A stretch of 64,000 bases of DNA from Lentilactobacillus sp. SPB1-3 (GTDB taxonomy: Bacteria > Bacillota > Bacilli > Lactobacillales > Lactobacillaceae): positions 1,612,001 to 1,676,000 of the forward strand of contig NZ_CP168151.1 of assembly GCF_026913205.2 (NCBI RefSeq), written 5' to 3'. The position numbers and the translations under genes were made by a program. This document shows, in pieces, positions 1-64,000 of the stretch. Position 1 is the stretch's first letter. Every line of letters starts with the position of its first letter. Below the pieces are notes generated by a model. That model made no database searches. It was given only the letters and a program-made list of their open reading frames with translations, and had not been told where the DNA came from.

Positions 1-2086
1 TCAATGCACGTTCTGAGTTAAGAGGTCCATTCTTCTTTTGAAGACGGCCTAATTCAACAACGTTCACATAACGCATTTTAACTTCTGGGAAGGCAGCGTT
101 GATCAAGTCAACAGCAGCCAAAGTTTCGATAGTTGGTTCTACACCAGCTGATGCAAAGACGATATCAGCATCTTCACCTTCAGCAACAGTAGAAGCCCAA
201 TCGATTGTCTTCAAACCAGTAGTTGCTAATTCTTCAGCTTCATCAACTGAGAACCATTGTTGACGTGGTTGTTTAGAAGCAACAATATGGTTAACCTTTT
301 GACGGTCGTTGAAGGCACGGTTAAATACGGCTAACAATGAGTTACCATCAGCAGGTAGGTATTGGCGAATGAAGTCAGACTTCTTTTCAGCCAAGTGAGT
401 AAGCATACCTGGATCTTGGTGAGTGTAACCATTGTGGTCTTGTTGGAATACAGTTGAAGTTGAGATCAAGTTCAATGATGGGTAATCATTACGCCATGGT
501 TGATCTGCAGCTTGACGGATCCACTTGAAGTGTTGAGTAGTCATTGAGTCAACTACACGTAAGAATGATTCGTATGATGCGAATACACCAGTACGACCAG
601 TCAATGTGTAACCTTCTAACCAACCTTCAGCTTGGTGTTCTGATAATTGAGCATCCAAGATACGGCCTTCTGGAGCTTCGTATTGGTCGTATGGTTCGTT
701 AACTTTACTCATCCATTGACGGTTAGTAATGTTAAACATGTCCCATAGACGGTTTGACATAGTTTCGTCAGGTCCGAAGATACGGAATGAGTTAGGGTTC
801 TTCTTAGCAACGCCAGCAAAGAAAGTAGAAAGAACGTTCATATCCATGTTACGGTTACCTTCAGGTAATTCAGTACCACGGTTACTATCGTTGATGTCGT
901 TAGCTAATGATTTCCAGTCTGGTAGGTCAAGCATTTCTGCCTTAGCGCCTTTAGCACGACCACCATTAGCAACTGGGTTAGCTGCCATACGTTTGTCACC
1001 CTTAGGTGCAAAGTCAGCAACTTCGTCCTTCAATGATCCATCAGCATTGAATAATTCGGTTGGCTTGTATGAGTTCATCCAATCTTCGAATTCTTGCAAT
1101 TGGCTTAAGTCGCCTTGCTTCAAGTCAAGAGGAACTTGGTGAGCACGGAATGAGCCTTCGATTGGTTCACCCTTTTGGTTATGGCTTGGACCACCCCAAC
1201 CCTTAGGTAAACGAGCGATGATTACTGGCCATGCAGCAATTTCGCCATCTTCGTACTTGCCGTTTTCACGAGCATCTTTTTGAATTTGTTTGATATCTGC
1301 AATAGCTTGGTCAAAGACTTTAGCAGCCTTTTCGTGGTAAGCCATGTAGTCATGAATGTCATCGTTTTCGATGAAACGTGGTGACCAGCCAAGTCCTTCA
1401 AAGAACTTAGTCAATTGTTCGTCACTCATTCGTGAAGTAATAGTAGGGTTAGAAATCTTGAATCCGTTAACGTCAAGAATTGGCAATACAGCACCATCAT
1501 TCTTAGGGTTCAAGAACTTGATTGAGTTCCATGCAGTCATTGCAGGACCAGTTTCGTTTTCACCATCACCAACAACAGTGAATGCAATTTCATCTGGGTT
1601 GTCTAATACAGCACCAGTAGCATGTGATAGTGAGTATCCAAGTTCTCCACCTTCGTGAAGTGAACCTGGAGTTTGAGCGGTCATATGTGATCCAATTCCA
1701 CCAGGGAATGAGAAACGCTTGTAAAGACGTGACATACCTTCGATATCTTGAGTAATTTCAGGATAATCTTCAGTATAAGTACCGTCCAAGTATGAGTTAG
1801 TAACCATAACTTGGCCACCATGACCAGGACCACCAATGTAGAACATGTTTAAGTTGTACTTGTTGATCAAACGGTTAGCGTGGGCATACAAGAATGTTTG
1901 TCCTGAAATTGTACCCCAGTGACCAATTGGCTTAACTTTAACATCGTCAGCTTTAATTGGTGTATTTGTAACAGAGAATAGTGGGTTGCTCTTTAAAAAG
2001 ATCATACCACCTGAAAGGTAAGTGGTTGCGCGCCACCATGCGTCTACTTTTTCCAAATATGCTTTGGAATCGTAATCTACTGTCAT
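1..2086 (-). CDS. xpkA: Phosphoketolase (xylulose-5-phosphate/fructose-6-phosphate), C-terminus cut by window edge
   Basis: Cleaves xylulose 5-phosphate (often also fructose 6-phosphate) with phosphate to acetyl phosphate and glyceraldehyde 3-phosphate or erythrose 4-phosphate, using thiamine diphosphate; it is the key enzyme of pentose and heterolactic fermentation. The first 695 codons are present. They show the N-terminal [20 protein letters not shown], the family motif [12 protein letters not shown], the TPP-binding GDGENETGP, and the [12 protein letters not shown] segment. About 90 to 100 C-terminal residues would lie outside the window. The ATG follows GAAGGAGTG at a good distance. The gene is monocistronic on the visible side, with a strong promoter upstream and a divergent GntR regulator. 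Identification is near certain. Confidence 0.97.
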
Positions 2087-2186
2087 GTATTTAACACTCC
2101 TTCAATGAATTGATAACAAATTAATTATCTCGACTGCATTCGTAAATTAGATTTGATGGTAATGGTTATATCTATTTACAAACCAT

Positions 2187-2214
2187 ATCATACCTTATTT
2201 TTTAAAAAAGTCAA
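2187..2214 (-). promoter_or_regulatory. Promoter of xpkA
   Basis: On the minus strand TTGACT and TATGAT are separated by 16 bp, about 100 bp upstream of the xpkA ATG. The rest of the 419-bp gap to the divergent regulator gene is AT-rich; I see no gene in it. Confidence 0.6.
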
Positions 2215-2425
2215 CATCTTTGAAATTGATACGTCCCAATTTTTTAAATGAAATAATGAAACTATTTCAAGTGGCCGACAATTCAATAAAACTAGGTAAA
2301 TAAGGCCCGTTTAAAATCAAATCTACATGCACTGCACATCATATATTATTTACCAAAATAACGCATGCAATAACATTTTAAATGTGGATTCTTTTCTCGA
2401 AATTTTGGAACGTTCTAATTATAAA

Positions 2426-2455
2426 TTGTATACGTACCAAAAAAACTGTTATAAT
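2426..2455 (+). promoter_or_regulatory. Promoter of the GntR regulator gene
   Basis: TTGTAT and TATAAT with an 18-bp spacer lie 50 bp upstream of the GntR ATG. The -35 region overlaps GTATACGTAC, a plausible but unproven operator for autoregulation. Confidence 0.4.
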
Positions 2456-2505
2456 TTACAAAAATGATTCCAGACATTGGTTAATTCACAGGAGACAGCA
2501 ATAAC

Positions 2506-3234
2506 ATGGCAGATTTAATATATCGCAAAATAATTAACGATATTAAAAACCGAATATTTGATAACGAATTTCAAAATAATAAATTACCGGACGAGCGTAG
2601 TCTTAGCGAATCGTACCAAGTAAGTCGTAGTACGATCAAGCGGGCGCTAAACATTCTGGCTCAACAAGGAGTCGTGTTTAAAAAACGTGGATCCGGAACA
2701 TTCGTTAATCCCCTCTATCTGAAGAACCAATCTCTATTTCAATATGAAGGAAATAATCTTGGCGTGACTGACAATATCAGTACAGCCGGACAAGAATCTA
2801 CTATTAAATTACTGGATTATCAGGTAACCCCTGCCAGTGCTGAAATCCAACAAAATTTATTCTTGAATGAAAATGAGTTTGTTTATCAAATCAAACGTCT
2901 CCGATTAATCGATGGTAAACCAATCATCATTGAGACTGGTTATATCCCAATCAAATTGGCACCAGAGCTATCTCCTGATACTGTTAGAGAATCAATCTTT
3001 AATTATATTGATGATAAAGAACACAAACGAGTTAGTAAGTCTTTTATGTCTATAATGACTGAACCTTCTACTAAAGAAGATCAAGAATTACTTAACCTAA
3101 GTACTAATGAACCCGTGGGCATCATGTCAGGAACTTTCTTCTTGGATGATGGTACCCCATTTGAATTCTCGACTATGCGCGTGCACTATCAATATTTAAA
3201 TTACAATACCTTTATTAACTTAAATGCAGATTAA
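2506..3234 (+). CDS. GntR/HutC family transcriptional regulator
   Basis: A 242-residue regulator with an N-terminal winged helix (about residues 5-70, including LPDERSLSESYQVSRSTIKRA and the wing KRGSGTFV) and a C-terminal UTRA ligand-binding domain (about 95-235, with IKRLRLIDGKPIIIETGYIP). HutC-type members usually bind sugar phosphates or amino acid derivatives and repress neighbouring genes. It is divergent from phosphoketolase, so sensing a sugar phosphate is a reasonable inference, but no direct link is visible. AGGAGACAG precedes the ATG. A strong terminator follows immediately, so it is a single-gene unit. Confidence 0.88.
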   Translation: MADLIYRKIINDIKNRIFDNEFQNNKLPDERSLSESYQVSRSTIKRALNILAQQGVVFKKRGSGTFVNPLYLKNQSLFQYEGNNLGVTDNISTAGQESTIKLLDYQVTPASAEIQQNLFLNENEFVYQIKRLRLIDGKPIIIETGYIPIKLAPELSPDTVRESIFNYIDDKEHKRVSKSFMSIMTEPSTKEDQELLNLSTNEPVGIMSGTFFLDDGTPFEFSTMRVHYQYLNYNTFINLNAD

Positions 3235-3247
3235 ATTAAAAATATTT

Positions 3248-3292
3248 TCCCTGTTAAAGTCAGCCGTCACGCGACTTTAGCAGGGATTTTTT
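3248..3292 (+). terminator. Terminator after GntR gene
   Basis: Stem CCCTGTTAAAGTC paired with GACTTTAGCAGGG, loop of about 11 nt, followed by ATTTTTT. Confidence 0.85.
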
Positions 3293-3312
3293 ATTTTAAT
3301 AATCAAAACTAG

Positions 3313-3377
3313 TTGCATTAAATTTTACAGGGTATATACTATTCATCATTCTTGATTGATTGTTCAATTAAGAATGA
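3313..3377 (+). promoter_or_regulatory. Promoter and probable TetR operator of the 3437 operon
   Basis: TTGCAT and TATACT are spaced by 16 bp (3313-3340). Six bases further starts an inverted repeat, TCATTCTTGATTG / CAATTAAGAATGA (3346-3377), with one mismatch and a 6-nt centre. This is a fitting site for the TetR protein encoded just downstream. Confidence 0.6.
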
Positions 3378-3436
3378 AAATCATATCATGCAAACAGAAG
3401 AAAATATCAATTACCACGATTTGTTGAGGAATTTAT

Positions 3437-4018
3437 ATGCGATCACAAGATGATGAAAAACGAAAAAGAATTTTAGATAGTACTAGCAACATAATAATGA
3501 CCCAAGGAATCGCCGCTGTGTCTTTAAGCAAGATTGCAAAGGATGCAGGAGTTGCTTCCGGAACACTTTACACTTATTTCGAAGATAAGAATGACATGCT
3601 TCGTTCATTGTATTTAAATCGCAAGCAGCGAATTGCTGAAGCAGTTACTAAATTCGATATCCACGGCGACCCTCGGCAAGAATTCAATCACTTCATGGAC
3701 CTAATCTATGAATATGGGCAAGAACATTTAGATGAATTCATTCTGATTCGGGAATTTGGCCAAAGCCCTATTCTCAAAAGTTTGAATATTCCCCAGGAAC
3801 AAGCTTTTGCTGGTTTCGAAGGATTAGAAGAATTTGTTCAAATAGGTATCAAAAAACAGGCCTTTTTCGACATTGATTATCAGATTATTCTCGATTACGC
3901 CTACACACCAGTGGTTGAATATTTGATTGCCCTTAACAACGGCACGTTGGACCAAAACGAAGTCTCATTCGATCAGATTAAATTGTTATCAACTAGAGCT
4001 ATCTTAATGGAGAAATAA
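3437..4018 (+). CDS. TetR/AcrR family transcriptional regulator
   Basis: 193 residues. The N-terminal helix-turn-helix (about residues 8-55) includes GIAAVSLSKIAKDAGVASGT and LYTYFEDKNDML, a canonical TetR signature. The C-terminal ligand domain is variable and gives no substrate clue. It is the first gene of an apparent operon with a frameshifted NmrA-like gene one base downstream, a sirtuin-like gene and a second NmrA-like gene. A perfect position for autoregulation is the inverted repeat at 3346-3377. Confidence 0.88.
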   Translation: MRSQDDEKRKRILDSTSNIIMTQGIAAVSLSKIAKDAGVASGTLYTYFEDKNDMLRSLYLNRKQRIAEAVTKFDIHGDPRQEFNHFMDLIYEYGQEHLDEFILIREFGQSPILKSLNIPQEQAFAGFEGLEEFVQIGIKKQAFFDIDYQIILDYAYTPVVEYLIALNNGTLDQNEVSFDQIKLLSTRAILMEK

Positions 4019-4019
4019 A

Positions 4020-4654
4020 ATGAAAAAAGTAATCTTAATCGGTGCTAATGGCGCCACAATGAAAGTTCTTGAAGATCAATTAAAGGATAATTCTGATGTG
4101 CATTTAACACTATTTTTAAGAAATGCTAGTCGGATAAATACTGACAACTTTACCGTTCCTGTTTCAGTTTTCGAAGGCGATGCTACCAATCAAAATGATT
4201 TAAACAAAGCCATTGCTGGCCAAGACATAGTGGCCGTTGGACTAAGTGGTGTCTTATCCCCATTCGTTGAACCAATTAAACAAGCAATGAACATGAATAA
4301 CGTTCACAGATTAATTTTCATCTTAGGATTAGAATTTACGACGAAGTTCCTGGAAAATTTGGTGAATGGAATGCAGCTATGGATGGCATGCCCGACTTCA
4401 AACATGCAGCCCAACTAATTGAAAATTCTGGTTTGAATTACACTATTTTAAGAGCGTCATGGATGTCTGATCGTCCCGATATCAATTACGAAACAACTGT
4501 CAAAGGTGAACCATTCCGTGGCACAGTAATCACTCGTGCCAGTATTGCAGATTACATTATTAAATTAATCAATGATCCTAACTTAGCAAATCAGGGATCG
4601 ATTGGTTTATCGGAACCTGGAACAGACGGAGACTCACCTTTCCCATTCATTTAA
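4020..4654 (+). pseudogene. NmrA-like NAD(P)-binding protein, frameshifted
   Basis: An atypical short-chain dehydrogenase/NmrA-like protein of about 211 residues, split by a one-base loss. The first frame carries the Rossmann start KKVILIGANGATMKVLEDQL and runs to about RLIFILGLG. The second frame continues with IYDEVPGKFGEWNAAMDG, then LNYTILRASWMSDRP. Restoring one G near position 4332 (TTAG to TTAGG) joins the two frames into a normal protein. Its whole-length similarity to the gene at 5429 supports this. Such proteins act as NAD(P)H-dependent reductases or redox sensors. It starts one base after the TetR stop, so it was translated as part of that operon. Confidence 0.8.
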
Positions 4655-4667
4655 GAAGGCATTTACA

Positions 4668-5363
4668 ATGAAAAACATCAACCCACAAATTGAACAACTT
4701 AACCAACTGATTGATTCACATCACCATATTGTTGCACTGACAGGTGCCGGTATTTCAACATCTGCTGGCATCAACGATTTAATGCACATGCCAATGGGTT
4801 CAGGATCATTACTATCCTCGGAAAGTAGCCTTGAAGCAGACCCAGTTAGTTTTTATAAAGAGCTTCACAAAACATTTTTGGATCAGATTTTCCAAAATGG
4901 TCCCACGATAGCCCATAAAGCATTAGCCAATCTTGAAAAGTCCGGTCATCTAGACGCAGTGGTGACTACAAATGTTGATTACTTACACGAAATTGCCGGT
5001 AACACTAAGGTCGCAGACATTTGGTACAGTTTTAACCACAACTACTGCCTCAAATGTGGTCACGAATTTTCAATCGATATTCTCAACCAATCTGGGGTTC
5101 CTTACTGCCCTATCTGTGGTGGATTAATCTCACCAGGACCCACTCATCATCACATCGGTACTTCTAGAACTGATATTGAGAATGCCGTTACCTGGATGAA
5201 TGAAGCCGATATGGTCATCGTTATCGGTTCAAACGGCTACTATGATCGAGTAAAAGAAAATGTGCCGCTAGTCCAAATTAATCCCCTAAAAACAGAGTTT
5301 GATCAAGAAGCAACACTCAACATTCGAGAAAATGCAGATGACGTGTTGAGTGGATTCGTTTAG
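4668..5363 (+). CDS. Divergent sirtuin (SIR2) family protein, predicted catalytic residue missing
   Basis: 231 residues. It keeps the Rossmann GAGIS (26-30), TNVD (101-104) and four zinc ligands in two Cys-x2-Cys pairs (C127/C130, C147/C150). In active sirtuins a His-Gly pair lies eight residues before the first zinc cysteine; here the equivalent residues are W119-Y120. The usual PDFR segment after the GAGIS loop reads NDLM, and the segment after the second zinc pair that normally binds the peptide is replaced by SPGPTHHHIG. NAD binding is likely; lysine deacylation looks doubtful. ATG at 4668 chosen because it follows AAGAAGG and starts the homology; an upstream in-frame extension is not supported. 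Confidence 0.75.
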   Translation: MKNINPQIEQLNQLIDSHHHIVALTGAGISTSAGINDLMHMPMGSGSLLSSESSLEADPVSFYKELHKTFLDQIFQNGPTIAHKALANLEKSGHLDAVVTTNVDYLHEIAGNTKVADIWYSFNHNYCLKCGHEFSIDILNQSGVPYCPICGGLISPGPTHHHIGTSRTDIENAVTWMNEADMVIVIGSNGYYDRVKENVPLVQINPLKTEFDQEATLNIRENADDVLSGFV

Positions 5364-5428
5364 CAAAATGAACTACATTTAGTTAGATCTATCAATATAG
5401 AAATGAATATGCAAAAGGAAATTATATT

Positions 5429-6070
5429 ATGACAACAGTTTTAGTTCTCGGCGCCACTTCACCTACTGCACAAGCTTTTGTTAGATTAATGCAAACAGAT
5501 TACCCCGACGTAAACCTCAAACTATTCGTGAGAAATCCAAATCGTTTACCTCAGGATTTAAGGGAAAACTACACCGTAATAGTCGGCGACGGTGACAACT
5601 ATGATGCCTACGTAACTGCTCTTGACAGTGTAGATTATATCTATAATTCAATTGGTGGATTGGGAACCGGTGCCTACACCAAAATACTGATCAAAGCTAT
5701 TCGTGACACCAACACCCCAATTAAAAAAGTCGTGGATATTTCAGCCGGTGGTATTTATGGTGAATATATGTCAGGTACCGCACCTTACTTGTCAGCGGTT
5801 CGAGTAATTCATCCTAAATACACCAAAGATCAATTGAGTAAATTAGACTGGTACAATGAATCTGGATTGAATTTCACTATCTTTAGACCCGGTTTAATTC
5901 AGAATGGTCCTGAAACCCAAATTATTACCCATACGCCAGATTATCGAAAAATTGACAAAAACGAATTCGATATTAATCGAACAACATTTGCAAGAGCGGC
6001 TGCTAATGCAATGTTTAACGGTGATTACAATAATCAAAGTGTTTCGGTTTCAAATGGAGCTCCACTATAA
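5429..6070 (+). CDS. NmrA-like NAD(P)-binding oxidoreductase
   Basis: 213 residues with a Rossmann nucleotide-binding start TVLVLGATSPTAQAFVRLM, the strand LKLFVRNPNR, DYIYNSIGG and a C-terminal LNFTIFRPGL motif typical of atypical SDR proteins. It has no YxxxK catalytic pair, so it belongs with the NmrA/HSCARG-like redox sensors or reductases. It is an intact relative of the broken gene at 4020 and is the last gene of the TetR operon before a terminator. RBS AAAGGAAATTAT precedes the ATG. Confidence 0.8.
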   Translation: MTTVLVLGATSPTAQAFVRLMQTDYPDVNLKLFVRNPNRLPQDLRENYTVIVGDGDNYDAYVTALDSVDYIYNSIGGLGTGAYTKILIKAIRDTNTPIKKVVDISAGGIYGEYMSGTAPYLSAVRVIHPKYTKDQLSKLDWYNESGLNFTIFRPGLIQNGPETQIITHTPDYRKIDKNEFDINRTTFARAAANAMFNGDYNNQSVSVSNGAPL

Positions 6071-6117
6071 GAATTTTTGATGATATAGATATCTTTTTTG
6101 AAAAACTAACTAGTATT

Positions 6118-6162
6118 AAAAAGGTAATTCATGATAATAAATATCATGGATTACCTTTTTGA
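6118..6162 (+). terminator. Terminator after 5429 gene
   Basis: AAAAGGTAATTCATGAT pairs with ATCATGGATTACCTTTT around a short AT loop, ending in T-rich sequence. Confidence 0.8.
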
Positions 6163-6203
6163 GTTAACCTCTATTTAAATTTTCCTCTTGATTTATTACC
6201 TGA

Positions 6204-6244
6204 TATAATGCAACATATATATTGCAATGACATATATATGTTGC
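6204..6244 (+). promoter_or_regulatory. -10 box with downstream perfect 13-bp inverted repeat
   Basis: TATAAT (6204-6209) is followed directly by GCAACATATATAT (6210-6222) and its exact reverse complement (6232-6244), separated by 9 nt. The repeat sits at the expected transcript start, so it can be an operator for the XRE regulator encoded by this operon or a 5' hairpin. I see no convincing -35 box. Confidence 0.55.
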
Positions 6245-6260
6245 GAAAGGGAGATTTGAA

Positions 6261-6758
6261 ATGAACGCTATAAATAAATGGTTCTGGGGATTGGAAGCAA
6301 ATTTGGATGAAGTACAAAAGCAAGAACTTGCCGCAATGAATAATAAATTGTTTGCATTAGCCATAACTCTGAATATCCTAATTATGACTATTTCATTAAT
6401 TTGGGACATTTATCAAAGACAATTGAGTATGCATACTATATTAATAGCTATTATGCTGCTTATTATCTCTGGATATGCAATGTTTTTAAGTCGCACCACA
6501 ATCGGTCGATATGTTATAACCAAGGAAATTACTTCTGAGAAAAAATATCGCTCGATAATAAAACATCTTCGAATACGAACTATTTTACAAACAATCTATT
6601 ATTTTGTTGTTTATACCTTACTATCCGTCTTTGGTAGTTCCTACATTTTGAATGAAAAACCAACTACTTGGGATTTTGGTATTGCACTAATCACTTCCAT
6701 TTTTGTGGGACTTTTTATGTACATCTGGAATAAATCAAAAATTAAGCGAAATTTTTAG
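6261..6758 (+). CDS. DUF3278-type membrane protein
   Basis: 165 residues. The start NAINKWFWGLEANLDEVQKQ and the pattern of four membrane segments (about 28-48, 55-75, 108-130, 140-160) fit the DUF3278 family, which in lactobacilli is regularly encoded with a small XRE regulator. The function is unknown. The next gene, a 66-residue XRE protein, starts 10 bases after its stop. GAAAGGGAGAT precedes the ATG. The perfect inverted repeat directly upstream suggests tight control. Confidence 0.65.
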   Translation: MNAINKWFWGLEANLDEVQKQELAAMNNKLFALAITLNILIMTISLIWDIYQRQLSMHTILIAIMLLIISGYAMFLSRTTIGRYVITKEITSEKKYRSIIKHLRIRTILQTIYYFVVYTLLSVFGSSYILNEKPTTWDFGIALITSIFVGLFMYIWNKSKIKRNF

Positions 6759-6768
6759 GATAAACATA

Positions 6769-6969
6769 ATGGATAACAGAATTCGTGAATATCGTAAGCA
6801 ACTAGGAATGTCACAAAACGAGCTTGCCGACAAGGTTGGACTTGCCAGACAAACAATTGGCTTACTTGAAAATAAAAGTTATAACCCATCACTAAAAGTA
6901 TGCCTACGTCTTGCAAACGCATTAGACACTACGCTAGATAGTCTATTTAATCCGGAATTTTTCTCATAA
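6769..6969 (+). CDS. Small XRE-family regulator (66 aa)
   Basis: Almost the entire protein is a Cro/CI helix-turn-helix: RIREYRKQLGMSQNELADKV, ARQTIGLLENKSYNPSL and LANALDTTLDSLF. The ATG at 6769 follows TTAGGA; the longer in-frame form overlaps the upstream gene and lacks a start signal. Short stand-alone XRE proteins of this type normally control the membrane protein gene beside them, here the DUF3278 gene. Confidence 0.85.
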   Translation: MDNRIREYRKQLGMSQNELADKVGLARQTIGLLENKSYNPSLKVCLRLANALDTTLDSLFNPEFFS

Positions 6970-7005
6970 TTTTTAGTTACAACAAATTTAATCAGGAGTA
7001 ATAAC

Positions 7006-7578
7006 ATGCGAAAAGAACGATTTGAAGCGTTTACCGATGCAGTATTAGCAATTATTTTAACTATCTTAGTTCTGGATATTAAACTTCCAAGCAATTCAGC
7101 CTCATTAAGCTCTTTAACGGAAGTGGCTCCAAAGTTTATTGCTTACGTAGTCACCTTTATTTTCATCGCTACCATTTGGGTTAATCATCATTTCTTATTT
7201 TCTCAAGTTTCTACAATCAACAACAAAATCTTGTGGGTCAATATTTTGGCTCTTTTCTGGACGTCACTACTACCTGCTACTACCGCCTGGCTCGGTGATC
7301 ACATAATGTCATCCACGCCAGCTGTGTTATATAGTCTGAACGTCCTTTTATTCAACATCACAATGCTGATTTTACGAAGTCTGGTAGTAAACGAGAATCA
7401 AATAACAAATCACATTGGCTTAAACGTTAATGAATTAATTTCATTAGGCATTAACACCATGACTCTAATTGTGGCATTTTGGTATCCACCGTTTTCATTT
7501 ATTGGTCTGTCTATTGATCTCATCATTTGGATTAGCCTGCAATTTATTCACGATACTTCACGCAAAAATAATCGTTAA
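7006..7578 (+). CDS. TMEM175-family (DUF1211) membrane channel protein
   Basis: 190 residues beginning MRKERFEAFTDAVLAIILTI, which holds the FTDA signature of the first membrane helix, and ATIWVNHHFLF. About six membrane segments are visible. Bacterial TMEM175 proteins are tetrameric potassium-permeable channels. RBS CAGGAG precedes the ATG. It follows the XRE gene by 36 bases and may share its transcript. Two further family members at 25205 and 48094 are much closer to each other than to this one. Confidence 0.85.
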   Translation: MRKERFEAFTDAVLAIILTILVLDIKLPSNSASLSSLTEVAPKFIAYVVTFIFIATIWVNHHFLFSQVSTINNKILWVNILALFWTSLLPATTAWLGDHIMSSTPAVLYSLNVLLFNITMLILRSLVVNENQITNHIGLNVNELISLGINTMTLIVAFWYPPFSFIGLSIDLIIWISLQFIHDTSRKNNR

Positions 7579-7623
7579 AAAAAGACGCCCTAACCTCATC
7601 AACTGAGATTAAGACGTCTTTTT
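7577..7623. terminator. Bidirectional terminator between TMEM175 and cupin genes
   Basis: AAAAAGACG ... ACGTCTTTTT stem with an inner CCTAACCTC/GAGATTAAG pairing; serves the convergent genes on both sides. Confidence 0.75.
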
Positions 7624-7625
7624 AT

Positions 7626-8030
7626 CTATAAACTATCGTAATAATCATCTTCTACTGGTTCCAACCACTCTGGCGTTCCCGCTGTAATCGCGATGTGCTC
7701 GAACCATGAATCCTTTTTCGCTCCATGCCAATGTTTGATACCATCTTTGGTAACAATAGTGTCACCCTTCTTTAGGGACTGGGCTGGTTTACCTTCCTCT
7801 TGATACCATCCTTCGCCACCGGTAACCAACAACATTTGGTAACCATCATGATGAATGTGCCAATTGTTTCTTGCTCCTGGTTCAAATGTCACCACACCAA
7901 CGCCAAACTGACCATCAGGTGAATCAGGCAATGCTGATAAATAAGTTTGACCAACAAAATACTGACTGTATGGATTAGGAATTCCTGCTTTAAAAATACT
8001 GCCATCTTTTAGTTCACTGTACTTAGCCAT
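7626..8030 (-). CDS. Cupin domain protein
   Basis: 134 residues, a single small beta-barrel cupin. Motif one is NNWHIHHDGYQMLLVTGGEG with its histidine metal ligands, motif two contains GDTIVTKDGIKHWHGAKKD. Proteins of this type next to a carboxymuconolactone decarboxylase-like protein are common in lactobacilli and are thought to handle small reactive carbonyl compounds or quinones; the substrate is not shown by the sequence. The ATG follows GGAGGATTAATC and lies two bases after the stop of the CMD gene, so the two are co-translated. Confidence 0.85.
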   Translation of the reverse strand: MAKYSELKDGSIFKAGIPNPYSQYFVGQTYLSALPDSPDGQFGVGVVTFEPGARNNWHIHHDGYQMLLVTGGEGWYQEEGKPAQSLKKGDTIVTKDGIKHWHGAKKDSWFEHIAITAGTPEWLEPVEDDYYDSL

Positions 8031-8032
8031 GA

Positions 8033-8356
8033 TTAATCCTCCTTATAAACATCCTGAGCAACTGAAAATGCTGACCATGCTTTTGGCCAACCAACATAAA
8101 ATGCCAGTTGAGTGATTGCCTCAACAACTTCATTTTTACTTAAACCATTTTCTTTGGCCTTATTCATGTGATACTTTAATTGTTCAAAAGCTCCTGTTGA
8201 AATCAAAGCTGTGATGGTGACCAGACTCCGATCTCTAGCTGAAAATTCTTTTTCTCGTGACCAAACTTGGCCAAATAAAACATCATCATTTAATTTGGCG
8301 AATTGTGATGCAAAATCACCTAAAGCATCTCGACCGGCGGTTTGTTTTTCTGTCAT
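8033..8356 (-). CDS. Carboxymuconolactone decarboxylase family protein
   Basis: 107 residues. The core ARDRSLVTITALISTGAFEQ followed by LKYHMNKAKENGLSKNEVVE and AITQLAFYVGWPKAWSA is the CMD helical fold. The CxxC/CxxH peroxidase motif of AhpD is absent, so peroxidase activity is not expected. It is the first gene of the CMD-cupin operon, driven by a MerR-type promoter with a 19-bp spacer and facing the MerR gene at 8466. RBS GGAGGAGTAGAT. A second, broken CMD gene with its own MerR regulator lies at 53861. Confidence 0.87.
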   Translation of the reverse strand: MTEKQTAGRDALGDFASQFAKLNDDVLFGQVWSREKEFSARDRSLVTITALISTGAFEQLKYHMNKAKENGLSKNEVVEAITQLAFYVGWPKAWSAFSVAQDVYKED

Positions 8357-8396
8357 ATCTACTCCTCCTAAAACCCACTTCTTGTTTACGTCCCAA

Positions 8397-8427
8397 ATAA
8401 TACATGTTAAAGTCGACTTTAAGTCAA
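8397..8427 (-). promoter_or_regulatory. MerR-type promoter of the CMD-cupin operon
   Basis: On the minus strand TTGACT and TATTAT are separated by 19 bp, longer than optimal, as in promoters activated by MerR proteins. The spacer region contains the perfect 16-bp palindrome TTAAAGTCGACTTTAA (8407-8422), the expected dimer site. Confidence 0.85.
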
Positions 8428-8465
8428 GTTGAAACCATAAAGTGATAAAAAGGAAGTCTCAATCA

Positions 8466-8900
8466 ATGACTCATAAGGAACAAAATACACTAACCATAAA
8501 AGAATTTTCCAACATATTTAATTTGAATGAATCAACAATTAGATATTACGAGAGTCAGTCACTATTGATATCTAAGCGCGATAAAAATAATCGTCGATAC
8601 TTTGATGAAACTGATGTTTCTTGGTTGAAATTCTTGTTGCATCTAAAAGGCACAGGCATGTCGCTAAATGATATGAAAAAATACGTGATTTGGCGTGCTC
8701 AAGGTGATGATACGATGGCAGAGCGCGTTGAATTACTAGAAAAGACCAGAGATGAATTCTTAAAAGATTTTGCTCAAGTTCAGCACCACTTACAAGTTTT
8801 AAACGACAAAATCGATTGGTATAACGATAAGCTGAACGGTGAGATTAATGATGAAGAGCAGTTCATCGAATATCTGTCGAAGATTGGCCATGAAGATTAA
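8466..8900 (+). CDS. MerR family regulator (AdhR-like)
   Basis: About 144 residues. The N-terminal DNA-binding domain reads TIKEFSNIFNLNESTIRYYE followed by FDETDVSWLKFLLHLKGTGM, the layout of the NmlR/AdhR branch that responds to electrophiles such as aldehydes. A dimerisation coiled coil follows (MAERVELLEKTRDEFLKDFA). No conserved metal-binding cysteines are present. ATG 8466 is chosen because AAGGAAG lies nine bases before it; an upstream GTG at 8442 has no such signal. It is divergent from the CMD-cupin operon. Confidence 0.87.
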   Translation: MTHKEQNTLTIKEFSNIFNLNESTIRYYESQSLLISKRDKNNRRYFDETDVSWLKFLLHLKGTGMSLNDMKKYVIWRAQGDDTMAERVELLEKTRDEFLKDFAQVQHHLQVLNDKIDWYNDKLNGEINDEEQFIEYLSKIGHED

Positions 8901-8918
8901 ATTTTATGATGAATGAAG

Positions 8919-8968
8919 AAAGACCCTTAACTGTTAGACAAATGCCTAATAACTATGGGTCTCTTTTA
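8919..8968 (+). terminator. Terminator after the MerR gene
   Basis: Imperfect hairpin AAGACCC ... GGGTCTCTTTT; the inner stem pairs partly through CTGTTAG and CCTAATA. Confidence 0.5.
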
Positions 8969-9354
8969 ATCCAAAATCTTTAATATTGCTTGTTGAAAAC
9001 TGTCTTCCGCTGGTAACTGAGGGTTATCAAATCAACCGGTACCCTCACTCATAATTTCGCCGATAATTTGTGCTCGAATGGTTTGACTCACCACAATCAA
9101 TTGATCCGAATCATCGATGAACGTCCTTAGTAGGCTGAACCAAATTTGATTCAGCCCATCGATTTCGGCTCTGATTTCCTCACTTTTACGCTCACTTGTT
9201 GGTATTGAAATCACAAAATAAAACAGCAAAAAATTATTTAATGCTAACTGTCGCGAAGTTCGTGATAAGTATAAAACAGCCTCTTTACATGTCTTCCCCA
9301 CTAGCAATGGTGTCAAAGTCGCTCGCATTTTTCTCAAACAATCCAAAAAAATTG
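8969..9354. other. 386-bp stretch with no recognisable intact gene
   Basis: A minus-strand open frame (9032-9346) runs through here, but it has no start signal, its first part is antisense to the quinone reductase remnant, and I do not recognise the product. The stretch is probably decayed sequence between the MerR gene and the truncated flavodoxin-fold gene. Confidence 0.4.
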
Positions 9355-9802
9355 CGCTGGCTAATTCGGTCGTGGTGAATCTGTTGATCCACTAGTAAAA
9401 AAGTATCAAACTATGATCAAGAATAGCAATGAACTGATCTTTATTTTTCCGATTTGGTGGTACAACGTCCCAGCCATCGTCAAAGGGTTCCTGGACAAGG
9501 TAATGCTCAAAGGATTTGCCTACGATGAGGATGAACAAGCTAACACATTTGGCAAATTAAGTTATATTAAAAGAGCGACTGTAATCACTACCTCAACCGT
9601 GACTAAAGACTATTTGATCAATGAATCTGGTGACCCAATTCAAGGCATGCTGATTCATCGAGTATTTGATGACCTTAATTTTGACGCTAATACTAAATGG
9701 ATCCATTTCGGCCAAGTCAACACGACAACCGATGAAAACCGTGAGCTATTCTTGAAGCAATTACCTGATATTTATAATGGCAATGATTCTAAAGAATCAT
9801 AG
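9355..9802 (+). pseudogene. Flavodoxin-fold NAD(P)H-quinone oxidoreductase, 5' end decayed
   Basis: The C-terminal two thirds of a KefF/MdaB-like flavodoxin-fold protein. Recognisable sequence begins at FGRGESVDPLVKKYQ (9365) and continues with ELIFIFPIWWYNVPAIVKGF, then LDKVMLKGFAYDED, the FMN-binding core of the family. An in-frame TAA just before FGRG and loss of about 60 N-terminal residues show it is not a complete gene. A T missing between GCTAA and TTCGG would explain the frame break there. No good start signal exists for the remaining open frame. It resembles the second broken member at 11148. Confidence 0.75.
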
Positions 9803-9825
9803 ACTAAATCAAGCATAGACTAAAC

Positions 9826-9868
9826 AAAAAGATTTCTATCCCACTAATACCGGGTAGAAATCTTTTTT
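9826..9868. terminator. Terminator between 9802 and TetR gene
   Basis: AAAAAGATTTCTA ... TAGAAATCTTTTTT hairpin; symmetrical and placed between convergent genes. Confidence 0.8.
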
Positions 9869-9869
9869 A

Positions 9870-10400
9870 TTATGAACGATAAATTTGATCTTGATTAAGC
9901 ATGTCCAGAATCTCTTTAATTACCTGATCAGATGACGGTTTTAAACCATGGCTCAACCAATCGATTATCACTTGTACTATCCCACCAATAATAAAATACT
10001 GCTGAACATGCGTGAACTGATTAAATTCTGGGAAACTGGCTACCAAAGCCGCTAGGTATTGGCGAAATGATTGTTCAAGCATTGGTAACAAATCGTTTTT
10101 TATCATGACCTGTAATGTTTCTTCTCCATCTTGCCAATAAGCAAAGCTAGTTTTTAGAATTGCTTCTAACGTCATCGCACTCTGCGATTGCTGCAGCTCG
10201 TTTAGATATTGCTTAAATAACTGATTTGATTGGTATTGAATCACATCTTCCTTACTATCAAAATTTCGATAGAAAGTTAACCGCGCCACGCCCGCCTTTT
10301 TGGTAATCTCAGTGACAGTGATTTTGTCTAATGGCTTGTCTCTTAGCAAGATCAATAATGCTTGGGCGATCCATTCCTTGCTTGAACTTTCAGTATCCAT
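9870..10400 (-). CDS. TetR/AcrR family regulator
   Basis: About 176 residues. HTH: ALLILLRDKPLDKITVTEIT followed by KKAGVARLTFYRNFDSKEDV. The C-terminal half matches the TetR_C_8 type, common among Lactobacillus repressors of oxidoreductase genes. The internal ATG at 10400 is preferred because AGGGGAAG lies before it, whereas the first ATG at 10418 has no ribosome binding site. It is divergent from two disrupted genes at 10510 and 11148, which are its likely former targets. Confidence 0.85.
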   Translation of the reverse strand: MDTESSSKEWIAQALLILLRDKPLDKITVTEITKKAGVARLTFYRNFDSKEDVIQYQSNQLFKQYLNELQQSQSAMTLEAILKTSFAYWQDGEETLQVMIKNDLLPMLEQSFRQYLAALVASFPEFNQFTHVQQYFIIGGIVQVIIDWLSHGLKPSSDQVIKEILDMLNQDQIYRS

Positions 10401-10509
10401 TTTCCCACTTCCCCTCATGTAACACTTTTGGTTGGTTTGTATCTACTCCTACTCAATTATCCATGTGATAATCAACATAGAATTTAAAAACTAATGGAGC
10501 AATCATTCT

Positions 10510-11146
10510 ATGACTTTATTATTAACTTTAATTAGTGGTATCGCCTGGACCGTTGTCTATATTGGTTTAATTTACAACGGTTTTAAATATAAAACTTACG
10601 GTATTCCACTATTCGCCCTTGCCTTAAACATCGCTTGGGGAAGGAATTTATACCGCCAATGATATTTTCGTTCATCCCGCCCTAAACAGTGTTCAAACTT
10701 ACGTCAACCTAATCTGGTTTGCCTTGGACATAGTTATTGTAATTACCTACTTTGAATATGGTCGCCAATTTTTCCCAGAAAAAGCTAAACGATACTTCAT
10801 TTCATTTAGTATTTTGACATTCTTGAGTTGTCTAGCAATCCAATTGGCGTTCTACTTCTCATTTGCCCCAATCGCAGCTGCCAAATATAGTGCGTACTTA
10901 CAAAATGCCGCCATGTCAATTCTCTTTGTTAACATGTTATTCATGCGTCCCAACACTCGTGGTCAATCAATCACTGTGGCTGTCGCCAAATGGTTGGGCA
11001 CATTACCGCCAACATTATTGATGGGAGTTGTTCAATCAACAAATTATTACATCATCATTTGTGATGTTATCTGTTCCATCTTTGATTTAATCTACATTTA
11101 CTTTATCGCACAATTCAAACGTGAATCGAATAGGACTGGTACCTAA
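10510..11146 (+). pseudogene. Transmembrane terpene-cyclase-like protein, frameshifted
   Basis: Reading MTLLLTLISGIAWTVVYIGL to LALNIAWG in one frame, then IYTANDIFVHPALNSVQTYV and onwards in the next, gives a protein of about 211 residues with seven membrane segments. An extra G in GCTTGGGGAAGG (around 10637) breaks the frame; without it the sequence reads NIAWEGIYT, the N-x-x-WE motif of the Pyr4/PaxB-like membrane terpene cyclase family. The assignment rests on that motif, the length and the membrane pattern. GGAG precedes the ATG. Activity is lost unless the frameshift is a sequencing error. The next gene begins one base after its stop. Confidence 0.6.
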
Positions 11147-11147
11147 T

Positions 11148-11771
11148 ATGAAAAATATCTGTATTATTTTTGATCATCCATACACCGCTACTGCGTATGA
11201 CAACGAACCACACCATCGAAGTTTCTCAGCAGCCTTGTTACAAAAAATCAAAGACGGTGTTGCCGACAACGACAATGTCAGTCTAGATGTTATTGACCTA
11301 CACGCTGACAACTTTGATCCCGTTATGCATGAGGCAGATTTGAGTACTTGGCGCAGACGACAGCCAATCAATGAACAAGTCGCTAATTATCAAGAACGTC
11401 TACTAGCCGCCGATGAAATCTTCTTTGTTTTTCCAATCTGGTGGGAATCAATGCCAGCAATGACCAAAGGATTCATCGACAAGGTTATTGCCCCGGGAAT
11501 GATCTAACAACAATCCAAAGGCAAGAAAAGATTCATCAATCAATTCACTAATCTAAAAAAGGTTTCCTTAGTGACTACCATGTCCACACCCAATATGATT
11601 TACCGTTGGTTGTTTGGCAACCCCGTTACAAAAATTTTATTCCGCGGAACTTTTCTCAAAATGGGTTTCAGTAAATTCAAATGGTACAATTTCAGTTCTG
11701 TTGATAAAAAATCATTAACTAAGCGCCAAGAAATCCTCAATGAATTTGAAAATAAAATGCGTAATCTTTAA
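11148..11771 (+). pseudogene. Flavodoxin-fold NAD(P)H oxidoreductase with in-frame stop
   Basis: MKNICIIFDHPYTATAYDNE starts a flavodoxin-like fold; EIFFVFPIWWESMPAMTKGF is the FMN/quinone-site strand-turn-helix of the NQO/MdaB family. A TAA at 11505-11507, after KVIAPGMI, interrupts the frame; the same frame then continues with QQSKGKKRFINQF, VSLVTTMSTPNM and the typical C-terminal LKMGFSKFKWYNFSSVDKKS. The intact protein would have about 207 residues. Family members reduce quinones with NAD(P)H. It lies in one unit with the frameshifted membrane protein at 10510 and the divergent TetR gene. Confidence 0.85.
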
Positions 11772-11778
11772 TCAACTT

Positions 11779-11808
11779 CCGCCTGACAATTTGGTCAGGC
11801 CTTTTTTA
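11779..11808 (+). terminator. Terminator after 11148 gene
   Basis: GCCTGACaatttgGTCAGGC followed by CTTTTTT. Confidence 0.88.
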
Positions 11809-11822
11809 TGCTGTTTTTTTTG

Positions 11823-11867
11823 TTGACGTGTATATCAGTCTGATATAATATGTATCAGGTTGATATA
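11823..11867 (+). promoter_or_regulatory. Promoter with two PadR-type operators
   Basis: TTGACG (11823) and TATAAT (11844-11849) form the promoter with a 15-bp spacer. The 17-bp palindrome TATATCAGTCTGATATA (11831-11847) fills the spacer, and a second, looser copy TATCAGGTTGATA (11853-11865) lies just downstream, so a bound dimer would block polymerase. Confidence 0.75.
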
Positions 11868-11891
11868 TAGAAAAGGTGGTATCAAAAATGC

Positions 11892-12446
11892 ATGTATGAA
11901 TTATTTATTCTAAGTGAACTAATCGAAAAACCACTGAATGGTTATAATCTCAAGAGAATTCTTCAAAACATCTTGGGTGATGAGCGCAATGTTAGTTTTG
12001 GAATGATATATCCGCAGTTAGACCGGCTTGAAAAGAATGGCTATATCACGACTAGCTTGGATCAAACAGATTCGAAGAAAACTAGCAAAATTAATAAGAT
12101 CACTGCTGCTGGAAAGCAACATTTTCAAGAATTGATGGTCACACCTGTCACTCCCAATCAAAACGCTCAATTAACTTACGAGATCAAAATTGGTAGTTTT
12201 CATATGGTATCAATTCAGACGCAAATAACCATCATGCAAAGTTATATTGAATATTTATCTCAGAAGATTGCCACAAATCATGCTAGCAAGAAAGTCATCA
12301 AAGATGATAAACCTGGGATGTCTCATCTGGATAAAGAGGATACGCTTGAAACCCTTGAGCTTCGATTAACTCAAAATCAAGCTGCCCTCAACTGGGCCAA
12401 AAATAAATTAAATAAAATCGAGGAATCTTATAATGGAACAATCTGA
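11892..12446 (+). CDS. PadR family transcriptional regulator
   Basis: 184 residues, PadR-like winged helix at the N-terminus (MYELFILSELIEKPLNGYNL, then SFGMIYPQLDRLEKNGYITT) and a C-terminal helical dimerisation domain (Vir-like). Its likely target is the MFS pump that overlaps its end by 14 bases. Odd point: AAGGTGG has ideal spacing to an ATG at 11888 that opens only MHV-stop, overlapping the true start at 11892. The arrangement may lower or couple initiation; it could also mean one or two bases have changed here. Confidence 0.87.
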   Translation: MYELFILSELIEKPLNGYNLKRILQNILGDERNVSFGMIYPQLDRLEKNGYITTSLDQTDSKKTSKINKITAAGKQHFQELMVTPVTPNQNAQLTYEIKIGSFHMVSIQTQITIMQSYIEYLSQKIATNHASKKVIKDDKPGMSHLDKEDTLETLELRLTQNQAALNWAKNKLNKIEESYNGTI

Positions 12447-13998
12447 AAAAACATCTGCCAAAAGTTGGTGGGTCCTAGTCGCCGTTTGTTTAGGCGTCTT
12501 CATGTCATTACTTGATGTCACTGTAGTTAACGTGGCATTACCATCAATTCAAAAGAATTTTAATACTAGTTTTTCAAACTTACAGTGGATCATCAATGCT
12601 TACACATTGGTTTACGCAGTTATGCTATTATTGGTCTCAAAGTTAGGCGATTTGTTCGGCCGTAAGTTAATGTTTAACATCACGCTAACCATTTTCACCT
12701 TAGGGTCATTAGCATGTAGTATGGCCACCAGCAATCTGATGTTAGTAATCTTCCGTGGTGTTCAAGCCCTTGGTGGTGCAGGTTTAATGAGCCTATCCAT
12801 GAGTATTGTTGCCGCAACCTTTTCTGGTAAAGCTCGTGGCTTAGCATTGGGTGTTTGGGGAAGTGTCGCTGATTTATCTACTGCCCTTGGACCACTGGTT
12901 GGTGGTATCTTAGTGCAAGCATTCAACTGGCGAGCTATCTTCTTAGTTAACGTGCCAGTCGGTGTCCTTGCTCTCATCATGTCAATTGCCTTCATTCGTG
13001 AAAGCGAAAAAATTCATAATGAATCAATCGATTTCTTAGGAATGTTAATTTCAACTGTCATGGTCTTCTTATTGATCTTAGGTTTGATCCAAAAGGAAAA
13101 CCATTATGATTATTCTTGGACTAACTGGCATGTATCTTCACTGATTATTGGAGGAATCGTTCTCATAATTGTCTTCATCGTGCTAGAAAGTAAACTTAAA
13201 AACCCAATGATTGATTTGAGTATCTTTAAGAACCGTGGTTTTGTAGGTTCTTGTATTGCAGCCTTTGCCTTAGGTGGCGGACTCTACGCTTTCTTCACTT
13301 ATCTAACTATTCTTTTACAAAATTACATGGGTTACTCAGCTTTGCAAACTGGAATTAGACAATTGCTGATCAGTGGCTTCTCACTTGTTTTAGTACCAGT
13401 TGCAGGAATGTTAAGTGACCGCATCAAACCGAAATACATGATCAGTGGTAGTTTAATTGTTGCTGGTTGCGGAATGTTAATTGCTCACACAACTTTAGGC
13501 TTTAGTGCCACTTGGACCGTCCTTATCCCTGCATTTATTTTATTCGGTATTTCTAACGCGTTAGTCAACCCTTCTATTTCTAACGCCGCCGTTAGCTCGG
13601 TGCTACCTCAACAAATAGGTATGTCATCCGGCGTTGTGAATGTCTTCCGTCAGTTCGGAACAAGTTTTGGTGTTGTAATCTTAGGTCTGACATTAACTGA
13701 TGCTTATCACAGCCATATCACCAGTGGTTTAAATAAAATCACGCAATTACCCGCTCATGCAAAGGATGGCTTAACTAAAGGATTATTTGCTGCTGGTCCT
13801 TTCTCAGGCAAGGCAGTTCTTAACAGCCCTCGTGCTCAAGAGTTACACCAATTACCATTCTTCGATAAAATCTCAGATGTTGTCACTCACGCTTACTATT
13901 ATGGAATGCACAACGTCTTACTAACTTGCGCCACGTTATTCATCGCGGCTGGAGTTATTTGTTTCTTCTTGTTTGAATCAAAGAAACGTGTTGATTAA
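12433..13998 (+). CDS. DHA2-type MFS multidrug efflux transporter (14 TM)
   Basis: 521 residues with fourteen predicted membrane segments, as in the EmrB/QacA group. Motifs seen: LDVTVVNVALPSIQKNF (helix 1), LGDLFGRKLMF (loop 2-3, motif A) and GPLVGGILVQAFNWRAIFLV (motif C region). These proteins export lipophilic drugs or cations against protons. The start overlaps the PadR gene, so the two are one operon and the pump is probably induced when PadR is released by a phenolic or drug ligand. Confidence 0.92.
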   Translation: MEQSEKTSAKSWWVLVAVCLGVFMSLLDVTVVNVALPSIQKNFNTSFSNLQWIINAYTLVYAVMLLLVSKLGDLFGRKLMFNITLTIFTLGSLACSMATSNLMLVIFRGVQALGGAGLMSLSMSIVAATFSGKARGLALGVWGSVADLSTALGPLVGGILVQAFNWRAIFLVNVPVGVLALIMSIAFIRESEKIHNESIDFLGMLISTVMVFLLILGLIQKENHYDYSWTNWHVSSLIIGGIVLIIVFIVLESKLKNPMIDLSIFKNRGFVGSCIAAFALGGGLYAFFTYLTILLQNYMGYSALQTGIRQLLISGFSLVLVPVAGMLSDRIKPKYMISGSLIVAGCGMLIAHTTLGFSATWTVLIPAFILFGISNALVNPSISNAAVSSVLPQQIGMSSGVVNVFRQFGTSFGVVILGLTLTDAYHSHITSGLNKITQLPAHAKDGLTKGLFAAGPFSGKAVLNSPRAQELHQLPFFDKISDVVTHAYYYGMHNVLLTCATLFIAAGVICFFLFESKKRVD

Positions 13999-14006
13999 TT
14001 TAAAGT

Positions 14007-14052
14007 AAAAAAGACCATAATCCCAAATAATTGAGGTTATGGTCTTTTTTAA
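14007..14052. terminator. Bidirectional terminator
   Basis: AAAAAAGACCATAATC ... GGTTATGGTCTTTTTT between the convergent MFS and LysR genes. Confidence 0.88.
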
Positions 14053-14924
14053 TCTTTTTTATTTAATACGTTATCCGTCGCATCTACAAATTGTTTAATT
14101 ATTGGCGAATTATTCGAATCAGACCGTGTTAATAAATGCATATGGATATGATTGGTAACATCGTTCTCAATAGTCTTAACAGTACCCTTTTTAATTGCAT
14201 CTTTGGCAACAAACTCTGGAACATAACTGAATCCAACACCACACGAAACCATTTTAACTATCGTATCCAAACTGGCCAATTCCTGTGTTGTAAACTTATG
14301 TTGGTGTTGCAGCCACGTCGCAGTTTCAAATTGGTTACGATAACTACATTGAGCTTCATTGGTTAAGAATACCACATCTGGATCAGACAGTATTTCTTCT
14401 TGCGATTTATATTTACCATCAGTGATTAAAGACATTGCCTGTTTACCAATGTCATGATCCACCAAAACATTATTCACTTTCATGGGCCAAAGCATAAATG
14501 CTACATCGACTTCTCCCCTTAATAGACGTTCTTCATTATAAAGGCAGGTCGCATTGACAACCTCAACTCTGACATTTGGAACAACTTCACGAAATTGTCG
14601 AATGATATCTGGTAAATAGACACAACTAATTGATTCTGGAGCAGCAATTTTTATTACACTCGGAATGGCACTCTTATCATTTAATTCATTAATTTGAGAA
14701 TAATTATCTAACAGTCTTTCCGCTATTGGGACCAACCGCTTGCCCATGTCAGTTAATTTAAACTGATGCCGGGTGTAAGTATATAATTTACCACCCAATT
14801 CAGTTTCCAAAGACTTCATCTGCATTGATACAGTTGATTGAGTGTATCCCAGTATTGAAGCGGACTGAGAAAAATTACCCGTGTTAACTAAACTAATAAA
14901 AGTCATTAATTGCCGAATTTCCAT
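14049..14924 (-). CDS. LysR family transcriptional regulator
   Basis: 291 residues. HTH MEIRQLMTFISLVNTGNFSQ, SASILGYTQSTVSMQMKSLE and the LysR substrate-binding domain beginning near residue 90 (IKIAAPESISCVYLPDIIRQ). Homologues often control genes transcribed divergently; here that is a GNAT acetyltransferase at 15038. A near-perfect 32-bp palindrome lies in the shared gap. The effector cannot be deduced. Confidence 0.9.
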   Translation of the reverse strand: MEIRQLMTFISLVNTGNFSQSASILGYTQSTVSMQMKSLETELGGKLYTYTRHQFKLTDMGKRLVPIAERLLDNYSQINELNDKSAIPSVIKIAAPESISCVYLPDIIRQFREVVPNVRVEVVNATCLYNEERLLRGEVDVAFMLWPMKVNNVLVDHDIGKQAMSLITDGKYKSQEEILSDPDVVFLTNEAQCSYRNQFETATWLQHQHKFTTQELASLDTIVKMVSCGVGFSYVPEFVAKDAIKKGTVKTIENDVTNHIHMHLLTRSDSNNSPIIKQFVDATDNVLNKKD

Positions 14925-14949
14925 TTTAGGCTCCTTTTAGGTATCAAAA

Positions 14950-14981
14950 AAATTGATAGTTATCATGATATCTATCAATTT
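14950..14981. promoter_or_regulatory. 32-bp palindrome, probable LysR operator
   Basis: Arms AAATTGATAG and CTATCAATTT flank a palindromic ATCATGAT core with one mismatched dinucleotide on each side. It lies in the gap between the divergent LysR and GNAT genes, about 25 bp upstream of the LysR start. Confidence 0.65.
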
Positions 14982-15037
14982 TACTTTCACTCAATTGCTT
15001 TGTAAAGTTAACCTATAACCATCAAGGAGGAACCAAC

Positions 15038-15526
15038 ATGATAAAAATTAAGCCATACACGTATAGTCCATCGCATTTAGCAGAAATTATTGATTTAATC
15101 AACTATTGCCAAAATATTGAAGCCCATCTCAATATCAAAATGAGTGAGCAACCAGATTTATTTGAGATTGAAAACTACTACCAACACAATCATGGTAATT
15201 TTTGGACTGCCTTAGATGGCGATCAAGTAATAGGAACAATTGCATTATTACCCATATCTTCAGCCACCGCTGTTTTAAAAAAATTCTTTACATACCCTAA
15301 ATATCGTGGTCAACCACATCATCTAGGTCAGCAATTATTCAATCAATTAGAGCAGCATGCTATTGAAAATAAATTTAAAGAAATCATTTTAGACACTCCA
15401 GAAAACGAACACCGTTCACACACTTTTTATGAACATCATGGTTTTATCCAAATTAAACCAGAGCAAATGACTGTGTCCTATCCATTTCCCGATCGCAATT
15501 CCCGCATTTATCTGAAACAATTATAA
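15038..15526 (+). CDS. GNAT family N-acetyltransferase
   Basis: 162 residues with the GNAT core: NHGNFWTALDGDQVIGTIAL, then KFFTYPKYRGQPHHLGQQLF (acetyl-CoA pyrophosphate loop, R-G-x-x-x-x-L-G variant) and ILDTPENEHRSHTFYEHHGF. The substrate is unknown. AAGGAGGAACCAAC precedes the ATG. It is divergent from the LysR gene, which probably regulates it. Confidence 0.85.
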   Translation: MIKIKPYTYSPSHLAEIIDLINYCQNIEAHLNIKMSEQPDLFEIENYYQHNHGNFWTALDGDQVIGTIALLPISSATAVLKKFFTYPKYRGQPHHLGQQLFNQLEQHAIENKFKEIILDTPENEHRSHTFYEHHGFIQIKPEQMTVSYPFPDRNSRIYLKQL

Positions 15527-15563
15527 TCAATTTTTTTCTGATGAACTTTTATCTCACAAATGA

Positions 15564-16217
15564 TCAATCGTGATTCCGCAATCCATTCATCAAAAACTTG
15601 GTCGCTTCCAAACTCTTTTGCTCAACATCAAAAGGTATATCAACATTGCTAATGATTCTCGGGATCATATAACTAAGCACAATACTAGCCGTATACTGCA
15701 TGACTTGATCGATAGAAATGTCGCCAATTTGACCTTTTTCTTTAAATCGATTAATCACTTGGCCAATTCTTCCAGCAATTAATTCATCCCACTTAACGGC
15801 GATCAATTTAAAAATTTCTGGATTGCGAATAATCTCTTGAATGAAAACTTTTAGTTGTTTATTACTATCCAGGGCGAACTGCATTCGGTCTTTAACAATA
15901 TAGTGTAAAAAAGATTCGAAGTCAGAATACTCATTAGTCGCAACTTCAGATTCAAATTCATTCATCGCTCTGGGAATCACATTCTCAATGAATGGTCGCA
16001 ATAACGCCTCTAATATCCCCTGCTTAGTTTTAAACTTCTTAAATACCGTTCCTTCAGATACTCCGGCCAATTCAGCAATCTGGCTACTAGTAGTACTTTC
16101 AAATCCCTGCTGGGCAAATAAAGTTAAACTCGCTTTTAAAACTTCCTGTTGCTTAACCGATAATTCTGATTCGGAGATCGATGAATCAAACAGGGTTTCA
16201 ACGTTATTAATTTTCAT
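15564..16217 (-). CDS. TetR family regulator of the ABC exporter operon
   Basis: 217 residues; HTH QEVLKASLTLFAQQGFESTT then SSQIAELAGVSEGTVFKKFK. The rest is a helical ligand domain. It is the third gene of the operon ATPase, permease, TetR and lies 17 bases after the permease start codon region on the minus strand, so it is transcribed with the exporter. The palindrome at the operon promoter (18163-18184) is its likely binding site. Confidence 0.87.
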   Translation of the reverse strand: MKINNVETLFDSSISESELSVKQQEVLKASLTLFAQQGFESTTSSQIAELAGVSEGTVFKKFKTKQGILEALLRPFIENVIPRAMNEFESEVATNEYSDFESFLHYIVKDRMQFALDSNKQLKVFIQEIIRNPEIFKLIAVKWDELIAGRIGQVINRFKEKGQIGDISIDQVMQYTASIVLSYMIPRIISNVDIPFDVEQKSLEATKFLMNGLRNHD

Positions 16218-16233
16218 TTGTTCACTTCCTAGA

Positions 16234-17409
16234 CTAAACTTTACGATATCTCTTCAAGCCAACGATATTTAGAACTGTTAATACAATCAAAAACAAGAAC
16301 AATATGCCTAAATCAACTCCTAAACTAGTAAGTGGAACGCCACGCATAATCACTGCCGTGGTTGCGTCTCCTGAGTACTTCAAAGGAATAATATATGAGA
16401 CTGCTTTAATCCATGAAGCCATTGAATCCAATGGAATCAAACCTGAGAAGAAGATTTGTGGTACCACGACGAGTGGAATGAACTGCATCATTTGGAATTC
16501 TGAATTGGCAAACGTTGATAACAAGATACCAAACGATAGTGCTACTAGTGCTAATAGCAAATTGATCAGCACTACCGAAATCACACTACCAACCACTTCA
16601 ATTCCCAGCAACCAAATGGTGATGACCACGATCACAATCGTTTGTAAAACAGCTAGAATTCCGTAACTCAACATGTAACCAAAGACGATTGATGAACGTT
16701 TAACGGGTGTGGCCAATAATCGATCCAAAGTTCCAGTAGTTCTCTCTTTTAATAACGCCATTCCTGAAATCAAGAAGACAAAGAAGAAAACAAAAAATCC
16801 CATCAAAATTGGTAACATCTTAGCAAAGTAACCAGTGTTTTTATCACCATATACGTAGGTATTGGTGATTTTTGGCTGTGCAGCCATCTTTTTGTTTGGC
16901 ATAGCAGTTTGATTAGGCATTGTTTTCCCAGTAGGCCGGCCTTGTTGCTGACTTTGAATGATCTTTAATTGGGTCGCTAATTTAACAGTTTCTTTAGTAC
17001 TTAATTTCAGAGCACCCTTAAGCTGATTAATACTAGTTTTGGTCAGTGCGTTGCTAAAGGCCATCTTAACCGCTGTCGTTTTTGATGCATCTGTATTGGC
17101 GTAAGTTAAATGATAATTATTGCCATTTCTTTTAACAACAGCGTCTATTTTAGCATCTTTGAGAGCTTTATTCGCATCAGTTTTAGTTGCGTATTCCTTT
17201 ACAGAAACATGTTTGATTTGATCAATTTCTTTATTCACTGTTTTTGTAACACCAACGGTACCAATATTGACGTTGGTAGTTGAATTAGTATTAAAAATCA
17301 CGCTCATTAACAACATCACTAGAATTGGCGCCAGAAACATCAACGCCAGGGTTCTTTTATCACGGAAAAGTTCTTTTAAAACCCGGTTCATAATCGAAAT
17401 TGTTCGCAT
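16234..17409 (-). CDS. ABC-2 type exporter permease
   Basis: 391 residues. One N-terminal membrane helix (LALMFLAPILVMLLMSVIF), a large extracytoplasmic domain of about 190 residues, then five helices containing LLKERTTGTLDRLLATPVKR and IPLKYSGDATTAVIMRG, as in the DrrB/YhgE-like ABC-2 family. The outer domain carries a Met/Pro/Gln-rich linker (TGKTMPNQTAMPNKKMAAQP). Its start codon abuts the ATPase gene end (one-base overlap), so the two form one transporter, probably for drugs or hydrophobic compounds. Confidence 0.9.
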   Translation of the reverse strand: MRTISIMNRVLKELFRDKRTLALMFLAPILVMLLMSVIFNTNSTTNVNIGTVGVTKTVNKEIDQIKHVSVKEYATKTDANKALKDAKIDAVVKRNGNNYHLTYANTDASKTTAVKMAFSNALTKTSINQLKGALKLSTKETVKLATQLKIIQSQQQGRPTGKTMPNQTAMPNKKMAAQPKITNTYVYGDKNTGYFAKMLPILMGFFVFFFVFLISGMALLKERTTGTLDRLLATPVKRSSIVFGYMLSYGILAVLQTIVIVVITIWLLGIEVVGSVISVVLINLLLALVALSFGILLSTFANSEFQMMQFIPLVVVPQIFFSGLIPLDSMASWIKAVSYIIPLKYSGDATTAVIMRGVPLTSLGVDLGILFLFLIVLTVLNIVGLKRYRKV

Positions 17410-18131
17410 TATTCTGCCCCCTCAGCCTTTAAAAAGACATCTTCAATCGTACCAACATGGTACTGTTCTTTCAGAACACTAGGCTTATCAAATGCCATTA
17501 CTTTACCATCCAATAGTAGTGCCACACGGTCAACCAATTCTGCTTCATCCATCACATGAGTAGTAATTAAAATACTTCGGCCAGCATCACGAACTCTGGC
17601 TAGTTCCGCCCAGATTTGTCGTCTTAAGGCAGGATCAATTCCCACAGTTGGTTCATCTAAAATCAATAGATCAGGTTCGCCCAATAAGGCGATTGCCAAT
17701 GACAATCTGCGCATCATCCCACCAGAATATCCGGCAACTCTTCTGTCTAAAGCATCAGTTAAATCGACCACTTTAGACGCATGAAGGATTTCATCTTGCA
17801 ACTTTTGCTTATCGATACCCTTCATCTGACCATAGAATTTCAAGTTTTCTCTCCCAGATAAACTGGTATACAGAGCATCGGTTTGGGCCATATAACCTAT
17901 CTTGCTTAACAGCTGACGATCAGGCAATTGAGTATTAAATACTTTAGCAGAACCGCCATTGGCAACTTCCATGCCCAAAGTAACTTTAATTACAGTTGAT
18001 TTACCGGCACCCGAAGGGCCAATAAGTCCAACGATTTCACCAGCATTAACTGTTAAATTGACATCTTTTAAAACTGTTTGTGAGCCGAACTGTTTGGCAA
18101 TATGCTGTAAGTCAATAATTGCTGTGTTCAT
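17409..18131 (-). CDS. ABC transporter ATP-binding protein
   Basis: About 240 residues with Walker A GPSGAGKST, Q-loop MAQTDALYTSLSGRENLKFY, signature YSGGMMRRLSLAIALLGEPD, Walker B LLILDEPTVGIDP and the H-loop ITTHVMDEAE. DrrA/NatA-type importer-exporter ATPase partnering the ABC-2 permease next to it. ATG 18131 is preferred because AAGGAG is eight bases away; the first ATG at 18137 is too close to it. Confidence 0.92.
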   Translation of the reverse strand: MNTAIIDLQHIAKQFGSQTVLKDVNLTVNAGEIVGLIGPSGAGKSTVIKVTLGMEVANGGSAKVFNTQLPDRQLLSKIGYMAQTDALYTSLSGRENLKFYGQMKGIDKQKLQDEILHASKVVDLTDALDRRVAGYSGGMMRRLSLAIALLGEPDLLILDEPTVGIDPALRRQIWAELARVRDAGRSILITTHVMDEAELVDRVALLLDGKVMAFDKPSVLKEQYHVGTIEDVFLKAEGAE

Positions 18132-18162
18132 TGTCATCTCTCCTTGGATTCATCTTTATCAC

Positions 18163-18184
18163 TAAGTGAGTGACCGCTCACTTA
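18163..18184. promoter_or_regulatory. TetR operator of the ABC exporter operon
   Basis: 22-bp site with arms TAAGTGAG and CTCACTTA around TGACCG, located between the promoter and the ATPase start. Confidence 0.75.
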
Positions 18185-18192
18185 TTAAATTC

Positions 18193-18220
18193 AGTATATC
18201 TAATTAATTTTAATTGTCAA
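18193..18220 (-). promoter_or_regulatory. Promoter of the ABC exporter operon
   Basis: Minus strand TTGACA and TATACT with 16-bp spacer; the operator begins eight bases downstream of the -10 box. Confidence 0.75.
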
Positions 18221-18228
18221 TCAATAAC

Positions 18229-18276
18229 AAAAAAGCCGTAAGATCAGCACGCTGATTTTACGACTTTGGTTATCTA
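18229..18276 (-). terminator. Terminator of the cadD-ArsR operon
   Basis: CGTAAAATCAG and CTGATCTTACG stem reading on the minus strand, ending in GGCTTTTTTG. Confidence 0.8.
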
Positions 18277-18303
18277 AGTATTATTATTTCGAATTTGTTT
18301 GGG

Positions 18304-18621
18304 TTACTTATCGTACATCTTGGTTGGATGTGGTTCACCCTTAATTTCATGCTTCACGTGGTTTAACATATCGTCAACCATTTCAATAATATGAGGATCA
18401 TCCAGTCGGTACAAAATTCGGGTACCTACTCTTTTTTTAGTAACTAATTGATACCGATACAGAACTCCCAGATGTTTGGAAACCACTGATTGGGCTAATT
18501 GTGTCGCAGAAATAATCGATGTGACATCAACATAATCATTTTGTTCCCGCAAAAAATAAAGAATCGAAATGCGAATACCATTCCCCAATACTTTATAGAT
18601 TTTAGCAGCCTCTGTTATCAA
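18304..18621 (-). CDS. ArsR/SmtB family metal-responsive repressor (CadX/CzrA-like)
   Basis: 105 residues of a winged-helix ArsR fold (SATQLAQSVVSKHLGVLYRY recognition region). The C-terminal helix carries D75-x-H77 ... H88-x-x-H91, the exact spacing of the alpha-5 metal site of CzrA/SmtB. The ELCVCDL cysteine site of CadC (alpha-3N) is absent, so zinc or cobalt-type sensing with transmission to cadmium resistance is likely. The open frame begins with TTG directly after AGAGGA, which is a poor spacing; the true start may be a nearby non-standard codon. It is downstream of cadD in one operon. Confidence 0.82.
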   Translation of the reverse strand: MITEAAKIYKVLGNGIRISILYFLREQNDYVDVTSIISATQLAQSVVSKHLGVLYRYQLVTKKRVGTRILYRLDDPHIIEMVDDMLNHVKHEIKGEPHPTKMYDK

Positions 18622-18655
18622 ATCCTCTTTACTGGTTGCGATAATTATCCCACCT

Positions 18656-19219
18656 TTAAAGCCAGGCCATAATATGACTAATTAAACCACTATCCCAAAA
18701 GACATACAGTCCGACACCAATATACACGATTTTTGTTAAAATCTCACCGTACTTTTCCATCGTGTTATACACGACTTTAATGTTACCGATAAGGTTGATC
18801 AACACTACTACTATACCAGATAAGACCACTAAGAACAGTAGAACAAGTGCAAAATCTTCAAAACTCAAACCAGTCAATATTGGTAAGAAAATTGATAAGT
18901 TACAACCCGAACAAACAGCTAAGTATGTAATGAAGGTTGCCAATACTGGTGAACGACCCTTGTCATCTGCCAAATCATCGTCGTCATCTTTAAATGCCAT
19001 ATAAATCGGTAGGATTCCCAAGACACCTAATAACCATTCCGGTAAGAATAAGGCTAATAATTTGCCCGCAAAGAAACTAAGCGACACTAAAACAATAATT
19101 CCTAAAACGTAGCCAAGCACAACTTTCTTAACATCATACTTCTTCAATAGAATTAACAAAATGAAGAAGAAATCCAGATTGACTCCTAAAAACGTAATTA
19201 AAATTAACCACCAGTTCAT
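18656..19219 (-). CDS. cadD: CadD family cadmium resistance transporter
   Basis: 187 residues, about six membrane segments, with the LysE-superfamily pattern of CadD: MNWWLILITFLGVNLDFFFI, the acidic cytoplasmic loop KDDDDDLADDKGRSPV and TYLAVCSGCNLSIFLPILTG. Family members confer low-level cadmium (and zinc) resistance, presumably by efflux. The promoter overlaps a 32-bp palindrome, and an ArsR gene follows 34 bases downstream, the cadDX arrangement known in staphylococci. Confidence 0.88.
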   Translation of the reverse strand: MNWWLILITFLGVNLDFFFILLILLKKYDVKKVVLGYVLGIIVLVSLSFFAGKLLALFLPEWLLGVLGILPIYMAFKDDDDDLADDKGRSPVLATFITYLAVCSGCNLSIFLPILTGLSFEDFALVLLFLVVLSGIVVVLINLIGNIKVVYNTMEKYGEILTKIVYIGVGLYVFWDSGLISHIMAWL

Positions 19220-19230
19220 TCAATCATCCT

Positions 19231-19262
19231 CTCTATATATTCCATCTATGGAATATATAGAG
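19231..19262. promoter_or_regulatory. 32-bp perfect inverted repeat, ArsR operator
   Basis: CTCTATATATTCCA and its exact reverse complement are separated by TCTA. The site overlaps the -10 region of the cadD promoter. Confidence 0.85.
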
Positions 19263-19289
19263 CATAGTCCTTTAACATCAAATATGCAA
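19261..19289 (-). promoter_or_regulatory. Promoter of cadD
   Basis: Minus strand TTGCAT and TATGCT with a 17-bp spacer; the operator lies immediately downstream. Confidence 0.6.
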
Positions 19290-19445
19290 ACATTGCTTAT
19301 ATAATATAAGCTTCACTGTTAAATAATCATATGCTGTTCGATATCAATGCCCACAATTCCAAGTCTTTCTGCCACCCCACTGAATTTCTGCTAAGATAGA
19401 GTTTGTGTGAATTCTGAATAATTAAAATAATGTGGAGGGATACAA

Positions 19446-20987
19446 TTGAAGCAACCACGTTTACGCTTCGCTATCAAGGGCCTGCTTGTCGGATTAACGG
19501 TTGGGATTGTCGTCAGCAGTTTCCGCTGGTTGATCGAACATGGCCTCGCAATCTTTACTACAATCTATCAACATTTCAGTTGGCCCATCGCAATTGGAGT
19601 TTTGTTAATAAATTTAGTCATTGGCGTCATCATATCCCAATTGCTCAAGCAAGAACCTAATATCTCTGGATCAGGAATCCCCCAGGTTGAAGGACAACTG
19701 CAAGGAGAATTCGAGTTGACTTGGTGGTCGATTCTTTGGCGCAAATTTGTCGGTGGAGTTCTGGCACTATCACCTGGTCTTTTTCTAGGTCGGGAAGGCC
19801 CTTCTATTCAACTTGGTGCCGCAGTTGGTCAGGGAATCTCTGAGTGGCAACATGATGACCGCAGTGAACGCCGCATAATGATTGCCGCTGGTGCCGCTGC
19901 TGGATTATCAGCCGCGTTCAATGCACCAATTGCCGGTAGTTTGTTTGTCGTAGAAGAAATTTACCATAACTTTTCGCCATTGGTTTGGTTGTCATGTCTA
20001 TCAAGTGCAATTGGTGCTAACTTCATATCACTTTATGTCTTTGGTGAATTACCGGTTTTGCACCTCATTTATCCTAAGCCACTGCCCATCAATCTGTACT
20101 GGCATTTATTGATACTCGGAATTATTTTAGGACTACTAGGTAAGTTTTATCAGTGGATTCTTTTACAGCTACCAGAATGGTATGCTCATACAAAAATCCC
20201 TCGCAACTACCAAGGATTGATTCCTTTAGTCCTCGTAATTCCCGTCGGTTTTTGGGTGCCCCAACTAATCGGTGGTGGTAACCAACTAATTATTAACTTT
20301 GGTCACCAGGTACCATCGTTTACCATATTATTAGGAATTTTTGCCATTCGGTTTATTTTTTCAATGGTCTCTTACGGTTCCGGATTACCCGGCGGTATTT
20401 TCCTGCCGATTCTATCATTAGGTGCCATCATTGGCGCAGCTTATGCGCAATTAATGGTTGGCATGCATGTTTTACCCACATCCTACATAATCAACTTCAT
20501 AATTTTCGCGATGGCTGGTTACTTCTCTGCTATTGGTAAAGCACCCTTTACCGCTATTTTATTGGTCACGGAAATGGTCGGTAACTTAAAACTGTTGATG
20601 CCACTAGCAGTGGTGTCCTTAATTGCTTACCTAGTGTTAGACAGCCTAAATGGTGCCCCCATCTATGAAGCTTTACTTGCTAAGTTAGTGAAACATCCTT
20701 CTCCCGCACCATCCCAACAGATGGAACGTATCGAAGTACCCATCTTTGCCGGCAGTGCCCTAGAAGATCATCAAGTCCGGGACATTACTTGGCCCAAGTC
20801 TTCATTACTAATTGGAATAATTCGTGGTGAAAAAGAAGTTATTCCACATGGCGACAGTGTTTTACAAGCTGGGCAGACATTAGTGATTCTCACCAGCGCA
20901 ACTGATCGCCAACGAGTCCGTGCTCAAATTCGTCAGTTAGCCACAACTAGTGGCGTCACATTTGGGCAAGCCGAGAAACCTGAGTAA
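19446..20987 (+). CDS. ClC family chloride/proton exchanger with TrkA-C domain
   Basis: 513 residues. Chloride-site motifs GSGIPQVEG, GREGPSIQLGAAVG (contains the gating glutamate) and GSGLPGGIFLPILSLGA are intact, as is the SLFVVEEIYHNF segment whose glutamate carries protons in exchangers. A cytoplasmic TrkA-C (RCK-C) domain occupies about residues 430-505. Starts with TTG at 19446, five bases after GGAGGGA. Such proteins can aid acid resistance. Monocistronic, with its own terminator. Confidence 0.92.
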   Translation: MKQPRLRFAIKGLLVGLTVGIVVSSFRWLIEHGLAIFTTIYQHFSWPIAIGVLLINLVIGVIISQLLKQEPNISGSGIPQVEGQLQGEFELTWWSILWRKFVGGVLALSPGLFLGREGPSIQLGAAVGQGISEWQHDDRSERRIMIAAGAAAGLSAAFNAPIAGSLFVVEEIYHNFSPLVWLSCLSSAIGANFISLYVFGELPVLHLIYPKPLPINLYWHLLILGIILGLLGKFYQWILLQLPEWYAHTKIPRNYQGLIPLVLVIPVGFWVPQLIGGGNQLIINFGHQVPSFTILLGIFAIRFIFSMVSYGSGLPGGIFLPILSLGAIIGAAYAQLMVGMHVLPTSYIINFIIFAMAGYFSAIGKAPFTAILLVTEMVGNLKLLMPLAVVSLIAYLVLDSLNGAPIYEALLAKLVKHPSPAPSQQMERIEVPIFAGSALEDHQVRDITWPKSSLLIGIIRGEKEVIPHGDSVLQAGQTLVILTSATDRQRVRAQIRQLATTSGVTFGQAEKPE

Positions 20988-20999
20988 TAATTTCAAACT

Positions 21000-21040
21000 A
21001 AAAAGGACCACCAGAGTGAATAACTTTGGTGGTCCTTTTC
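21000..21040 (+). terminator. Terminator after ClC gene
   Basis: AAAAGGACCACCA ... TGGTGGTCCTTTT hairpin. Confidence 0.88.
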
Positions 21041-21052
21041 TTCATATCAAAG

Positions 21053-21440
21053 TTAATTTGCGTTTAGTTCATCGAATGATTCATCGATACTGGTTGTTCC
21101 GCCGTAAAGATTGAATCCCTGATTGAATGCTCGAGTGTCATGAAGGCACTTGACAACAACTGCAGCAACATCAGCTCTAAACACCACATCATTGTGGCCA
21201 TTACCGTCAATACTAATTGTATTAGTCTCATCACCATCGGATAAAATAGCTGGGCGAATTACCGTGTATTTCAAACCACTCTTCTTAAGTATCTCTTCAG
21301 CATAGTACTTAGTCACATAATAGCTAGGAGTATCGTACACATCCCATGTTGACCGTGACTCAGCTCCAGTTGCTGACTCCATGACATACCGGTCGATATT
21401 TTGCTGACTTAGCAGCATCCATTATCTTACAAATAAATTT
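21053..21440 (-). pseudogene. NAD(P)-binding SDR remnant, N-terminus missing
   Basis: The C-terminal half of an NmrA/YhfK-like SDR protein: SYYVTKYYAEEILKKSGLKY and TVIRPAILSDGD. The Rossmann nucleotide-binding start is gone. Just upstream on the same strand GATGCTGCTAAGTCAGC reads DAAKSA in another frame and rejoins NIDRYVM after one extra A, so a frameshift adds to the truncation. Lies between a terminator and the MarR-MFS unit; no start signal. Confidence 0.75.
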
Positions 21441-21483
21441 GACTTTAGTTACTCCACGATTTACACTAATCAACGTCGCAAAA

Positions 21484-21499
21484 ATGTGCAAGCGCACAT
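21484..21499. promoter_or_regulatory. Probable MarR operator
   Basis: ATGTGCAAGCGCACAT: 6-bp arms ATGTGC/GCACAT around AAGC, just upstream of the MarR ribosome binding site. Confidence 0.55.
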
Positions 21500-21516
21500 A
21501 AAAAGGAGTTGATTTT

Positions 21517-21978
21517 ATGGTATCTAATCAAAATAACGACAGAGTTCAAGGCATTAGTATCGTCAATCGAATCATTCAAAATGATCTGAAAAGAAATGTA
21601 AAGCAATATGGGCTGAACGAAAATAATTATTTTTTCATATTTTTCATTAACGATCACCCCGGTGCTTCTCAAGACGAGCTGACACGGACTATGTTTTTAG
21701 ATCATAGTACTATCACACGAGCTGTGGCCAAGTTAATTAAATTAGGCTACCTAGAACGTCGCTTTGATGAGCACGACAAGCGAATCAGTAGACTGTACCT
21801 TACTGCCGAAGGTGAAGCTCTTCGTAAGCCACTCTATGAATTAACGCAGCATGCCGAGGACGTAGCATTCAATAATTTATCGGATGATGAGCGCGAAACT
21901 GTGCAAACTCTGCTATTAAAATCAGCTCTGTCACATGAAAAGGAGAAAGCAAAAAATGCAATCACAAAATACAGATAA
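21517..21978 (+). CDS. MarR family regulator
   Basis: 153 residues, winged helix with FFINDHPGASQDELTRTMFL, DHSTITRAVAKLIKLGYLER and the wing RRFDEHDKRISRLYLTAEGE. RBS AAAAGGAGTTGATTTT precedes the ATG. Its end overlaps the MFS gene start by 23 bases, so the two are coupled and the regulator probably represses the pump through the dyad at 21484. Confidence 0.9.
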   Translation: MVSNQNNDRVQGISIVNRIIQNDLKRNVKQYGLNENNYFFIFFINDHPGASQDELTRTMFLDHSTITRAVAKLIKLGYLERRFDEHDKRISRLYLTAEGEALRKPLYELTQHAEDVAFNNLSDDERETVQTLLLKSALSHEKEKAKNAITKYR

Positions 21979-23353
21979 AATGGCATCTCGAGACATATTG
22001 TCAATTGCCGCTGCTGCTATTATGGCGTTTATTGGAGTGCTTATTGAAACTTCTATGAACGTCACCTTCCCCACTTTAACCAAGCAACTGGGAGTTAATT
22101 TAAGTACTATCCAGTGGTTAACTACTGGTTACCTATTAATGGTTTCCTTAGTTATCGTTTGTTCATCATATATTAAGAACCGATTTAAAGAACGTAACAT
22201 ATTTATTGCCGGAACATTATTTGCAATTGTTGGTGACCTCTTTTGTGCCCTTGCTGGTAATTTCCCCATCCTCTTATTAGGACGACTAATCCAAGCTGTC
22301 GGAACAGGAATCGTGTTACCACTTCTATTCAACATCATCTTGGAACGTGCTCCCATTGCTAAACGTGGTGTTTATATGGGTCTAGGAGGTTTAACAGTTT
22401 CTTTAGCTCCTGCTTTGGGACCAACCTTTGGTGGCATCGTAGTTTACTTCTTAAGTTGGCGTGATATTTTCTGGATTGTATTACCATTAATGGTAATTGG
22501 TTTAATCATGGGATCGGCCATTGAACAAATTACTCCATTGAAGAAGGAACAGTTCGATTGGCTAAGACTACTATTACTAACCATCATCTTTGTTAGTTTG
22601 ACTCTAGGATTCAATACTATTAGTGAATTTGGGTGGATCAATGGTCAATTTGCCATTGCTTTAGTAATTATGATCATCGCCTTAGCGGCGTTTATTGCTG
22701 TTTCACGACGCAGCAATCGGGTTCTTGTAAATATTGACATTTTCAAAAATCCAGTCTTCAACTTAGCACTGATTGCATATGTGTTTATTCAGTTCACTAA
22801 TATTGGGATCAACTTCGTGCTACCTAACTACAGTCAAATCGCTGATAACTCGACTTCTCTAATTGCCGGACTTATCATGTTGCCCGGTAGTTTGATTGCT
22901 GGATTACTCAACCCAGTTTGGGGCCAAATGTATGATTCACTTGGAGCGAAGCGACCAATCACAATTGGTAACTCACTATTCTTCTTAGCAATCGTCTTGT
23001 TTGCCGTATTTAGTTTCCATATTTCGACCATCATGATCTTGATTTACTACGTCATTTTTGCGATTGGTATGACAATGTCATTCAACAATACGATGACCTA
23101 TGCCTTAACGATTGTGGGCCCAGAATACGAAACTGACGCCAACGCTATCTTTAATACTTTGCAACAATTCGCTGGTTCAATTGGAACCGCAATTGCGTCA
23201 AGTTTCTTAGCATCAGGCAGTGGTACTAGCGCCGCTATGATTATGAAGTCTGGTACGCAACATGCCTTTATGTTTGTCGGTGTACTGATCTTGATCAACT
23301 TTGTGTTGTATCACTTTGTCTTTAAAATGGGTGCCAAACAGTTAAAACTCTAA
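21956..23353 (+). CDS. DHA2-type MFS efflux transporter
   Basis: About 465 residues with 14 predicted membrane segments. Motifs: IETSMNVTFPTLTKQLGVNL, IQWLTTGYLLMVSLVIVCSS and GPTFGGIVVYFLSWRDIFWI (motif C type). ATG 21956 is preferred to the upstream in-frame ATG because the AAAGGAG signal lies between them. A drug or cation antiporter by family; substrate unknown. Confidence 0.9.
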   Translation: MQSQNTDKMASRDILSIAAAAIMAFIGVLIETSMNVTFPTLTKQLGVNLSTIQWLTTGYLLMVSLVIVCSSYIKNRFKERNIFIAGTLFAIVGDLFCALAGNFPILLLGRLIQAVGTGIVLPLLFNIILERAPIAKRGVYMGLGGLTVSLAPALGPTFGGIVVYFLSWRDIFWIVLPLMVIGLIMGSAIEQITPLKKEQFDWLRLLLLTIIFVSLTLGFNTISEFGWINGQFAIALVIMIIALAAFIAVSRRSNRVLVNIDIFKNPVFNLALIAYVFIQFTNIGINFVLPNYSQIADNSTSLIAGLIMLPGSLIAGLLNPVWGQMYDSLGAKRPITIGNSLFFLAIVLFAVFSFHISTIMILIYYVIFAIGMTMSFNNTMTYALTIVGPEYETDANAIFNTLQQFAGSIGTAIASSFLASGSGTSAAMIMKSGTQHAFMFVGVLILINFVLYHFVFKMGAKQLKL

Positions 23354-23366
23354 TCTAATTATTAAT

Positions 23367-23405
23367 AAGAAAATCCCTCAACTTTATAAGTTGAGGGATT
23401 TTCTA
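23367..23405. terminator. Bidirectional terminator
   Basis: GAAAATCCCTCAACTT and AAGTTGAGGGATTTTC form a perfect stem between convergent genes. Confidence 0.92.
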
Positions 23406-23425
23406 GTAAACTGCTATTGATCAAA

Positions 23426-24259
23426 TTAATTCAATTTCTTTACTTGTTGACCATCCAAATAATACTTCTGATTGTACATTGTCCAACTTAATGGTAACTG
23501 CAAGTCAAATTTACCTTCATTGATGAATTTTCGTTGGACATTCAATCTGGATAGGTCCTTATGAGCAGCCTCTGACAGCATGATTTTAGTTCTGACTTTC
23601 AAGAAATGCTTGAGATACTTAGCCTCATTACCGCCCTGTGCAGGTGTTTTGCACTTCTTCAAAGTATCAGCGAGAATTCCCTGAAAACTGCTGTGATCAC
23701 TATCTTTACCTGGCCCATGGACAACTAACGCATCATAGTAGATATACTGTCCTAATGGACTCAAGCCATCCTTTTTAGCATACTTGATGGCTGGATTCAT
23801 GTACTGTTTATCCAAAATATCATTTTGTGCCTTGATCATTGCCGAATCCTTGCTGGCTTTTCGCCAAGCTGTGACGTATTTATTTCCTAATCCTTTATGT
23901 GAAGAGGTTCCATTAACTGCCTTCAAGGCTGGCAAAAATGGTTTCAAAATATTATGTTGAGGTTTTAATTGCACATACTTTTTAACCACTTCATACATAT
24001 CACCGGTTCCTGAGGTGAAACCAATAATTCCCCCGGTATAGCCTCTGCCATCGCCAATATCTTCAATGTAGCGATATTCTTTATTGTAATTAAGAGTCGA
24101 ATTCTCGGCACTCGAAACCAAAGCAAAAGTAGTTTTTCGCAAATTTCCTGTTTGAATCGTTTGCGGTTGGGTCTTTGAATCTTTCTTCAAGCTTTGTTTA
24201 GCAGCACAACCCGTTAATACCAATAAAACACAAGCGAAGGCTAACAATATTTTCTTCAT
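23426..24259 (-). CDS. GH46 chitosanase, predicted lipoprotein
   Basis: 277 residues. A lipoprotein signal peptide ends in LTGC (Cys18). The mature part starts with a short linker and then SSAENSTLNY (Glu52) and YIEDIGDGRGYTGGIIGF (Asp70); the 18-residue spacing equals that of the acid pair Glu22/Asp40 of the Streptomyces GH46 enzyme. This enzyme cleaves beta-1,4 bonds in chitosan. Unlike most GH46 enzymes, which are secreted freely, this one would be anchored to the outer face of the membrane. It is a single gene with its own terminator; no sugar transporter is nearby. Confidence 0.9.
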   Translation of the reverse strand: MKKILLAFACVLLVLTGCAAKQSLKKDSKTQPQTIQTGNLRKTTFALVSSAENSTLNYNKEYRYIEDIGDGRGYTGGIIGFTSGTGDMYEVVKKYVQLKPQHNILKPFLPALKAVNGTSSHKGLGNKYVTAWRKASKDSAMIKAQNDILDKQYMNPAIKYAKKDGLSPLGQYIYYDALVVHGPGKDSDHSSFQGILADTLKKCKTPAQGGNEAKYLKHFLKVRTKIMLSEAAHKDLSRLNVQRKFINEGKFDLQLPLSWTMYNQKYYLDGQQVKKLN

Positions 24260-24535
24260 TAACGTCTCTTCCTTAGATTAATTATTGAATACTACAAATT
24301 ATATTCTACCTTTCGTTGTTTAAGCATTTGCATAGAAATGCTTAAGTTTGTCTATTGAAAGGAAATAACATTTAATGTGGAAAAATTTTCTTGCTTTCAA
24401 CATTTCGTGATCCTGTAATAAAAATCGCGTTTTTAATACTTGAGTAATGCCAATCTGATCATTTAATGTTAGTTATTATTTATCCTCGGGATACAACAAG
24501 TATTAAGTCGTCAATAATATTTGGAGGATCCACAA

Positions 24536-25075
24536 TTGAATTTAAATAATCTCAGTTTGGCCAACTTGTTTCTGGCAGCTGTCATAATTATTAGAGTTAT
24601 CATGCTTCAGTTACAACCCAAAATCATCAAGTTCAGCTCAACTTTTTATCTGTTGATGATTATCTTTGGAGTGTATGAAGGGATTAAGATAAAAGACTTT
24701 CATCTAACCACAGGATTCATCTGGTTCGTTATCTTAGCTTTAATCAGTACCGTATTATTCGCTTACTTCAGAGTCATTTCCTATCACCTATGGGTTGATG
24801 ATTACCAGCTCGTGATGCGTCAAGGAACTTGGATTACTTTAGTTCTTTGGATTATTGGTATTGGACCACACATGCTGATCGATAATCTGTGGGCACAAAG
24901 TAACGTGGTTATTCTAGTTCACTTAGGTTTAACTTTGATGATTCAGCGTGGCATTGTTTGGCGTCTCGCTACTCGTCAATTTCTTGCTGAAATCCAGACC
25001 ACAACTGCTTACAACGATAAATATCGCCATGAACGGCGCGAGGATCACGAGCACCGCCATAATCGCAACAGATAG
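24536..25075 (+). CDS. Uncharacterised four-TM membrane protein with basic tail
   Basis: 179 residues, about four to five membrane helices (residues 8-25, 32-48, 58-80, 95-115, 118-135) and a hydrophilic His/Arg-rich tail ending RREDHEHRHNRNR. I do not recognise the family with certainty; size and layout recall CcdC-like (DUF1453) proteins. Start TTG 24536 lies eight bases after GGAGG; the upstream TTG in the open frame would contain the ribosome binding site itself. Confidence 0.6.
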   Translation: MNLNNLSLANLFLAAVIIIRVIMLQLQPKIIKFSSTFYLLMIIFGVYEGIKIKDFHLTTGFIWFVILALISTVLFAYFRVISYHLWVDDYQLVMRQGTWITLVLWIIGIGPHMLIDNLWAQSNVVILVHLGLTLMIQRGIVWRLATRQFLAEIQTTTAYNDKYRHERREDHEHRHNRNR

Positions 25076-25089
25076 TTCATCTGTAAAAC

Positions 25090-25143
25090 AAAAAAGCATC
25101 CTAAATCTCAATTATTATTCAAGAGATTTAGGATGCTTTTTTT
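25090..25143. terminator. Terminator after 24536 gene
   Basis: GCATCCTAAATCTC and GAGATTTAGGATGC perfect stem with a T tract on both strands. Confidence 0.92.
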
Positions 25144-25204
25144 AGTGGCTTTATTTTCTATCTATTCCTCAATGTAAATACCTGTCATAGAGGACTTTCT
25201 GTTT

Positions 25205-25771
25205 CTAATTTTTATGGTCTCGTCTCCGTTCAACAATTGCCGACCCAATAACAATTCCACCAGCCATGACTGGTATCAAAATAATTCCTAGAATTGGAAT
25301 AAATAAAAAGAGAACTGCTTCTAAGACGTACGAAATATATAACAACGGGAACGCATATCGATTAGGCATGATCAAATCCGGATTCAGTTTTTCAATGTTT
25401 CGGCCCAACAACTGAAATGATACCGCCCACAAGAAAGTAACTGCGACATAGAAAATTCCTGGTGTTGCAGATTGTGGATAAGCTGACAACCATGAGGCTG
25501 AAAATGGAATAAAAGATTGTAATAATAGCCATAATGAATTCAGCCAATAAGTCGTCCGGTTAATTGTCTTGGCATTAGTGAAAATAATATGATGATTGTA
25601 CCAAACCACCATAATTAAAATAAACGTTGCAATATAAATTACTAAGCTTCGCCATTCAGCAAGCAACGCATTTATTGAAGGACCATCTGGACGTGGCAAC
25701 TCCAAAACTAATAACGTTACCACAATCGCAATAATGGCATCAGTAAACGCCACCAGTCGTTCTTTGTTCAT
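25205..25771 (-). CDS. TMEM175-family (DUF1211) membrane channel protein
   Basis: 188 residues; the first helix has the FTDA signature (MNKERLVAFTDAIIAIVVTL), followed by MVVWYNHHIIFTNAK. About six membrane segments. ATG 25771 is preferred because GGTGGG lies nine bases before it. It shares most residues with the protein at 48094, including long identical blocks such as LLQSFIPFSASWLS, so the two arose by a recent duplication or were acquired twice. Predicted potassium-permeable channel. Confidence 0.85.
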   Translation of the reverse strand: MNKERLVAFTDAIIAIVVTLLVLELPRPDGPSINALLAEWRSLVIYIATFILIMVVWYNHHIIFTNAKTINRTTYWLNSLWLLLQSFIPFSASWLSAYPQSATPGIFYVAVTFLWAVSFQLLGRNIEKLNPDLIMPNRYAFPLLYISYVLEAVLFLFIPILGIILIPVMAGGIVIGSAIVERRRDHKN

Positions 25772-25816
25772 CAATAACATCCCACCACCAAATAATTTTA
25801 ATCAACCAACAACACA

Positions 25817-25852
25817 CAAAAACATCTGACACATATAAGAGTCAGGTGTTCT
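25817..25852 (-). terminator. Terminator after 25866 gene
   Basis: Minus strand AACACCTGAC ... GTCAGATGTTTTTG hairpin. Confidence 0.6.
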
Positions 25853-25865
25853 ATGTTTATTAATA

Positions 25866-26546
25866 TTATACCGTGACGGTATCCCCAGCTTTAGCAATCT
25901 CAACGACACCATCAGGCAATAGACCCGCGAATTTTTCTGGATCTTGTTTGATTGTTGGGAAAGTATTGTAGTGAACTGGCAAGACGTGTTTAGCATTTAG
26001 ACGCTTTGCAGCACTAGCAGCCTCTTCTGGACCCATGGTAAAGTTACCTCCGATTGGTAAGACTGCTAATTCAACGTCGAATCCCTTACCAAACAGAGAC
26101 ATGTCGCCAAAGTTTGAAGTATCGCCAGCAAAGTAAACTGACTTACCATCAATGGTTAACATGAAGCCACAAGCTTCTCCCATGTAGACAGGCAGCCCAT
26201 CAATTACCAAGCTAGAACTGTGTTGAGCATGCATCACTTTGATTTCGCCAAATGGAAATTCCCACTTACCACCGAGATTCATAGGATGACCTTTAACAGC
26301 GCCCTGACTTTCAGCGTAGTGCACTAATTCCGGCATACCGATAATTGGTGCTTGATTCCGACGACTAACGTCAATCATGTCACCACTGTGATCATGGTGC
26401 CCATGAGTTACCAAAATGTAGTCACATTTCACATCCAATGTTAAGTCGGTCTGTGGATTTCCAGTGATCCAAGGATCAACCAACAAGACAGTCCCATCGT
26501 CTAAACGTGCTTCCACACAGGCGTGGCCATGATAAATAATTTTCAT
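25866..26546 (-). CDS. UPF0173 metallo-beta-lactamase-fold hydrolase (YtkL-like)
   Basis: 227 residues. The metal-binding THGHHDHSGD motif, the downstream FAGDTSNFGD aspartate and the HVLPVHYNTFP histidine are all present, so a two-metal site is intact. Family members are cytoplasmic hydrolases of unknown substrate. ATG 26546 follows GGAGGAAATAATA directly; the longer open frame is not supported. A common core-genome protein of lactobacilli. Confidence 0.92.
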   Translation of the reverse strand: MKIIYHGHACVEARLDDGTVLLVDPWITGNPQTDLTLDVKCDYILVTHGHHDHSGDMIDVSRRNQAPIIGMPELVHYAESQGAVKGHPMNLGGKWEFPFGEIKVMHAQHSSSLVIDGLPVYMGEACGFMLTIDGKSVYFAGDTSNFGDMSLFGKGFDVELAVLPIGGNFTMGPEEAASAAKRLNAKHVLPVHYNTFPTIKQDPEKFAGLLPDGVVEIAKAGDTVTV

Positions 26547-26828
26547 TATTATTTCCTCCACTTCATTATTGAAATGATTAGGCTTCACAAAATCGCCGCG
26601 ATCTACCACATTGTTTGAACCAATGTACAGGTAAGGGGTTTCTAAAGCCTACTTTTACTGTGAGTCTACCACAACCAATCTGAAAGGTGGTTGATTTATG
26701 CTTGTGGTTACCACTGTTAAACAATCTAGAGAGACTTTTATCTTATCTTACAAAGTAGGATGTATAATGTTGTTGATAAATCGATAACAAAGATTGCTTT
26801 TCACTAAAACTGTTAGGAGGAATCCAAC

Positions 26829-26999
26829 ATGAATAAACCTGCCTTTCATCGAGAACAACTTGGTTTTGTTTCATTGTTTCTGGCCTTTATTGTAGTAGCA
26901 GCTAATAGTAGTGATCGACCACTTTTTAAAATAATTGCTTTGGTTCTGGTAATTTTAGTTATTGTTTTAGGAATCAAAATCCTTAGAGATAGAACATAG
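26829..26999 (+). CDS. Small membrane protein (56 aa)
   Basis: MNKPAFHREQLGFVSLFLAF start, one hydrophobic segment at residues 12-25 and a second, strongly hydrophobic one at 34-52 (KIIALVLVILVIVLGIKIL). A consensus AGGAGGAATCCAAC precedes the ATG, which makes translation likely. I do not recognise the family. Confidence 0.65.
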   Translation: MNKPAFHREQLGFVSLFLAFIVVAANSSDRPLFKIIALVLVILVIVLGIKILRDRT

Positions 27000-27002
27000 T
27001 TT

Positions 27003-27632
27003 CTATCTCTCTTTACCATTACAAGGAATAAACAAAAATACTATCGTTGCACCAAACGCTAGACAAAAGTCCAACAAAACTCTACCAGTGGTCATACCAA
27101 TCGCCGTACCAATATCTACATTCATATAAGTAATCAAGAAACTTTGGTTAAAAAAGTTAAGCACTATATTAGTTAGTATAAATATAGTCACTGTGCTTAG
27201 AAGCTTAATTAACTGAGTTTTTTTATTGAATTTTTGCCAATTATCGTAAAGAGCCAAGATTATGAATTCATTTATGGTTAATAAAAGAGATATCATCACC
27301 GAACGAAATCACTTGATATAAAACATGTGTAGATAATCGCAAAACAGAAGAATTATATTTAAAACATATAAAACCTTTTGGAGGCGTTTATTTTTTACCA
27401 ACTGTTTATCTTGATCGGCATAGTAAGACAATACTTGATCATCTCTTATAAGATTTTCAAACGATACGTCGAAGAAATCACTGATATTGATGATTATATT
27501 CACATCTGGATAGCTTCTTCCAGTCTCCCATCCAGAAACTGTTTTTCTAGAAACATGTAAATAATCTGCTAATTCTTCTTGAGTTATACCTTTTTGATTT
27601 CTGCATTTTTTTAACTTATCAGAAAAGTTCAT
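27003..27632 (-). pseudogene. XRE regulator with C-terminal membrane domain, split by in-frame TGA
   Basis: MNFSDKLKKCRNQKGITQEE then LADYLHVSRKTVSGWETGRS gives a Cro/CI HTH; LYVLNIILLFCDYLHMFYIK begins the membrane part. The TGA at 27309-27311 stops it, but the same frame continues with FRSVMISLLLTINEFIILAL and three more helices to 27003. Reverting TGA to TGG (Trp) would restore a 209-residue protein of the HTH-plus-membrane type that is common in Firmicutes. ATG 27632 follows GGAGGGCGC. The HTH half may still be made. Confidence 0.8.
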
Positions 27633-27849
27633 TGCGCCCTCCATGACTGTGTCCATTAAACTTAAGAAAGATCTGTTAATACTATTATTAACAATACGTT
27701 ATTAACATTGAACTTTCAATCATGCTTGAAGCGGCTTATTTACAAATATAATAAAGTTACTGTGACCACAATAACTAATTTGATGAACTATGCATTAATC
27801 TGTTCAAACATTGAAGACTTTAGTATATCTTTCTTTGAATAATATTCGT

Positions 27850-28200
27850 CTACTTCACCTTTCTATTTTTTCTTTGATGTGTCATATATGATACGACTAT
27901 CATAAATAATAACGTAAAAAGTTTATCATAATAATTATTCAGAAATTTTCCTTCAAAGAATATATTTGTGATCTCAACAATGGAGTAAACAATCAAAGGA
28001 TAGATTAAATATTTGTTTACCGGTTGTTTATTAAAAGTCACTAGTAATGCGATTCCAAAGAGTGTAGCTATTGCATATAGTAATAGAGCTAAACCGTGAT
28101 TAAATGGTGCAAAGAATATCGCAACAATGACAACAACATAAGCAGGTACAAGCATCCATATAATTTTTTTCAATTCTGGTTCTCTAGTTTCTTTTGGCAT
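27850..28200 (-). CDS. Uncharacterised four-TM membrane protein
   Basis: 116 residues, about four membrane helices (IIWMLVPAYVVVIVAIFFAP; LALLLYAIATLFGIALLVTF; YLIYPLIVYSIVEITNIFF; LFTLLFMIVVSYM) and a basic end. Good signal AAGGAGTAAGTAAC before the ATG. It starts two bases after the stop of the 28202 gene, so they form a two-gene unit. I do not recognise either; immunity or transport accessory roles are only guesses. Confidence 0.6.
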   Translation of the reverse strand: MPKETREPELKKIIWMLVPAYVVVIVAIFFAPFNHGLALLLYAIATLFGIALLVTFNKQPVNKYLIYPLIVYSIVEITNIFFEGKFLNNYYDKLFTLLFMIVVSYMTHQRKNRKVK

Positions 28201-28201
28201 G

Positions 28202-28453
28202 TTACTTACTCCTTGCTAACGAAATTTCTTTGTAACAGAAAAATATTAGGGCAGATATCCCAATCATTAACTTAACTTTTTGAATAACCATTGAAGATAG
28301 ATCTGAGAAACTATTCGAATATGTAAAGATTAAATTCAGGCATGCAACTTGAAAGATTACTAATAATACTAATTTTGATGCTTTTCTGTTAATCGTAACC
28401 AACACTTCCTTAATGATCGAATATATCAATCTGTAATCACTTAATATCTGCAT
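28202..28453 (-). CDS. Small hydrophobic protein, partner of 27850
   Basis: 83 residues with two membrane segments (KLVLLVIFQVACLNLIFTYS; VKLMIGISALIFFCY). The open frame begins at an ATG without a visible ribosome binding site; AAGGAAG occurs inside it near codon 17, so a shorter product from an internal start is possible. No family recognised. Confidence 0.45.
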   Translation of the reverse strand: MQILSDYRLIYSIIKEVLVTINRKASKLVLLVIFQVACLNLIFTYSNSFSDLSSMVIQKVKLMIGISALIFFCYKEISLARSK

Positions 28454-28584
28454 TAAATGTTAATTTATTAGTCCATAACTAACAAGCTGTGTATGTAAGA
28501 CATCGTTTATTTACGTGATGCTGACGCATCAAGACACAAACGTCACCAAAGTTTGCGTTTAGGTTTTCGATGAAACCCCATGAA

Positions 28585-28634
28585 ACAACAAACCACCTGA
28601 TTCAAATTAATGAGATCAGGTGGTTTGTTTTTCG
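28585..28634. terminator. Terminator after 28677 gene
   Basis: ACAAACCACCTGAT ... ATCAGGTGGTTTGT stem around an AT-rich loop. Confidence 0.88.
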
Positions 28635-28676
28635 TACATATTTCATATCGCTTATATTCATGATTCTTTACTTAGA

Positions 28677-29051
28677 TCAAGATATGATTCTTTTCGTAAA
28701 TAACCATTTGCCATTGATTCGCTTCAAAGTATGACTAATTTGTGCCACTGATAAGTTCTTAAGTGAATCAGAATCAACAATTAGTAGAATCGAGCTTGCT
28801 GTAGCTGTGGTATCAGTCCAGTCATTAACGATAACTGATGTAGTTAAATGTAGTGTATGGCCCTCATTTTTCCAGACATTCTGAACCATGCTTTTTAGTT
28901 CTTCTTGTCCTGTGGCACTACCTTGGGTACCCTCAATTTTGCCATCATCTGAAAATAACGCAATATAACTGTCTGCATCCTTTTGGCTTGCTAACTGATC
29001 AGCCTGTGTAATCATTTGCATTATTGTTAGTAGATTTTCACTATTCCCCAT
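28677..29051 (-). CDS. NTF2-like (SnoaL/DUF4440) domain protein
   Basis: 124 residues: helices ENLLTIMQMITQADQLASQK and the cone-shaped beta sheet YIALFSDDGKIEG, LHLTTSVIVNDWTDTTATAS, SHTLKRINGKWLFTKRI. This is the NTF2-like fold used by small enzymes and ligand-binding proteins; the role here is unknown. ATG 29051 is chosen because GGAGGGGGATAATC precedes it; the longer open frame has a nonsense-like N-terminus. Confidence 0.8.
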   Translation of the reverse strand: MGNSENLLTIMQMITQADQLASQKDADSYIALFSDDGKIEGTQGSATGQEELKSMVQNVWKNEGHTLHLTTSVIVNDWTDTTATASSILLIVDSDSLKNLSVAQISHTLKRINGKWLFTKRIIS

Positions 29052-29258
29052 GATTATCCCCCTCCTAAAACATGCTCGTGCTGGTATGCTTAATATCTTT
29101 GTTACTGTTATCAACACCAAAATCATTGCACAGAGATACTTAACTTTCAACCGGATACACTTAAAGTATTCTTCAGAATAAATCTTCAAAAAAAGCAAAA
29201 TCCCTAACCTCAATTTATCGAGATCAGTAATTTTTTAATAAACATTTGTTACCCACAG

Positions 29259-29819
29259 TTAATTTTCCAGTAGAGAATTAAACGTCGTACTTTGAAGTTT
29301 ACCTAATAAGTCATGAATGTCATCCAATGAATCTTGCTTATCGTTCATTACCCAATCACGCCAAATATTGTAAACTCCAGCACTCATAAACCCAATCCAA
29401 TATTTGCGATTTACTTGAGGTATTTTATCAATACCTTCTAAGCTCTGATAAAAACGTTGCATATTATTAAAGAATATTTGCCGAATAATATATTCAAAAT
29501 GTCGATCAATTGATAGCTTCATCGTGGAATCAAATTCAGTAAAGAAGTTACTAATCGCAAACATCTTTTGGTTTACCGGCGTTTGAAGAATGACATCATC
29601 GAATAACCGATTAATCTTGGGTTCAAAATAATCCCTTAACACGTCACCAACAGTTTCAAAATTTCGATAAAATGCCATCCGGCTGACGCCTGCACGCTCA
29701 ACTAATTTTGAAATCTTGATATCTTCTAAATTAGTATTCTGTAATAACTCTAACAGTGCAGTTGCCAGAAAAAATCTGGAATCATTTTTAATAGATTGTG
29801 AGTATTTAGTAGCTGCCAT
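29259..29819 (-). CDS. TetR/AcrR family regulator
   Basis: 186 residues. HTH FFLATALLELLQNTNLEDIK then ISKLVERAGVSRMAFYRNFE; C-terminal domain of the TetR_C_8 type. AGAGGGAAAGTGTA precedes the ATG. It is divergent from the epimerase/dehydrogenase at 29934; the dyad GTTACAAGTGTAAC (29900-29913) at that gene's start is the probable operator. Confidence 0.87.
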   Translation of the reverse strand: MAATKYSQSIKNDSRFFLATALLELLQNTNLEDIKISKLVERAGVSRMAFYRNFETVGDVLRDYFEPKINRLFDDVILQTPVNQKMFAISNFFTEFDSTMKLSIDRHFEYIIRQIFFNNMQRFYQSLEGIDKIPQVNRKYWIGFMSAGVYNIWRDWVMNDKQDSLDDIHDLLGKLQSTTFNSLLEN

Positions 29820-29899
29820 TACACTTTCCCTCTTTCGTCACAGATGCCTTACTTAGGCTTGTTTTCTTACATTAAAAATTGTACGATGCTCTTGCATTA

Positions 29900-29913
29900 G
29901 TTACAAGTGTAAC
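29900..29913. promoter_or_regulatory. Probable TetR operator
   Basis: GTTACAAGTGTAAC, 5-bp arms, 20 bp upstream of the ATG at 29934. Confidence 0.5.
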
Positions 29914-29933
29914 ATACAAGGAGAAAGTATAAT

Positions 29934-30965
29934 ATGTCAAAACATTTAGTAGTAGTTACCGGAGCAACAGGGTTCATCGCAAGTCACACAATTGCCCAAC
30001 TTCTAAAGCAGGATTATCAAGTTCGTGCCACTGTTAGATCATTAAGCAAAGCAGATCTTGTCAAATCGATGTTGTCGCAAGCCGGCGTTGAAGATTTTGA
30101 TCAACTATCATTCGTAGAAGCTGATTTAACCAATAATAAGAATTGGGACAAAGTTATGGAAAACGCAGATTATGTTATGAGCGTGGCTTCATCAACTCCA
30201 ACCAATGAGTTCACTGATGCCGATGCAATGACAACTACAGCCATTAATGGCAATATTCGAGTATTAACTCACGCTCGTGATGCAGGTGTGAAACGAGTTG
30301 TCATAACATCAGCTTACGGAGCCATCGGAATGGGTCATACAAATCGCACCACACCATTCACCGAAAAAGATTGGACTAATTTAGACAATTCAAATCTCGA
30401 TCCTTATCAACGTTCTAAAACATTAGCTGAAAAAGCATCATGGAATTTTATCGAAGCCGAAGGTAATGGATTAGAGATGGCTGCTATTAATCCTGTAGGA
30501 GTAATGGGTCCTGTTCTGTCCAGTGATTTTTCACATTCTAATCAACAAATCGTCCAGCTATTAAGTGGTCAGGTTCCAGCAGTTCCAAACATCAATTCTG
30601 GTTACATTGATGTCCGAGATGTTGCAAGTCTTCATATTCTAGCCATGACTAGTCCAAAAGCAAACGGTGGAAGGTTCTTAGCAACAACTGGCGAAACGCT
30701 TTCCATGTTGGATGTTGCTAACATTCTCCGTGACGCATTCCCAAATTTTGAGGACAAGTTACCAACAACAGTTATTCCAGATGATGTTTTAAAAGAACAA
30801 GCAAAGGAAAATCCAATGCTTAAAATGATGGCTACTCTCGTCGGTAATTTTGCTGATACTAGTAATGAGAAAGCCAAGACATTATTAGGATGGAATCCTA
30901 GGTCAGCTAAAGAAGCCATCATTGCCACAGCTCAATCTATGATTGATTTAGGTATTGTAAAATAA
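29934..30965 (+). CDS. NAD-dependent epimerase/dehydrogenase, aldehyde reductase type
   Basis: 343 residues of the extended SDR family, closest in layout to dihydroflavonol/cinnamoyl-CoA reductase-like aldehyde reductases. TGATGFIASHTIAQLLKQ is the NAD(P) loop; the active pair is in YQRSKTLAEK (YxxxK); AINPVGVMGPVLSSDFSHSN is the substrate side. Probably reduces aldehydes or ketones with NADPH. AAGGAGAAAGTATA precedes the ATG. Controlled by the divergent TetR gene. Confidence 0.87.
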   Translation: MSKHLVVVTGATGFIASHTIAQLLKQDYQVRATVRSLSKADLVKSMLSQAGVEDFDQLSFVEADLTNNKNWDKVMENADYVMSVASSTPTNEFTDADAMTTTAINGNIRVLTHARDAGVKRVVITSAYGAIGMGHTNRTTPFTEKDWTNLDNSNLDPYQRSKTLAEKASWNFIEAEGNGLEMAAINPVGVMGPVLSSDFSHSNQQIVQLLSGQVPAVPNINSGYIDVRDVASLHILAMTSPKANGGRFLATTGETLSMLDVANILRDAFPNFEDKLPTTVIPDDVLKEQAKENPMLKMMATLVGNFADTSNEKAKTLLGWNPRSAKEAIIATAQSMIDLGIVK

Positions 30966-30988
30966 TAATTAAGTTATTTAATAAAATT

Positions 30989-31056
30989 AGCCAAGATAAA
31001 ATCCCTGAACTCAATTGATAGAGATCAGGGATTTTATCAGGGATTTTATCTTGGCA
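30989..31056. terminator. Nested terminator after 29934 gene
   Basis: A family-type hairpin AAAATCCCTGAACTC ... GAGATCAGGGATTTT is enclosed by a second pairing GCCAAGATAAAATCCC / GGGATTTTATCTTGGC, because the 3' arm AGGGATTTTATC is duplicated. Two alternative hairpins are possible. Confidence 0.8.
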
Positions 31057-31277
31057 TTATCGTTATAGAAAACTTCACTTACAAATATGGTGAATTAAAT
31101 ACTCCATATTTTAAGGTAACTAAATTTCCTTGGGAAACTAACGTTACAATTTTCTCGTTTCGTCACAAATGCTATTGATCTAATTGCTTATCAACGGTTG
31201 TAATTGTAGGATAAATTTACTGCATCCAAACAAATTCCATCGATCATCTGCACGAAACCGCAATCTAGCTTCGATTT

Positions 31278-32231
31278 TTATGGCAAATCATTGCCAGCTG
31301 CAAAGTATACGTCATACAATTCTTGATTAGTAAGTTCGACGTCGGCCCCTGCGGCACTATCAACAATATGTGATGGTGTCATAGTTCCTAAGATGACTTG
31401 CATATTTGCAGGGTGACGGAGAATCCAAGCTGTCGCAATTGCATTTGCAGAAACACTATATTTATCTGCAAGTTTGCTTAGTATTTTATTCAATTCAGGA
31501 AATTTATCATTATTAATAAATGTACCATCGAAGAACCCATATTGAAATGGTGACCATGTTTGAATGGTCATGTTGTGTAGACGACTATAATTTAAAATTC
31601 CGCCATCGTGATCCACACTTCGATCATCTGTCATATTCACATGAATGCCTGAATCGATCATGCCGGTATGCATAATGCTGAATTGAAGTTGGTTAATCAT
31701 CAATTTTTGATCAATCGCTGATTGTAGTAATTCAACTTGTTGAGGATCAAAATTCGATACTCCAAAGTGTCGAACCTTACCAGTCATTTGCAATTCGTCG
31801 AAAGCTTCAGCAACTTCTGCAGGATCCATTAATGCATCTGGGCGATGAAGCAAAAAGCTGTCCAGATAGTCAATGTTCATTCGTTTTAAAATACCATCAA
31901 CTGAATCAATAATGCGTTTTTTTGAAAAATCATAACGTTGACCGAAAACAAAGCTACCACTGCTCTTTTCAGGATCAACTACAATTCCGCCCTTAGATTG
32001 AATGAAAAAATCATCCCTACTCAAACTAGAATTCTTCAACGCATCAGCAAACACCTCTTCGGATTTGCCTTGACCGTAAATATCCGCTGAATCAATAAAA
32101 TTAATTCCACTATCATGAGCTGATTCAATCGCTCTAACCGCATCATTTGAACTAAGTGCTTCCATTCGCATAATTCCTAATGCAACTGCGGATGTCTGCC
32201 AATACGTGTTTCCCATCTTAATTTGTTTCAT
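31278..32231 (-). CDS. Aldo/keto reductase
   Basis: About 317 residues, a TIM-barrel NADPH-dependent reductase. The catalytic tetrad is visible: Asp and Tyr in FIDSADIYGQGKSEEVF, Lys in FIQSKGG and His in SFLLHRPDAL. Bacterial members of this YdhF-like group reduce carbonyls. The ATG at 32231 has the best distance to GGGAGG; an ATG three bases upstream is equally possible. It is driven by a 19-bp-spacer promoter facing the MerR gene at 32363. Confidence 0.92.
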   Translation of the reverse strand: MKQIKMGNTYWQTSAVALGIMRMEALSSNDAVRAIESAHDSGINFIDSADIYGQGKSEEVFADALKNSSLSRDDFFIQSKGGIVVDPEKSSGSFVFGQRYDFSKKRIIDSVDGILKRMNIDYLDSFLLHRPDALMDPAEVAEAFDELQMTGKVRHFGVSNFDPQQVELLQSAIDQKLMINQLQFSIMHTGMIDSGIHVNMTDDRSVDHDGGILNYSRLHNMTIQTWSPFQYGFFDGTFINNDKFPELNKILSKLADKYSVSANAIATAWILRHPANMQVILGTMTPSHIVDSAAGADVELTNQELYDVYFAAGNDLP

Positions 32232-32305
32232 CATTTTTCCTCCCAAATATAATTAAGCTAATAATAAACAATGCACATTTAAGAGCATCGCTTAACAACA
32301 ATTAC

Positions 32306-32336
32306 ACTATAAAACTTAAACCATGGTCTAAGACAA
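32306..32336 (-). promoter_or_regulatory. MerR-type promoter of the aldo/keto reductase
   Basis: Minus strand TTGTCT and TATAGT with a 19-bp spacer. The spacer holds the 18-bp dyad CTTAGACCATGGTTTAAG (32315-32332), broken at one symmetric pair. Confidence 0.82.
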
Positions 32337-32362
32337 GGACTTTTTTAAAGGAGATTTTTATT

Positions 32363-32734
32363 ATGGGACTTTCTATTTCTGACGCTGTTAAAAGAACGGG
32401 AATTCCAGCAACCACTATCAGGTATTATGATAAAAAAGGGATCTTACCTGCAGTTAATTATGACCCTAATGGTCACCGACATTTTTCGGAAACAGATATT
32501 CAAACTTTAGATTTAATCACCTGCCTTAAGGACACTGGGATGGCATTGTCTAAAATCCGTAAATTTATTCAACTAACTCAAAAAGGAGATAGGACTTTAG
32601 ATGAGCGAATTGAACTTTTACAGTGCCAAAGGAACAACGTTAAGTTTCGAATTGAGCGTGACCAAAAAAACTTGAATAAGGTTGATGATAAAATCACAGA
32701 ATATATGCGTTCAAAAGTAAACATTTTAAAATAA
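32363..32734 (+). CDS. MerR family regulator
   Basis: 123 residues: SISDAVKRTGIPATTIRYYD, then HFSETDIQTLDLITCLKDTG and a C-terminal coiled coil. No metal-ligand cysteine cluster. AAAGGAGATTTTTATT precedes the ATG. Divergent from the aldo/keto reductase, whose promoter it probably activates in response to an electrophile or related signal. Confidence 0.88.
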   Translation: MGLSISDAVKRTGIPATTIRYYDKKGILPAVNYDPNGHRHFSETDIQTLDLITCLKDTGMALSKIRKFIQLTQKGDRTLDERIELLQCQRNNVKFRIERDQKNLNKVDDKITEYMRSKVNILK

Positions 32735-32735
32735 G

Positions 32736-32785
32736 AACAAAAAGATCCCTGAATTCAATTAAATGAATGCAGAGATCTTTTTTAG
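32736..32785. terminator. Terminator after MerR gene
   Basis: AAAAAGATCCCTGAATTCA ... GCAGAGATCTTTTTT; a drifted member of the shared terminator family. Confidence 0.7.
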
Positions 32786-32834
32786 GAATCAGTTAATTTA
32801 AATTTATGAGTTCATGATTTCAGATACACAAATT

Positions 32835-33701
32835 CTATCCTTGATAATCATCAGCATCTGTTGAGTAAGCAATATCTTTTTGTGCTTCAAGAGCAGTTAA
32901 GCGGTTAGATAATGAGTCATGAATTTTCTTGTAAGCATCGCTACCCAAAGCCATTCGTAACGCACCTTTCCCCTCATCAACACGCCTAATGATTTGGTCC
33001 GCCATCTTCCGTGGATCTCCGGCAATCATTTTGATATAGGCATTAACATCTATACCAGGAACATCACCTTTCATTTGGTGAGTAATCTGATCAACTACCA
33101 TGCCATTATACGCCGGCAAATCTGCACCAAATACGCCATTTCCTCCAACGAAATTTGTCCGAATGCCACCAGGTTCAACAATCGTCGTCTGCACATTGAA
33201 TGGCTCTACTTCACTGGCTAATGCCTCAAAAGCCGCTTCAACTGCCCATTTAGAAGAACTATACATTCCCATTGCTTGAGTCGAATATTCACCCGCCATG
33301 CTTGAAATCTGCACGATATGCCCATGCCCTTGTTCACGGAAATGAGGCATAAAGGCTCTAACAGTACTTAAGGAACCAAACAAATTGACCTCAAAGACGT
33401 CTTCTACTTGCTTGGCGCTGATTCCTTCAACCGCGCCGTACAATCCATATGCAGCATTATTTAGCAAAACATCGATTGTTCCAAGTTCAGTAAAGGCTTT
33501 GTCCACAACTTTGTGAATATCTTGATCACTTTTAAGATCCATTGTTGTTTCCCAGAGTTGATTACCATACTGTGATTTCAAATCAGCTAAAGCTCCCTCG
33601 CGATGCGTAGTTGCGGCAACTCTATCCCCTCGTTTAAGTAATTTTTTAATGACTGAAGTCGCTAAACCACCCGTTGCTCCTGTTACAAACCATGTCTTCA
33701 T
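32835..33701 (-). CDS. Short-chain dehydrogenase/reductase
   Basis: 288 residues, classical SDR: TGATGGLATSVIKKLLKRGD (NAD(P) loop), LLNNAAYG, ISSMAGEYS with the catalytic Ser, and YSSSKWAVEA (YxxxK). Close to the YusZ/oxidoreductase group with a long C-terminus. ATG 33701 follows GGAGGAATGTAAG. Two copies of a 14-bp box lie 75-125 bp upstream and a third sits at the divergent TetR gene, so TetR control is near certain. Confidence 0.9.
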   Translation of the reverse strand: MKTWFVTGATGGLATSVIKKLLKRGDRVAATTHREGALADLKSQYGNQLWETTMDLKSDQDIHKVVDKAFTELGTIDVLLNNAAYGLYGAVEGISAKQVEDVFEVNLFGSLSTVRAFMPHFREQGHGHIVQISSMAGEYSTQAMGMYSSSKWAVEAAFEALASEVEPFNVQTTIVEPGGIRTNFVGGNGVFGADLPAYNGMVVDQITHQMKGDVPGIDVNAYIKMIAGDPRKMADQIIRRVDEGKGALRMALGSDAYKKIHDSLSNRLTALEAQKDIAYSTDADDYQG

Positions 33702-33775
33702 CTTACATTCCTCCATTTTTTTGATTGAATCTTCGTGATTATTAAAATTAATAAATTTCAAATAACAATCTTAAC

Positions 33776-33919
33776 CGATAGAACTATCGTTAAACATAAA
33801 ACGAGTATAGCGATAGAGCTATCGTTTGTCAATCGAATAATTTGAATTAATTTACTCTGATGGATTGATAAGAATGATAGACTGTCAAATTTCAATTTTA
33901 ATAAACGATAGAATTATCG
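33776..33919. promoter_or_regulatory. Three TetR operator boxes between SDR and TetR genes
   Basis: CGATAGAACTATCG (33776-33789), CGATAGAGCTATCG (33811-33824) and CGATAGAATTATCG (33906-33919). They differ only at the centre. Two are near the SDR promoter and one just before the TetR start. Confidence 0.88.
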
Positions 33920-33943
33920 CCAGAATACTGGTATTATGTGGTT

Positions 33944-34525
33944 ATGAAACCTAAAAATGAAGCTGTTCGCCAACAGATTATTGATGCTGCTACGGAACTT
34001 ATTATCGAATACGGAATTGCTGGAACCTCAACGGTTAAAGTAGCAAAACGCATCAATGGCGCTCAATCGAATATTTACTCATATTTCAAAAGCAAGTCAG
34101 AATTAATTTCTGGAGTTTTCTTACATCATCAAAAAATGATGATAAATGCGATGAAACCGGCTTTTGATGAGTCCAAATCTCCCAAAAAACTAGTCGCAGA
34201 CATCGTATCTGAATTATTATCATTCGCTGATGAGGACCCTACCTCAATTCAAATTATTGCTGCGTTCCGAGCTCAGCCTAATCTCCGTCAGCAACTACCA
34301 ACGATTGATGACAGTCAATTGTTAACAAAAATGTTTGAATTAATCACAAATTATCAACGTGATAGAGTTATAAATTCTGCCCCTGCAGAGTTTATCGCTG
34401 AAGCCATTTTTTCTATAGTGGTTAATTACAGCAATGCTAAATTAGCAGATGAAAATTACGCTCCATTGCTTAGCAAAGACACGGTAATCAAAATGGTTAG
34501 CGATTTCACTTTTATCGACAATTAA
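33944..34525 (+). CDS. TetR family regulator
   Basis: About 193 residues; HTH AATELIIEYGIAGTSTVKVA then KRINGAQSNIYSYFKSKSEL. No Shine-Dalgarno sequence is visible before the start; TGGTATTATG directly upstream could be an extended -10 box of a leaderless transcript, or the start could be the GTG two codons earlier. The operator box at 33906-33919 would give autoregulation; the other two boxes control the divergent SDR gene. Confidence 0.85.
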   Translation: MKPKNEAVRQQIIDAATELIIEYGIAGTSTVKVAKRINGAQSNIYSYFKSKSELISGVFLHHQKMMINAMKPAFDESKSPKKLVADIVSELLSFADEDPTSIQIIAAFRAQPNLRQQLPTIDDSQLLTKMFELITNYQRDRVINSAPAEFIAEAIFSIVVNYSNAKLADENYAPLLSKDTVIKMVSDFTFIDN

Positions 34526-34567
34526 TTCAGTAAATTCCAAAATTATTCTTTGTGCAACGGCTATTGA

Positions 34568-34615
34568 AAACCAAAATATCCCTAGTCTCAATTAAATGAG
34601 ACTAGGGATTTTATA
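34568..34615. terminator. Terminator between TetR and MmcQ genes
   Basis: AAAATATCCCTAGTCTCA ... TGAGACTAGGGATTTTAT, a member of the shared terminator family. Confidence 0.88.
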
Positions 34616-34654
34616 ATAGAAATAATGATGATTCTGTTAATTAGTGTGAATATG

Positions 34655-35020
34655 TTACTTGGATGTTAATACATAGCTATCCTTTACTAACTTTTCCAAT
34701 TCCGACAACGGCACAGTGCCATCTAACAGGATTGAGATCCAGTTACTTTTGTTCATGTGATACGCCGGGAAAAATCCCTGATTATTGATAAGAATAGAAA
34801 TCAACTCTGGATCGGCCTTAACGTCAATCACCGATACTTTTGCATCTGGTCGGTCTGTTAATCCTAAATCACTATGACTCACTGGCATAATCAATCCAAA
34901 CCACTTGCCATCAGGCCCGTGACGTAAAACCTGGTAATTTGGAAACTTAGAAAACGGTTTGTCTAAACTAACGCTTTCCAAACCCAATGCATACTCAATT
35001 AATTTCTGAATTGTATTCAA
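34655..35020 (-). CDS. MmcQ/YjbR family protein
   Basis: 121 residues with the YjbR double-wing fold signature: KFPNYQVLRHGPDGKWFGLI in the first half and PAYHMNKSNWISILLDGTV in the second. Often annotated as DNA-binding because of a fold resemblance; the real function is unknown. Single gene. Confidence 0.82.
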   Translation of the reverse strand: MNTIQKLIEYALGLESVSLDKPFSKFPNYQVLRHGPDGKWFGLIMPVSHSDLGLTDRPDAKVSVIDVKADPELISILINNQGFFPAYHMNKSNWISILLDGTVPLSELEKLVKDSYVLTSK

Positions 35021-35199
35021 TATTATTTACCTCTTCTTTATAGGTGTTAATAGTACCTTTCACATCAATTCCACTTTAAAAGTTTGTATAGTCATTACTA
35101 ATTAATGTGCACAAAATTACGATATATCTAGAAACCGGACTATGACAATTATAATGTGGCAACTTGGTAAATAGTTATTTGAAGTTGAGGAGATTTAAT

Positions 35200-35274
35200 A
35201 TGAAAATTGTATTGCTCGCTGGTTACGCACTAAAAAACGACTTATATTTGTCCAACATATGCAAAAATCCCTGA
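35200..35274 (+). pseudogene. N-terminal gene stub fused to a repeat-family terminator
   Basis: A full start signal (GAGGAGATTTAAT, ATG) opens MKIVLLAGYALKNDLYLSNI, then four more codons to a TGA that lies inside the family terminator. A TATAAT box lies about 50 bp upstream. MKIVLLAGYA looks like the beginning of a Rossmann-fold protein; everything after about 13-20 codons has been lost. The rest of the 335-bp gap between 35020 and 35356 shows no gene. Confidence 0.5.
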
Positions 35275-35303
35275 CCTCAATTACTAGAGATCAAGGATTT
35301 TAT
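35261..35303. terminator. Repeat-family terminator
   Basis: AAAATCCCTGACCTCAATTA ... GAGATCAAGGATTTT, one mismatch in the stem; closest gene is the MarR gene on the minus strand. Confidence 0.75.
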
Positions 35304-35355
35304 TTAGCACGTTAACTTTACCAAATTGTCATGGCTTACAGTTTCGAAAAAAAAC

Positions 35356-35862
35356 TTACGATTTAAATTTCTTCAAGTAACGACCAGCAAGTAGCTTATG
35401 AAATTTAACCCCCAAAGTAGGATTTGCATCATCGATATCAGCATACATAGCCGTTGTAATTTTATTAAGCAATGGCACCAATTGATCAAGCTCTTCATCG
35501 GAAAGTGTATTCACAAAATTAGGCACTTCCTGATTCGCAGATTCAATTTCTTTTCGACCGGCATCAGTTAGATTCACTAAAGTAATACGACGATCTTTGT
35601 CTGACTTAGTCAACGTAACCAATTCTCGTTTGGCCAACTTAGAAACAAATTCACTGATGGCTTGTCGTGACATCCCTGAACGAGTTACCAGTTCACGTTG
35701 TGATAAATGATCTTCATCTGACAAAGCCAGTAGAATCTTTCCTTGCCCTTCAATAATCAATTTAGGACGAGCTTGCTTTACGATATCATCATAAATTTTA
35801 CTAAGTTGCTCATACTCTGCCAATTTTCCTGCAACTTGTTCTGCCTTAGCATTATTCACCAT
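35356..35862 (-). CDS. MarR family regulator
   Basis: 168 residues. Winged helix: LALSDEDHLSQRELVTRSGM, SRQAISEFVSKLAKRELVTL and the wing TKSDKDRRITLVNLTDAGRK. Divergent from the ABC exporter genes at 36001-37732. Two copies of its likely box (TGTCAGGTGCCTTGACA type) lie in the gap and cover the exporter promoter. Confidence 0.9.
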   Translation of the reverse strand: MVNNAKAEQVAGKLAEYEQLSKIYDDIVKQARPKLIIEGQGKILLALSDEDHLSQRELVTRSGMSRQAISEFVSKLAKRELVTLTKSDKDRRITLVNLTDAGRKEIESANQEVPNFVNTLSDEELDQLVPLLNKITTAMYADIDDANPTLGVKFHKLLAGRYLKKFKS

Positions 35863-35914
35863 GGTTAAATTCCTTTCATTACTTTTATTAATTATACACC
35901 ATTCAAAAAAGTTT

Positions 35915-35978
35915 TGTCAGGTGCCTTGACATAATTTTAAGCCGGTCGTATTATGATTTTAGTCAAGGGCGCCTGACA
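35915..35978 (+). promoter_or_regulatory. Promoter of ABC exporter with two MarR boxes
   Basis: TTGACA (35926-35931) and TATTAT (35949-35954) with 17-bp spacer. TGTCAGGTGCCTTGACA (35915-35931) covers the -35 box; AGTCAAGGGCGCCTGACA (35961-35978) lies just after the -10 box and is nearly the reverse complement of the first. Confidence 0.85.
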
Positions 35979-36000
35979 ATTAATTTTGGGAGGAATTTTC

Positions 36001-36942
36001 ATGAATAATGATAATGTAATTGAAGTTAACAAGATTTCTAAAAGCTTCGATAACAAAGAAGTTGTCAAAAACATCTCTTTCGATGTTCGCCGAGGAGAAA
36101 TATTTAGTTTGCTGGGACCTAACGGGGCAGGGAAAACCACTCTATTAAAAATGATGACCACCCTACTAAAACCTGATCAGGGCACAATTTCACTAAATGG
36201 ATTTGACACCATCGAGCAAGGTCAAAGGGTTCGCCAAGAATTTAGTGTAACCGGACAATCAACAACGATTGATGAAGATCTCAGTGCTCGGGAAAACCTG
36301 TTAATCTTTGCAAAATTAAATGGGCTATCTAGTAAGGATGCTAAGACCCGAGCAGATGAACTATTATCAGATTTTGATTTGATTAATTCTGCCGAGCAAG
36401 CACTATCAACATTCTCAGGTGGAATGCGCCGACGGTTAGACCTAGCAGTGAGTTTAATTGGCAAACCACATATTTTATTTTTGGACGAACCAACAACCGG
36501 GCTTGATCCCAGGACTAGACTTCAAATGTGGCAAGCAATCCAAAAGTTAGTCGAACAAGGATCAACAATATTTCTAACGACTCAATATTTGGAAGAGGCC
36601 GATAGGCTAGCTGACCGGATCGCGTTAATTGACCATGGAAAAATGATTACAATTGGCACACCAGATGAATTAAAACAACAAGTTGGTGGAATGCAACTAC
36701 GAATTGAACTATCTGACCAAAAAGATGCTAAGTCAGCCAAAGTAATCATTCAAAAAGTTTTGAATCAACCAGTTAGTGTATCTGACAAATCTTTAGTGGG
36801 CTCAATCGGAGACCCAGGAATCAAATCAGTCACTACGATTCTCGATGAGCTTCAAAATGCTGAAATATCCATTAATAACTTAAATATTGAATCACCATCA
36901 TTAGACGACGTGTTCTTCAAGATGACGGTTGGCAAGAACTAA
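36001..36942 (+). CDS. ABC transporter ATP-binding protein (DrrA type)
   Basis: 313 residues: Walker A GPNGAGKTT, signature FSGGMRRRLDLAVSLIGKPH, Walker B ILFLDEPTTGLDP, switch TTQYLEEADR and a C-terminal DrrA extension. The Q replacing the usual H in the switch motif is normal in this subgroup. GGGAGGAATTTTC precedes the ATG. Partner of the ABC-2 permease 13 bases downstream; a drug exporter by family. Confidence 0.93.
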   Translation: MNNDNVIEVNKISKSFDNKEVVKNISFDVRRGEIFSLLGPNGAGKTTLLKMMTTLLKPDQGTISLNGFDTIEQGQRVRQEFSVTGQSTTIDEDLSARENLLIFAKLNGLSSKDAKTRADELLSDFDLINSAEQALSTFSGGMRRRLDLAVSLIGKPHILFLDEPTTGLDPRTRLQMWQAIQKLVEQGSTIFLTTQYLEEADRLADRIALIDHGKMITIGTPDELKQQVGGMQLRIELSDQKDAKSAKVIIQKVLNQPVSVSDKSLVGSIGDPGIKSVTTILDELQNAEISINNLNIESPSLDDVFFKMTVGKN

Positions 36943-36955
36943 AGGAGGATCAATT

Positions 36956-37732
36956 ATGCAATCGACAACGAACAAAAGTCACGTCATTATTAACACTCTC
37001 ACATTAACCCATCGTAACTTATTAAAAACTCTCCATAACCCAGACAATATCAGTGATGTTATTATTCAGCCTATCATTTTCACTCTATTATTCGGATATC
37101 TATTTGGTGGTGTCGTGGCCGGGAGCGTCAAAGCATACTTACCAATGCTGGTATCTGGAATTCTTGTTCAAAGTATTCTAAATGCTGCATCAGGATCAGG
37201 TCAACAACTCCGTGAAGATATTAATAGTGGAATTTTTGATAGATTCAAGTCATTACCAATTTCACCCATCGCTCCATTAGCAGGACAATTAGTTGGGGAC
37301 ATTTTTAGGCTATTAATTTCCGGCGTTGTAGCCATCCTAACCACAATGCTAATGGGCTGGCGACCAGAGGTAAGTTTTCCAATGCTTTTAACTGCCCTAT
37401 TATTGGCCGTGTTTATCGGCTGGGCCACTTCTTGGATATTCGCTTTAATTGGTTTGGTAGCAAAAAATGCAGAGCTCATTGGTAGTCTATCAATGATAAT
37501 CATCTTAATTCTAACATTCTTATCAAACGCATTTATTCCAATTAAAACCTTACCCACCTTTTTACAATCGCTCGTAAAATTAAACCCAGTAACTATTACG
37601 ATCAGTGCCATCAGAACCATTTTGAGCACTGGTAGTTGGGGAAGCAATGCCACAATGGTCCTTATCAGCGGGGTAGTCATCATTTTAATTTTTATGCCCC
37701 TAAGCATTAAAATATATGAACATCGCAACTAA
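36956..37732 (+). CDS. ABC-2 type permease (DrrB type)
   Basis: 258 residues, six membrane helices; typical DrrB features INSGIFDRFKSLPISPIAPL and the C-terminal FIPIKTLPTFLQSLVKLNPV, TITISAIRTIL. Start ATG follows AAAGGAGGATCAATT. Works with the ATPase gene just upstream, under MarR control. Confidence 0.92.
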   Translation: MQSTTNKSHVIINTLTLTHRNLLKTLHNPDNISDVIIQPIIFTLLFGYLFGGVVAGSVKAYLPMLVSGILVQSILNAASGSGQQLREDINSGIFDRFKSLPISPIAPLAGQLVGDIFRLLISGVVAILTTMLMGWRPEVSFPMLLTALLLAVFIGWATSWIFALIGLVAKNAELIGSLSMIIILILTFLSNAFIPIKTLPTFLQSLVKLNPVTITISAIRTILSTGSWGSNATMVLISGVVIILIFMPLSIKIYEHRN

Positions 37733-37795
37733 CAAATCTAATCATTGTAGTAATAATTTTGCTATCAATTACACACACCCTCAAGTTCGACTATA

Positions 37796-37905
37796 ATTAT
37801 CTCAAAGTCCGATTAGTGACCACTAGTGAACGATTAATCATCACAAATACAAATAGACGCAAAAAATCCCTGACCTCAATTACTTGAGATCAGGAACTTT
37901 TTTAT
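37796..37905 (-). repeat. Terminator-tail repeat, copy A
   Basis: Contains GATTAGTGACCACTAGTGAA, CGATTAATCATCACAAAT, AATAGACGC and then the family terminator AAAAAATCCCTGACCTCA to CAGGAACTTTTTT. The right side continues directly into a gpmA 3' fragment, as at the true gpmA gene. Tail shortened at its left end. Confidence 0.85.
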
Positions 37906-37923
37906 CAGTTATATCAATTAAGA

Positions 37924-38121
37924 TTAACCTAATTTGTTTTTGCTTTGTACTTCAAGCTTGTCGTTGAAGTCGTAGACAACTGGTTGACTAGTGGCCATAT
38001 CAAGGTTGATGATATCTTCATTTGAGATACCTCCAATGTGCTTGCTCAATGCACGTAGTGAGTTACCGTGGGCAGCTGATAACATTCTTACCATCAAGTA
38101 ATTTAGGTGCAATTTCGTCTT
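37924..38121 (-). pseudogene. gpmA 3'-end fragment, copy 1
   Basis: The last 66 or so codons of phosphoglycerate mutase, including [16 protein letters not shown] and the C-terminus [15 protein letters not shown] with stop codon. One base is missing before the HGNSL segment, and the match ends abruptly at AATTTCGTCTT, inside the coding region. The intact gene is at 56643. The gap on to 38295 holds only the promoter region of the LPXTG protein gene. Confidence 0.9.
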
Positions 38122-38295
38122 ACTTCTCTATTCAACAAAAAATCGCAACCATGTTCATTCTAATCAATTTTACTTTTATGTAGATTCAATGGTTAACGGT
38201 GTCACTCCTTCAATTGTAATAAGGTAATAAACATGCTATTCTAATTGTGTAAAACTTAATTTGACAACGTCTTTATTTCCTGAAGGAGAAGCAAT

Positions 38296-39846
38296 ATGAA
38301 AAAAAACGGATGCAATTATCGTGGTTTACTCGCATCGACTGTGTTTCTGTCAGCAGGAGTTTTACTGACAACAATCGCTCCAGTGAATGCTAAAGCGGAT
38401 AACAATGCAAATTCCGTTACATCTGCACTAGTTAGTAACAAAGATTCTAATACGTCTGCAACTAATAATCAGGTATCTATTCCAGATACAAATTCTGATG
38501 GTAACAGCGCTAAAGTCGGCTCATCAACAACTTACACTGATAACAATAGTACAGACAATGATAGTGTTAACGAACAACCTGATGCTCTCAATAGCAATGA
38601 AGGCAGTAATAACACTGCTACGAAAACCCAAAACGATGATCAGACTGATGGTCAAGCATTGAACGTCACAAATTCTAATGAATCCACAAATGTGTATACA
38701 TCACCCGACGCATCGATTCATAATTCAGATATTGCATACGACAGACAATCTAATCCAGAATCTTCTGAAAGTAACTTAAGTATCAAAAACGATTCAGTTG
38801 ATGTTGCAGCTAATAATGGTAATGATGAGAAGATTAATGCTAATCAACCTCAATCAAATGAAACAAGCCAGAATAATACTCAAGTTCAATCAAAATCAAC
38901 CAATGTAAATGATTCAGGCAACAAAGTCGCCACATTAGCCTACAGTTCACCTGTAACAGATAATAGTAAATATGAATTCAAGGCATCTTCTGTAGCCACA
39001 GTCACACAAGGAACCCAATGGGCCTGGCTCCCAGTGCCAATACTTATTCCCGGAAGAATCGTTGACGGAGCAATTAATACAATTACCAGCATTCCCGGGT
39101 TAAGTGGATTAAGTGTCCCACTTAATGCAATTCGAACTGTTTTAACACCATCTTGGGCCATAGCGTTAAACTCTGCAAGTGGAGCATTTAGTGATTTCTT
39201 GACGAATAGTTTAACCAGTTTATTTCCTAATAATGATTCAATTCAGACAATTCTGGGAGAACTTGAAAATCCTTTGATCCAAGATTCATTACCAATTCAA
39301 ATATTCTTACCGATTCCGATCCCATCAGTGACTCCACCGACTACTCCCGAGACCCCGGTGACTCCACCCACTACTCCTGAGACTCCGGTGACTCCACCCA
39401 CTACTCCTGAGACTCCGGTGACTCCACCGACTACTCCCGAGACCCCGGTGACTCCACCCACTACTCCTGAGACTCCGGTGACTCCACCCACTACTCCTAA
39501 GACTCCAGTGACTCCACCCACTACTCCCGAGACCCCGGTGACTCCACCAACCACTCCTGAGACTCCGGTGACTCCACCAACTACTCCTAAGACTCCAGTA
39601 ATTCCTACGATAAACAAATCGGTTACTACTTTAACTAAGATTAGTAAAAAAGTAACTACGGTTAACGTTACTAAGCAAGGCAATACCGATAAGCAAAATG
39701 TTAACAACAAGATTGTTTACGCTAACTCCACCAAGTTGCCACAAACTGGTGAATCTAGTAAAAATTCTGCTACACTTGTTGCACTGGGTGTTGGAATGTT
39801 GGTTGCTGCACTTGGCTTAGCATATAAGACATTAAAAAGAAATTAA
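38296..39846 (+). CDS. LPXTG cell-wall-anchored surface protein with Pro/Thr repeats
   Basis: 516 residues. Signal peptide (residues 1-36, SAGVLLTTIAPVNAKA), a long Asn/Ser/Asp-rich stretch (37-220), a mixed hydrophobic core region (about 235-335, with WAWLPVPILIPGRIVDGAIN), nine TPPTTPETPV-type units (346-435), and LPQTG at 481 followed by a membrane helix and KTLKRN. Sortase would attach it to peptidoglycan. The core domain is not one I recognise. A class A sortase gene lies one kilobase downstream. AAGGAGAAGCAAT precedes the ATG. Confidence 0.88.
   Translation: MKKNGCNYRGLLASTVFLSAGVLLTTIAPVNAKADNNANSVTSALVSNKDSNTSATNNQVSIPDTNSDGNSAKVGSSTTYTDNNSTDNDSVNEQPDALNSNEGSNNTATKTQNDDQTDGQALNVTNSNESTNVYTSPDASIHNSDIAYDRQSNPESSESNLSIKNDSVDVAANNGNDEKINANQPQSNETSQNNTQVQSKSTNVNDSGNKVATLAYSSPVTDNSKYEFKASSVATVTQGTQWAWLPVPILIPGRIVDGAINTITSIPGLSGLSVPLNAIRTVLTPSWAIALNSASGAFSDFLTNSLTSLFPNNDSIQTILGELENPLIQDSLPIQIFLPIPIPSVTPPTTPETPVTPPTTPETPVTPPTTPETPVTPPTTPETPVTPPTTPETPVTPPTTPKTPVTPPTTPETPVTPPTTPETPVTPPTTPKTPVIPTINKSVTTLTKISKKVTTVNVTKQGNTDKQNVNNKIVYANSTKLPQTGESSKNSATLVALGVGMLVAALGLAYKTLKRN
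39331..39600 (+). repeat. Nine tandem 30-bp coding repeats
   Basis: ACTCCACCNACTACTCCNGA-type units encode TPPTTPETPV; units 6 and 9 have Lys for Glu. Units differ by synonymous changes, so the array is old enough to have drifted but short enough to change length by slippage. Confidence 0.93.
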
Positions 39847-39892
39847 CTATAAAGAATAAGTCTAACCATTTATCAGCCAGTATGTTCAAATA

Positions 39893-39939
39893 ACCCCCTA
39901 CCTCAGTTTAATAAACTAAGTTAGGGGGTTATTTGTATC
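39893..39939. terminator. Terminator between LPXTG and methyltransferase genes
   Basis: AATAACCCCCTACCTCAGTT ... CTAAGTTAGGGGGTTATTTG hairpin. Confidence 0.85.
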
Positions 39940-39958
39940 ACGATCATTATCGTCAATC

Positions 39959-40618
39959 TTATTTCACGCCAATTAATATTCTTGTGCTAAGAGCTCCATA
40001 CATACCTTCAATTCCGCCATGTTGAACACTAATCTTTTTTATACCAATCTGCTGCAATCTACTTCTATACTCACCAATATGTTCTATATCCAATATTATT
40101 ATTTTTCCACCTGGCTTGAGCACTCTATAAGCCTCATCAATTGAATGCTCTCGACTGGATTTCGGCTTCACGTTGTGAATTGACATGCTAGCCACAACAT
40201 AATCAAAACGATTATCTTCAAATTTCAAGCTCGTCATATCACCGGTCACTAGTTCAGTAACTGAACTAACTCCCAAGTGATCAATATTTCGCTGAGTTTC
40301 TGATTCAGCATTTCCTAATTGGTCTCCTTGGTTCCAAATATCTAATCCAATAGCCTTCCCAGAAGCGTGCAAACGCTTTGCAATTTCAATTAAAAATGCC
40401 CCATGACCCGTGCCCAAATCCAGCACCTGTTCGTCACCATTGAAATGTAATCTACCAACTACCCGTTCAATTATTTTGTACTTACCAAAAAGTGAAGTAT
40501 ATAAGTACAGCAACCCAAATAATAAAAATACCACTGGTACGATACACCTCGTCCAGCTCCCAGAAATAATTCCCATAATCAGCCCAATTGTACCAATCGA
40601 CAAAAATATTATCGGCAC
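39959..40618 (-). CDS. Class I SAM-dependent methyltransferase, probably frameshifted after its start
   Basis: 219 residues in the open frame: two N-terminal membrane helices (to about residue 45), then a UbiE-like fold with VLDLGTGHGAFLIEIAKRL (SAM loop), VVASMSIHNVKPK and YRVLKPGGKIIILDIEHIGE. The open frame has only a GTG start at 40618 with no ribosome binding site. TAGGAGGGATTTTTTATGAAAAG lies upstream at the right place, and inserting one G after that ATG (40644) gives MEKGIDAPLVPIIFLS in frame. The gene has probably lost one base there. Methyl acceptor unknown. Confidence 0.78.
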   Translation of the reverse strand: MPIIFLSIGTIGLIMGIISGSWTRCIVPVVFLLFGLLYLYTSLFGKYKIIERVVGRLHFNGDEQVLDLGTGHGAFLIEIAKRLHASGKAIGLDIWNQGDQLGNAESETQRNIDHLGVSSVTELVTGDMTSLKFEDNRFDYVVASMSIHNVKPKSSREHSIDEAYRVLKPGGKIIILDIEHIGEYRSRLQQIGIKKISVQHGGIEGMYGALSTRILIGVK

Positions 40619-40878
40619 TAACGGAGCGTCAATTCCCTTTTCATAAAAAATCCCTCCTACTTACTTATAAGCATTATAGCAAAAAAGAGAATTGGATTTT
40701 AAAAATGTTAGTTGTAATTTTGTCGTTATAGTTTTAATCTGTTAACTATTATATTTGAGAATAATAATTATGAAATCGAATATAATATACCTGTGCACTA
40801 AAGGTCAAAATATTAAAATTGAGCATGTTATTAAAATTATTTAAAATAACCTCACTATCACAAAAAAGGATGTACATC

Positions 40879-41583
40879 ATGTTAAACACCACAAATTCTA
40901 AGTGGAAAACGATATTTAAAGGAACTGTAATTATCTTACTTATTCTGGTTTCCTTAGGATTAATTTTCAATGAGCAAATTGAAGATCAGCTAGTAAGCAC
41001 CTATAGACCAATCATTACCGCTAAAACAATTCAACAAAACAAACGTAAACATGCGAACTATGATTTTGATAACGTCAAGGCTCTGGACCTTCAATCCGTT
41101 GCAAAATCACGATTAAACGCAGAAAGAATCCCAGTTATTGGATCAATTCTAGTTCCTAAGGTAAAGGTTCACTTACCAATTGCCAAAGGAACCTCTAACA
41201 CCACATTAGCTTTAACCGCTGGAACTCTGCGAGCTGATCAGAAGATGGGAAAGGGTAATTATCCGTTAGCTGGACATAACATGATGAAAAAAGATGTATT
41301 ATTTTCCCCGCTGTATTTCAAATCTAAAGTTGGTGATAAAGTTTATCTCACTGATATGAAGCAAATCTATACGTACAAAATTACTATCAGAAAATTTATT
41401 AAAGCAACTGATACCAGTGTGATTAAACAAACCCAAAAGCCAATGATTACCTTGATAACATGTGATTCAACCGGAAACAATAGACTGATGTTACGCGGAA
41501 TTCTTATCGGTCACGAATCTTTTAACCAAGCTAATAATAAACTTCAGAAACAATTTTCGAATAAATTTAATTCTCAGCTTTAA
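40879..41583 (+). CDS. srtA: Class A sortase
   Basis: 234 residues. One N-terminal membrane anchor (residues 14-32), then the sortase barrel with LAGHNMMKKDVLFSPL (catalytic His) and LITCDSTGNNRLMLRGILIG (TLxTC-type Cys and following Arg). It joins LPXTG proteins to the cell wall precursor. ATG 40879 is chosen since AAAAAGGA precedes it. Its location just after the LPXTG protein suggests that protein is a main substrate, but housekeeping function cannot be excluded. Confidence 0.9.
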   Translation: MLNTTNSKWKTIFKGTVIILLILVSLGLIFNEQIEDQLVSTYRPIITAKTIQQNKRKHANYDFDNVKALDLQSVAKSRLNAERIPVIGSILVPKVKVHLPIAKGTSNTTLALTAGTLRADQKMGKGNYPLAGHNMMKKDVLFSPLYFKSKVGDKVYLTDMKQIYTYKITIRKFIKATDTSVIKQTQKPMITLITCDSTGNNRLMLRGILIGHESFNQANNKLQKQFSNKFNSQL

Positions 41584-41604
41584 TAATGTCATACCCACAG
41601 TTCC

Positions 41605-41668
41605 ATTAGAAATCGCCACATAAACAAAAAATCCCTGACCTCAATTACTTGAGACCAGGGATTTTATA
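41605..41668 (-). repeat. Terminator-tail repeat, copy B (short)
   Basis: AAATCGCCACATAAACAAAA is the end of the tail; the terminator TCCCTGACCTCA ... GAGACCAGGGA follows and runs into a gpmA 3' fragment. Confidence 0.8.
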
Positions 41669-41689
41669 TCAGTTATATCAATTAAGATC

Positions 41690-41889
41690 AACCTAATTTG
41701 TTTTTGCTTTGTACTTCAAGCTTGTCGTTGAAGTCGTAGACAACTGGTTGACCAGTGACCATTTCAAGGTTGATGATATCTTCATCAGAGATACCTTCAA
41801 TGTGCTTGATCAATGCACATAATGAGTTATTGTGGACAGCAATGATAACATTCTTGCCGTCAAGTAATTTAGGTGCAATTTCGTCTTCC
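41690..41889 (-). pseudogene. gpmA 3'-end fragment, copy 2
   Basis: Matches the last 66 or so codons of gpmA almost base for base; the stop codon TAA has become TTG, and several codons for the HGNSL region are changed. The match stops at TTCGTCTTCC, within two bases of the breakpoint seen in copy 1. In the intact gene this is 56841. No start codon, so not expressed as a protein. Confidence 0.9.
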
Positions 41890-41922
41890 TATCAAAATGA
41901 ATAGATCTTGGACTGTGCTATA

Positions 41923-41935
41923 GTTATTAAATAAC
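41923..41935. promoter_or_regulatory. Probable TetR operator
   Basis: GTTATTAAATAAC (6-bp arms around one base) overlapping TATAGT, 28 bp before the TetR start. Confidence 0.45.
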
Positions 41936-41962
41936 AAATAATCTATCAGGTGGTTAACTTCG

Positions 41963-42493
41963 ATGAACACTCGAAATAATATTATTGAAACCTTCAAACA
42001 TCTATCTGAAGAAGTTGGCTTCGAACAAGTTAGAATCAGTAAAATATGCGCCTTACTACATATTGAAAGGAAGCTATTTTACTACTACTTTAGCGATAAA
42101 TATGAATTATTAACAACCATTTACTTAAACGATATTAATCGAGATTTTAACTTAGCAGTAACTGATAAAACAAACTGGCAATCAAATGCCTTAAAGCTAT
42201 TAAGCTCATATCGTAAATCAGAGAAATTTTATCATGCAACAGTCTTGGCAGATAATGGTACCTGGAAAAGAGTATTTGGTGAACATATGGAGAAATTATT
42301 CACCAAATTATTTATTGAATTATCTGCAGAGATGACTGACAAAATCGAATTTTATGCGCAATTCTTTGCTAATGGTTGGGATGGACTAGTATTCCAATGG
42401 ATTAAGAATTACTTCTCTCCCCTTGAAACTGAACTTGTTGATAATTTCAACGGTCTAATCAATTTCACGCAAAAGTATATTGATAATTGGTAA
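41963..42493 (+). CDS. TetR family regulator
   Basis: 176 residues. HTH TFKHLSEEVGFEQVRISKIC, then ALLHIERKLFYYYFSDKYEL. The C-terminal part resembles dhaS/TetR_C_8-like domains. CAGGTGGTTAACTTCG precedes the ATG. Followed 80 bases later by an alpha/beta hydrolase gene on the same strand, its probable target. Confidence 0.85.
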   Translation: MNTRNNIIETFKHLSEEVGFEQVRISKICALLHIERKLFYYYFSDKYELLTTIYLNDINRDFNLAVTDKTNWQSNALKLLSSYRKSEKFYHATVLADNGTWKRVFGEHMEKLFTKLFIELSAEMTDKIEFYAQFFANGWDGLVFQWIKNYFSPLETELVDNFNGLINFTQKYIDNW

Positions 42494-42572
42494 GCTTACC
42501 CATTTTAAACATTTTGGGTAATGCTTTACCTTAAGCCATTCGCTATACTTGCACCCAAGGAGGATGTTTATT

Positions 42573-43409
42573 ATGAAAAGAAAATATATGACAACATCAG
42601 ATCAAACGATTACCTACTATGACGAAGGCCAAGGCGAACCAATTTTTATGTTACATGGTTTTCCAGATTCAGCTGATGTTTGGCGCAAGCTCATTCCAAT
42701 GTTCGTTAATCAAGGATATCGGGTTATTGCACCTGATATGCGCGGATTTGGCCAATCATCTATTCCAGAGAATGTCGGAGATTTTTCCATTCAATTCATC
42801 ATGGCAGATATTCTTAAACTAAAAAAATTCCTTAACATTGATCAACCTGCTAAATTAATTGCTCATGATTGGGGCGCTAATATTGGTTGGATGCTAGCAA
42901 GCTTTTATCAGTCGGAGTTTGAATCATATATTGCAATCAGTGTCGGCCATCCTTATTCATACGCCAAAGATGGAGGCTTTGAACAACAGAAAAAGGGTTG
43001 GTACACCATGGCGTTCTTATTTGAAGGATTAGCCGAAGAATTGTTTTCTCAAAACAATTGGGCAGGCCTGCGGACATTTACCCAAAATCATCCTGAATTA
43101 GACAGCCATTGGATACCAGACTTATCACGCGAGGGCCGATTCACTGCTGCCCTGAACTTATACCGAGCAAATTTAGAGCCTCATAATAATTCGCAAACAC
43201 CAGATATTCCACAATCCCAAATTCCTATATTAGGAATCTATGGGACGAACGACCTCTACTTAAGTGAAGCGCAAATGAAAAACTCAAGTAAATATCTAGA
43301 TGGTGAATTCGACTACGTTACTGTTAAAGGTGGTCATTGGTTACCGATAGACGAACCAGAATTTATATTTGATCAAGCTACAAAATTCTACAACCATCAA
43401 ACTAAGTAA
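42573..43409 (+). CDS. Alpha/beta hydrolase, epoxide hydrolase type
   Basis: 278 residues. HGFPDSADVWRKL (oxyanion HGxP motif), DMRGFGQSSIP, IAHDWGANIGWMLAS with the nucleophilic Asp in HDWGA, GIYGTNDLYL and the late catalytic His in GGHWLPIDEP. The Asp nucleophile places it with epoxide hydrolases and haloalkane dehalogenases rather than esterases. AAGGAGGATGTTTATT precedes the ATG at 42573. Confidence 0.88.
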   Translation: MKRKYMTTSDQTITYYDEGQGEPIFMLHGFPDSADVWRKLIPMFVNQGYRVIAPDMRGFGQSSIPENVGDFSIQFIMADILKLKKFLNIDQPAKLIAHDWGANIGWMLASFYQSEFESYIAISVGHPYSYAKDGGFEQQKKGWYTMAFLFEGLAEELFSQNNWAGLRTFTQNHPELDSHWIPDLSREGRFTAALNLYRANLEPHNNSQTPDIPQSQIPILGIYGTNDLYLSEAQMKNSSKYLDGEFDYVTVKGGHWLPIDEPEFIFDQATKFYNHQTK

Positions 43410-43490
43410 ATTGATTTTTCTAGTTGTTCACTACCATAACTTTGTTCAAACTGGGAATTTAAACTTTTATTGACCAATATTTTAACAGAC

Positions 43491-43532
43491 TAAATATTCC
43501 TAACTTGAATTCCTTGAGGTTAGGAATTTTTC
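43491..43532 (+). terminator. Terminator after the alpha/beta hydrolase gene
   Basis: ATTCCTAACTTGAATT ... CTTGAGGTTAGGAATTTTTC hairpin. Confidence 0.75.
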
Positions 43533-43560
43533 TGTATCAATTTATTAACTCAAGAACATC

Positions 43561-43708
43561 TTAGTGCCATAAGTGACACAACTTCAGTTCAAACATAATT
43601 CACTTTCAATCTTCCAATTTGTTACCACTAGTGACCGATTAATCACCACAAATCTTCAAATGAACGCAAAAATCCCTGATCTCAGTTACTCGAGATCAGG
43701 GATTATCT
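43561..43708 (-). repeat. Terminator-tail repeat, copy C (full)
   Basis: Starts TTAGTGCCATAAGTGACACA, continues with ACTTCAGTTCAAACATAATT, TACCACTAGTGACCGATTAA, TCACCACAAAT, GAACGC, and ends in the terminator AAAATCCCTGATCTCA ... GAGATCAGGGATT. It is 3' to the minus-strand GNAT gene at 43763. Confidence 0.88.
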
Positions 43709-43762
43709 ATTGCGAGGAGATGAATCAATTATTTGTGCAGATTCTCATGATTTTATACTTTT

Positions 43763-44188
43763 TTATAACTGACTCCATTCCATGAAATATTCACTTTCAC
43801 CAGTCTCTTCGTCTATCTCTCTTTTTGAAATATTAAAGTCCTCTCTTAAATAAAACTGTACTGCACGGGTATTCTTCTTATAGACCTCTAAAGTTAACTT
43901 ATCCCGCTTTTCCTTTGTATAATTAAGCAGTCTTGTACCTATCCCTTTGAATTGGTTATCTTTAGAAATAAAAATTCCTGCAATATAATCATCCATCAAG
44001 CCTATAAATCCCTGAATTTGACCATCAGATTCATAAACATAGATTGTTGCGTGAGGCATCATCTCTTTAACTGATTCAAAGTTGTTTTCCCAATAGCTGC
44101 TTTCGATAAAATCATGCGCTTGTTTATTTGTTTCCAGCCACAGGTGCATGATGTCATCAATATCATCTAACGCGAAATCTCTAATCAT
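43763..44188 (-). CDS. GNAT family N-acetyltransferase
   Basis: 141 residues. Core motifs: IYVYESDGQIQGFIGLMDD, then GIFISKDNQFKGIGTRLLNY (acetyl-CoA loop Q-x-x-G-x-G-T) and LEVYKKNTRAVQFYLREDFN. Substrate unknown. Followed on its 3' side by terminator-tail repeat copy C. Confidence 0.85.
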   Translation of the reverse strand: MIRDFALDDIDDIMHLWLETNKQAHDFIESSYWENNFESVKEMMPHATIYVYESDGQIQGFIGLMDDYIAGIFISKDNQFKGIGTRLLNYTKEKRDKLTLEVYKKNTRAVQFYLREDFNISKREIDEETGESEYFMEWSQL

Positions 44189-44274
44189 ATTTTTTCTCCT
44201 TAGTTTCTAATTCGCTCACGGATACTTTTTAACCAACATTGTATTAATTGAATTGTCTCTGCTAATGTAAGCTA

Positions 44275-44319
44275 ACAAAAGTTCCTGACCTTAATCAATT
44301 AAGGACAGGCGCTTTTACT
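44275..44319 (-). terminator. Terminator after the 44430 gene
   Basis: AAAGTTCCTGACCTTAA ... TTAAGGACAGGCGCTTTT, a drifted family member. Confidence 0.6.
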
Positions 44320-44429
44320 TTTAGTTGTTTAACTCGCTAAATTTTTTCTATTGAATACTGCCCGCAAACTAACATTAGCCGATACTCAAAAATGAATAAC
44401 TACCTTGCCACTAATACGACCAGTATCAA

Positions 44430-45386
44430 CTACTCTAATGCCGATTGTATTTGATCAAGACTAAATTCATGGGAATCAATCTGGGGAATAATGTTATTTT
44501 TCTCAACTATCTCAGTGATTTTTTCCAACTGTTGGCCATTAGAACGAACAAAAATGAATCGATATTCAACTTGATGTTTGCGAGCAATTTTATCCAATTT
44601 CCGACCAACTACCCCAAATAAAATTGTCTTCCATGCCGCTAAGTTATTAGAAACTGCAAACTGTCGATTAGGACCAGCAATCAAGCTTAAAATTCGCCCA
44701 CCGGGTTTCATGATAGACATTTCTCGATCTAATTCACTACCCCCTCGAGTATCAATCACGTAATCAATATCCTTAAGCAAGTCCCAGTAATCATCTTTAC
44801 GATAGTCAATGTACTGATCAGCTCCTAATTTTAAAATATGATCTTTCATTCTAGCATTACCAGATACAATTACTTGAAGGCCCATCGATTTGGCAACTGG
44901 CACTGCTAACTGTCCGAAACTTCCTGAACCTCCTGGAATAAACAAGGTTTTGTGAGGCTTAACTTGTAACTCTTCAACTAGGCCTTGATAAGCCGTTAAT
45001 CCAGTTAACGGCACCGCTACAGCTTGCTTAAGCGTCAGATTATTAGGAATATTACTGATTTCACTGGCCCTAACTGCAACGTATTCTGCAAATCCACCAA
45101 TTTTATCTAAAGGTAATCTTGCATAAACTTTGTCGCCAATCTTAAAATTATTAACCTCATTGCCAATCTCAGTAATCACTCCTGATACTTCATTGCCTAA
45201 TGTTAGTGGCATGCTATAATTCTGCATCAATCTTACACTGCCATGAACATTCATTATATCTAATGGATTAACAGCCGCATAACTTACTTTGATTAATACC
45301 TCATTGCTGATCGGTTCTGGTTTATCAATATTATTGATTTGAACATTAATAGTCTTGGAATATTTTTTTATTTGAGCTGCTTTCAT
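44430..45386 (-). CDS. MDR-superfamily NADPH-dependent oxidoreductase (quinone reductase type)
   Basis: 318 residues. GroES-like N-terminal half (EVLIKVSYAAVNPLDIMNVH, LGNEVSGVITEIG) and Rossmann half (LFIPGGSGSFGQLAVPVAKS). The catalytic and structural zinc ligands of alcohol dehydrogenases are missing, as in zinc-independent quinone or enone reductases. Its start overlaps the TetR stop by four bases, so the two form an operon. Confidence 0.88.
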   Translation of the reverse strand: MKAAQIKKYSKTINVQINNIDKPEPISNEVLIKVSYAAVNPLDIMNVHGSVRLMQNYSMPLTLGNEVSGVITEIGNEVNNFKIGDKVYARLPLDKIGGFAEYVAVRASEISNIPNNLTLKQAVAVPLTGLTAYQGLVEELQVKPHKTLFIPGGSGSFGQLAVPVAKSMGLQVIVSGNARMKDHILKLGADQYIDYRKDDYWDLLKDIDYVIDTRGGSELDREMSIMKPGGRILSLIAGPNRQFAVSNNLAAWKTILFGVVGRKLDKIARKHQVEYRFIFVRSNGQQLEKITEIVEKNNIIPQIDSHEFSLDQIQSALE

Positions 45387-45967
45387 AATTCATTATCCTT
45401 CCATGGTAATGCTTTTATTGTGTGATCGACGATTGAATCAAGTTGTTCAACTTGCGGATTAACCTTGGCCAATACCCTTATACCGATTAATGAATTCTGC
45501 AATGTCTTTGCCACATCAACTAAATTTGTATTTGGTAGCAAGTCATCCGAAAATCGTTCAAGAAGTGCCAATAATGCGTCGTTTTCTAACCGAAAATAAA
45601 ATTTTATTTTCTGATATGCTTCCGGATCAACAATCGATAATTCAGTCGCAGAATTTACTAACAAACATCCAACTGGTTTCTTTGAACTATGATGAATGTA
45701 CGTGTCAAAAATCAACTTGATGTTTGAACCAAGATTCGATGATTCATCAAGTTTATTGGCAATTTCCTGAGATGTCTGTTCATAGTACATATTAAGTGAT
45801 AGCAAAAATAATTTATGTTTATCACCAAAAGTATCGTACATACTGCGGCGACTTATGCCCATCGTATCAACTAAATTTTGAATTGAAGTTTTTTCATAGC
45901 CCTGTTGCCAAAATAATAATTCAGCTTTTTCTAAAACTTCTTCAGGATTAAATTCTTTAATTCGCAT
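45383..45967 (-). CDS. TetR family regulator
   Basis: 194 residues. HTH AELLFWQQGYEKTSIQNLVD, TMGISRRSMYDTFGDKHKLF, a YezE/AcrR-type sequence; C-terminal TetR_C helical domain. Upstream is TAGAACGTTCATTCTA (45982-45997), a partly symmetric site between the start and TATAAT. First gene of the operon with the 44430 reductase. Confidence 0.87.
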   Translation of the reverse strand: MRIKEFNPEEVLEKAELLFWQQGYEKTSIQNLVDTMGISRRSMYDTFGDKHKLFLLSLNMYYEQTSQEIANKLDESSNLGSNIKLIFDTYIHHSSKKPVGCLLVNSATELSIVDPEAYQKIKFYFRLENDALLALLERFSDDLLPNTNLVDVAKTLQNSLIGIRVLAKVNPQVEQLDSIVDHTIKALPWKDNEL

Positions 45968-46087
45968 AATTTTCTCCTTATTAGAACGTTCATTCTATTA
46001 TAAAGTAAGCTTTTGAAATTTACAATGATTCCCACCCATAATTATGGTGTATATTATCAATATTTCCGTGACTTTTAAATATCATTA

Positions 46088-46130
46088 TAAAAAAATTCCT
46101 GACCTCATATACTTGAGATCAGGAATTTTC
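46088..46130. terminator. Repeat-family terminator
   Basis: AAATTCCTGACCTCATATAC, TTGAGATCAGGAATTTTC; no tail attached. It lies 3' to the minus-strand small gene at 46179. Confidence 0.82.
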
Positions 46131-46178
46131 TATCAGTTGAACAAATCATAATTATCTAAAATGGCATATTCCATTGAT

Positions 46179-46349
46179 TTATTTTTCAAAAAGATGAATT
46201 TCATCAGCATTAAAATAAATCTGTTGATTTGCGCCAACACTGACTAAGTATCGTTCACGCTTCTTATCGTATGAAACAACAATACCTGTTACACCTAACC
46301 ATGTTTTTTGTGGTAATTGAACAACAGCCCCAACTTTAAAAATTTGCAT
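46179..46349 (-). CDS. Small SH3-like protein (56 aa), G8 tract in its ribosome binding site
   Basis: MQIFKVGAVVQLPQKTWLGV to YFNADEIHLFEK: one small beta-barrel-like domain with alternating hydrophobic strands, similar in style to DUF2187/KOW proteins. I cannot name the family with confidence. The ATG is preceded by eight Gs then AGCTAAG, so the Shine-Dalgarno sequence is part of a homopolymer (complement 46357-46364). Confidence 0.65.
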   Translation of the reverse strand: MQIFKVGAVVQLPQKTWLGVTGIVVSYDKKRERYLVSVGANQQIYFNADEIHLFEK

Positions 46350-46449
46350 CTTAGCTCCCCCCCCTTATTTTTCAAAGTTAGTATAATTAATCAGTAATCT
46401 TGTGTCAATTGTGATAATCAGTACGATGTTAGAATCATTTTAAATAATT

Positions 46450-46545
46450 CAATAATACTGACAATAGTGCCGTAAGTGCCACAACTTCAGCCCAAAAATA
46501 ATTCATATTCCAGAGTCCAATTAGTGACCGATTAGACTACCTAAA
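46450..46545 (-). repeat. Terminator-tail repeat, copy D (tail only)
   Basis: ATACTGACAATAGTGCCGTA, AGTGCCACAACTTCAGCCCA, AAAATAATTCAT, AATTAGTGACCGATTAGAC; the hairpin normally attached to the tail is absent. It is 3' to the minus-strand MerR gene at 46605. Confidence 0.85.
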
Positions 46546-46604
46546 TATTAATTACTCTTTAGTTTTAAGACATAATTCCAATATTTTTTTCAAATTTAGA
46601 TTAA

Positions 46605-46976
46605 CTATTTACTCAATTGTTCTTCTTTGTTCTTTTGAATTCGGTCAATTTTACGCCTTAAAAACTCTTTTTGCTGATCAATTTCAGCAATCTTTTGGTC
46701 TAACTTAGTATTTAAACGATCTAAGAAGGATAGACCCGCATCATAATTAGGATTATCCTTTGCTAATTCTTCGTCAAACCATTTAGCCTCTTTTACAGTC
46801 GCTCCTAGTCTGCGCATATGAATAATTCGGTTCAAGATTTCAACATCATTCTCTGAATAATGTCGAATACCGTTCTGATCTCGAGAGATTGACGGAACTA
46901 ATCCCTCGCTTTCGTAGTATCGGAGCGTGTTTTTAGAGACATTGAATTTTTCGGCAACTTCAGCAATCGTATACAT
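46605..46976 (-). CDS. MerR family regulator
   Basis: 123 residues: TIAEVAEKFNVSKNTLRYYE, then HYSENDVEILNRIIHMRRLG and a C-terminal coiled coil with a Lys-rich end. ATG 46976 is chosen since GGAGGTTTTTT precedes it; the longer open frame has no support. Divergent from the SDR gene at 47075, whose promoter carries the 19-bp spacer. Confidence 0.88.
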   Translation of the reverse strand: MYTIAEVAEKFNVSKNTLRYYESEGLVPSISRDQNGIRHYSENDVEILNRIIHMRRLGATVKEAKWFDEELAKDNPNYDAGLSFLDRLNTKLDQKIAEIDQQKEFLRRKIDRIQKNKEEQLSK

Positions 46977-46996
46977 AAAAAACCTCCATAATCTGC

Positions 46997-47027
46997 TTGC
47001 GTTAGTGTAACACGAACGTGCTATACT
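46997..47027 (+). promoter_or_regulatory. MerR-type promoter of the 47075 SDR gene
   Basis: TTGCGT and TATACT with a 19-bp spacer. CGTTAGTGTAACACGAACG is a near-symmetric dyad filling the spacer. Confidence 0.82.
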
Positions 47028-47074
47028 TTCCATCACTTGGTAAGATAAACAAGCGATGAAAGGAAGATCTTATT

Positions 47075-47830
47075 ATGACAACTAAAACAATTACTCTAGT
47101 AACTGGTGCTAACCGTGGTATGGGACTTGAAATCGTTAAAGAACTCGGAGCCGCTGGTCAAACCGTTATTATGGGCGCTCGAGATTTAATCAAAGGTCAA
47201 GCTGCAGCCAAAGATTTAATAACTGCCGGTTACGATGTTGAACCCGTTCAACTTGATATTACTGACAGCGAATCAATTAGCAATGCGGTTAAATTCATTA
47301 ATGACGAGTATGGGCGTTTAGACATTCTGATCAATAACGCTGGAGCTTCATTTGATAACTTCGAAGCTCCTTCAACAATTGACATGGATAAAATTCGCAA
47401 AGAATTCGAACTAAATGTCTTTGGCACTATTGATAACACACAACAATTCATTCCACTTTTAAAGAACAGTAAACAAGCTAAAATCATCAACATTTCAAGT
47501 ATGATGGGCTCATTAACGAACGCTTTAGATCCTAAATCTTCAGTCTATAATTTTTCATCTATGGGATATCAAGCTACTAAGTCCGCTGTTAATATGTTCA
47601 CTATCCAATTAGCTAAGGAATTCAAAAATAATAATGTGCCAATCACAGTCAATGCAATCGATCCCGGATTAGTTGCAACTGAATTTGGTGGCACTAGTGC
47701 TGAATCTTCAGCTGACATGGGTGCACACACAGTTGAAATTGGTGTGGCTCGCACTATTGAGCTAGCAACTTCTCCAGACAACAATATTACAGCCACATTT
47801 AGTAACCTTGACGGCGAAGTAAAGTGGTAG
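47075..47830 (+). CDS. Short-chain dehydrogenase/reductase
   Basis: 251 residues, classical SDR with TGANRGMGLEIVKELG, LINNAGASFD, NISSMMGSLT (catalytic Ser) and YQATKSAVNM (YxxxK). It resembles carbonyl reductases of the plant/CBR group. AAAGGAAGATCTTATT precedes the ATG. Likely activated by the divergent MerR protein. Confidence 0.9.
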   Translation: MTTKTITLVTGANRGMGLEIVKELGAAGQTVIMGARDLIKGQAAAKDLITAGYDVEPVQLDITDSESISNAVKFINDEYGRLDILINNAGASFDNFEAPSTIDMDKIRKEFELNVFGTIDNTQQFIPLLKNSKQAKIINISSMMGSLTNALDPKSSVYNFSSMGYQATKSAVNMFTIQLAKEFKNNNVPITVNAIDPGLVATEFGGTSAESSADMGAHTVEIGVARTIELATSPDNNITATFSNLDGEVKW

Positions 47831-47846
47831 TTTACTCTATATAATT

Positions 47847-47887
47847 CAAAAAATGCTCATATCTTAATCAGATGTGAGCATTTTTTT
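47847..47887 (+). terminator. Terminator after the 47075 SDR gene
   Basis: AAAAAATGCTCATATCT ... AGATGTGAGCATTTTTTT. Confidence 0.85.
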
Positions 47888-47914
47888 ACCGTTATCATAT
47901 TTTCATCTATATAG

Positions 47915-48035
47915 AGAATAGTGCCATAAGTTGCACAACATCAGTTCAACCCGAATTTTCCAGAGTTCAATTAATGATCATTTAAACAGATAATAAATCA
48001 CCTGATCACATTTACCTAAAATTAGGTGATTTATT
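47915..48035 (-). repeat. Terminator-tail repeat, copy E
   Basis: GAATAGTGCCATAAGTTGCA, CAACATCAGTTCAACCCGAA, then drifted sequence and a different hairpin, AATCACCTGA ... TTAGGTGATT, in the terminator position. It is 3' to the minus-strand TMEM175 gene at 48094. Confidence 0.75.
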
Positions 48036-48093
48036 AAAATATTCAAGCCATAAGCTTAATCGTCCTTTAGAAAATAATGAATAATTTAAAATT

Positions 48094-48660
48094 TTAGTTG
48101 TGACGAGCATGTCTTTTTTCCACAAAATCAGATACAACAACAATTCCACCGGCCATAATTGGAGTTACGGCAACTGCCAAAATTGGGATAAATATAAATA
48201 AGATTGCTTCTAATAAATATGATAAATACAGAAGTGGAAAAGCATATCGATTAGGCATTACAAGGTCTGGATTGAGTTTTTCTAAATTGCGATCCAATAA
48301 TTGAAATGATACTGCCCATAAAAAAGTAACAACTACATAGAAAAATCCAGGCACTGACGAAGTTGGGTATTCCGACAACCATGAAGCAGAAAACGGAATG
48401 AAAGATTGTAATAAAAGCCATATTGAATTCAACCAATAAGTTGTTCGATTAATTTTTTTCGCATTAGTAAAAATAATATGATGATTATACCAGACAACCA
48501 TGATCAAAAAGAAAGTTGCAATATAAATAATGAAGTTACGCCAATCTGCAATAATTGCGTGTAATGTCGGCCCATCCGGTCGTGGTAAATCCAATACTAA
48601 TAGTGTCACAACAATAGCAATAATTGCATCAGTAAAAGCGACAAGCCGTTCTTTATTCAT
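48094..48660 (-). CDS. TMEM175-family (DUF1211) membrane channel protein
   Basis: 188 residues: MNKERLVAFTDAIIAIVVTL, LIMVVWYNHHIIFTNAKKIN, six membrane segments. Very similar along its length to the protein at 25205. GGGGGA lies ten bases before the ATG at 48660. Predicted potassium-permeable channel. Confidence 0.85.
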   Translation of the reverse strand: MNKERLVAFTDAIIAIVVTLLVLDLPRPDGPTLHAIIADWRNFIIYIATFFLIMVVWYNHHIIFTNAKKINRTTYWLNSIWLLLQSFIPFSASWLSEYPTSSVPGFFYVVVTFLWAVSFQLLDRNLEKLNPDLVMPNRYAFPLLYLSYLLEAILFIFIPILAVAVTPIMAGGIVVVSDFVEKRHARHN

Positions 48661-48762
48661 TAATGAAATATCCCCCAAAATTTATAAATTTTAACTCAAT
48701 AATCATTACATATGGATAAAAAAATTTCATCCATCCTGTAAATGCTAATCTACAAACAGATG

Positions 48763-48805
48763 CAAAAATCCCCGAACTCAATTTCTCGAGATCAGGGATT
48801 TTATA
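48763..48805. terminator. Repeat-family terminator
   Basis: GCAAAAATCCCCGAACTCAA, TTTCTCGAGATCAGGGATTT; its left side keeps only CAGATGC of the tail and its right side continues into the DUF5776 fragment. Confidence 0.85.
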
Positions 48806-48891
48806 TTGCTGATATCATATAGATTAAACTAAATTTTGCTTACTTTGTAATCCATTATTTATAAATCATAACCAATTTATTATTTGCAGAA
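48805..48891 (-). pseudogene. 3'-end fragment of the DUF5776 surface protein gene
   Basis: About 85 bases match the 3' end and downstream region of the gene at 54480: TTTATAAATCATAACC and its surroundings read SANNKLVMIYK-stop on the minus strand, against TANKKMVTIYK-stop in the full gene. The match stops near GCAGAAAG. Confidence 0.8.
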
Positions 48892-49251
48892 AGAATTCCG
48901 GATTAGTCACTCACCTGTTGTGAATAGCATTCATAGCTTGTTCCGTATCGTAATTTATTCATTGAAAAATTGATCATGAGTAAGAAAATAATTTTTATAG
49001 TTAACTAAAACTGGCTTCATTTTAAAGGTCATTTTTTTATTGCCTGAATTACTCAAATATGATGCGGTCTTAATTCATAACTGTTTATGCAAGGCCTTCA
49101 TTACATATAAATGTGAAAACGATTATACTTTTTATAATAAATAGTGATATGATGAATAATCAAAAGCCATATATAGACTTATATTTTTAACTGGTGAAAT
49201 TCATTCAATCACTAGCACGACAGTACATAAAAGTTAAAAAAGGAAAATTCG
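48892..49251. other. 360-bp stretch without a gene
   Basis: AT-rich sequence. TGAAAACGATTATA (49114-49127) resembles a catabolite-repression cre site with one mismatch, close to a possible -10 TATAAT; both are upstream of the MFS gene at 49252. Nothing else recognised. Confidence 0.35.
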
Positions 49252-50472
49252 ATGAGTACAATATCAAAAGCTAAACTAAGATACTACCTGTACATTGCCG
49301 CCACTCAATCCAGATTTTCAAGGATCATTAATGTTATTGCTATTGTCCAATACTTAAATTATAGTCTCGTTCAATTCTCGATTTTACAATCTGTTTTTTT
49401 ATTCTCGCAGTTTCTTTCTGAAATTCCTAGCGGACTATTGGGAGACCTGATTAAAAAGAAAACATCCATTACAATTGGACTCACGATATTAATCATTTCG
49501 CCGCTTTTGATGATTTCCGTGATTAATACAAAATCTTATTGGGGTTTCATCATTCTTCTTGTAGCATTCATCCTTGAAGGAATTGGTAATGCTCTATTAA
49601 GTGGCTCAGATGATGCTCTGTTCTTCGAAATTTTAAGAGACAGCGGTACGACAAGTGAAGAATACACAAAGATTCGTGGACGAGTTCAGTTAATCGGTGC
49701 CATCACAACTAGCATAGCAACCGTTGTTGGTGGAATGTCATATCAACTAAATAAAGGGATGCCCTATATACTGCAGTCATTAACTCTAATAATTGCATTG
49801 ATCATTATAACTTCCATTTCAGAACAGAAAAGCATCACTAGAATTGACAAAAACATGCAAGGCAACAGCATTAGCAGTGTTTTAACTGTTTTCAAAAAAA
49901 TGACTACTGTGCCTATCGTTGTTTTTACATTTATTCTATCCGCATTTGTGGTCGCGACTATCAATGCAGTTTTCTCAATTTTACCTACATACGTTGCAGA
50001 ATTAGGGTATGCACCGTCCTCTAACAGTTTTATTTTTATGCTATTTAGTCTATTTGGCGGATTAATTGCCACACAGTCATATAGATTATTGGCAAAAAGT
50101 AACTTAAAATTTCTTTGTTTTACTCTCATAACCACCATTGCAGTCGGTGGAATATTGCAACTACAAGATAATAAATTAATATTTCTCATAGGAATTGGAT
50201 TACTATACATTGTGGAAGACATCCTCGATCCAATAGTGATGAAAATATTAAATACCTGGGTGAAGGATAATTCCAGAGCAACATTTATTTCCGGACTTTC
50301 ATTCTTAACAACTATGATTACAATGATTCTCAATCCAATCGTTGGATTATTTGTTCAAAATTTCGGTATGGTAATTGGATTAGTAATCACTTCGATCTTT
50401 CTGATATCTATTATTGGAATATCGTATGCTTTCATTATTACTTTGGATAATAAGGAAAGTAAATTAAAATAA
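49252..50472 (+). CDS. MFS transporter (12 TM)
   Basis: 406 residues, twelve membrane segments. LYIAATQSRFSRIINVIAIV, SEIPSGLLGDLIKKKTSITI (motif A, loop 2-3) and LEGIGNALLSGSDDALFFEI are typical of the MFS group found near bacteriocin or drug genes in Lactobacillus. Substrate unknown. AAAAAAGGAAAATTCG precedes the ATG. Confidence 0.85.
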   Translation: MSTISKAKLRYYLYIAATQSRFSRIINVIAIVQYLNYSLVQFSILQSVFLFSQFLSEIPSGLLGDLIKKKTSITIGLTILIISPLLMISVINTKSYWGFIILLVAFILEGIGNALLSGSDDALFFEILRDSGTTSEEYTKIRGRVQLIGAITTSIATVVGGMSYQLNKGMPYILQSLTLIIALIIITSISEQKSITRIDKNMQGNSISSVLTVFKKMTTVPIVVFTFILSAFVVATINAVFSILPTYVAELGYAPSSNSFIFMLFSLFGGLIATQSYRLLAKSNLKFLCFTLITTIAVGGILQLQDNKLIFLIGIGLLYIVEDILDPIVMKILNTWVKDNSRATFISGLSFLTTMITMILNPIVGLFVQNFGMVIGLVITSIFLISIIGISYAFIITLDNKESKLK

Positions 50473-50521
50473 TTTGATGATATATTTATTGAAGCTTTAA
50501 CTAATCATATATCTGTAAATA

Positions 50522-50571
50522 GACGCAAAAAATCCCTAAACTCGTGAGGTTTACTCAAGATTAGGGATTTT
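50522..50571. terminator. Repeat-family terminator (inverted loop variant)
   Basis: GACGCAAAAAATCCCTAAAC and AAGATTAGGGATTTTC; preceded by AATCATATATCTGTAAATA, a shortened tail. Confidence 0.78.
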
Positions 50572-50645
50572 CAATCGGTTAAAACAATTAACCAGGTAAA
50601 TCAAATTCATTCAATTATTTTTACAATTTTGAAAAGAAATATCCA

Positions 50646-51554
50646 TTAATCGTTTATCTTTAAAATAATTCTCCCTCGGGATGCTGTCTCGTCTTCATAA
50701 TGTTGAGCTAGCTTTACATCATTCATTTCAAATACCTTATTTATATGTGCTTTGAGGGTTCCAGTTGATAGCATTTCTATAATCTTTTTATATTGTTTAG
50801 GGCTAATCGGTCGGTTGTTAAATACATTATGGATATCCAAACGAAGTTGATGATATGTGGGTAAAGCGGAGGTAAACAAAGTTCCACCATCGAATAATTT
50901 GTTTTCGGATTGATTAAGTAGCGACTCATTGCCAGCCGTGTCGAGAACAAATTTTATAGACTTATTATCTACATCCTTAATGTTGGTAACGATTTTCGCA
51001 TCAGGAAAAATCATTTGAGTATAATTCCGGCTTCGTTCTGAAGAAAGAATGATAACATTTGCCTCAAGAGCTATTAACATCTGATACAAATAACTTCCAA
51101 TACCACCCGATGCTCCAATTAGTAATACAGCATCGTTTTTTTGTACTCCCACGCTTTTAATCATCATCATTGCTGTATCAACCCCACCAAAAATTGTTGC
51201 ACCAGTTTCTAACGATACATTATCTGGCAGAGAAAAAATGTACGGTGGAATAGACGCATTAACAACTTCTGCATACGTTCCATTTGGCGCAGCACCTACA
51301 ACCCGTGTTCCCCTGGATGGCCCAATAAGATTTTGATCATGAATAATTCCAGCAAAACCATATCCCAGAATTCTGGGCAAAGGATCATTATTCAATTGAG
51401 TTAAAAGTCCTGCTTCATTTTTGATATCCCATGGTAAAACTGGAACGTATTTTACATCCACGAGTCTGCCAATAATATTGCCCTTGGGTTCTGGTAGATT
51501 AACGATTTGAATTGAATCGATACCATTGAAGTCTTTTTGAATTATTGCTCGCAT
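50646..51554 (-). CDS. MDR-superfamily zinc-independent oxidoreductase
   Basis: About 302 residues. N-terminal GroES-like part (VKYVPVLPWDIKNEAGLLTQ, LGYGFAGIIHD) and Rossmann part with LIGASGGIGSYLYQMLIALE. No zinc ligands. A likely NADPH-dependent enone or quinone reductase. ATG 51554 chosen because GGAGGATGAATTT precedes it. Confidence 0.85.
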   Translation of the reverse strand: MRAIIQKDFNGIDSIQIVNLPEPKGNIIGRLVDVKYVPVLPWDIKNEAGLLTQLNNDPLPRILGYGFAGIIHDQNLIGPSRGTRVVGAAPNGTYAEVVNASIPPYIFSLPDNVSLETGATIFGGVDTAMMMIKSVGVQKNDAVLLIGASGGIGSYLYQMLIALEANVIILSSERSRNYTQMIFPDAKIVTNIKDVDNKSIKFVLDTAGNESLLNQSENKLFDGGTLFTSALPTYHQLRLDIHNVFNNRPISPKQYKKIIEMLSTGTLKAHINKVFEMNDVKLAQHYEDETASRGRIILKIND

Positions 51555-51678
51555 AAATTCATCCTCCACTTTCTTAGTCATTGTAAGCTTACGGCGTACA
51601 AATATATTTATAAAATCAGAATACTAATTTTATAAATTCAATTTAAAGATCGATACTGTGAGTATGGAGGTGATAATG

Positions 51679-51843
51679 ATGCCAATAATCATCTTATTAA
51701 TAGTCATACTTGGAATTGCAAAAGTATTCAGTCTGAGCTACATTTTAACGCTTACCTGGACTGGCGGGATTCTTGTCTTGCTAATAATCATAAAGTTGAT
51801 TCTTGTTCTGTTACTACGTAAACGAATTATTAACAGGTATTAA
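51679..51843 (+). CDS. Small membrane protein (54 aa)
   Basis: MPIIILLIVILGIAKVFSLS, then ILTLTWTGGILVLLIIIKLI and the end VLLLRKRIINRY: two hydrophobic helices and a basic tail. GGAGGTGAT lies eight bases before this ATG; the ATG three bases earlier is equally placed. No family recognised. It faces the HTH-TPR regulator gene, with a strong terminator between. Confidence 0.6.
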   Translation: MPIIILLIVILGIAKVFSLSYILTLTWTGGILVLLIIIKLILVLLLRKRIINRY

Positions 51844-51870
51844 TTTATAAAGGGTTATTTAATATTCAAA

Positions 51871-51929
51871 CTAAAAGAACCGTGTGAATATCAACTGTTT
51901 TAAAGTAAATATTCACACGATTCTTTTAG
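51871..51929. terminator. Bidirectional terminator
   Basis: AAAAGAACCGTGTGAATAT ... ATATTCACACGATTCTTTT with a 17-nt loop, between convergent genes. Confidence 0.9.
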
Positions 51930-52798
51930 GTTATAGATCGATTAACATTTTGATTGAAGACTTTCGAAATCACTTGATAATTATTATCAGCCTCTTTAGC
52001 ATGAACCTCATCATTTATTGCGGCATATTCATGACCTAACATGAAGAAAAAATCTGACAACATAAGATTAGAATCGTTTTCTGTTGCCCACTTCACACCA
52101 TTTCGTAAGACATTAATTGATTCATTAAGCCTCTTTTGATGCAATAATGCCATCCCATACTGATAAAATACAATATTTAGATTTTTATCTGGCTGTATGA
52201 TCTTATTCGTCAAAACAGCATCTATAACCGTTTCAAAATTTCCTAGAAGTTTAGTTCTATTTGATTCAATCTCAATAAAATTGATAACTGATAAAATTAA
52301 TGCTTCTATACCAGTCAAACTTTCATTTCGCTTTGAATAGGTGAAGTTTAAGGCCATGTTTAGGTATCTCAAAGCTGATACTGCATCTTTGGTAAGTTGA
52401 TAAGTTCCACATCCGTAATAGTAGTAAAAAATTTGTAAATCTTCGTTTTGAGATAAATTAGCAATAACATCAGAAGAATCCATATAATCAATTAATTCTG
52501 CGTACTGATGATTATTGCACATCTGTTCCACATTTCGACTAAATTCTTTATCCTCAGAAATTTCGTAATACGTGCTCAATAACGACCTATCAACTGAAAT
52601 TCCCAGTCTTTGACAAATTTCAGATAATAAAATGGCATTAGGAACATAATTTCCTTTTTCAATATTACTAATCATCGACTGAGAACAAATTCCAGAAGCT
52701 AGCTGCTTTTGCGTTAGATTAAGCTTTTTCCGTTCTGACGCAATATTTTGCCCTAATGATTGTGACATGACTTCAAATTTACTTAAACCAGCCTCCAT
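51926..52798 (-). CDS. XRE-TPR regulator (Rgg/PlcR/PrgX-like)
   Basis: 290 residues: HTH LGQNIASERKKLNLTQKQLA, then SGICSQSMISNIEKGNYVPN, followed by tetratricopeptide-like helices from about residue 90 to 285 (ALRYLNMALNFTYSKRNESL). This is the layout of regulators that bind short peptides (RNPP group), although no dedicated peptide gene is evident. ATG 52798 follows AGGAGTGAACATA; the upstream part of the open frame is unlikely. A small membrane protein gene lies upstream on the same strand. Confidence 0.8.
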   Translation of the reverse strand: MEAGLSKFEVMSQSLGQNIASERKKLNLTQKQLASGICSQSMISNIEKGNYVPNAILLSEICQRLGISVDRSLLSTYYEISEDKEFSRNVEQMCNNHQYAELIDYMDSSDVIANLSQNEDLQIFYYYYGCGTYQLTKDAVSALRYLNMALNFTYSKRNESLTGIEALILSVINFIEIESNRTKLLGNFETVIDAVLTNKIIQPDKNLNIVFYQYGMALLHQKRLNESINVLRNGVKWATENDSNLMLSDFFFMLGHEYAAINDEVHAKEADNNYQVISKVFNQNVNRSIT

Positions 52799-53017
52799 TA
52801 TGTTCACTCCTATCAGACAAGAAATACCTAAGTTGAGTTGTGGTGATTGTATCATGTTAATGTAAAAAGGATACACAAGTTATACTCTAAAGAAGCTGAC
52901 ATGAAATGCAATACATATAAAATTCTTTATTAATTGGTAATTCAGAGCAAATTATTAATAATTGCTTAACAACAGACTTTGGAGCACTATAAATAAAAAA
53001 TGAATTTTATAAAGATT

Positions 53018-53194
53018 TTAATTGCCAATAAAGCCTTGAATTGTTCCGATAATAAAAGGAATTAACACAGCGATTGATGTCAATATAATACTTACTTTTT
53101 GAGTTATATTAAGAGTTTTGAAGTCTTTTCTAAAACTCAAAATAAGAAATATTACGCTAAATGTCGATAAAAAACTAAAAACAACGTATATCAT
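53018..53194 (-). CDS. Small two-TM protein (58 aa) upstream of the RNPP-like regulator
   Basis: MIYVVFSFLSTFSVIFLILS, FRKDFKTLNITQKVSIILTS, IAVLIPFIIGTIQGFIGN: two membrane helices with a short charged loop. AAGGAGGAGGATTTTT precedes the ATG, a very strong signal. No homology recognised; it could be a pheromone precursor, an immunity protein or an unrelated membrane protein. Confidence 0.65.
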   Translation of the reverse strand: MIYVVFSFLSTFSVIFLILSFRKDFKTLNITQKVSIILTSIAVLIPFIIGTIQGFIGN

Positions 53195-53334
53195 AAAAAT
53201 CCTCCTCCTTTTTTGAGTATTATTATAATAATATCAATTTTTTAGTTGGTATAATACACATTTATCAGAGCATATCACCTATTTTAAGTGTAAGCTTTCA
53301 TGGCTAGAATTGAGCGAAGATAACTATATAATGT

Positions 53335-53694
53335 TTATTTATCATTCAATCCTAGATATGTTTTTATTTTTTGTTCCAAAAACTCAATATGGTCTTCAAC
53401 TTGTTTTTGATTCTCATGCAGAGCATCCAACTGATCAAACAGCAGCACTAATCGCTCAGGAATTGTGGAATCACCTTCATAACGTAACTTGGCATATTCC
53501 TGCATTTTTTTAATGCTCATACCCGTTTTCTTCAAACGAATAACAAATTCTATCCAAGCTATATCTTTGTCTGTATAATATCTTTGATTATTCTCACTTC
53601 TATTTGAAAAAACAATTCCCTGCTTTTCATAAAACCTCAGAGTATCGATTGTAAGCCCAGAAATTTTTGAAAATTCTCCGATAGAGTACTGCAT
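53335..53694 (-). CDS. MerR family regulator (AdhR-like)
   Basis: 119 residues: SIGEFSKISGLTIDTLRFYE, YYTDKDIAWIEFVIRLKKTG, followed by a coiled coil (RLVLLFDQLDALHENQKQVE). Very similar in layout to the MerR gene at 8466, and, like it, divergent from a CMD gene. GGAGGTATTAATT precedes the ATG. Confidence 0.88.
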   Translation of the reverse strand: MQYSIGEFSKISGLTIDTLRFYEKQGIVFSNRSENNQRYYTDKDIAWIEFVIRLKKTGMSIKKMQEYAKLRYEGDSTIPERLVLLFDQLDALHENQKQVEDHIEFLEQKIKTYLGLNDK

Positions 53695-53782
53695 AATTAA
53701 TACCTCCGTTATATTATTCTGAAGACTACGCTTACCACATCAGACTGTCAATAATTCAAAGTAAACCAATTACTTAATTTTA

Positions 53783-53813
53783 TTGACATGGACCGCACTC
53801 CAGCATTTACTAT
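53783..53813 (+). promoter_or_regulatory. MerR-type promoter of the CMD gene at 53861
   Basis: TTGACA and TACTAT with a 19-bp spacer; TGGACCGCACTCCA forms a partial dyad in the spacer. Confidence 0.78.
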
Positions 53814-53860
53814 GATATCAATCGCAGACATCATGTGAATAATTTAGGAGGAAAAATATT

Positions 53861-54244
53861 ATGACAAATAATGTTAGGTTTGATAACGGATTAAAAAATT
53901 TGGATAAAGTTGATAGTCAGGCTGGTAAAAATGTGATTGATTCGCTTGGAGGATTATCTGAAGATATAGGTAAGTATATTATTTAATTTGCATTCGGCGA
54001 CATCTATGATCGTGCCATTTTAGATTTTAAACAACGAGAAATGATTACTATAACTAGTCTCCTGACACAAGGTGATACAGCACCTCAGCTACGAATTCAT
54101 ATTAACGGCTCATTGAACGTTGGATTAAGTCGAGAACAAATCATCGAAACTTTCATTCAAGCAATCCCATATGTTGGATTTCCTAAGGTATTGAATGCTG
54201 TTACTATTGCAAAAGAAGTATTCAAATCTCGTGACGATAAATAA
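53861..54244 (+). pseudogene. Carboxymuconolactone decarboxylase family gene with in-frame stop
   Basis: Codon 42 is TAA (53984-53986); the frame is otherwise open for 127 codons: MTNNVRFDNGLKNLDKVDSQ ... FAFGDIYDRAILDFKQREMI, TITSLLTQGDTAPQLRIHIN, NVGLSREQIIETFIQAIPYV. The TAA follows GKYII and would be GAA or similar in a normal copy (the family has Glu there). AGGAGGAAAAATATT precedes the ATG. The intact relative is at 8033. Confidence 0.88.
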
Positions 54245-54273
54245 ATAAACTAAAGTTAAATTTCATCATTTAG

Positions 54274-54430
54274 CAATAATGACAATAGCATTGTAAGTGA
54301 CCCAATCTCAGCTCAATCAGAATTTACCTGCGACTAATTAGTGACCACTAGTGGCCGCTTAATCATTAAAAATATTCTAATAGCTACGAAAAATCCCTAA
54401 ACGCAATTTCTCGAGATCAGGGATTTTATA
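54274..54430 (-). repeat. Terminator-tail repeat, copy F (full)
   Basis: AATAATGACAATAGCATTGT, AAGTGACCCAATCTCAGCTC, GACTAATTAGTGACCACTAG, TGGCCGCTTAATCATTAAAA, then AAAATCCCTAAACGCAATTT, CTCGAGATCAGGGATTTTAT. 3' to the minus-strand surface protein gene. Confidence 0.87.
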
Positions 54431-54479
54431 TTGCTTATATCATATAGATCAACCTACACTGTGCTTACTTTGTACTCCA

Positions 54480-56318
54480 TTATTTATAAATCGTAACCAT
54501 TTTTTTATTCGCAGTAATGTAGGTGCCATTACTTAACTTATATCGCGTGGTTAGATTATGCTTTTGTTGACCGACCACTTTAACTTTAGAATTGTATTTA
54601 TAGTGCTTAATCTTCTTCGTTAAGTTAACATTTTTGTAGGCATTGATTCCCCACTGGTTAATCACCTTAAAGGATCTAACCCGTTTGGTTGAGTAATATG
54701 CTGGAACAACGTTCTTAGTTGCCTTGATATAGCCCACTTTACCATTAGTTTGCTTATTCGAGTTAACAAACTTAGCATTAGAATCGCGAACTTGATACAA
54801 AATTCCATTCTTAGAGTCAACAATCTTGCTAACGACAAACATTGGTCGTTGTTGACGTGTCCCCATCTTATATTTGATGCTACCGTCTTTACTCAAATCA
54901 GTGGTCTTGTATAAGTAACCACCGTTGTTCATAATCACCGCCATCTTCTTTTGGATGTGATTATAAACTCGAGTGATAGGAATATTGTAAACATAGCCAT
55001 TACTTGTTGGGGTGATTTCCCTAGTTAAACCACCTAACACTTCATAACCAGACACTGATACAGTATGGTAAGTAATTGGATGATTTAATTGACCGTTCAC
55101 ATAGTCTACCTTAACCGTATTCCCATTATCATCTATATAATTAATAGTAACTTTAGCTGTATCATCAACTGGTAAAGTTGGCAGCGTTGGATTTGATGGT
55201 GTAATTGGTTGACTCGGAATAACCGGATTAATTGGAGTTGAAGTAGCTTTTTTAGTTACTTTAATAATTAGAGGATCATTATTTGCGATTAACTGATAAT
55301 CAACCTTATCAGGCTGTTTGTCTGCTAGTTGGTATCCATCAGGTACTTTGACTGAATAAGTATTTTTATCTCCGATGTTACCAGAAATTGTATCGTTGGC
55401 GACGACTTTGTTGGTATCATCAACATACTTGACCGGTTTAGTCACTGGAACTTTCGAAAAATGATTCCAAACGAAGGTTCCTGGGCCAGTTACCTTATCG
55501 GAGGTAACAATATCGCCTAATGGAGCATGTTCCGTACCATCACCAATTTCCCTCCAATTATTACCAATTACCTTGTACGTTTGATTGTTATCAGAAAAAA
55601 GAGTGTCACTAACAGGCACTGGCAAAGAATTTGGAAAAACTGAAGGTATTAATGCTGTTTTGGAGCCTAATTTTAACTTCCAAAGCCTAATATCTTGTAA
55701 AAACATTACTCCTGTATTAGGCGATTTCGAATTGTCAAATGAAGATAAATCTAATTTAGTTAATTCAAAATCACCATAGAACATTCCGCTCATATCAGTA
55801 ACATTAGATGTAATGAAATGGGATAGATCTAAGGTAACTATAGACTTATTGTATTCAAACATTCCACTCATATTAGTAACTTTAATAGTATCAAAATTAG
55901 ATAATTCCAAATTCAATAGTTTCCAATCATTCGAAAACATTTCATGCATATTCGAAACGTTAGATGTATTAAGATGTTGCATTCCATCAATTGTAACCAA
56001 ATTTGATAATCCAGAGAATAGCTTAGTACTATCTTTTGGTGCAATTACACCCTTATCGATTTTAATTTTTTTAATTTTCTCAGCAACATCATCGTTGCTC
56101 CACGGAGCCTTATCATACATGTCTAATTGGCCCGCCCCTAGCGTCAATGTACCATCACTACTTAATTCCCATTTTGAACTCCCAAACATATCTAAGTCTT
56201 CATTCTCATTAGCATGGGCAACAATTGCAGGCTGCTCAGCCGTTGTCATCATAATTGATGTAGCCATTCCCAGGGTTAATAATGCCCCACCTAATAAGTA
56301 TTTATGCCATATTTTCAA
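54480..56318 (-). CDS. BspA-type surface protein with MucBP-like and DUF5776 domains
   Basis: 612 residues. Signal peptide to about residue 36 (AEQPAIVAHA). Residues 90-220 contain BspA-like repeats (DUF285): LNTSNVSNMHEMFSNDWKLL, NFDTIKVTNMSGMFEYNKSI, HFITSNVTDMSGMFYGDFEL. Two MucBP-like segments (about 285-350 and 385-450, KVTINYIDDNGNTVKVDYVN) are separated by a Pro/Thr linker. The C-terminus is a DUF5776 cell-wall-type domain (GYIKATKNVVPAYYSTKRVR, YKLSNGTYITANKKMV). No LPXTG. Start TTG, nine bases after GGGGGAT. A probable adhesin. Confidence 0.88.
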   Translation of the reverse strand: MKIWHKYLLGGALLTLGMATSIMMTTAEQPAIVAHANENEDLDMFGSSKWELSSDGTLTLGAGQLDMYDKAPWSNDDVAEKIKKIKIDKGVIAPKDSTKLFSGLSNLVTIDGMQHLNTSNVSNMHEMFSNDWKLLNLELSNFDTIKVTNMSGMFEYNKSIVTLDLSHFITSNVTDMSGMFYGDFELTKLDLSSFDNSKSPNTGVMFLQDIRLWKLKLGSKTALIPSVFPNSLPVPVSDTLFSDNNQTYKVIGNNWREIGDGTEHAPLGDIVTSDKVTGPGTFVWNHFSKVPVTKPVKYVDDTNKVVANDTISGNIGDKNTYSVKVPDGYQLADKQPDKVDYQLIANNDPLIIKVTKKATSTPINPVIPSQPITPSNPTLPTLPVDDTAKVTINYIDDNGNTVKVDYVNGQLNHPITYHTVSVSGYEVLGGLTREITPTSNGYVYNIPITRVYNHIQKKMAVIMNNGGYLYKTTDLSKDGSIKYKMGTRQQRPMFVVSKIVDSKNGILYQVRDSNAKFVNSNKQTNGKVGYIKATKNVVPAYYSTKRVRSFKVINQWGINAYKNVNLTKKIKHYKYNSKVKVVGQQKHNLTTRYKLSNGTYITANKKMVTIYK

Positions 56319-56464
56319 TATCTATATCCCCCACGAGTATTAGTATGCATTAAAATCACATAATCAATTGTATATGAATTCTTCCCTAATACCAATCAAT
56401 TACGTGTATATATAACTTTGTCATTTAAAAAATAACTTAACAAATCAAATTTATTATTAATATC

Positions 56465-56625
56465 ACAGTGCCAATAGTGCCGAAAGTGCCACAGCTTCAG
56501 CCCAAAAACAATTCACATTCAATCGTCCAATTTGTGACCACCAGTGACCGATTAATCATCACAAATCGCCACATAGACACAAAAAATCCCTGACCTCAAT
56601 TACTCGAGATCAGGGATTTTCTATT
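56465..56625 (-). repeat. Terminator-tail repeat, copy G (full, at gpmA)
   Basis: ACAGTGCCAATAGTGCCGAA, AGTGCCACAGCTTCAGCCCA, AAAACAATTCACATTCAATC, TTTGTGACCACCAGTGACCG, ATTAATCATCACAAATCGCC, ACATAGACAC and the terminator AAAAATCCCTGACCTCAATT, ACTCGAGATCAGGGATTTTC. It is the natural 3' flank of intact gpmA and the probable source of copies A and B. Confidence 0.9.
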
Positions 56626-56642
56626 GGTTATATCAATTAAGA

Positions 56643-57332
56643 TTAACCTAATTTGTTTTTGCTTTGTACTTCAAGCTTGTCATTGAAGTCGTAGACAACT
56701 GGTTGACCAGTAGCCATTTCAAGGTTGATGATATCTTCATCAGAAATACCTTCAATGTACTTGCTCAATGCACGTAATGAGTTACCGTGGGCAGCAATAA
56801 TAACATTCTTGCCGTCTAGTAATTTAGGTGCGATTTCGTCTTCCCAGAAAGGCATAACTCTTTCAAGAGTTACCTTAAGGTTTTCACCACCAGGGATGAT
56901 GTGTGGATCAAGGTTAGCGTAACGACGGTCGTTAGCAGCTGAACCTTCATCGCTTGCGTCCAAAAGTGGAGGCAAAACATCGTATGAACGACGCCAAATA
57001 TGAACTTGGTCTTCACCAAATTTTTCAGCGGCTTCAGCTTTGTTTTGTCCTTGCAAAGCGCCATAATGACGTTCGTTTAAACGCCAAGTTTTAGTTTCTG
57101 GAATCCAGAGTTGGTCTGAGTATTCCAATGCATAATGTAAAGTCTTGATGGCACGAGTTAATACTGAAGTGAAGGCATAGTCGAATTCAATACCTGCTTC
57201 TTTGATTAACTTACCAGCGTTTTGAGCTTGCTTAACACCTTCATCACTTAAATCAACGTCAACCCAACCAGTAAATTGGTTAGATAAGTTCCATTCACTT
57301 TGACCGTGACGGATCAATACAAGTTTAGCCAA
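56643..57332 (-). CDS. gpmA: 2,3-bisphosphoglycerate-dependent phosphoglycerate mutase
   Basis: 229 residues, full length for the family. [20 protein letters not shown] has the catalytic His; the second-site Arg/Glu/His are in [20 protein letters not shown] and [20 protein letters not shown]. Interconverts 3- and 2-phosphoglycerate in glycolysis. The two partial copies of its 3' end at 37924 and 41690 show this gene has been the donor of duplications. Confidence 0.97.
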
Positions 57333-57414
57333 AATAATTACCTCTTTCTTTTATCTCTACCTTTGTAATTTTACACCAAACGACCGCATTTATCGACCTC
57401 GAATTCTAATTTAC

Positions 57415-58449
57415 CTATTCAAGTAATTTTCTGTCTCTTCTGAATCCGTGGTGGTATTGCACACCTAGAATGTCCAAGAAGAAAGTAAATACAGGTACCC
57501 CACAAATTAATCCCCAAACACCAAAGAAATTTTCACCTATCAGTAAAACCACAAAGGTATAAAAGATTGGTAGATTAGTTCGTGACGACATGAATTTAGG
57601 ATTCAAGACGTAAGCTTCTAATGCATGCACGATAATAATTGTCACAATTAGGTAAATAATATCAGTAAATCCACCAACTGAATATCCCACTAAGGAAAGT
57701 GGAATCAAAGAGATAATCACTCCTGCAACTGGAATTAAACTCAAGATAAATACCATGAGGGCAAGAACTGCCACTTGAGGAAGTCCCATGACGATCATCA
57801 CAACTGTTGTGATGGCTGTGTTAACCAAAGCGATGAAGAATTGCGCTTCAATAACCACACCAAAAGTTGCGACGAACTTACGACCAAAGTATTCCAAATC
57901 TTCAAACAACCAACTTACATAACTGTTTTTGAATGATTGTGAGAATTGCACCATTTGTTTTTCTTCGATACTGAAGAAGAAACTTAGCATAAGTGATAGG
58001 AATAATGTCACTCCCATTGTTGTAACGGCAGTGATGGAATGCCAGATCAGTCCCACACCATTTTTGACCGAACTTAAAATATGACTCTGCTGAATCAACT
58101 GATTAATCCAGCCTAGTGTTTGATCATCAGGTAAATTCTTTGGATTAGAATAGAAATTAATGACATCTGAAGTCGATCTAACAGTTTGCACAGCTAACTG
58201 TGGAACGTACTTAGTAATTGCCGAGAATAAACCAACCACGACAATTAAAAAGACAATTGTGACAATCAAAGCAGATGGTAATTTAACGTATTTTTGGACA
58301 AACTTGGTAAGTTTAGTGACTAATAAACTAAAGATGAACGTCAATAAAATGATATTCATCATACTTCTGAGAACCACCAAAATGGCAATTGCTGCCAGTA
58401 AAACGACGATTCTCCTTAAAGGAACATTCTCTATAAAACGCTTATACAT
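57415..58449 (-). CDS. AI-2E family transporter (membrane protein)
   Basis: 344 residues, about eight membrane segments with the AI-2E core NTAITTVVMIVMGLPQVAVL, then FILSLIPVAGVIISLIPLSL and VTIIIVHALEAYVLNPKFMS. The family name comes from TqsA; many members transport other substrates (for example ions), so the function is uncertain. Next to a gene at 58467 encoding a single-TM TPR-like protein; the start codon overlaps its promoter region. Confidence 0.9.
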   Translation of the reverse strand: MYKRFIENVPLRRIVVLLAAIAILVVLRSMMNIILLTFIFSLLVTKLTKFVQKYVKLPSALIVTIVFLIVVVGLFSAITKYVPQLAVQTVRSTSDVINFYSNPKNLPDDQTLGWINQLIQQSHILSSVKNGVGLIWHSITAVTTMGVTLFLSLMLSFFFSIEEKQMVQFSQSFKNSYVSWLFEDLEYFGRKFVATFGVVIEAQFFIALVNTAITTVVMIVMGLPQVAVLALMVFILSLIPVAGVIISLIPLSLVGYSVGGFTDIIYLIVTIIIVHALEAYVLNPKFMSSRTNLPIFYTFVVLLIGENFFGVWGLICGVPVFTFFLDILGVQYHHGFRRDRKLLE

Positions 58450-58466
58450 ATGCAGTAAGGTTCTCC

Positions 58467-59402
58467 TTATTTAAGGGTTTGTTTAGCGTAATTAGTTACT
58501 GATTGGTTCTTTTCACTAGCACCTTTAATCAGGTTTTTAACATCTTGATCACTCATAGCACCAGTATCAAATCCAGCTTGTTGTAAATCTCTTCTAGCAG
58601 TATTAACTTGAGCGTTGGTGATTTCTTGACCATCAATTTCATTTTGGCTGGGACTAACTGTGAACTCATTGGAACCTTTGTAGTTATCAGCCTGTTTTTG
58701 CTCACTAGGAGTTAAGCTAGCACTTGATGAATCAGGGTTAGTGTTGGTATTTGATTGATTATTAGCATCAACATTAGGATCAGCAACCGAGCTACTTGAA
58801 TCATCATTCTGGTTCAAAGTACTTGAGCTATTAGGTTCACCATTAATTGCCTTATTGTTATCATCCCGAAGCTTCTCAGCTTTCTTCAAGATGTCTTGGT
58901 AATAAGTTTGATGAATGTATTTATCATTAAAGATTTGATCCAAACTAGTATTAGACTCCATATACTGACCCTTACCTGCTTGGTCTAAAGCCTTATTGTA
59001 AACTTTGTTGTATATCTTAATGTTTCCTTGGACTATCTTGATTGTTGATAAATTAGACTTGGCCCGATCAATCAACTGTTCGTTACCATTATTGGTATCG
59101 CGAACCTCAGTAAATTGTTGTTTAGAAACACCAAATTTACGATCACTCATTGATTTTTGAGCTGAAACAAAGGTTTGTGTTTGATTAAGCAAAGTTGTTG
59201 CTTTCTTGTCATTTTGCTTACGTTTTAAAGCATTGGTAAATGCTGTTTCCGCATCAGTATAATTCTTGTTCGAGATGGCAGCATTTCCACGGGTCATTTG
59301 TTGATCATATAGCCGATTATTCTGAGAATGACGCGCATATGCGTATCCTCCAATTGAACCAGCCACAATGATTGCTACTATAATCCAAATCCATTTTTTC
59401 AA
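58467..59402 (-). CDS. Membrane-anchored TPR-like protein
   Basis: About 311 residues; one N-terminal membrane helix (WIWIIVAIIVAGSIGGYAYA), then TPR-like helices (RGNAAISNKNYTDAETAFTN, ALKRKQNDKKATTLLNQTQT), an Asn/Ser-rich low-complexity linker (about 185-235) and a C-terminal region with SDQDVKNLIKGASEKNQSVT. A common lactobacillus surface-side protein with unknown function. Start TTG 59402, eight bases after GGGAGG. Confidence 0.75.
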   Translation of the reverse strand: MKKWIWIIVAIIVAGSIGGYAYARHSQNNRLYDQQMTRGNAAISNKNYTDAETAFTNALKRKQNDKKATTLLNQTQTFVSAQKSMSDRKFGVSKQQFTEVRDTNNGNEQLIDRAKSNLSTIKIVQGNIKIYNKVYNKALDQAGKGQYMESNTSLDQIFNDKYIHQTYYQDILKKAEKLRDDNNKAINGEPNSSSTLNQNDDSSSSVADPNVDANNQSNTNTNPDSSSASLTPSEQKQADNYKGSNEFTVSPSQNEIDGQEITNAQVNTARRDLQQAGFDTGAMSDQDVKNLIKGASEKNQSVTNYAKQTLK

Positions 59403-59513
59403 ATCGATACCCTCCCATGTAAACCAATTTGAATTCATTATAACATTTTTAATTCAATCATTTGTTTAGAAGCGTATAATGTCTTTTGTATCGAAAAAGA
59501 AAGGAATAAGATC

Positions 59514-60686
59514 ATGCTTGAAAAGAAATTTTACGAATCATTTTTAAAAAACTCCTTCAATATTCCAGTTAAGATTACTTACTGGGATGGCTCCACATCA
59601 ACTTACGGAAGTGGTGAGCCACAAGTAGCAATCAAATTTAACGAACCTATTCCAATCAGACAGATTCTTAAGAATGCTTCAATTGCTCTTGGAGAAGGAT
59701 ACATGGATGGTAAGATCGAAATCGATGGTAGTATCGAAGATCTTATTACTTCTGCATATCAAAGCGCTGACAGCTTCTTGAAAAACAAGAAGTTCATCCG
59801 CTACTTACCTAAAGCATCCCATAATGAAGAAGCAAGTAAAAAAGATGTCCAGGACCATTACGACATCGGTAACGACTTCTACAAATTATGGCTTGATGAC
59901 ACAATGACTTATTCATGTGCTTACTTTGAGACTCCAGAAGATGACTTAAAGACAGCCCAAATGAATAAAGTACATCATATTTTGAAGAAACTTGATCCTA
60001 AACCAAGAAGAACTTTGCTTGATATTGGTTGTGGTTGGGGAACTTTGATGTTAACTGCTGCTCAAGAATACGACTTGCGAGTTGTTGGAGTAACCTTAAG
60101 TCAAGAACAATATGATTACGTTAATTCTGAAATCAAGCGTTTAGGTCTTGAAGATGTTGCTGAAGTTAAGCTAACTGACTACCGTGAATTAGGCGATGCT
60201 AAATTCGACTACATCACTTCAGTTGGTATGTTTGAACACGTTGGTAAAGAAAACCTTGGTGAATACTTCAAGTGCGTTAACCATTACTTAACTGATGATG
60301 GTGTTGCCTTGATTCACGGAATCACTCGTCAACAAGGTGGAGCTTACAATGGTTGGATCAACAAATGGATCTTCCCAGGTGGATATGTTCCAGGTTTAAC
60401 TGAAAACATGGACCACATCATTGAAAATGGTCTTCAAATTTATGACATGGAATCACTTCGTCGTCATTACCAAAAGACTACTGAAATTTGGGACGAAAAC
60501 TTCCTTGCTGTTAAGCCTCAAGTAGCAGAAATGTTTGATGATAATTTTGTTCGAATGTGGGACTTATATCTTCAAGCATGTGCCGCTTCATTCAAGGCTG
60601 GTAACATTGATGTTATCCAATACTTGATCACTAAAGGCGCTTCTGGTCACGACTTACCAATGACTAGAGAATACATGTACAAATAA
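59514..60686 (+). CDS. cfa: Cyclopropane-fatty-acyl-phospholipid synthase
   Basis: 390 residues, full length. N-terminal domain then the methyltransferase: [20 protein letters not shown] (SAM loop), [20 protein letters not shown], and the active-site segment [20 protein letters not shown]. Adds a methylene group from SAM across double bonds of membrane lipids; important for acid and solvent tolerance. AAAGGAATAAGATC precedes the ATG. Monocistronic. Confidence 0.96.
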
Positions 60687-60705
60687 CATTTCAATAGTTA
60701 AATAC

Positions 60706-60741
60706 GAAAAGGCGTTAGCTTAGCTGCTAACGTCTTTTTTG
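60706..60741 (+). terminator. Terminator after cfa
   Basis: AAAAGGCGTTAGC ... GCTAACGTCTTTTTT. Confidence 0.88.
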
Positions 60742-60749
60742 TATAAAAA

Positions 60750-60779
60750 AACAACCATGATAAATATCATGATTGCTAT
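60750..60779 (-). terminator. Terminator after butA
   Basis: Minus strand AATCATGATATTTATCATGG, then TTGTTTTTTT. Confidence 0.75.
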
Positions 60780-60784
60780 TAATT

Positions 60785-61588
<804 letters not shown>

Positions 61589-61679
61589 TTAACTTGCTTT
61601 CAATAATATATTCTTTTCTATCATGAAAATCAATCCATAATATTTCGGAGGTCATTTTCATTTTTAAAAATACTAATTA

Positions 61680-61716
61680 AAAAAGCAAGTCCCCCTACTT
61701 AGGAAACTTGCTTTAT
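61680..61716 (-). terminator. Terminator after azlD
   Basis: AAAGCAAGTTTCC ... GACTTGCTTTTTT on the minus strand. Confidence 0.75.
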
Positions 61717-61732
61717 CGTTATAATTTATTAT

Positions 61733-62065
61733 TTAGAAAAACATTGCAAGAATAAATACGGCTGCAAGACCTAAGACAACAGAAATCGTCATTGATCTCG
61801 TCCAATAAGCAATTGCAATTACTAAAACAGCAGCAATTAACTCGGGGGTTTTATCCACAATTGAGATTTGGTAACTAGGATTAATAAACAGATCCTTTAC
61901 AACCAGTGCGGTAAATAAAGATACCGGCACGTAAGTCATCCACTCATTAAACCAAACGGGAATTTCCCGTGTTCTGAAGAACAGCAATGGCAATAATCGT
62001 GGTAAAAAGGCAACTGCAAAACACGCAAGTATTAACCAAAAATGTTGAGTTGTACTCCATTCCAT
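61733..62065 (-). CDS. azlD: AzlD family branched-chain amino acid transport protein
   Basis: 110 residues, three to four membrane helices; FAVAFLPRLLPLLFFRTREI, PVSLFTALVVKDLFI and the final VVLGLAAVFILAMFF are typical of AzlD. Works with AzlC, whose stop codon lies eleven bases upstream, as a two-part exporter of branched-chain amino acids or related analogues. Confidence 0.88.
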   Translation of the reverse strand: MEWSTTQHFWLILACFAVAFLPRLLPLLFFRTREIPVWFNEWMTYVPVSLFTALVVKDLFINPSYQISIVDKTPELIAAVLVIAIAYWTRSMTISVVLGLAAVFILAMFF

Positions 62066-62076
62066 AACTCTGACTC

Positions 62077-62856
62077 CTAATCCTTAACGTCCTCAGGTGA
62101 TCCTGCTGGATTCTTCATCGATCGAAGAATCTTACTTCTGGGATGATTTTTTCTGATTGTTGCTTCCAGAGCAAAACCGATGAAAGATGCAATCAATGTT
62201 GAAATCACTAATCCAAGAGTTGTTTTAGTGATAGCCATACAAATTGCTGCCAAAATTCCTGAAATAATACAGATGAAAATGATTAAGCCGTTCTTTAACT
62301 GCATCACAATCATATACAAGAATAAAGCTGTTAATGCAAAATGCACCACAGTCAAATTGATGGTAATTGCACTACCAATGATACTCCCAATAACGTTGCT
62401 GACAGTCCAAAACGCCAGTGTGTAATGCTCAACATTTAAAGCATCACGTGGCGTGAAGTTCTTATCAGTTGAAAACTTTAAGTAATTGATTGCGTAGTTC
62501 TCGTCGTTCATCGATGCCGCAAATATGGTCGTAAACCCTAGCGACTTTCCATGAAGATACTTCGATAAACTAGATCCCAGCAATGCATATCGCAATTCTA
62601 GGAAAAACAACATCAAGACAACCGAATACATAGGTGCATTCGTTGCCAATAGCGAAGCAATCAAAAATTGCGCTCCTCCTGAAAATACCAATACTGATAC
62701 AAGAGCAGTCATATAAATATTAAACCCGGACGCGTGAAGTAAAATACCACACGCTAATCCGATGGGTATGTAACTTAAATCAACTGGTAATGAAACATTT
62801 AGTATCCGTCGCCAATAGGGCAACTGTTCATCAGATCTAGCCATATTCTTAGCCAA
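62077..62856 (-). CDS. azlC: AzlC family ABC-like branched-chain amino acid permease
   Basis: 259 residues: SLPVDLSYIPIGLACGILLH, VFSGGAQFLIASLLATNAPM and LRYALLGSSLSKYLHGK fit AzlC. Paired with AzlD. Starts with TTG, seven bases after GGAGG. Upstream is the carboxypeptidase gene; azlC has its own promoter region. Confidence 0.9.
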   Translation of the reverse strand: MAKNMARSDEQLPYWRRILNVSLPVDLSYIPIGLACGILLHASGFNIYMTALVSVLVFSGGAQFLIASLLATNAPMYSVVLMLFFLELRYALLGSSLSKYLHGKSLGFTTIFAASMNDENYAINYLKFSTDKNFTPRDALNVEHYTLAFWTVSNVIGSIIGSAITINLTVVHFALTALFLYMIVMQLKNGLIIFICIISGILAAICMAITKTTLGLVISTLIASFIGFALEATIRKNHPRSKILRSMKNPAGSPEDVKD

Positions 62857-62969
62857 TAGGATTCCTCCAATAAAAAATTGAAAATAGAGTCAACGTTAAA
62901 AAAATGAATCCAACTTACATTATATTGGAAAATTAAGAAATAATAAACCTCTTATCCAGAATTTGCACT

Positions 62970-64000
62970 TTAAAACAAGTTTGCAACCGCTCTAAACATT
63001 TGTACAAACACATTTGCTTTATCAACTTTTTTCGTTGGTGCTAAGGCAATTGTAGCAGTTTTAGGGCTTAAGTATGTGATTTTTCTTCCATTTATCAATA
63101 AATTTACTTTGGCAACCGCTGAGTTAACCGTAATTGGCGCTGAAAGTTGCTTATCTTTTTTCACAAACTTTCCCGTGACTTTAACTGATTGCTTGGGTAC
63201 CCAAATCCATCGAGAATGCAACGTTCCAACTTTAACAGTTTGATCCTTAGCGTTTTTAACAAACACTGTTTTGGCATTGGCAATGGTAGCCTTGCTACTT
63301 AGTTTCATTGGTCTATTATTAGCCACAACCTCACGCAACAATTTCGCAGTTTGAATAAACCTTGCTGGATCTGTTGGTGAAGTGTTTCTGGCATGTAAGA
63401 TGACAGTTACGATTCGGCGATGCCGATTAGTAGCAGAACTAACAAATGAAGCCCCTGCCTTATCTGATGTCCCAGTTTTAAGACCAGTAACCTTAATACT
63501 TGGAGATACTTTATCATTTCCGAGCAACTCATTGTGGCCCTCATACTGGGCACCAGCAAATGTATAACTAGTTTGCGAAGTAATCTTAGTTACGCTGGGA
63601 AACGTCTTCAATAATTTAGCAGCAATCTGACCTACACTTTGTGCCGACATCATGTTTTCGGCATTCGGTGAAACATTTTTTAATTCCAAATCACCCATCA
63701 GTTTATTAGGCAAACCAGCCGCATTGTAGAACTTGGCATCATTGATACCCATTGATCTAGCAGTATCTTGCATCACTTGATTAAATTGTTCTGGTGAGCC
63801 TGCAACAGCATTTCCTAACGTGATTGCTGCGGCGTTTGCTGATGAAATCAGGGCTGCTTTCACTAATTCTTTAACCGTATATGAATTACCAGCAACTAAA
63901 GGTACGTTGGTTAATTCTGCTCCAGTACTGAGTTTAGCCAACTTGGAATCGATTTTAACTCGAGTATTCCAACTCAATTTATGCTCAGCAATTCGCTGAT
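62970..64000 (-). CDS. dacA: D-alanyl-D-alanine carboxypeptidase (PBP5/DacA type), N-terminus beyond the window
   Basis: At least 343 C-terminal residues. SSANAAA (SxN motif) and LKTGTSDKAG (KTG motif) are present; the SxxK nucleophile motif lies outside. GINDAKFYNAAGLPNKLMGD also fits the S11 peptidase core, and a C-terminal domain with beta strands (SKATIANAKTVFVKNAKDQT) and a terminal amphipathic helix (VDKANVFVQMFRAVANLF) would hold it at the membrane. It trims the stem pentapeptide of peptidoglycan. The first 8 residues before the visible TTG continue in frame to the window edge. Confidence 0.92.
   Translation of the reverse strand, partial: QRIAEHKLSWNTRVKIDSKLAKLSTGAELTNVPLVAGNSYTVKELVKAALISSANAAAITLGNAVAGSPEQFNQVMQDTARSMGINDAKFYNAAGLPNKLMGDLELKNVSPNAENMMSAQSVGQIAAKLLKTFPSVTKITSQTSYTFAGAQYEGHNELLGNDKVSPSIKVTGLKTGTSDKAGASFVSSATNRHRRIVTVILHARNTSPTDPARFIQTAKLLREVVANNRPMKLSSKATIANAKTVFVKNAKDQTVKVGTLHSRWIWVPKQSVKVTGKFVKKDKQLSAPITVNSAVAKVNLLINGRKITYLSPKTATIALAPTKKVDKANVFVQMFRAVANLF

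Follow-up and report, generated by a model that had tools for sequence, protein, structure and literature searches.

Which activity, if any, remains to a sirtuin whose catalytic histidine has been replaced by tryptophan? In sirtuin deacylation, the His activates a ribose hydroxyl, and an Asn and an Asp serve in nicotinamide binding and release. The question is raised by a gene at positions 4668-5363 of a 64,000-nucleotide stretch of the Lentilactobacillus sp. SPB1-3 genome, the whole of which was analyzed and is called the window here. A preliminary description held that the product of this gene lacks the catalytic His-Gly pair, that the gene lies in an operon between two NmrA-like genes and under a TetR regulator, and that the protein looks like a NAD sensor or a changed enzyme, not a deacylase. 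The features on which the argument draws, numbered from the first letter of the window, are the following.

3346..3377, no strand assigned: putative operator, a 32-bp near-perfect palindrome with core ATTGA-TTGT-TCAAT, seen as an inverted repeat 5' of the TetR gene
3437..4018, plus strand: TetR-family regulator, first gene of the putative operon (Pfam TetR_N, 46.1 bits)
4020..4418, plus strand: N-terminal part of a frameshifted NmrA-like NAD(P)H-binding protein (Pfam NAD_binding_10, positions 1-102)
4379..4654, plus strand: C-terminal part of this NmrA-like NAD(P)H-binding protein, in another frame (Pfam NAD_binding_10, positions 122-184)
4668..5363, plus strand: Trp-type sirtuin of 231 amino acids (Pfam SIR2 match, AlphaFold2 model, matches to Thermotoga Sir2 PDB entries)
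4971..4979, plus strand: codons of N102-V103-D104, with the catalytic Asn and Asp retained (alignment rows)
5022..5027, plus strand: codons TGG TAC of W119-Y120, which replace the catalytic His-Gly (alignments; position hand-counted from the sequence)
5046..5117, plus strand: zinc-ribbon segment with C127, C130, C147 and C150 (translation)
5429..6070, plus strand: second NmrA-like NAD(P)H-binding protein, intact (Pfam NAD_binding_10, 70.5 bits)

The protein belongs to the SIR2 family. Its reading frame opens with ATG, 5' of which lies the ribosome-site-like sequence AGAAGG, and the translation scores 81.2 bits with Pfam SIR2 (PF02146), for which the cut-off is 24. Its closest solved relatives are the Thermotoga Sir2 (Sir2Tm) entries. 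An AlphaFold2 model, for which the input was an alignment of 47 sequences consisting of the window protein and relatives from a genome-contig search, has a mean pLDDT of 89.8 and a pTM of 0.87; compared with Sir2Tm structures it gives Z scores of 24-26, about 25, across ~220 residues. The score above the cut-off and the sirtuin fold together establish family membership. Membership in a SIR2-domain anti-phage system was considered and rejected: the four SIR2 matches from PADLOC align 33-43 residues of the window protein with profiles of 503-592 positions (best E 1.2e-7), and none is a full-length match to a defence SIR2 model.

Within the sirtuin fold, the residue changes named in the preliminary description are borne out. 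W119-Y120, eight residues N-terminal to C127, aligns with the HG of Sir2Tm, which we take to be His116-Gly117; Gln98 likewise follows Sir2Tm numbering, and H116 is also named in PDB entry titles. NDLM occupies the position of PDFR, Thr occupies that of Gln98 (TTNVD versus TQN[IV]D), and other residues stand where the peptide-binding segment FGE and the segment VYPxA would be. The motifs said to remain do remain: GAGIS (26-30), TNVD (101-104) and the zinc cysteines are all read in the protein. Of what marks a canonical deacylase, therefore, the window protein has the four zinc cysteines and has neither the catalytic His-Gly nor the PDFR cofactor loop with TQN[IV]D. The indole of Trp119 would fill the acyl-lysine tunnel. 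The window sirtuin itself is intact and full length, and it carries the residues that are invariant in its relatives. An ordinary His-type sirtuin, the second sirtuin of this genome, is encoded elsewhere.

The substitution is shared by a clade. The family search used profile A2, made from ten Trp-type relatives, against 397 genomes of family f1, the window's family-level group. All 41 matches better than ~1e-49 were read, and they comprise 38 Trp, two Gln (G217 and G267) and one His (G044). Tryptophan occupies the catalytic position in at least 38 loci from 34 genomes and 10 of the 40 genera sampled in this family; the count is a lower bound, and three loci read among the weaker matches in the family are all His-type. 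Two of the 38 Trp loci, G023 and G069, have broken frames. With A2, full-length Trp-type proteins reach 235-401 bits, versus 205 for the best His-type protein, and all 19 clade members of alignment A3 match PF02146, with E up to 0.001. The loss of the His is no isolated defect.

The 38 loci fall into three subgroups. The motifs of subgroup A (19 loci, including the window) are TTN[VI]D and GSNGYY-like. Subgroup B (14 loci) has TMN[VI]D, or TTNID in G184, together with EYWG-type motifs. Subgroup C (five loci) has T[MF]NLD and EYWGSIN, and only two of its four zinc cysteines remain. In an Erysipelotrichaceae MAG (L044), three frames carry Gln at the catalytic position; L044:4182-6729 is a tandem array of sirtuin-like frames.

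Beyond the family, the best matches read carry ordinary catalytic motifs, apart from those three frames. Class and phylum were each sampled with 398 genomes, and 57 best-match loci were read there; one is the window itself, and TQN[IV]D and HG stand in each of the remaining 56. Among the matches listed in the genome-contig search (80 kept), the loci read are His-type except for the L044 frames. Carriage by phages or plasmids was considered as well: viral contigs searched with the subgroup A alignment yielded no relative. A plasmid search with the window protein returned 40 records, all below 60% identity; of the 30 listed, some carry the annotation of an ordinary deacylase and others lack any feature.

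A maximum-likelihood tree of 68 rows was computed with the trait column blanked. It keeps every third His-type row from the genome-contig search and omits broken or partial frames, specifically both halves of G023, both of G069, G267 and two L044 frames. The Trp and Gln rows, 39 in all, form one clade with support of 100/98. The three Gln rows (G217 and L044) group at 96/92 and join subgroup A at 100/99. The catalytic position is Trp in 36 of 36 Trp-clade rows versus His in 25 of 25 ordinary sirtuins. The window protein is a member of a conserved clade of the sirtuin family in which the catalytic His has become Trp and, in one branch, Gln. Purifying selection acts on the clade: among 14 within-subgroup pairs tried, ten gave dN/dS values of 0.05-0.15. 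Two pairs with G160 were set aside, and for the pairs G000-G023 and G003-G011, synonymous change is saturated and gives no ratio; pN between the window sirtuin and that of G023 is 0.13.

Comparison of the 36 Trp rows with the 25 His rows, alongside three Gln rows and four rows from class M sirtuins (SirTM), defines what has changed and what has been retained. GAG, N102, D104 and the adenine-side Asn, N205, are invariant across the Trp and His rows, and the catalytic Asn and Asp are present in every row of all four sets (36/36 Trp, 3/3 Gln, 25/25 His and 4/4 SirTM). The Phe of PDFR is lost in all 36 Trp rows, being Leu or Met in 35 and Trp in one; its Arg is lost in 35 of the 36 and kept in G346 only. 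Gln98 has become Thr, Met or Phe throughout the 36, and the Phe/Tyr of FGE, at position 161, is Arg in 29 of them and His in the window protein. Zinc cysteines are retained to varying extents (C127 in 36 Trp rows, C130 in 30, C147 in 36 and C150 in 28). Several positions specific to deacylases have gone together, and those for NAD binding and nicotinamide cleavage remain.

We now turn to the operon around the window sirtuin. The reported gene order is real: TetR is followed after 1 base by NmrA, which is followed after 13 bases by the sirtuin, with 65 bases before the second NmrA. The upstream NmrA (4020-4654), presented as one of two flanking genes, is in fact split over two frames by a one-base frameshift near 4330-4340. 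It is a single open frame in G023 and G160, and an intact homolog exists at L031:9346-9981. The search for the SIR2-NmrA-TetR arrangement elsewhere found it in those same two genomes, G023 and G160, where the same TetR lies directly ahead of NmrA/SIR2. As a conserved operon, the arrangement thus stands with the qualification that it is one of several alternatives. The second NmrA (5429-6070) has no counterpart beside the sirtuin in G023; in G160 a convergent NmrA-like gene lies downstream. Also in G160, NmrA and a Trp-type sirtuin share one open frame of 473 amino acids with no intervening stop (L168:6852-8273), possibly a natural fusion. In the sister genome G023, an in-frame TAG lies within the sirtuin, in an assembly that is 83% complete with 7% contamination. 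Either assembly errors or a module that is being lost from the genus could account for this TAG and for the NmrA frameshift of the window.

The palindrome at 3346-3377, a putative operator, has 14-nt arms that are 93% complementary. It is the best in 3301-3440, and none of 300 mononucleotide shuffles reached its score. A similar core precedes the TetR gene in both G160 and G023. A promoter scan returned fewer promoter-like sites than in shuffled sequence. We note that cupin and CMD-family genes on the minus strand of the window (7626-8900), ~2.3 kb 3' of the sirtuin, are divergent from a MerR-like gene, and that these CMD and MerR-like proteins cluster with those accompanying subgroup B Trp-type sirtuins.

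Neighboring genes set the Trp and Gln loci apart from ordinary sirtuin loci. HMMs of 11 neighbor families, named after Pfam, were applied to four ORFs on each side of 40 Trp/Gln loci and of 19 His-type loci, the latter drawn from the same family and chosen by us, non-randomly. At least one of the 11 families occurs at 39 of the 40 Trp/Gln loci, a count that is partly by construction because the HMMs were built in part from the same Trp loci, versus 0 of the 19 control loci, a count that is independent; a weak NmrA-like match (20 bits) in G346 was left uncounted. Partners vary by subgroup. In subgroup A, NmrA neighbors the sirtuin at seven of the 19 loci and HIT at seven, with both at one; DUF2252 occurs at four closely related loci, TetR/DUF3737 at one, and none of the families at one (G241, at a contig edge). 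Subgroup B has a CMD-family gene directly 5' in 14 of 14 loci and MerR nearby in 12, the exceptions being G004, at a contig edge, and G069, where none was seen within four ORFs. All five subgroup C loci have a divergent Fe-S-biosynthesis-like gene and a downstream MarR gene, between which the sirtuins of L173, L174, L175, L176 and L178 are placed. Both Gln loci, G217 and G267, have an NmrA neighbor; there (L180 and L181), a 379-aa conserved gene and the NmrA-like gene lie 5' of the Gln-type sirtuin. Judging from the kinds of neighbor alone, these operons may respond to redox or electrophile stress.

How does the clade relate to sirtuins already known to depart from His-Gly? The consulted portion of Rack et al. 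2015 (PMC4518038) describes HG as invariant in every sirtuin class known at the time, with class M and its QG as the exception. According to the same portion, SirTMs have Gln for His, show no detected deacylase activity and ADP-ribosylate proteins, a reaction that requires Asn118 and Gln137, and they are linked to oxidative stress and operons. Like SirTMs, the Trp clade has the catalytic His replaced and the Asn and Asp of TxNxD kept, and four SirTMs share with it Thr for Gln98 and the absence of the PDFR Arg. Unlike the clade, these four keep the PDFR Phe. Features confined to SirTMs are QG, TNAD, GVGx[NT]TP, an adjacent macrodomain and a longer chain. The window protein has WY, TNVD and GSNGYY instead; all 38 loci of the Trp set have Trp, with Gln only in the Gln branch, and the macrodomain family PF01661 has no match in the whole window genome at E up to 0.01, which leaves the sirtuin without macrodomain linkage. 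True SirTMs that were read, in the same order beside long-type macrodomains, have TNAD, QG and GVG/GIG.TTP. Membership in class M is ruled out for the clade: SirTMs score 15.2 bits at best with A2, and the four in the tree stand on a separate branch of length 5.6. We further observed that one bacterial ORF of 573 amino acids (L227:1903-3624, in G122) joins a macrodomain part to a SirTM; in the portion of PMC4518038 drawn on here, such fusions are reported for fungi only.

The Gln of G217, G267 and L044 looks like a parallel change, because the true SirTMs form a separate branch, have low A2 scores and carry other motifs. Those relatives lie inside the Trp clade with subgroup A, and in G217 and G267 they share the NmrA gene 5' of the sirtuin; they differ in the Gln itself, in the tandem array of L044 and in the partial frame of G267. 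Relative to the canonical CobB/SrtN/Sir2Tm type, the Trp clade is alike in fold, zinc ribbon, GAG, the Asn and Asp of TxNxD and the adenine-side Asn, and unlike in His-Gly, the Phe-Arg of PDFR, the Gln of TQNID, FGE, VYPxA and neighbors. A further parallel is PDB entry 2h4h, by its title Sir2Tm H116Y with NAD and peptide bound. It too has an aromatic residue at the catalytic His position, whereas it is a laboratory mutant of a true deacylase. Because this mutant was solved with its ligands, an aromatic side chain appears compatible with NAD binding. The open literature, a scope that takes in few subscription papers, yielded no description of Trp-type sirtuins. An L. reuteri cluster of TetR, NAD-FAD-domain and SIR2 genes is mentioned in PMC4667477 and may be related to the Trp-type operons.

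What, then, does the window protein do? The part of the preliminary description that denied it a deacylase role is well supported by sequence, and we consider it very probable that the protein is not a deacylase. Its other part, NAD sensor or changed enzyme, stays an alternative at that level. Lacking the His general base and having a bulky indole at the acyl-lysine site, the protein would be unable to carry out the second step of deacylation. The notion is that NAD+ would be bound in the usual site, that Asn102 and Asp104 would still permit nicotinamide release, and that the ADP-ribose could pass to an operon partner (NmrA here, CMD or others elsewhere) or to water, with the adjacent regulator controlling the activity during redox or electrophile stress. 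We tentatively suggest that the protein cleaves NAD+ or transfers ADP-ribose and does not purely sense, an enzyme role that we rank narrowly above a pure sensor. That role is slightly favored because Asn102 and Asp104 are invariant and because of the likeness to SirTM, the closest mechanistic parallel by analogy, with Gln for His and protein ADP-ribosylation.

Several observations weigh against the enzyme. A pure NAD+ sensor would be expected to retain Asn and Asp as well, the PDFR Phe that SirTMs keep is lost in the Trp clade, and the variation of partners by subgroup leaves no single acceptor evident. The window genome also lacks a macrodomain match to reverse ADP-ribosylation, and its gene of the ADP-ribosyl-glycohydrolase family is unlinked; the sole PF03747 match lies at G000:C1:1493995-1494810 (L301), away from the sirtuin operon. 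A catalytically dead sensor of NAD+/NADH or of ADP-ribose, in which Trp119 would stack on the nicotinamide or gate it and contact with NmrA/CMD or with TetR/MerR/MarR would relay the ligand state, is a real contender, if a somewhat doubtful one. Invariant NAD-binding positions beside lost deacylase positions are what it would predict; local regulators, NAD(P)H-binding neighbors, the single NmrA-sirtuin ORF of G160 and a Sir2 H116Y that, by its entry title, holds NAD and peptide all agree with it. Yet it is not obvious why a pure sensor would keep N102 strictly conserved at the cleavage site, and the SirTMs, as far as the consulted text on them goes an active class of ADP-ribosyltransferases, share several of the changes.

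A broken NmrA in the window and a TAG in the G023 sirtuin also count against the enzyme, in that this genus may be losing the module. On that account the clade would be functional elsewhere and the window copy would have little function left. We consider this unlikely: the window sirtuin is full length with its clade-invariant residues, its pN to G023 is 0.13 against saturated synonymous change, a single-base error of assembly could explain the frameshift, and the G023 assembly is incomplete and contaminated. Less probable still is a protein that remains a deacylase, its base supplied by another residue or by substrate assistance. A fold of the SIR2 family that retains zinc cysteines and NAD residues would suit it. 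However, the search for a substitute His found only H83 and H107 invariant in the 36 Trp rows, and no replacement base is evident because both are conserved in ordinary sirtuins too; no His is specific to the clade. Changes also affect PDFR, Gln98 and the peptide-binding loop with FGE, and deacylation is presumably served by the ordinary His-type copy, which the genome has kept for that role.

Returning to the enzyme that cleaves NAD+ or transfers ADP-ribose, we speculate that the clade could constitute a previously undescribed class, "SirW", one branch of which is of the Gln type. Its members would have lost deacylation, would carry an invariant Trp in the active site and would spend NAD+ on ADP-ribosyl transfer or NAD cleavage, acting on redox partners encoded in the same operons. 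The class would be a second departure from deacylation, independent of class M, found here mainly in one lactic-acid-type family and switched by TetR, MerR or MarR. As a whole, this proposal is a possibility short of a probability.

Here, we have focused on a sirtuin of Lentilactobacillus and its relatives. They make up a second natural clade that has departed from His-Gly, with Trp fixed and Gln in one branch, and the catalytic site of sirtuins has thus changed more than once. The natural series of His, Gln and Trp provides a testbed for deacylation versus ADP-ribosylation versus NAD sensing, and the neighboring genes directly name candidate acceptors or partners.
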